From positions 1-11,597 of the forward strand of contig JADGBP010000035.1 in NCBI GenBank assembly GCA_015231395.1: a stretch of 11,597 nt of DNA, written 5' to 3'. Below are positions 1 to 11,597 of this stretch, piece by piece. The notes under the pieces are model-generated. The model did no database searches. It was given only the letters and a program-made list of their open reading frames with translations, and was not told the DNA's origin. Position numbers and translations under genes: made by a program. The DNA comes from Desulfamplus sp. (GTDB taxonomy: Bacteria > Desulfobacterota > Desulfobacteria > Desulfobacterales > Desulfobacteraceae). Numbering within the stretch: the first letter of the stretch is position 1; the number at the start of each line of letters is the position of its first letter.

Positions 1-306
1 AGTACAAGGGGATTTCATTTGGCAACGGTTGCCCAGAAACTTGGTAAAAACGTGACTATCTTTTTACTTGATGAAGCTGTATATCTTGCCAGAAAAGGGG
101 CAATGGAAAATATTAAAGCTGCCACAGGAGATATCGCAGATGATTTGCTTGCTCATCTGCAGGCACATGAGGTTCCAATGCTTGTCTGCACCCCATGTGC
201 AAAAGCAAGATTTATTAAAGAAGAAGATCTGGCAGATGGCTTCAGGCTTGCCCTTGCCAGTGAACTGATTGAACTCTCCTGCAAGTCAGCAGTAATAAGT
301 CTTTAA
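1..306 (+). CDS. DsrE-family sulfur-relay protein, 5' end cut by the window
   Basis: This is the C-terminal part of a DsrE/DsrF-like protein, a small family of cytoplasmic proteins that carry persulfide sulfur on cysteines. The frame is open from base 1, and the residues before the TTG at 19 (STRGFH) continue the family-like segment HLATVAQKLGKNVTIFLLDEA. The TTG is therefore probably not the start, and the true start lies upstream of the window. About 101 codons are visible. Counting from the TTG, the motif CTPCAKAR places cysteines at 57 and 60, in the region where DsrE-like proteins carry their conserved cysteine. The gene ends 12 bp before the disulfide reductase gene, so the two are likely co-transcribed and may act in one sulfur-transfer pathway. 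Family assignment is fairly secure. The sulfur donor and acceptor are not visible. Confidence 0.85.
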   Translation, partial: STRGFHLATVAQKLGKNVTIFLLDEAVYLARKGAMENIKAATGDIADDLLAHLQAHEVPMLVCTPCAKARFIKEEDLADGFRLALASELIELSCKSAVISL

Positions 307-309
307 AGT

Positions 310-314
310 GAGGA
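310..314 (+). promoter_or_regulatory. Shine-Dalgarno site for the disulfide reductase gene
   Basis: GAGGA lies 4 nt before the ATG at 319, inside the 12-bp gap after the DsrE gene. It fixes the start of the downstream gene and supports a two-gene transcript. Confidence 0.7.
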
Positions 315-318
315 CAAA

Positions 319-2328
319 ATGGTAAAAAAAGTAGTTATTGTAGGTGCTGTAGCCCTTGGACCAAAAGTAGCATGCCGTTTAAGGCGACTTGATCCAGATG
401 TTGAGATTACCGTAATTGATAAAGATTCTCTTATATCCTACGGTGGATGTGGAATTCCCTATTATGTTGGTGGCGATGTGGCAGAACTTGAAGGGCTTTA
501 TTCCACTATTGCTCATGCAAAAAGAGATGCCTCTTTTTTCAGGAATATCAAGGGATTTAATGTCCTGACACGTACCGAGGCAATTGAGATTAAACGCTCT
601 GAAAAAAAAGTTGTGGTGCGTTACTTAGATGAAGAGACGGAAGGAGAAAGCAGGGGAGAGAAAAGCGGGGAAGAAACAAACAGAAAAGGAAAAAACAGGG
701 AAGGAGAACTTGAATATGATAAGCTGGTTATAGCCACTGGTGCTACTCCCATACGTCCCCCTTTTCCCGGGTCTGATCTTCCAAAGGTTCATGTGGTCTC
801 AAATCTTCATCATGCCAGTGCTATAAAAACAGCCATATCCAATGGAGCGGTTGAACGTGCTGTGGTAATTGGAGCAGGAGCCATTGGTATTGAGATGGCA
901 GAGGCTCTTACTGATCTTTGGGGAATTGAAACCACAGTTGTTGAAATGGCAGATCAGGTTTTGCCACAGGCACTTGGCAAAGATATGGCAAGGATTGTAG
1001 AAAAAAAGCTTCAGGACAGAGGTGTTAAGCTCCTGTTATCCCAAAAAGTTATACGGATAAATGGAGATACTGAAAATGGCGTTGACTCTGTTGAAATCGT
1101 TGGTCAAGCCGACATAACTGACCTAACTCAGAAAACTGCTATAACTGATAAAATTGAGAAAATTAATATAACTGAGAAAACTGAGAAAACTGAGATAACT
1201 GAGATAACTGAGAAAATTACTCTTCCATGTGATATGGTGATTTTAGCTGCCGGTGTGCGTCCCAACTCTGAACTTGCCGTAGCAGCAGGGCTTGCAGTTG
1301 GAAGAAACAGAGGCATTCTGGTAAACAGGTGCATGCAGACCACAGATCCTGATATATACGCTGGCGGAGATTGTGCAGAGTTTACCAATTTAGTCAGCGG
1401 ACTGGATTGTGTTATGCCGTTAGGCTCTCTTGCCAACCGTCAGGGGCGTATTATTGCAACCAATATCAATGGAGGCAATGATCAGTTTCCCGGAAGTGTG
1501 GGAACTTTTTGCATCAAGATTTTTGATATGGGCGTTGCCAAGGCTGGATTGACTTTTGCTCAGGCAAAGGCTGCGGGTTTTGATCCTGTTCAGGCTGTGG
1601 TAGCACAATCAGATCGAGCACATTTTTTTCCTGATGCTGAGTTTATGTTCATGAAGTTAATTGCAGACAGAAAAACCCGAACAGTTCTTGGAGTGGAAGC
1701 GGCAGGTCCTCAAGGCGATGCTGTAAAAGCCAGAGTGGATGCTGTGGCACCTCTTTTGAAATTCGGAGTTGATGTAAGTGAAATCTGCAATCTTGAGGTG
1801 AGCTATTCGCCGCCTTATGCTTCAGCAATGGATGTTGTTAACAATGCTGGAAACGCACTGGACAATACATTGAACGGAAATCTTAAATCCGTTGATACCT
1901 TTGAGTTTATAGAGTTGCTGAAAAAGGGGGGTATCACGGTTCTGGATGTCAGAAGCTCTGTACAGGCTGCTCCTTTTATTGGAAAGTATCCTGAACAGTG
2001 GATAAATATTCCACAAGATGAACTCAGGAGACGATGGGAAGAAATCCTCGAACACGTCCCTGTAAAAATGGCAGCAGATTTATCATCAGATTCATCATCA
2101 GAATCAGAATCAGGTTCAAATTTAAACTTACGGTCAAATTCAGATTTATCATTAGATTTATCAACAAATTCAAATTTACCATCAAACAAACCATTATATA
2201 TTATTTGTGGGACAGGTCCTCGCTCTTATGAAACACAGGTATTCCTTAATAGCAAAGGCATCACCAATACCAGAAATGTTCAGGGTGGATATGCAATGGT
2301 GCTTGCCATTCATTCTTCTTTGGTTTAG
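319..2328 (+). CDS. FAD-dependent CoA-disulfide reductase-like enzyme with C-terminal rhodanese domain
   Basis: A 669-residue pyridine nucleotide-disulfide oxidoreductase of the CoA-disulfide/NADH:persulfide reductase type, which uses NAD(P)H and FAD to reduce disulfides, persulfides or polysulfide through a single redox cysteine. Visible parts are the N-terminal FAD fold (VVIVGAVALGPKVACR, residues 5-20), the active-site motif YGGCGIPYYVGG with Cys44, an NAD-binding GAGAIG (185-190), an FAD-contact motif YAGGDCAE (347-354), a dimerisation domain to about 510, and a rhodanese domain from about 525. The rhodanese active loop is CGTGPRS with Cys630. The first glycine motif is unusual: family members usually have GGVAGG where this has GAVALG. 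Three low-complexity segments interrupt it (about 105-130, 265-299, 587-623); the last lies inside the rhodanese domain before its active loop. The upstream DsrE gene suggests the rhodanese and DsrE exchange persulfide sulfur. The natural substrate is not determinable from sequence. Confidence 0.9.
   Translation: MVKKVVIVGAVALGPKVACRLRRLDPDVEITVIDKDSLISYGGCGIPYYVGGDVAELEGLYSTIAHAKRDASFFRNIKGFNVLTRTEAIEIKRSEKKVVVRYLDEETEGESRGEKSGEETNRKGKNREGELEYDKLVIATGATPIRPPFPGSDLPKVHVVSNLHHASAIKTAISNGAVERAVVIGAGAIGIEMAEALTDLWGIETTVVEMADQVLPQALGKDMARIVEKKLQDRGVKLLLSQKVIRINGDTENGVDSVEIVGQADITDLTQKTAITDKIEKINITEKTEKTEITEITEKITLPCDMVILAAGVRPNSELAVAAGLAVGRNRGILVNRCMQTTDPDIYAGGDCAEFTNLVSGLDCVMPLGSLANRQGRIIATNINGGNDQFPGSVGTFCIKIFDMGVAKAGLTFAQAKAAGFDPVQAVVAQSDRAHFFPDAEFMFMKLIADRKTRTVLGVEAAGPQGDAVKARVDAVAPLLKFGVDVSEICNLEVSYSPPYASAMDVVNNAGNALDNTLNGNLKSVDTFEFIELLKKGGITVLDVRSSVQAAPFIGKYPEQWINIPQDELRRRWEEILEHVPVKMAADLSSDSSSESESGSNLNLRSNSDLSLDLSTNSNLPSNKPLYIICGTGPRSYETQVFLNSKGITNTRNVQGGYAMVLAIHSSLV
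631..708 (+). repeat. In-frame low-complexity insert 1 in the disulfide reductase
   Basis: Codons for about residues 105-130 are very rich in E, G, K, R, N and S, built on purine-rich GAAGGAGAA-like and GGGGAAGAA-like words. The segment sits in the antiparallel strand region of the FAD domain, between VVVRYLDEE and LEYDKLVIATGA, where relatives have a short turn. The unit is not cleanly periodic, so it is a degenerate or old expansion. Confidence 0.55.
1111..1215 (+). repeat. In-frame 9-bp repeat insert 2 in the disulfide reductase
   Basis: This stretch is built from 9-bp units such as ACTGAGAAA and ACTGAGATA, encoding repeated (I/K)TE tripeptides at residues about 265-299. It lies in the NAD-binding domain between a VEIVG strand and the LPCDMVILAAGVRPN segment, a turn in related enzymes. 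The 9-bp unit keeps the frame. Confidence 0.75.
2077..2187 (+). repeat. In-frame 6-bp-type repeat insert 3 in the rhodanese domain
   Basis: Hexamer-like words (TCAGAA, TCAAAT, TCATCA and variants) encode an S/D/E/N/L-rich stretch at residues about 587-623. It separates the first half of the rhodanese domain from PLYIICGTGPRS, which holds the active cysteine. Confidence 0.7.
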
Positions 2329-2395
2329 AGAAGAAATAAGATTTGCTATCGACAAAAAGAGGGGGCTATCTAATACAAAAAGAGGCGATTTAATA

Positions 2396-3028
2396 ATGGC
2401 AAAGGAATGGATTTTAAACAGCGTTTTAAACCGTTTTCAATTGAATTTTAAAAGAAATGTTGGTGCTGTTTCGGAAGAAATCAGAAAGTGCTCACCTAAA
2501 AAACTTGATGATTGGGAAGAATACTATTTCAAGAATGTGCGTAATAGAGATCATATAGTCGAACTTGGAAAAAAATTATACATTAAAATAACAGAAGTGG
2601 TTTATGCAGAAATTGAAGAAATAACCGAAGAAGACTGTATAAATTATATGACGCAACTTGTTATCAGTAGAACTTATGACGGTTACACAACAGAAATTAC
2701 AACTATTTATGGACAACTCTCAAATCTTCTTGATGTTAAAATTGAACCATCACCAGATAAGTGGGATAGACTATACAATGTCGATTTTTTTATAAAAGTA
2801 AATGAAAAATATATTGGATTACAAATAAAACCTGTTTCAAGCATTAATAGCATACCTCAAATATTTAAAGAAAAAGAGATACAGAAAAATACCCACATTA
2901 AATTTACCGATGAATTTGGAGGTAATGTTTTTTATATTTTCTCCATTAAGGACGGGAAGAATAAAAAAATATATAATACTGAAATAATAGATGAAATAAG
3001 AAAAGAAATTGTTCGGTTGTCAAGATGA
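2396..3028 (+). CDS. MjaI-family type II restriction endonuclease
   Basis: A 210-residue protein strongly resembling the MjaI restriction endonuclease family, whose founding member cuts at CTAG. The N-terminal stretch NRFQLNFKRNVGAVSEEIRK (12-31) and the IKITEVVYAEIEEITEEDC region are family-like. A plausible PD-(D/E)XK-type core is VDFFIK with Asp130, followed by LQIK with Gln143 and Lys145. I chose the ATG at 2396: it has an AGAGG 10 nt upstream and leaves the conserved N-terminus intact. The frame is open further upstream into the reductase gene, but that part reads as another frame of that gene. The 3' end overlaps the methyltransferase start by 4 bp (ATGA), the usual tight pairing in a restriction-modification operon. 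The pair looks more AT-rich than the flanking enzyme genes, which fits horizontal acquisition. Confidence 0.88.
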   Translation: MAKEWILNSVLNRFQLNFKRNVGAVSEEIRKCSPKKLDDWEEYYFKNVRNRDHIVELGKKLYIKITEVVYAEIEEITEEDCINYMTQLVISRTYDGYTTEITTIYGQLSNLLDVKIEPSPDKWDRLYNVDFFIKVNEKYIGLQIKPVSSINSIPQIFKEKEIQKNTHIKFTDEFGGNVFYIFSIKDGKNKKIYNTEIIDEIRKEIVRLSR

Positions 3029-4146
3029 AAACTAAACATCAATTCTTATTTCAGGATAGTCGTTGTTTGTCAGATATCAAATCAGATACAATAGACCTTA
3101 CCGTTACATCTCCACCTTATCCTATGATAGAAATGTGGGATAATTTATTCATAGAGCAAAACAGTCAAATTTCAGATGAACTTAATAAAGATGATGGAAA
3201 AAGTGCATTTGAATTAATGCATAAAGAGTTGGATAAGGTTTGGCAAGAAGTTCTAAGAGTAACAAAATCAGGTGGCTGGGTAGCAATAAACATTGGTGAT
3301 GCTACACGTAAAATTGGAAATTATTTTCAACTATATTCAAATCACACGAGGATTACTTCCAAATTTATAACAATGGGTTTTGATGTCCTTCCACTTATTT
3401 TATGGAAAAAAACAACTAACGCGCCTAACAAATTTATGGGTTCAGGAATGCTTCCATCAGGAGCTTATGTTACACTGGAGCATGAATACATTTTGCTTTT
3501 CAGAAAAGGTCATCGAAGAGAATTTAAAACAGCAGAGGAAAAATACAACAGAAATGTAAGTGCATTTTTTTGGGAAGAAAGAAACAGATGGTTTTCTGAC
3601 AATTGGGATTTAAAGGGTGTTTATCAGAATTTATTTAATTGTAAAACCAGAGAAAGAAGTGCAGCCTTTCCTTTTGAGCTACCCTATCGAATTATTAATA
3701 TGTATTCAGTAAAAGGTGATATTGTTCTTGATCCATTTGTTGGAACAGGAACTACCTCATTGGCATCTGCTATTTTACAAAGAAATTCGATAGGATTAGA
3801 AATTGACAGTAATTTTAAGGATATTATTTTTTCCAAATTTAATGAGATTCCAAATAAAAGTTATGAATTGGCAAAGTCAAGAATTGATAACCATTTGTCA
3901 TTTATCAAAGAGTATATTGGTAAAAAAGGGGGAACTAAGCATAATAATAATAACTATAATTTCCCAGTGGTAACGAAACAGGAAAAAAATCTTTTAATAT
4001 CATATATAAATAACATTGAGTTTAATTCGAACAGTTTTTTAACCAGCCATTGCGAATATAATTTAAAAGCTGAGAATTTAAAAACTGAAAATGAATTTGT
4101 TTTCTTTAATGAGCAGAAACAACCACAACAAATATCTCTTTTTTGA
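3025..4146 (+). CDS. Type II DNA methyltransferase, beta-class, probably N4-cytosine (CTAG)
   Basis: A 373-residue S-adenosylmethionine-dependent DNA methyltransferase, partner of the upstream endonuclease. The catalytic motif IV TSPPY is near the N-terminus (28-32) and the SAM-binding motif DPFVGTGTT is at 236-244. This IV-before-I order defines the beta class, and TSPPY is typical of N4-cytosine enzymes. The segment after motif IV (PMIEMWDNLF) resembles methyltransferases of CTAG systems such as M.MjaI and M.MthZI, so methylation of the cytosine in CTAG is the best guess. Residues about 300-373 form a polar, Asn/Lys-rich tail beyond the catalytic core with no recognised motif, starting with a run of four Asn codons. 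The start overlaps the endonuclease stop, so translation is probably coupled, with the endonuclease gene first. Confidence 0.9.
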   Translation: MKTKHQFLFQDSRCLSDIKSDTIDLTVTSPPYPMIEMWDNLFIEQNSQISDELNKDDGKSAFELMHKELDKVWQEVLRVTKSGGWVAINIGDATRKIGNYFQLYSNHTRITSKFITMGFDVLPLILWKKTTNAPNKFMGSGMLPSGAYVTLEHEYILLFRKGHRREFKTAEEKYNRNVSAFFWEERNRWFSDNWDLKGVYQNLFNCKTRERSAAFPFELPYRIINMYSVKGDIVLDPFVGTGTTSLASAILQRNSIGLEIDSNFKDIIFSKFNEIPNKSYELAKSRIDNHLSFIKEYIGKKGGTKHNNNNYNFPVVTKQEKNLLISYINNIEFNSNSFLTSHCEYNLKAENLKTENEFVFFNEQKQPQQISLF

Positions 4147-4261
4147 ATATTGTGCCCTATACATACAAACAATATGGTAATAAAAAAACAGACTTTGACG
4201 GGTTACTATTTGGATATGGTCAATAAAAATAGTTAATGTCATATATTCTGGAGCAAATTAA

Positions 4262-4792
4262 ATGTTCTTTTCTTTGATTGAAAAACGCAGAAGTATCAGA
4301 AAATTTAAAGCACTGCCCGTGGAAAAGGAGAAGATTGAAAAAATTATTGACGCGGCTTTAAGATCTCCCTCTTCAAGAGGTTTTAATCCATGGTGTTTTA
4401 TTGTGATTGATCAGCCTGAACTTCTTCAAAAATTAGCTATGGCAAAGCCTCACGGTGCAAATTTCTTGAAAGACGCACCTCTTGGCATTGTTGTTTGTGC
4501 TGATGAAAACAGAACAGATGTCTGGATTGAGGACACATCTATTGCCACGATTTTTATTCAACTTGCTGCTGAAGCTCTTGAACTTGGGAGTTGCTGGATA
4601 CAGATTCGTAACAGGCAACATGATGAACTTATTTCCGCAGAGTCATATATACGGGGAGTTCTTGCAATTCCAGATAACTTTAAAGTTGAATCTATGATTG
4701 CACTGGGCTATCCTGATGAGCATAAAAAAGCTCATTCAAAAGAGTCTCTTGAAATGGAAAAAGTTTTTTTTAACGGTTTCGGGAAAAAATAA
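4262..4792 (+). CDS. Nitroreductase-family FMN oxidoreductase
   Basis: A 176-residue protein of the NAD(P)H-dependent nitroreductase family, which binds FMN and reduces nitro compounds, quinones or flavins in the cytoplasm. The N-terminal RRSIRKF (9-15) matches the family's FMN-phosphate-binding RRSxR motif. It is followed by a SPSSRGFNPW segment near the flavin, an AAEALELGSCWIQ helix and a C-terminal GYPDEHKKAH. The length is typical for the short, dimer-forming subfamily. The ATG follows TGGAGCAAATTAA, a usable ribosome binding site. It is separated from the methyltransferase by about 115 bp, so it may have its own promoter, though I could not identify a convincing one. Its stop codon is the first edge of a 20-bp tandem array. 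The physiological substrate cannot be told. Confidence 0.88.
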   Translation: MFFSLIEKRRSIRKFKALPVEKEKIEKIIDAALRSPSSRGFNPWCFIVIDQPELLQKLAMAKPHGANFLKDAPLGIVVCADENRTDVWIEDTSIATIFIQLAAEALELGSCWIQIRNRQHDELISAESYIRGVLAIPDNFKVESMIALGYPDEHKKAHSKESLEMEKVFFNGFGKK

Positions 4793-4889
4793 GATAGCGT
4801 TTATAATATTAAGATAACGTTTGTCATATTAAGATAACGTTTGTCATATTAAGATGGCGTTTGTTGTATTAAGATGGCGTTTGTTATCA
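4791..4889 (+). repeat. 20-bp tandem repeat, about 4.9 copies
   Basis: Units begin at 4791, 4811, 4831, 4851 and 4871. The consensus is AAGATAACGTTTGTCATATT, with AAGATGGCGTTTGTTGTATT in later copies. Units two and three are identical and the others differ at a few bases. The first two bases lie inside the nitroreductase TAA stop, so the array starts right at the gene end. The unit length is not a multiple of three, as expected for non-coding DNA. No clear hairpin is visible within a unit. Confidence 0.9.
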
Positions 4890-4927
4890 AAATAAAAATC
4901 AAACCAATTTCTCGAATAATGGCTTGA

Positions 4928-5023
4928 ATAACACAAAAAAGGTATTTTACACTGGAACTTAAGCAAAAAATAATACATCTTATTCAACGCAATGACACAG
5001 AGCTGCCAAGCCTTCCGGTTATT
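4928..5023 (+). other. Open in-frame extension encoding the missing HDOD N-terminus
   Basis: In frame with the downstream HDOD gene, the codons from 4928 to 5023 are open and include KQKIIHLIQRNDTELPSLPVI. The LPSLPxI part is what HDOD domains usually start with, so this stretch looks translated. There is no ATG, GTG or TTG in it. A CTG at 4952 has AAAAGG 9 nt upstream and is the best non-standard start; it would give a 288-residue protein. The in-frame ATG at 4919 is followed by GCT and then TGA at 4925-4927. Confidence 0.55.
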
Positions 5024-5818
5024 GTGAGTAAAATTCTGGATATTGCTTCAGATGAGAGCACCACATTAGATGAGCTTGCAGAAACTATAAGTTATGATCA
5101 AGGAATGACCAACAAACTACTCCGGCTCTCCAATTCAATCTATTACGGGCAGGTACACCAGGTTGATAGCGTGAAAAGAGCTATTGCGGTTATAGGCGTT
5201 GATGAAATAGTCGGTATAGCTCTTGGGATGAATGTACTTTCTTCCCTGACAGGTAAAGAGTCTGGGCTAAGTCTTGATATGAAGGCTTTGTGGATTCATT
5301 GCATTGGTTGTGCTACTGCTGCAAAGGAGATTGCCGCAAGAATCAATCCTGAAATTTCAGGAAAAATTTTTATTCCCGGGCTTTTGCATGATATGGGAAA
5401 GGTGATTCTTGCAGTTTATTTCAAGAATGAATATCGTGAAGTGCGTGCAATTGCCATGGAGCAGCAGCAACCCTTGTTCCGTGTTGAAAGAGCAATGTTT
5501 GACCTGGATCATGCTGTTTTATCGGGTCTTTTAATGAAACGGTGGCAATTTCCTGATCACATACTTTATCCAAGCAGATATCATCATAATCCATCGGCCT
5601 GTCCTCCTGCATATCGAGATTATGCCATGATTATTAACCTTGCAAATTATCTGTGCCACAAGGCAAACATAGGTCATAGCGGCAATCCCATGTCAGTGGC
5701 TGTCAAAAATTCCACCCGTAAAGCAGGGATCAACGAGATTGCCCTGAAACTTATTCTTGACCAACTTCGTCTTAAACAGGAAGAGATAAAAATATTTTTT
5801 GACATTACAACCGATTAG
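5024..5818 (+). CDS. HDOD-domain signalling protein (start uncertain)
   Basis: An HDOD-domain protein, a degenerate relative of HD phosphohydrolases found in bacterial signalling and regulatory proteins. The first usual start is the GTG at 5024 (264 residues), used for these coordinates, but it has no good ribosome binding site and cuts the normal HDOD beginning, which is encoded just upstream. From the GTG, recognisable parts are LDELAETISYDQGMTNKLLR (15-34), SNSIYYG (36-42), VKRAIAVIG (50-58), and GLLHDMGKVIL (119-129) retaining His122 and Asp123, then the RYHHNPSACPP region. HDOD proteins often sense or relay signals through partners; no output domain is attached here. A second HDOD gene lies about 0.9 kb downstream with a methyltransferase gene between them. 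The family call is firm; the true 5' end is not. Confidence 0.85.
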   Translation: MSKILDIASDESTTLDELAETISYDQGMTNKLLRLSNSIYYGQVHQVDSVKRAIAVIGVDEIVGIALGMNVLSSLTGKESGLSLDMKALWIHCIGCATAAKEIAARINPEISGKIFIPGLLHDMGKVILAVYFKNEYREVRAIAMEQQQPLFRVERAMFDLDHAVLSGLLMKRWQFPDHILYPSRYHHNPSACPPAYRDYAMIINLANYLCHKANIGHSGNPMSVAVKNSTRKAGINEIALKLILDQLRLKQEEIKIFFDITTD

Positions 5819-5837
5819 TCATCATGATAACTAATTG

Positions 5838-5863
5838 TCGTAAAAACTTATCGTAAAAACATA
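5838..5863 (+). repeat. 13-bp direct repeat, two copies
   Basis: TCGTAAAAACTTA is followed directly by TCGTAAAAACATA, one mismatch, in the gap after the first HDOD gene. Another example of short tandem duplication in this region. Confidence 0.7.
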
Positions 5864-5905
5864 TTAAGAGCAAACAAAGGCAAACGCTCAACGCCGGCAC
5901 CCCTA

Positions 5906-5920
5906 AACTCAACGTTAGAT
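5906..5920 (+). other. attC-like half-site (possible integron cassette boundary)
   Basis: AACTCAACGTTAGAT resembles the 3' end of integron attC sites, which end in a GTTRRRY core; here the core is GTTAGAT at 5914-5920. It lies 17 bp before the start of the methyltransferase gene, where a cassette would begin. I do not find a matching complementary left core upstream, nor an attC site after the methyltransferase gene, so it may be a remnant or a coincidence. Confidence 0.25.
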
Positions 5921-5937
5921 TTAAGAAAGAAGTAACT

Positions 5938-6561
5938 ATGAACCAATTTAATATATTTGAAGGCATATTAGTCTGCATTCTATTTATAGGATATATTTTG
6001 CTTTGGCGTATTAAGCAAAAATTACAGCAAGCTAAAACAGGGATTGATCCTGAAGTCGTCTATAAGGATCCACGTCCAACCCAACGATATTTTGCTATTT
6101 TAATGCGGGTTATGACAATTTTAGTCATCATTTTGATATTATTGCATACTTTAGGAGTAGATAACGTTCCTGGGTTTTATAAGATCCAAATCTTAGATCA
6201 TCTTTTAGGAGATATTTTTGGCGTTATTACTGGATTTTTAGGTTTAACATTGTGCTTTATCGCTCAAAAAACAATGGGACATTCATGGAGAGTTGGTATT
6301 GATGAAAAAAATAAGACAGACCTAATAACCACTGGAATTTACAAAATAATTAGAAATCCTACTTATAGTGGACTATTTCTTGTCTGTATTGGGGTCTGGC
6401 TAATTTTTCCGACTATGTTTTTTTTAACGTGGGGTTTACTGTTTTTTATAATGATAGAGTTTCAGGTAAGATGTGAAGAAGAGTACCTAATGGAGACACA
6501 CCAAGAAAATTATAAAGATTATTGTTCATATACAAAAAGATATATACCGTATCTGTATTAA
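5938..6561 (+). CDS. Membrane methyltransferase, isoprenylcysteine carboxyl methyltransferase/phospholipid methyltransferase-like
   Basis: A 207-residue integral membrane protein of the ICMT/PEMT superfamily, whose members transfer a methyl group from S-adenosylmethionine to lipid-like or small hydrophobic substrates in the membrane. Hydrophobic segments lie at about 5-24, 52-75, 88-110 and 143-175. The C-terminal catalytic region has GHSWRVG (114-120), TGIYKIIRNPTYSG (132-145) and RCEEEYL (178-184), the usual SAM-binding signature of the family. The bacterial substrate is unknown; true prenylated proteins are unlikely. AAGAAAG lies a few bases before the ATG and could serve for ribosome binding. 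The gene sits between two HDOD genes and is preceded by an attC-like half-site, so it may be a later insertion. Confidence 0.85.
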   Translation: MNQFNIFEGILVCILFIGYILLWRIKQKLQQAKTGIDPEVVYKDPRPTQRYFAILMRVMTILVIILILLHTLGVDNVPGFYKIQILDHLLGDIFGVITGFLGLTLCFIAQKTMGHSWRVGIDEKNKTDLITTGIYKIIRNPTYSGLFLVCIGVWLIFPTMFFLTWGLLFFIMIEFQVRCEEEYLMETHQENYKDYCSYTKRYIPYLY

Positions 6562-6668
6562 TTGTTTTAACCAAACTATGATTCAACAAATACTCCGTAG
6601 ATTGTTTATAAGACTGACTCCTGACACACTTAAAATAAAACCAGGAAATCATTGTAGAGAAGGTGCTT

Positions 6669-6710
6669 ATGTGCTCAAAATTTCGTTTTTCTTTGGCAAG
6701 AGAATCATAA
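6669..6710 (+). CDS. Possible 13-residue leader peptide before the second HDOD gene
   Basis: ATG at 6669 opens a 13-codon frame (MCSKFRFSLARES) ending in TAA at 6708-6710, with a good GAGAAGG 5 nt upstream. A short inverted repeat (AAGAGA/TCTCTT) begins within its last codons. This could be a leader ORF or chance; no regulatory residue pattern stands out. Confidence 0.15.
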   Translation: MCSKFRFSLARES

Positions 6711-6718
6711 AAATCTCT
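6697..6718 (+). terminator. Weak inverted repeat between methyltransferase and HDOD genes
   Basis: AAGAGA and TCTCTT form a 6-bp stem with a 10-nt AT-rich loop, followed by TGGC and not by a T-run. It might be a weak terminator or leader hairpin for the next gene; support is thin. The rest of 6562-6755 shows nothing I recognise. Confidence 0.2.
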
Positions 6719-6755
6719 TTGGCTTTGGCTCTTTCATGTTAAGGATAAAGACGAA

Positions 6756-7799
6756 ATGTCCTATAAAAAAATAATGGCAAATATTATTGCTCAGGAAATT
6801 CTTGATTCCGGAATCAAGATCCCCTCTTTACCTGCTTCCGCCCCTCGTCTTTTGGCTATGGCTCAACAGTCAGTTGAGCAAATTGAAATCAATGTACTTG
6901 AGGATCTTATTAAAAGCGATCCCATCCTTTGTGTCCAGATTCTTAAACTGGCAAACTCACCCTATTATAATTCAGGTATGGAAATCACGGGGCTACGTAA
7001 AGCGATAATGAATATAGGTCTTACTGAGACCATACACTCTCTTTATATGTATATATTTAAATCCATATTACCGCCGTTTCCTAATCTAAATGGATTTTCC
7101 GACAAGGAATACTGGGAAGAAGCCTTGGCCTGTGCAGTTGCAAACAGAAGGCTTGGGGATCCGGGACTTCTGGTGAAAGCATTGCCAGGAGAACTTTATA
7201 TTGCCGGTCTGCTTCAGGGAATCGGGAAATTGATTCTTTCTGTTTATGATCCGAAGGCTTTTGAAAAATGCATTAATATCAGCAGAAACACTGGTCAGAC
7301 GTTTGGAGATGTTGAACTTGAAATATTTGGAACTACTGATGATCTTATAGCATATAAAATTTTAGAGTCATGGCATCTTCCTTCCATGATATGTGCGGCT
7401 GTGGGATATTGGCAAGCTCCTGAATCAGCAGCGTCTGAATATCGGGAAATTGCCGGCTTGACTCAGTTTGCCTGTTCTGTTGTAAGAATATCCGGGCTTG
7501 TAGGTACCTGTGAATGGATAGGTTATTCATCAACAGACTCCTTTATTGCGGATCTTTCAAATATCTATATTTTTAAAAACAGCTCTTCTCCTCTTGCCGG
7601 TACTGGAAAACAGTATCAACTTGTTCAGGAAATTGTTTCAATACTGGAAAAAAAATTTACTGCAAGTCAAGAGTCAAAAGAAAAAAAAATGCCTCAGAAA
7701 ACTGAATTCAAAAATCTGGTTAGGCATGATGTAGTAAACGATGCCTCTGGTTTTCCTGCAAAGAAGGATTTTTTTAACTGGATACGATCATTTTTCTGA
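6756..7799 (+). CDS. HDOD-domain signalling protein lacking the HD pair
   Basis: A 347-residue HDOD-domain protein. The domain spans about residues 20-250: IPSLPASAPRLL (22-33), VLEDLIKSDPILCVQILKLA (47-66), NSPYYNSG (67-74), LRKAIMNIGL (80-89) and GLLQGIGKLIL (151-161). In the last motif the family's usual HD is replaced by Gln154-Gly155, so this copy cannot bind metal there, consistent with HDOD domains acting as binding scaffolds. The C-terminal 100 residues are polar, contain no known output domain, and end in a Lys-rich then aromatic tail. AAGGA 10 nt before the ATG supports the start. It is a divergent relative of the HDOD gene at 5024. Its stop lies inside the 3' end of the convergent reductase gene. 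Confidence 0.9.
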   Translation: MSYKKIMANIIAQEILDSGIKIPSLPASAPRLLAMAQQSVEQIEINVLEDLIKSDPILCVQILKLANSPYYNSGMEITGLRKAIMNIGLTETIHSLYMYIFKSILPPFPNLNGFSDKEYWEEALACAVANRRLGDPGLLVKALPGELYIAGLLQGIGKLILSVYDPKAFEKCINISRNTGQTFGDVELEIFGTTDDLIAYKILESWHLPSMICAAVGYWQAPESAASEYREIAGLTQFACSVVRISGLVGTCEWIGYSSTDSFIADLSNIYIFKNSSSPLAGTGKQYQLVQEIVSILEKKFTASQESKEKKMPQKTEFKNLVRHDVVNDASGFPAKKDFFNWIRSFF

Positions 7800-9026
7800 C
7801 ACCAACCACTCTTTGAGCCTTACAAGACCTTCCTGTGTTGATATTAGTGGCTTGTATCCCAAATCTTGCTTTGCTCGTGAAATGTCAAACCAGTGTGAGG
7901 TGGAGAGCTCCTTTGCCATGAATCGTGTCATGGGCGGCTCTTTTTTGATTTTAAACATGCTGAATATGGTTTCTATAGCTGTTCCGGCTATTTGTGCACT
8001 TCTTGCGGAGACTCTCCCTTTAATCGGCGGTAAACCCGCTGCATCAAGCATATTATCTACCATTTCCCACAAAAATACCGGATCATCTTGACTGATGAAA
8101 TAAATCCTGCCTGAAATAGAATCTTTATTTGCCATGGAATCTTTTGAAATGGAATTTTCATTTGCCATGAGCTCTTTTGAAATGGAATTTTTATTTGCCA
8201 TGAGCTCTTTTGAAATGGAATTTTTATTTGAAATGGACTCTTTTAAAAAAGATTCTTTATTTGAAATGAGATCTTTTGAAAGAGAATCTTTTTTTAAAAC
8301 CGATGTTTCTATTTCTTCTTTTAACTTGTCACCGGCAAGCAGATGAGCATGTGCTGCATTGTCAATATAGATTGTGTCAACCTTATTTTTCCCGTCTCCA
8401 ATCCTTTTGAGTCGCTTGGCTCTGGCAATAATACCGGGAAGAAGGTGGTTATCTCCAGGACCCCAGATGAGATGTGGTCTCAGAATAATGGTTTTTAATC
8501 CTGCAAATTTTGCATTACCCATTGATGTTGTGTTGTCTCTTGATGCTGTGTTGTCTTTTGATGTTGCTTTGAGTACGATTTTTTCTGCCATGGCTTTGGT
8601 TTCAGGGTAGGGGGCATGGTAAAAGGCAGGGTAGGGGACAGACTCATCAACTCCTTCCATGTCACTGCCGTCAAACACAACACTTGGTGAACTTGTATGC
8701 ACAAGGCGGCTGATCCCATTTTTTAAACACGCATTCACAACATTTTCTGTTCCAATTACATTTGGTTCAAAGTAATCTTTCCATCTTCCTGATACGCCCG
8801 CTTTGGCAGCCACATGAAATACCATATCCATACCACTGCAAGCCTGTTCAACAGCCTTGTAATCAGTAATATCCCCCTGGAATTGCTGAACACCCATTTG
8901 ATCAAGTTCAGGATAGAATTGTCTTGAGAAGCTGGACACATCATCACCACGCTGGACAAGTTTATTAACAATGGCTTTGCCAAGAAAACCGCCGCCGCCT
9001 GTGACCAGAATTTTTTCTTTTTTCAT
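7788..9026 (-). CDS. NAD(P)-dependent epimerase/dehydratase-family reductase, OleD/3-beta-HSD-like
   Basis: A 412-residue extended short-chain dehydrogenase. The N-terminal TGGGGFLG (9-16) binds NAD(P). The catalytic set is SSPSVVF (112-118) and YPETK with Tyr140 and Lys144. AAKAGVSG (73-80), LRPHLIWGPGD (182-192), and the C-terminal YFISQDDPVFLWE and STSHWFDISRAKQDLGY resemble OleD, the reductase acting on 2-alkyl-3-oxoalkanoates in long-chain olefin synthesis, more than sugar epimerases. No oleA, oleB or oleC is in the window, so the pathway is not proven. AGAGGA 6 nt before the ATG supports the start. Two in-frame repeat inserts interrupt it (154-172 and about 236-306). It follows the UbiB-like gene on the same strand with a 116-bp gap and probably shares its transcript. 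Confidence 0.85.
   Translation of the reverse strand: MKKEKILVTGGGGFLGKAIVNKLVQRGDDVSSFSRQFYPELDQMGVQQFQGDITDYKAVEQACSGMDMVFHVAAKAGVSGRWKDYFEPNVIGTENVVNACLKNGISRLVHTSSPSVVFDGSDMEGVDESVPYPAFYHAPYPETKAMAEKIVLKATSKDNTASRDNTTSMGNAKFAGLKTIILRPHLIWGPGDNHLLPGIIARAKRLKRIGDGKNKVDTIYIDNAAHAHLLAGDKLKEEIETSVLKKDSLSKDLISNKESFLKESISNKNSISKELMANKNSISKELMANENSISKDSMANKDSISGRIYFISQDDPVFLWEMVDNMLDAAGLPPIKGRVSARSAQIAGTAIETIFSMFKIKKEPPMTRFMAKELSTSHWFDISRAKQDLGYKPLISTQEGLVRLKEWLVSEK
8112..8294 (-). repeat. 33-bp in-frame tandem repeat in the OleD-like gene
   Basis: About 5.5 units of 33 bp encode an 11-residue repeat of the form NKNSISKELMA at residues 245-305. The central units (267-277, 278-288) are identical in protein and the outer ones have drifted (KESFLKESIS, ENSISKDSMA). 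It sits between DNAAHAHLLAGD and GRIYFISQDDP, a loop of a few residues in relatives. Confidence 0.92.
8511..8564 (-). repeat. 18-bp in-frame tandem repeat in the OleD-like gene
   Basis: Three 18-bp units encode TSKDNT, ASRDNT and TSMGNA at residues 155-172, just after the helix carrying the catalytic YxxxK and before GLKTIILRPHLIWGPG. Related enzymes have a short loop at this place. Confidence 0.8.
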
Positions 9027-9032
9027 CGATTG

Positions 9033-9038
9033 TCCTCT
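9033..9038 (-). promoter_or_regulatory. Shine-Dalgarno site for the OleD-like gene
   Basis: AGAGGA on the minus strand, 6 nt before the ATG at 9026. It fixes the start and indicates independent translation initiation after the upstream kinase gene. Confidence 0.7.
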
Positions 9039-9050
9039 TTACGGTAAACG

Positions 9051-9080
9051 AGCATGATTGCGTATCAATAATATCATGCT
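9051..9080 (-). promoter_or_regulatory. Perfect 8-bp inverted repeat between the kinase and reductase genes
   Basis: AGCATGAT at 9051-9058 pairs with ATCATGCT at 9073-9080 around a 14-nt loop. It lies in the 116-bp gap between the two minus-strand genes. There is no T-run after it on the minus strand, so an operator or mRNA-processing hairpin is as likely as a terminator. On the plus strand it is followed by ATAAAAAAC, not a terminator tail. Confidence 0.4.
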
Positions 9081-9142
9081 ATAAAAAACAGATTGGTTTT
9101 CATGGTAGGTGGTGTCAGAAAATCTGCAATGAAGGTTTATTT

Positions 9143-11110
9143 TCAAGATTGTTTGAATATTGATATAATGAGCATGAATCCAATAAAACCGGCACAAATT
9201 AACCCTCCAATACCAAGGAATGAAAGTCCTAATAACATTGGTGGAACGCTAAAAGATAGCAGCAGTGAAGATGCAAGAATCAATGCAGCGATGATAATGG
9301 AAAGGGCAATTTTGTTGTTTGCCTGATGGTGTGTAGAAAGAATTTTTTCAAGCCGTTGAACATCAAAACCAATAGTAAGTTTTCCCTTGCGTAATTGGCG
9401 TATGATTGCAAGGGATTCCCTTGGAATGTTTTGCAGTAGCTTTATTGATTCAACAGAGACGCGACTCATATCATCAGATAGTCTTGCAGGTGAAAATCTT
9501 GCCGCTTTTGCTTTTTTTATGTATGGGGCAGCATGGCTCATCATATCAAATCCAGGATATATCATATGGGCAACCCCTTCTACTGCGGTAAACGCCTTGA
9601 GCATGAGAAAGGTTTCAGGATAAAGCCTCAGTCTGTGGTTCAGGGCAATCTGAACAATATCCTGAAGCATTTTTCCCATATTGATATCTTTGAGTGCCGT
9701 ACCTGTAAAATAGTGACCTGTGAATCCCGAAATATCTTTTTCCAAAGCCCTTAAATTTGGTTCTTCATCATACTCGGTAAGTTCAAGAAGAAGGCGGCTT
9801 ACCTGTGGAATGTTCTGCATAACAGTATTCGCGATGATATCAATAAAGGCTTCTCTGGAGTATTGATCCACAAACCCCATAATACCAAAGTCCACAGGGC
9901 AAATAACATTGTCTGGCAGGACAAAAATATTGCCGGGATGCAGGTCTCCATGAAAAAAACCATGTTCCAGTACTTGAGTCAGGATAAAATCTGCACCTCT
10001 TTTTGTAAGAAGCTTCCTGTCATAACCTTTTGCATCAAGGGTCTCCACTTCGGATATTTTGATGCCGTCCACATATTCCATTGTGAGTATGGAACAGGTG
10101 GTATGATCCATATAGACTTTTGGGATATAAATGCCGGAATCAAAAATAAACTGTCTTGCCACCCGCACCATGCTTGATGCTTCAAGAGTATAGTCAAGTT
10201 CTTTTTCAAGGGTTGAAGCAAATTCCTGAACAATTCTCACAGGTTTAAAGAATGAGAGATCTTCAATGTGGTCTTCCATCAGGGTTGCAAGATGAAGAAG
10301 TATCTCCAGATCAACGGCAATGAGCTTCTTTATGCCTGGGCGTTGAATTTTAACAGCAACCTTCTCTCCTGTTTTTAAAATTGCCCGATGAACCTGACCA
10401 ATCGAAGCAGATGCAAATGGAGACTCCTCAATCGACTCAAATGGTGTTGCTTTATATGCAAGTGATTTAAACTGGTTTTGCGAAGATTGATTTTGTGAAG
10501 ATTGATTTTGTGAAGATTGATTTTGTGAAGATTGACTTTGTGAAGATTGATTTTGCGAAGATTGATTTTGTGAAGATTGATTTTGCGAAGATTGATTTTG
10601 TGAAGATTGATTTTGTGAAGATTGATTTTGTGAAGATTGACTTTGTGAAGATTGACTTTGTGAAGATTGACTTTGTGAAGATTGACTTTGTGAAGATTGA
10701 CTTTGCGAAGAATAGAAAAAAACAGAATTTGATTTAAATTCTGATTCAATAATGGATTTGACTTCTGCGAAGCTGAAAGGAGGTACATTGTCCTGGAGTT
10801 TCTCCAGTTCATGAATAAAGGGCAGAGGAATAAGGTCAGGTCTTGTGGAGAGAATCTGTCCAAACTTGATAAATGTGGGACCAAGCTCCTCAAATATGAG
10901 TCTGACCCTCTCCTGAGGAGTGAGCTTTTCAACCCGATCCCGTTTTTTTCTTGATATCATCTGAAGACCGACCTCAAGGTAGTGGTCGATCTTCAGGACA
11001 TCAATAATATTGTCAAATCCATATTTAAACAGAATAGTAAGTATTTGACGATATCGGTTTACATGTCGATAGGTTCTTCCAATAATTCCGATACTTCTGA
11101 GATTCAGCAT
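9143..11110 (-). CDS. UbiB/ABC1 (ADCK)-family atypical protein kinase-like protein
   Basis: A 655-residue member of the UbiB/ABC1/ADCK family, membrane-associated atypical kinases or ATPases linked to isoprenoid quinone synthesis and lipid homeostasis. The family KxGQ motif is IKFGQILSTRPDLIP (81-95). The nucleotide-site segments are FASASIGQVH (232-241, the A-rich loop), VAVK with Lys254, ELDYTLEA (303-310), HGDLHPGN (387-394) with Asp389, and the DFG equivalent VDFGIMG (406-412). Two hydrophobic segments at about 602-620 and 626-652 form the usual C-terminal membrane anchor. Residues 134-213 are a 16-unit pentapeptide repeat inserted between the KxGQ region and the A-rich loop; without it the length would be normal for the family. 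The ATG at 11110 is preceded almost at once by an in-frame TAA, so the start cannot be further upstream, but no good ribosome binding site is visible. Confidence 0.92.
   Translation of the reverse strand: MLNLRSIGIIGRTYRHVNRYRQILTILFKYGFDNIIDVLKIDHYLEVGLQMISRKKRDRVEKLTPQERVRLIFEELGPTFIKFGQILSTRPDLIPLPFIHELEKLQDNVPPFSFAEVKSIIESEFKSNSVFFYSSQSQSSQSQSSQSQSSQSQSSQSQSSQNQSSQNQSSQNQSSQNQSSQNQSSQNQSSQSQSSQNQSSQNQSSQNQSSQNQFKSLAYKATPFESIEESPFASASIGQVHRAILKTGEKVAVKIQRPGIKKLIAVDLEILLHLATLMEDHIEDLSFFKPVRIVQEFASTLEKELDYTLEASSMVRVARQFIFDSGIYIPKVYMDHTTCSILTMEYVDGIKISEVETLDAKGYDRKLLTKRGADFILTQVLEHGFFHGDLHPGNIFVLPDNVICPVDFGIMGFVDQYSREAFIDIIANTVMQNIPQVSRLLLELTEYDEEPNLRALEKDISGFTGHYFTGTALKDINMGKMLQDIVQIALNHRLRLYPETFLMLKAFTAVEGVAHMIYPGFDMMSHAAPYIKKAKAARFSPARLSDDMSRVSVESIKLLQNIPRESLAIIRQLRKGKLTIGFDVQRLEKILSTHHQANNKIALSIIIAALILASSLLLSFSVPPMLLGLSFLGIGGLICAGFIGFMLIISIFKQS
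10472..10711 (-). repeat. 15-bp in-frame tandem repeat, 16 units, in the UbiB-like gene
   Basis: Sixteen uninterrupted 15-bp units encode SSQSQ (5 units), SSQNQ (6), SSQSQ (1) and SSQNQ (4) at residues 134-213. Differences between units are nearly all one codon change (Ser/Asn) plus a TCG/TCA-type third-base change. The nearly clean array suggests recent expansion. On the other strand the same DNA is an open frame of KIDFV repeats, which is a by-product. Confidence 0.97.
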
Positions 11111-11352
11111 GATTTAAGCAGACTATCATTGTCATTATCGTCGTTGATATTACTGTAACCGCCGCTGTTAATAATGCTTTTGCTGTCGTCGTTGATATTG
11201 TCGTCAATATCGCTACCGATGTTGATGTTACTTTCACTATCGTTGTTGATAATGCTGTCGTTGTTGATATTGTCGTCAATATCGCTACCGATGTTGATGT
11301 TACTTTCACTATCGCTGTTGATAATGCTGTCGTTGTTGATATTGTAATGCAA
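11104..11352 (-). CDS. Possible repeat-encoded small ORF overlapping the kinase start
   Basis: An 82-codon frame from a TTG at 11352, rich in N, D, S and I (SIINSDSESNINIGSDIDDN repeated). Its TGA overlaps the UbiB-like ATG (ATGCTGA), an arrangement compatible with coupled translation. The 72-bp unit is a multiple of three and the composition resembles the inserts in the neighbouring genes. There is no ATG, no ribosome binding site and no known family, and a second frame is also open here, so it may be non-coding. Confidence 0.2.
   Translation of the reverse strand: MHYNINNDSIINSDSESNINIGSDIDDNINNDSIINNDSESNINIGSDIDDNINDDSKSIINSGGYSNINDDNDNDSLLKSC
11126..11344. repeat. 72-bp tandem repeat upstream of the UbiB-like gene
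   Basis: The marker GTTGATATTG recurs at 11191, 11263 and 11335, exactly 72 bp apart. Copies one and two are nearly identical, and a degenerate copy with small indels precedes them from about 11126. Each unit is itself made of GTTGATATT/GTTGATGTT/GTTGATAAT-type words, so it grew from a shorter repeat. It occupies the position where the promoter of the UbiB-like gene would be expected. Confidence 0.88.
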
Positions 11353-11518
11353 AACATTATGATGTTGAGAGATAAAGTTATGATATTATAATGAAAAACA
11401 TTATGATGTTGAAAGATAAAGTTATGATATTATAATGAAAAACATTATGATGTTGAGAGATAAAGTTATGATATTGTAATGAAAAACATTGTAATGTTGA
11501 GAGATAACATTATGATAT
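11345..11518. repeat. 44-bp tandem repeat, about 4 copies
   Basis: The word CATTATGATG (CATTGTAATG in the last copy) begins at 11355, 11399, 11443 and 11487, an exact 44-bp spacing. Units also carry GAGAGATAAAGTTATGATAT. AT-rich and non-coding, with no frame open through it. The remaining bases to 11597 show nothing I recognise. Confidence 0.92.
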
Positions 11519-11597
11519 GAGAAAGCGGTTCAAATGGATAAAAGCAGTGGTATTTGAGTGGTGTTTCAACCAAATTTAACCCTATTTTTATCCTAAT

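Follow-up and report, generated by a model that had tools for sequence, protein, structure and literature searches.

A compact genome with trim enzymes is what one expects of a bacterium. Here we ask how three unrelated conserved enzymes, encoded within one 11,597-bp stretch of a genome of the genus Desulfamplus (hereafter the window), came to be interrupted by six low-complexity inserts. The host has not been cultured and is related to a magnetic sulfate-reducing bacterium. A sequence-only reading had described the inserts as in-frame tandem repeats, most of them lying where relatives have short loops, and had attributed them to a genome-wide tendency to create repeats. Tandem Repeats Finder (TRF), run on the window, together with alignment of homologues, found all six. 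The features are as follows.

319..2328, plus strand: flavoprotein of 669 aa, CoA-disulfide-reductase-like, rhodanese domain at its C terminus (Pfam)
631..696, plus strand: disulfide reductase insert 1, residues 105-126, weak 15-bp repeat
1102..1215, plus strand: disulfide reductase insert 2, residues 262-299, array 1114-1216 with 9/27-bp unit
2068..2193, plus strand: disulfide reductase insert 3, residues 584-625, Ser/Asn/Leu-rich, partial 12/6-bp repeat
4790..4884, no strand: intergenic array, 20 bp x 4.8 (TRF), period not a multiple of three
7788..9026, minus strand: OleD-like NAD-dependent epimerase/dehydratase (SDR), 412 aa (Pfam 3Beta_HSD, Epimerase)
8109..8321, minus strand: OleD-like insert 2, array 8112-8295, 33 bp x 5.6, 84% match
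8496..8570, minus strand: OleD-like insert 1, array 8522-8566, 18 bp x 2.5, 88% match
9143..11110, minus strand: UbiB/ABC1 atypical kinase-like protein, 655 aa (Pfam ABC1)
10472..10711, minus strand: UbiB insert, residues 134-213, SSQSQ/SSQNQ repeats, array 10476-10711
11181..11345, no strand: 72-bp-unit array upstream of the UbiB-like gene, 2.3 copies (TRF)
11337..11518, no strand: intergenic array, 44 bp x 4.1 (TRF), period not a multiple of three

The disulfide reductase exceeds the cut-offs of Pfam Pyr_redox_2, Pyr_redox_dim and Rhodanese and scores 347.1 bits against the TIGR03385 equivalog, under its cut-off of 578.8. The UbiB-like protein is over the Pfam ABC1 cut-off (233.7 bits) and under that of the TIGR01982 equivalog (428.7 bits against 487.55), and the OleD-like reductase scores 387.5 and 366.5 bits against the OleD/2-alkyl-3-oxoalkanoate reductase equivalogs NF042423 and NF042422, below the cut-off of 580. 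All three are long: 669 aa versus 568 in two Desulfocicer homologues of the disulfide reductase (P0150, P0151), 655 versus 560 in the UbiB-like protein of Desulfocicer (P0070), and 412 versus 329-382 in 25 aligned OleD-like homologues. Residues C44 and C630 of the disulfide reductase, which we take to be catalytic, are invariant among 40 aligned sequences, as are K82, Q85, K254, D389 and D407 of the UbiB-like protein, presumably residues with motif roles, among 42.

Aligned with 31 UbiB-like, 31 disulfide-reductase-like and 25 OleD-like homologues, all six stretches stand out as insertions when compared with most of these sequences. The segment holding disulfide reductase insert 1 is 20 residues longer than in 30 of 31 homologues (18 longer than in P0149); that of OleD-like insert 1 has 41 residues versus 21-28 in the 25 homologues, and that of OleD-like insert 2 has 85 versus 22-61 in the nearest and 22 in distant ones. 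The description of the inserts as repeats holds clearly for four of the six, among them UbiB (15 bp x 15.7, 95% match) and disulfide reductase insert 2 (27 bp x 3.8 at 81% match, or 9 bp x 10.2 at 79%), but less well for disulfide reductase inserts 1 and 3. The repeat of insert 1 (639-705, 15 bp x 4.5) matches at only 69%, and that of insert 3 (2075-2118, 12 bp x 3.7, 81% match; a 6-bp reading spans 2085-2113) covers just part of the insert. Every in-gene array in the window has a main period that is a multiple of three, as had been claimed. Outside genes, the 20- and 44-bp units reported earlier were recovered, but the 72-bp-unit array had been missed; it is open in a putative 82-aa frame (11104-11352, minus strand). 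The first three bases of array 4790-4884 are the last codon of the preceding gene.

Disordered loops had also been anticipated, and AlphaFold2 gave low confidence to the four inserts modelled, each lying between conserved elements. In the disulfide reductase, pLDDT is below 50 at residues 105-124 (insert 1, flanked by strands 97-102 and 127-132), at 264-274 and 285-294 (insert 2, between strands 254-262 and 299-303 and including a low-confidence helix, 269-282) and at 585-621 (insert 3, flanked by helix 566-578 and strand 626-629). In the UbiB-like protein it is below 50 at 129-218 (blocks of about 33), with helix 114-124 and strand 224-227 on either side. Some conserved stretches also score low (residues 43-67 of the disulfide reductase and residues 33-60 of UbiB).

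The tendency is not confined to the window. We sampled 80 of the 548 contigs of its genome, of which 65 were readable (the 15 wholly masked contigs are left out of the densities), and found 226 arrays in 466,308 bp, or 48.5 per 100 kb. Contigs taken in a row (C1-C39 and C41) gave 46.8 per 100 kb, and 40 spaced contigs (every 13th, C40-C287 and C300-C547; 25 readable) gave 51.4; C144 lies on this grid, though a repeat match there was already known. Five third-order Markov resamplings of the sampled sequence yielded 2, 6, 3, 2 and 8 arrays, which excludes chance as a genome-wide explanation. In samples of 52-180 kb from relatives, density was 23.4 per 100 kb in D. magnetovallimortis (25.0 without L127, a stretch picked for its repeat match), and 9.9 and 11.6 in the other sister samples, and three further genera of the family gave 1.8, 0 and 2.5: a graded sister series, from roughly 10 to 48, with near-zero outgroups. 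Nine loci fetched around UbiB matches (L110, L112, L123, L132, L134, L144, L149, L150 and L154, with 0, 0, 1, 1, 8, 2, 3, 5 and 0 arrays, respectively) were kept out of these counts. Density is patchy in the sister species, two match-fetched stretches around ubiB reaching 41 per 100 kb and others 0-18. In the window's own genome about one-fifth of called genes (84 of 405) carry an array, even essential enzymes, with leucyl-tRNA synthetase, carbamoyl-phosphate synthase and ArgJ among them.

Frame had been expected to act as a filter, and period modulo three separates genes from the DNA between them. Periods are multiples of three in 112 of 116 in-gene arrays and in 36 of 84 intergenic arrays (Fisher p = 1.4e-18), the in-gene value being partly built in by the open-frame requirement of our own hexamer-based gene caller; independently of gene calls, 156 of all 226 periods are multiples of three. 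D. magnetovallimortis gives 19/19 in genes and 7/21 between (17/17 and 7/20 without L127). Of the non-triplet arrays, 18 extend across the end of a gene; four of these are flanked on each side by a gene of the same strand, the arrangement that a split gene would give. Phase-variable (contingency) simple repeats do not fit this pattern, given the in-gene triplet periods and the preserved frame of the window's in-gene arrays. Filtering goes beyond frame, however, since triplet-period arrays reach only half the density within genes (28.1 per 100 kb) that they have between them (53.6). In-gene arrays are read in unusually hydrophilic frames: in the 90 tested, Kyte-Doolittle values averaged -0.97, compared with -0.24 in control segments and +0.43 in the arrays' other open frames, with N, T, Q and S enriched.

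Variable loops and strain-level length polymorphism had been suggested. At the level of relatives, both the alignments and a comparison of core with insert identity show length variation: inserts differ between sister species whose enzyme cores are 80-89% identical. Against the four nearest homologues of each, the UbiB-like protein and the disulfide reductase share 87-89% of the core and 2-13% of the insert, gaps included; for the OleD-like reductase the values are 80% and 10-18%. Two disulfide reductases sharing 95.1% of the core (P0129 and P0131) have 34 and 14 insert residues. Homologues labelled Desulfamplus carry other sequence at the same insert sites, and the length of disulfide reductase insert 2 varies among named Desulfamplus homologues; expansion recurs at this site, in UbiB and at OleD-like insert 2. 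Four UbiB homologues (P0005, P0006, P0008 and P0012) have stably kept a common 27-residue insert at 89-100% identity. Inserts in LeuRS, ArgJ and CarB are missing or shorter in matched relatives. Within 87 arrays, synonymous, nonsynonymous and stop changes between units numbered 137, 338 and 2, against 122, 337 and 18 expected (synonymous versus nonsynonymous, p = 0.25), and changes at the three codon positions numbered 164, 134 and 179, against 168, 151 and 158, a slight lean to position 3 (p = 0.10). Units drift with little amino-acid constraint beyond the avoidance of stops.

How the duplications are born was approached through 21 clean, exact two-copy duplications, in which both flanks match less than 50% at the same offset; the set is small, and before three were dropped most of it (17 of 24) was intergenic. 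Mean junction microhomology was 0.90 nt, versus 0.75 in random expectation (P = 0.27), the expectation being limited to values up to 6 nt, where the 21 observations end. Slippage between pre-existing short direct repeats was rejected as the birth step for lack of excess microhomology in this small number of cases. Ku-dependent end joining was likewise set aside: Ku was absent from all 39 genomes searched, with one of 14 controls positive (Bacillus subtilis). Loss of MutS throughout the genus is also disfavored as the cause, as MutS is over the cut-off in seven genomes (G001, G003 and G005-G009), with partial pieces only in G002 and G004. In the window's own genome (G000), an assembly just 52% complete, MutS gave no match, and a repair defect may exist at the level of this species. 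A link to giant-cell genomes was also dropped, as the tandem repeats described in the available portion of PMC10580974 belong to a Kelch-like protein.

The earlier proposal of a genome-wide tendency filtered by frame, as opposed to the spread of a single element, is well supported. Based on these observations, we suggest that the inserts are very probably intragenic minisatellites, products of a lineage-specific, high rate of tandem duplication that are filtered for frame and loop tolerance and then drift. A process acting across the Desulfamplus genome would place short tandem duplications (~12-100 bp) anywhere in it, some of which would later expand. A local stretch would be doubled in tandem, seemingly without flanking homology, as the small set of two-copy junctions suggests, and slippage or unequal exchange may then add or remove units. 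Within genes, survival is limited to periods divisible by three, as the period statistics show, and survivors would sit at places where the protein can accept a loop or linker that is hydrophilic and probably disordered; here the hydrophilic bias is statistical and the loop position comes from the four modelled inserts. Units then drift near-neutrally with stops avoided, as the unit-to-unit changes show, and because this drift is nearly unconstrained, old arrays would decay into non-repetitive inserts as new ones appear at the same tolerant sites.

The spread of a mobile or palindromic element inserting in frame into unrelated genes, already disfavored by the sequence-only reading on the ground that units are gene-specific, is very improbable. 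Rickettsia palindromic elements do provide a precedent for in-frame inserts in many unrelated bacterial protein genes; as described in the available text of PMC10969869, however, they are related copies of ~150 bp in ten families, whereas the units here are mostly unrelated and in tandem. In an all-against-all comparison only 26 of the 226 arrays resembled another (15 pairs; 16 of the 26 are intergenic) and 200 had no similarity to any other sampled array, while periods and unit sequences change from gene to gene and Desulfamplus-labelled homologues differ at the same sites. Repeats are reported to be error-prone in assembly (PMC6868369), and a metagenome bin 52% complete in 548 contigs invites the suspicion of an assembly or amplification artefact. 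We reject this, and give it hardly any weight, because an artefact should ignore reading frame, yet triplet periods prevail overall and far more in genes than between them, and because D. magnetovallimortis, assembled independently, has the same pattern.

It is unlikely, though less so, that the inserts are functional disordered segments selected for interaction, localisation or variation, and not tolerated by-products. The hydrophilic frame bias, the repeated expansion at the same UbiB, disulfide reductase and OleD-like sites, the 27-residue insert conserved in one UbiB clade and the slight tilt of unit changes towards third codon positions are all consistent with selection. Against it, the synonymous excess between units is not clear, insert sequence at a site is mostly unconserved across sister species, and the hosts (biosynthetic enzymes, a tRNA synthetase, sensors, a cytochrome) are so diverse as to suggest no common role. 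A bolder reading, which we offer tentatively and consider rather doubtful, is that Desulfamplus has a distinct homology-independent DNA-duplication activity, owing to an unusual enzyme of repair or replication or to the loss of such an enzyme. This activity would make 12-100-bp tandem copies at a rate unmatched in known bacteria and would have given disordered polar inserts to about one-fifth of the genes of this species. If true, this would be the bacterial analogue of Plasmodium's low-complexity proteome, acting as a natural factory for novel protein segments.

In the arrays observed here the selective filter can be read directly, from frame to hydrophilic loop to near-neutral drift. With its graded sister series and near-zero outgroups, this one bacterial genus makes it possible to measure how tandem repeats arise where no homology existed before and how far enzymes tolerate disordered insertions.

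The low-complexity inserts of Plasmodium are mainly single-residue runs; the units here are 9 to ~100 bp, in a bacterium whose sampled G+C of 39% is not that of an extreme A+T genome. The accessible part of PMC11260460 describes, for P. falciparum, long and often disordered lineage-specific inserts in ordinary enzymes that are absent from sister orthologues; here too we found polar low-complexity inserts, probably disordered, in ordinary enzymes and lacking in sister-lineage orthologues. The likeness is one of kind, not of common descent. The 51-53-nt and 20-21-nt repeats of Bacillus also form species-specific arrays, with a separate triplet class encoding amino-acid repeats, but in the portion of PMC8161180 available 66% of arrays belong to two fixed sizes and the 52-nt class cannot code, whereas periods here cover a wide range and almost all of those in genes are multiples of three. 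The openly available literature covered contained no report of such arrays in Desulfamplus.

Satellite-rich prokaryotic genomes, among which the available text of Subirana and Messeguer (2019, PMC6749651) names Methanosarcina, Methanobrevibacter ruminantium, Chloroflexus and Burkholderia, resemble this one in their many scattered tandem arrays and the commonness of triplet periods in coding DNA, and M. ruminantium is credited with a large potential for growing unrelated satellites genome-wide. By their size definition (at least four tandem units of 10-200 nt), arrays 10476-10711, 8112-8295, 4790-4884 and 11337-11518 qualify; 639-705 has the copies at its low match, and 8522-8566 (2.5 copies), 11181-11345 (2.3), 2075-2118 (3.7) and 1114-1216 (27 bp x 3.8, or a 9-bp unit) fall short. 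On this definition our genome has 81 satellites per Mb (detected by TRF, not their program); the bacteria in their table reach no more than 23, and Methanosarcina vacuolata has 89. In Methanosarcina, according to the same source, coding satellites lie mainly in surface-layer proteins, whereas those described here occupy conserved enzymes of many unrelated types.

The excess of tandem arrays is genome-wide in the window's own genome, G000 (2.81 Mb, 52% complete; the window is its contig C288), as the sequence-only reading had proposed from a single stretch. Tandem Repeats Finder (TRF) called 226 arrays in a sample of 80 contigs, minus 15 that were wholly masked (466,308 bp), amounting to 48.5 arrays per 100 kb and 3.7% of bases, against 2-8 arrays in third-order Markov random sequences; the window itself has 86 per 100 kb. 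D. magnetovallimortis showed 23.4 per 100 kb (180 kb), or 25.0 (160 kb) without a stretch picked for its repeat match, and under identical settings the sister genome G007 showed 9.9 (142 kb) and G003, G008 and G009, pooled, 11.6 (52 kb). Three other genera of the family had 1.8 (Desulfocicer, 110 kb), 0 (G017, 100 kb) and 2.5 (G023, 120 kb). Density is patchy: seven Desulfamplus loci fetched around ubiB span 0-41 per 100 kb. One Desulfamplus stretch (nS315bin44, L036:21497-21581) has a microsatellite whose 4-bp unit is repeated 21.5 times (97% match).

The in-frame repeat inserts read in three enzymes of the window were recovered by TRF, more weakly for disulfide-reductase inserts 1 and 3, together with three extragenic arrays, of which the 72-bp one is new.

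Host genes and arrays in the window (TRF)
319..2328, + strand: disulfide reductase; insert 1, weaker 15-bp repeat (69% match); insert 2, array with 9/27-bp unit; insert 3, weaker 12/6-bp repeat covering part of the insert
7788..9026, - strand: OleD-like reductase; arrays of 33 bp x 5.6 and 18 bp x 2.5
9143..11110, - strand: UbiB-like gene; array of 15 bp x 15.7
Extragenic: arrays with units of 20, 44 and 72 bp

In domain searches the UbiB-like host came out as a kinase of the ABC1/UbiB type, the OleD-like one as an SDR, and the disulfide reductase as a flavoprotein that resembles CoA-disulfide reductase and carries a rhodanese domain; none of the three reaches the curated equivalog cut-offs in a profile search. 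Invariant alignment columns include residues of motifs known for UbiB and for the disulfide reductase. A putative 82-aa open frame at 11104-11352 (-), mostly made of the 72-bp repeat (NINNDSIINSDSESNINIGSDID), terminates just beyond the UbiB start codon. Directly 3' of the disulfide-reductase gene, 2207-4146 (+) encodes an MjaI-type restriction endonuclease (PF09568) and an N6/N4 DNA methylase (PF01555); the GTG start listed at 2207 overlaps the reductase gene, and an ATG downstream, near 2396, may be the true start. Genes for two HDOD-domain proteins lie near each other at 5024-5818 and 6756-7799 (+).

Each protein was aligned with its best-scoring homologues (UbiB, 31 of 119 others; disulfide reductase, 31 of 119 others; OleD-like protein, 25 of 120), and on this sequence comparison the repeat stretches are insertions, in agreement with the earlier claim. 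The UbiB site spans 116 residues in the window protein, 23-24 in 13 distant homologues (P0018-P0021, P0023, P0025-P0032) and 27-85 in the other 18. Length varies among Desulfamplus-labelled homologues at this site, at disulfide-reductase site 2 and at OleD-like site 2. Insert 1 of the disulfide reductase and insert 1 of the OleD-like protein are, in the alignments, almost confined to G000. Compared with the four closest homologues of each protein, core identity is 87-89% for UbiB and the disulfide reductase and insert identity, gaps counted, 2-13%; the corresponding values for the OleD-like protein are 80% and 10-18%. Two disulfide reductases share 95.1% core identity, yet carry inserts of 34 and 14 residues. 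Running against this picture of turnover, some inserts do settle, as in four UbiB proteins that have an insert of 27 residues in common (89-100% identity). Eight UbiB-like homologues (P0005, P0006, P0008, P0011-P0014, P0016) have about 30 extra residues at a second place (core 590-597 versus about 562), where the window protein has no insert; split matches suggest a location near query residue 325.

AlphaFold2 was run for UbiB (42-row alignment; mean pLDDT 70.9) and for the disulfide reductase (40-row alignment; mean pLDDT 77.1) and gave pLDDT < 50 for the UbiB insert (129-218) and for most of each disulfide-reductase insert, all predicted to sit between conserved secondary-structure elements; disulfide-reductase insert 2 contains a helix of low confidence. 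Low pLDDT also occurs outside the inserts, at 43-67 in the disulfide reductase and 1-13, 33-60 and 578-591 in UbiB.

Called genes with an array number 84 of 405 in G000; the counts are 13/125 for D. magnetovallimortis, 7/126 for G007, 3/44 for G003, G008 and G009 pooled, and 0/93, 0/84 and 2/120 for the other genera. Among 20 chosen hosts scanned with Pfam, one lacked a match; the rest include LeuRS, CarB, TrpE, a TrpC/TrpF fusion, ArgJ, LpxD, NamZ, a MacB-like protein, a PilS-like histidine kinase and a multihaem cytochrome.

Arrays relative to Pfam domains (residues)
Between domains: LeuRS 241-273; kinase 304-355; TrpC 275-296
Inside domains: CarB 479-512; ArgJ 128-154; TrpE 477-510

When LeuRS, ArgJ and CarB were each searched in 21 genomes, G000 included, most relatives gave matches that nearly abut (LeuRS 1 to about 240 and about 283-916; ArgJ 1 to about 126 and 155-419; CarB 1 to about 478 and 533-1124) or have fewer residues across the site, and the inserts are therefore missing or shorter in these relatives; a few had the protein in pieces only or no orthologue. 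In two sister species, G003 (C7) and G008 (C246), MutS matches in two pieces, and their spacing suggests some 30-36 additional residues at about profile position 373-383. Elsewhere in G000 (L003:371-550), a 15 bp x 12 array, coding for SSQGQ/SNQGQ, lies where a response-regulator-like frame begins; the pentapeptide resembles that of the UbiB insert, and the DNA units differ.

The proposed filtering by frame is borne out: unit length is divisible by three in 112 of 116 arrays inside called genes and 36 of 84 between genes (Fisher p = 1.4e-18), the in-gene figure being partly built in because a gene call requires an open frame. A class-free count, free of this effect, gives 156/226 overall and 62/81 with at least 3 copies. 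Arrays across gene ends have a triplet period in 8 of 26 cases; the 18 others could mark frameshifted genes, and only 4 have a same-strand gene on both sides. D. magnetovallimortis shows 19/19 in genes and 7/21 between genes. The density of triplet-period arrays is 28.1 per 100 kb in genes, half of the 53.6 between genes, so roughly every second array that keeps the frame is additionally lost or fails to be fixed.

In 90 in-gene arrays (at least 46 bp, triplet period, no stop), mean hydropathy of the used frame is -0.97, against -0.24 for control segments of the same genes and +0.43 for the arrays' other open frames. The used frame is the most hydrophilic in 58 of the 88 with another open frame (controls, 564 of 1127 segments). 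N, T, Q and S are enriched, and W, Y, R, F, M and C depleted. Unit-to-unit changes in 87 arrays were 137 synonymous, 338 non-synonymous and 2 to stop (expected 122, 337 and 18; synonymous versus non-synonymous, p = 0.25), and fell on codon positions 164/134/179 against 168/151/158 expected (p = 0.10). Once present, array residues are nearly unconstrained, and the slight lean to third positions is still compatible with weak constraint.

Only 26 of the 226 arrays resemble another sampled array, and with units mostly unrelated there is no spreading element, as the sequence-only reading had held. Assembly artefacts should not follow the reading frame, and the frame pattern speaks against them. Ku was found in none of the 39 genomes searched, which argues against Ku-type joining; MutS above cut-off in 7 of 10 Desulfamplus genomes argues likewise against its genus-wide loss. 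Two arrays, L070:222-391 (intergenic) and L100:794-948 (gene end), with 64-66-bp units alike at 73% over 161 bp, are possible members of a repeat dispersed in intergenic DNA, which would be another class than the in-gene arrays. Units of 60-91 bp also occur in several D. magnetovallimortis arrays.

Exact duplications of just two copies between otherwise unrepeated flanks are the youngest events (n = 21, after exclusion of 3 of 24 whose match was worth nearly two additional copies). Their mean junction microhomology is 0.90 nt, against 0.75 expected for random duplication (P = 0.27); being near random expectation, this indicates that flanking homology is seemingly unneeded for birth. Replication-fork misplacement or staggered-nick fill-in would fit, and the order of unit variants in the UbiB array suggests later copying of multi-unit blocks. 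Old arrays would then decay and tolerant sites be re-used, a scheme that predicts different, non-repetitive inserts in sister species. At equivalent sites, sister species have different inserts, non-repetitive by eye.

An open-access literature search returned no description of such array richness in Desulfamplus. G000 is a minisatellite-rich prokaryote, a known kind. Arrays of at least 4 copies and 10-200 nt reach 81 per Mb in G000 and 33 in D. magnetovallimortis; in the tabulation of Subirana and Messeguer (PMC6749651) the top bacterial chromosome has 23, the top archaeon 89 and group medians are 0-3, a comparison that is approximate because detection programs differ. By this single comparable table the load appears extreme for a bacterium, and conserved enzymes filled with inserts are unusual for such a prokaryote. 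At the protein level the inserts are like the low-complexity inserts of Plasmodium (PMC11260460), and the arrays share with Rickettsia palindromic elements (PMC10969869) an indifference to host gene, but are not members of that class because their copies are mostly unrelated.
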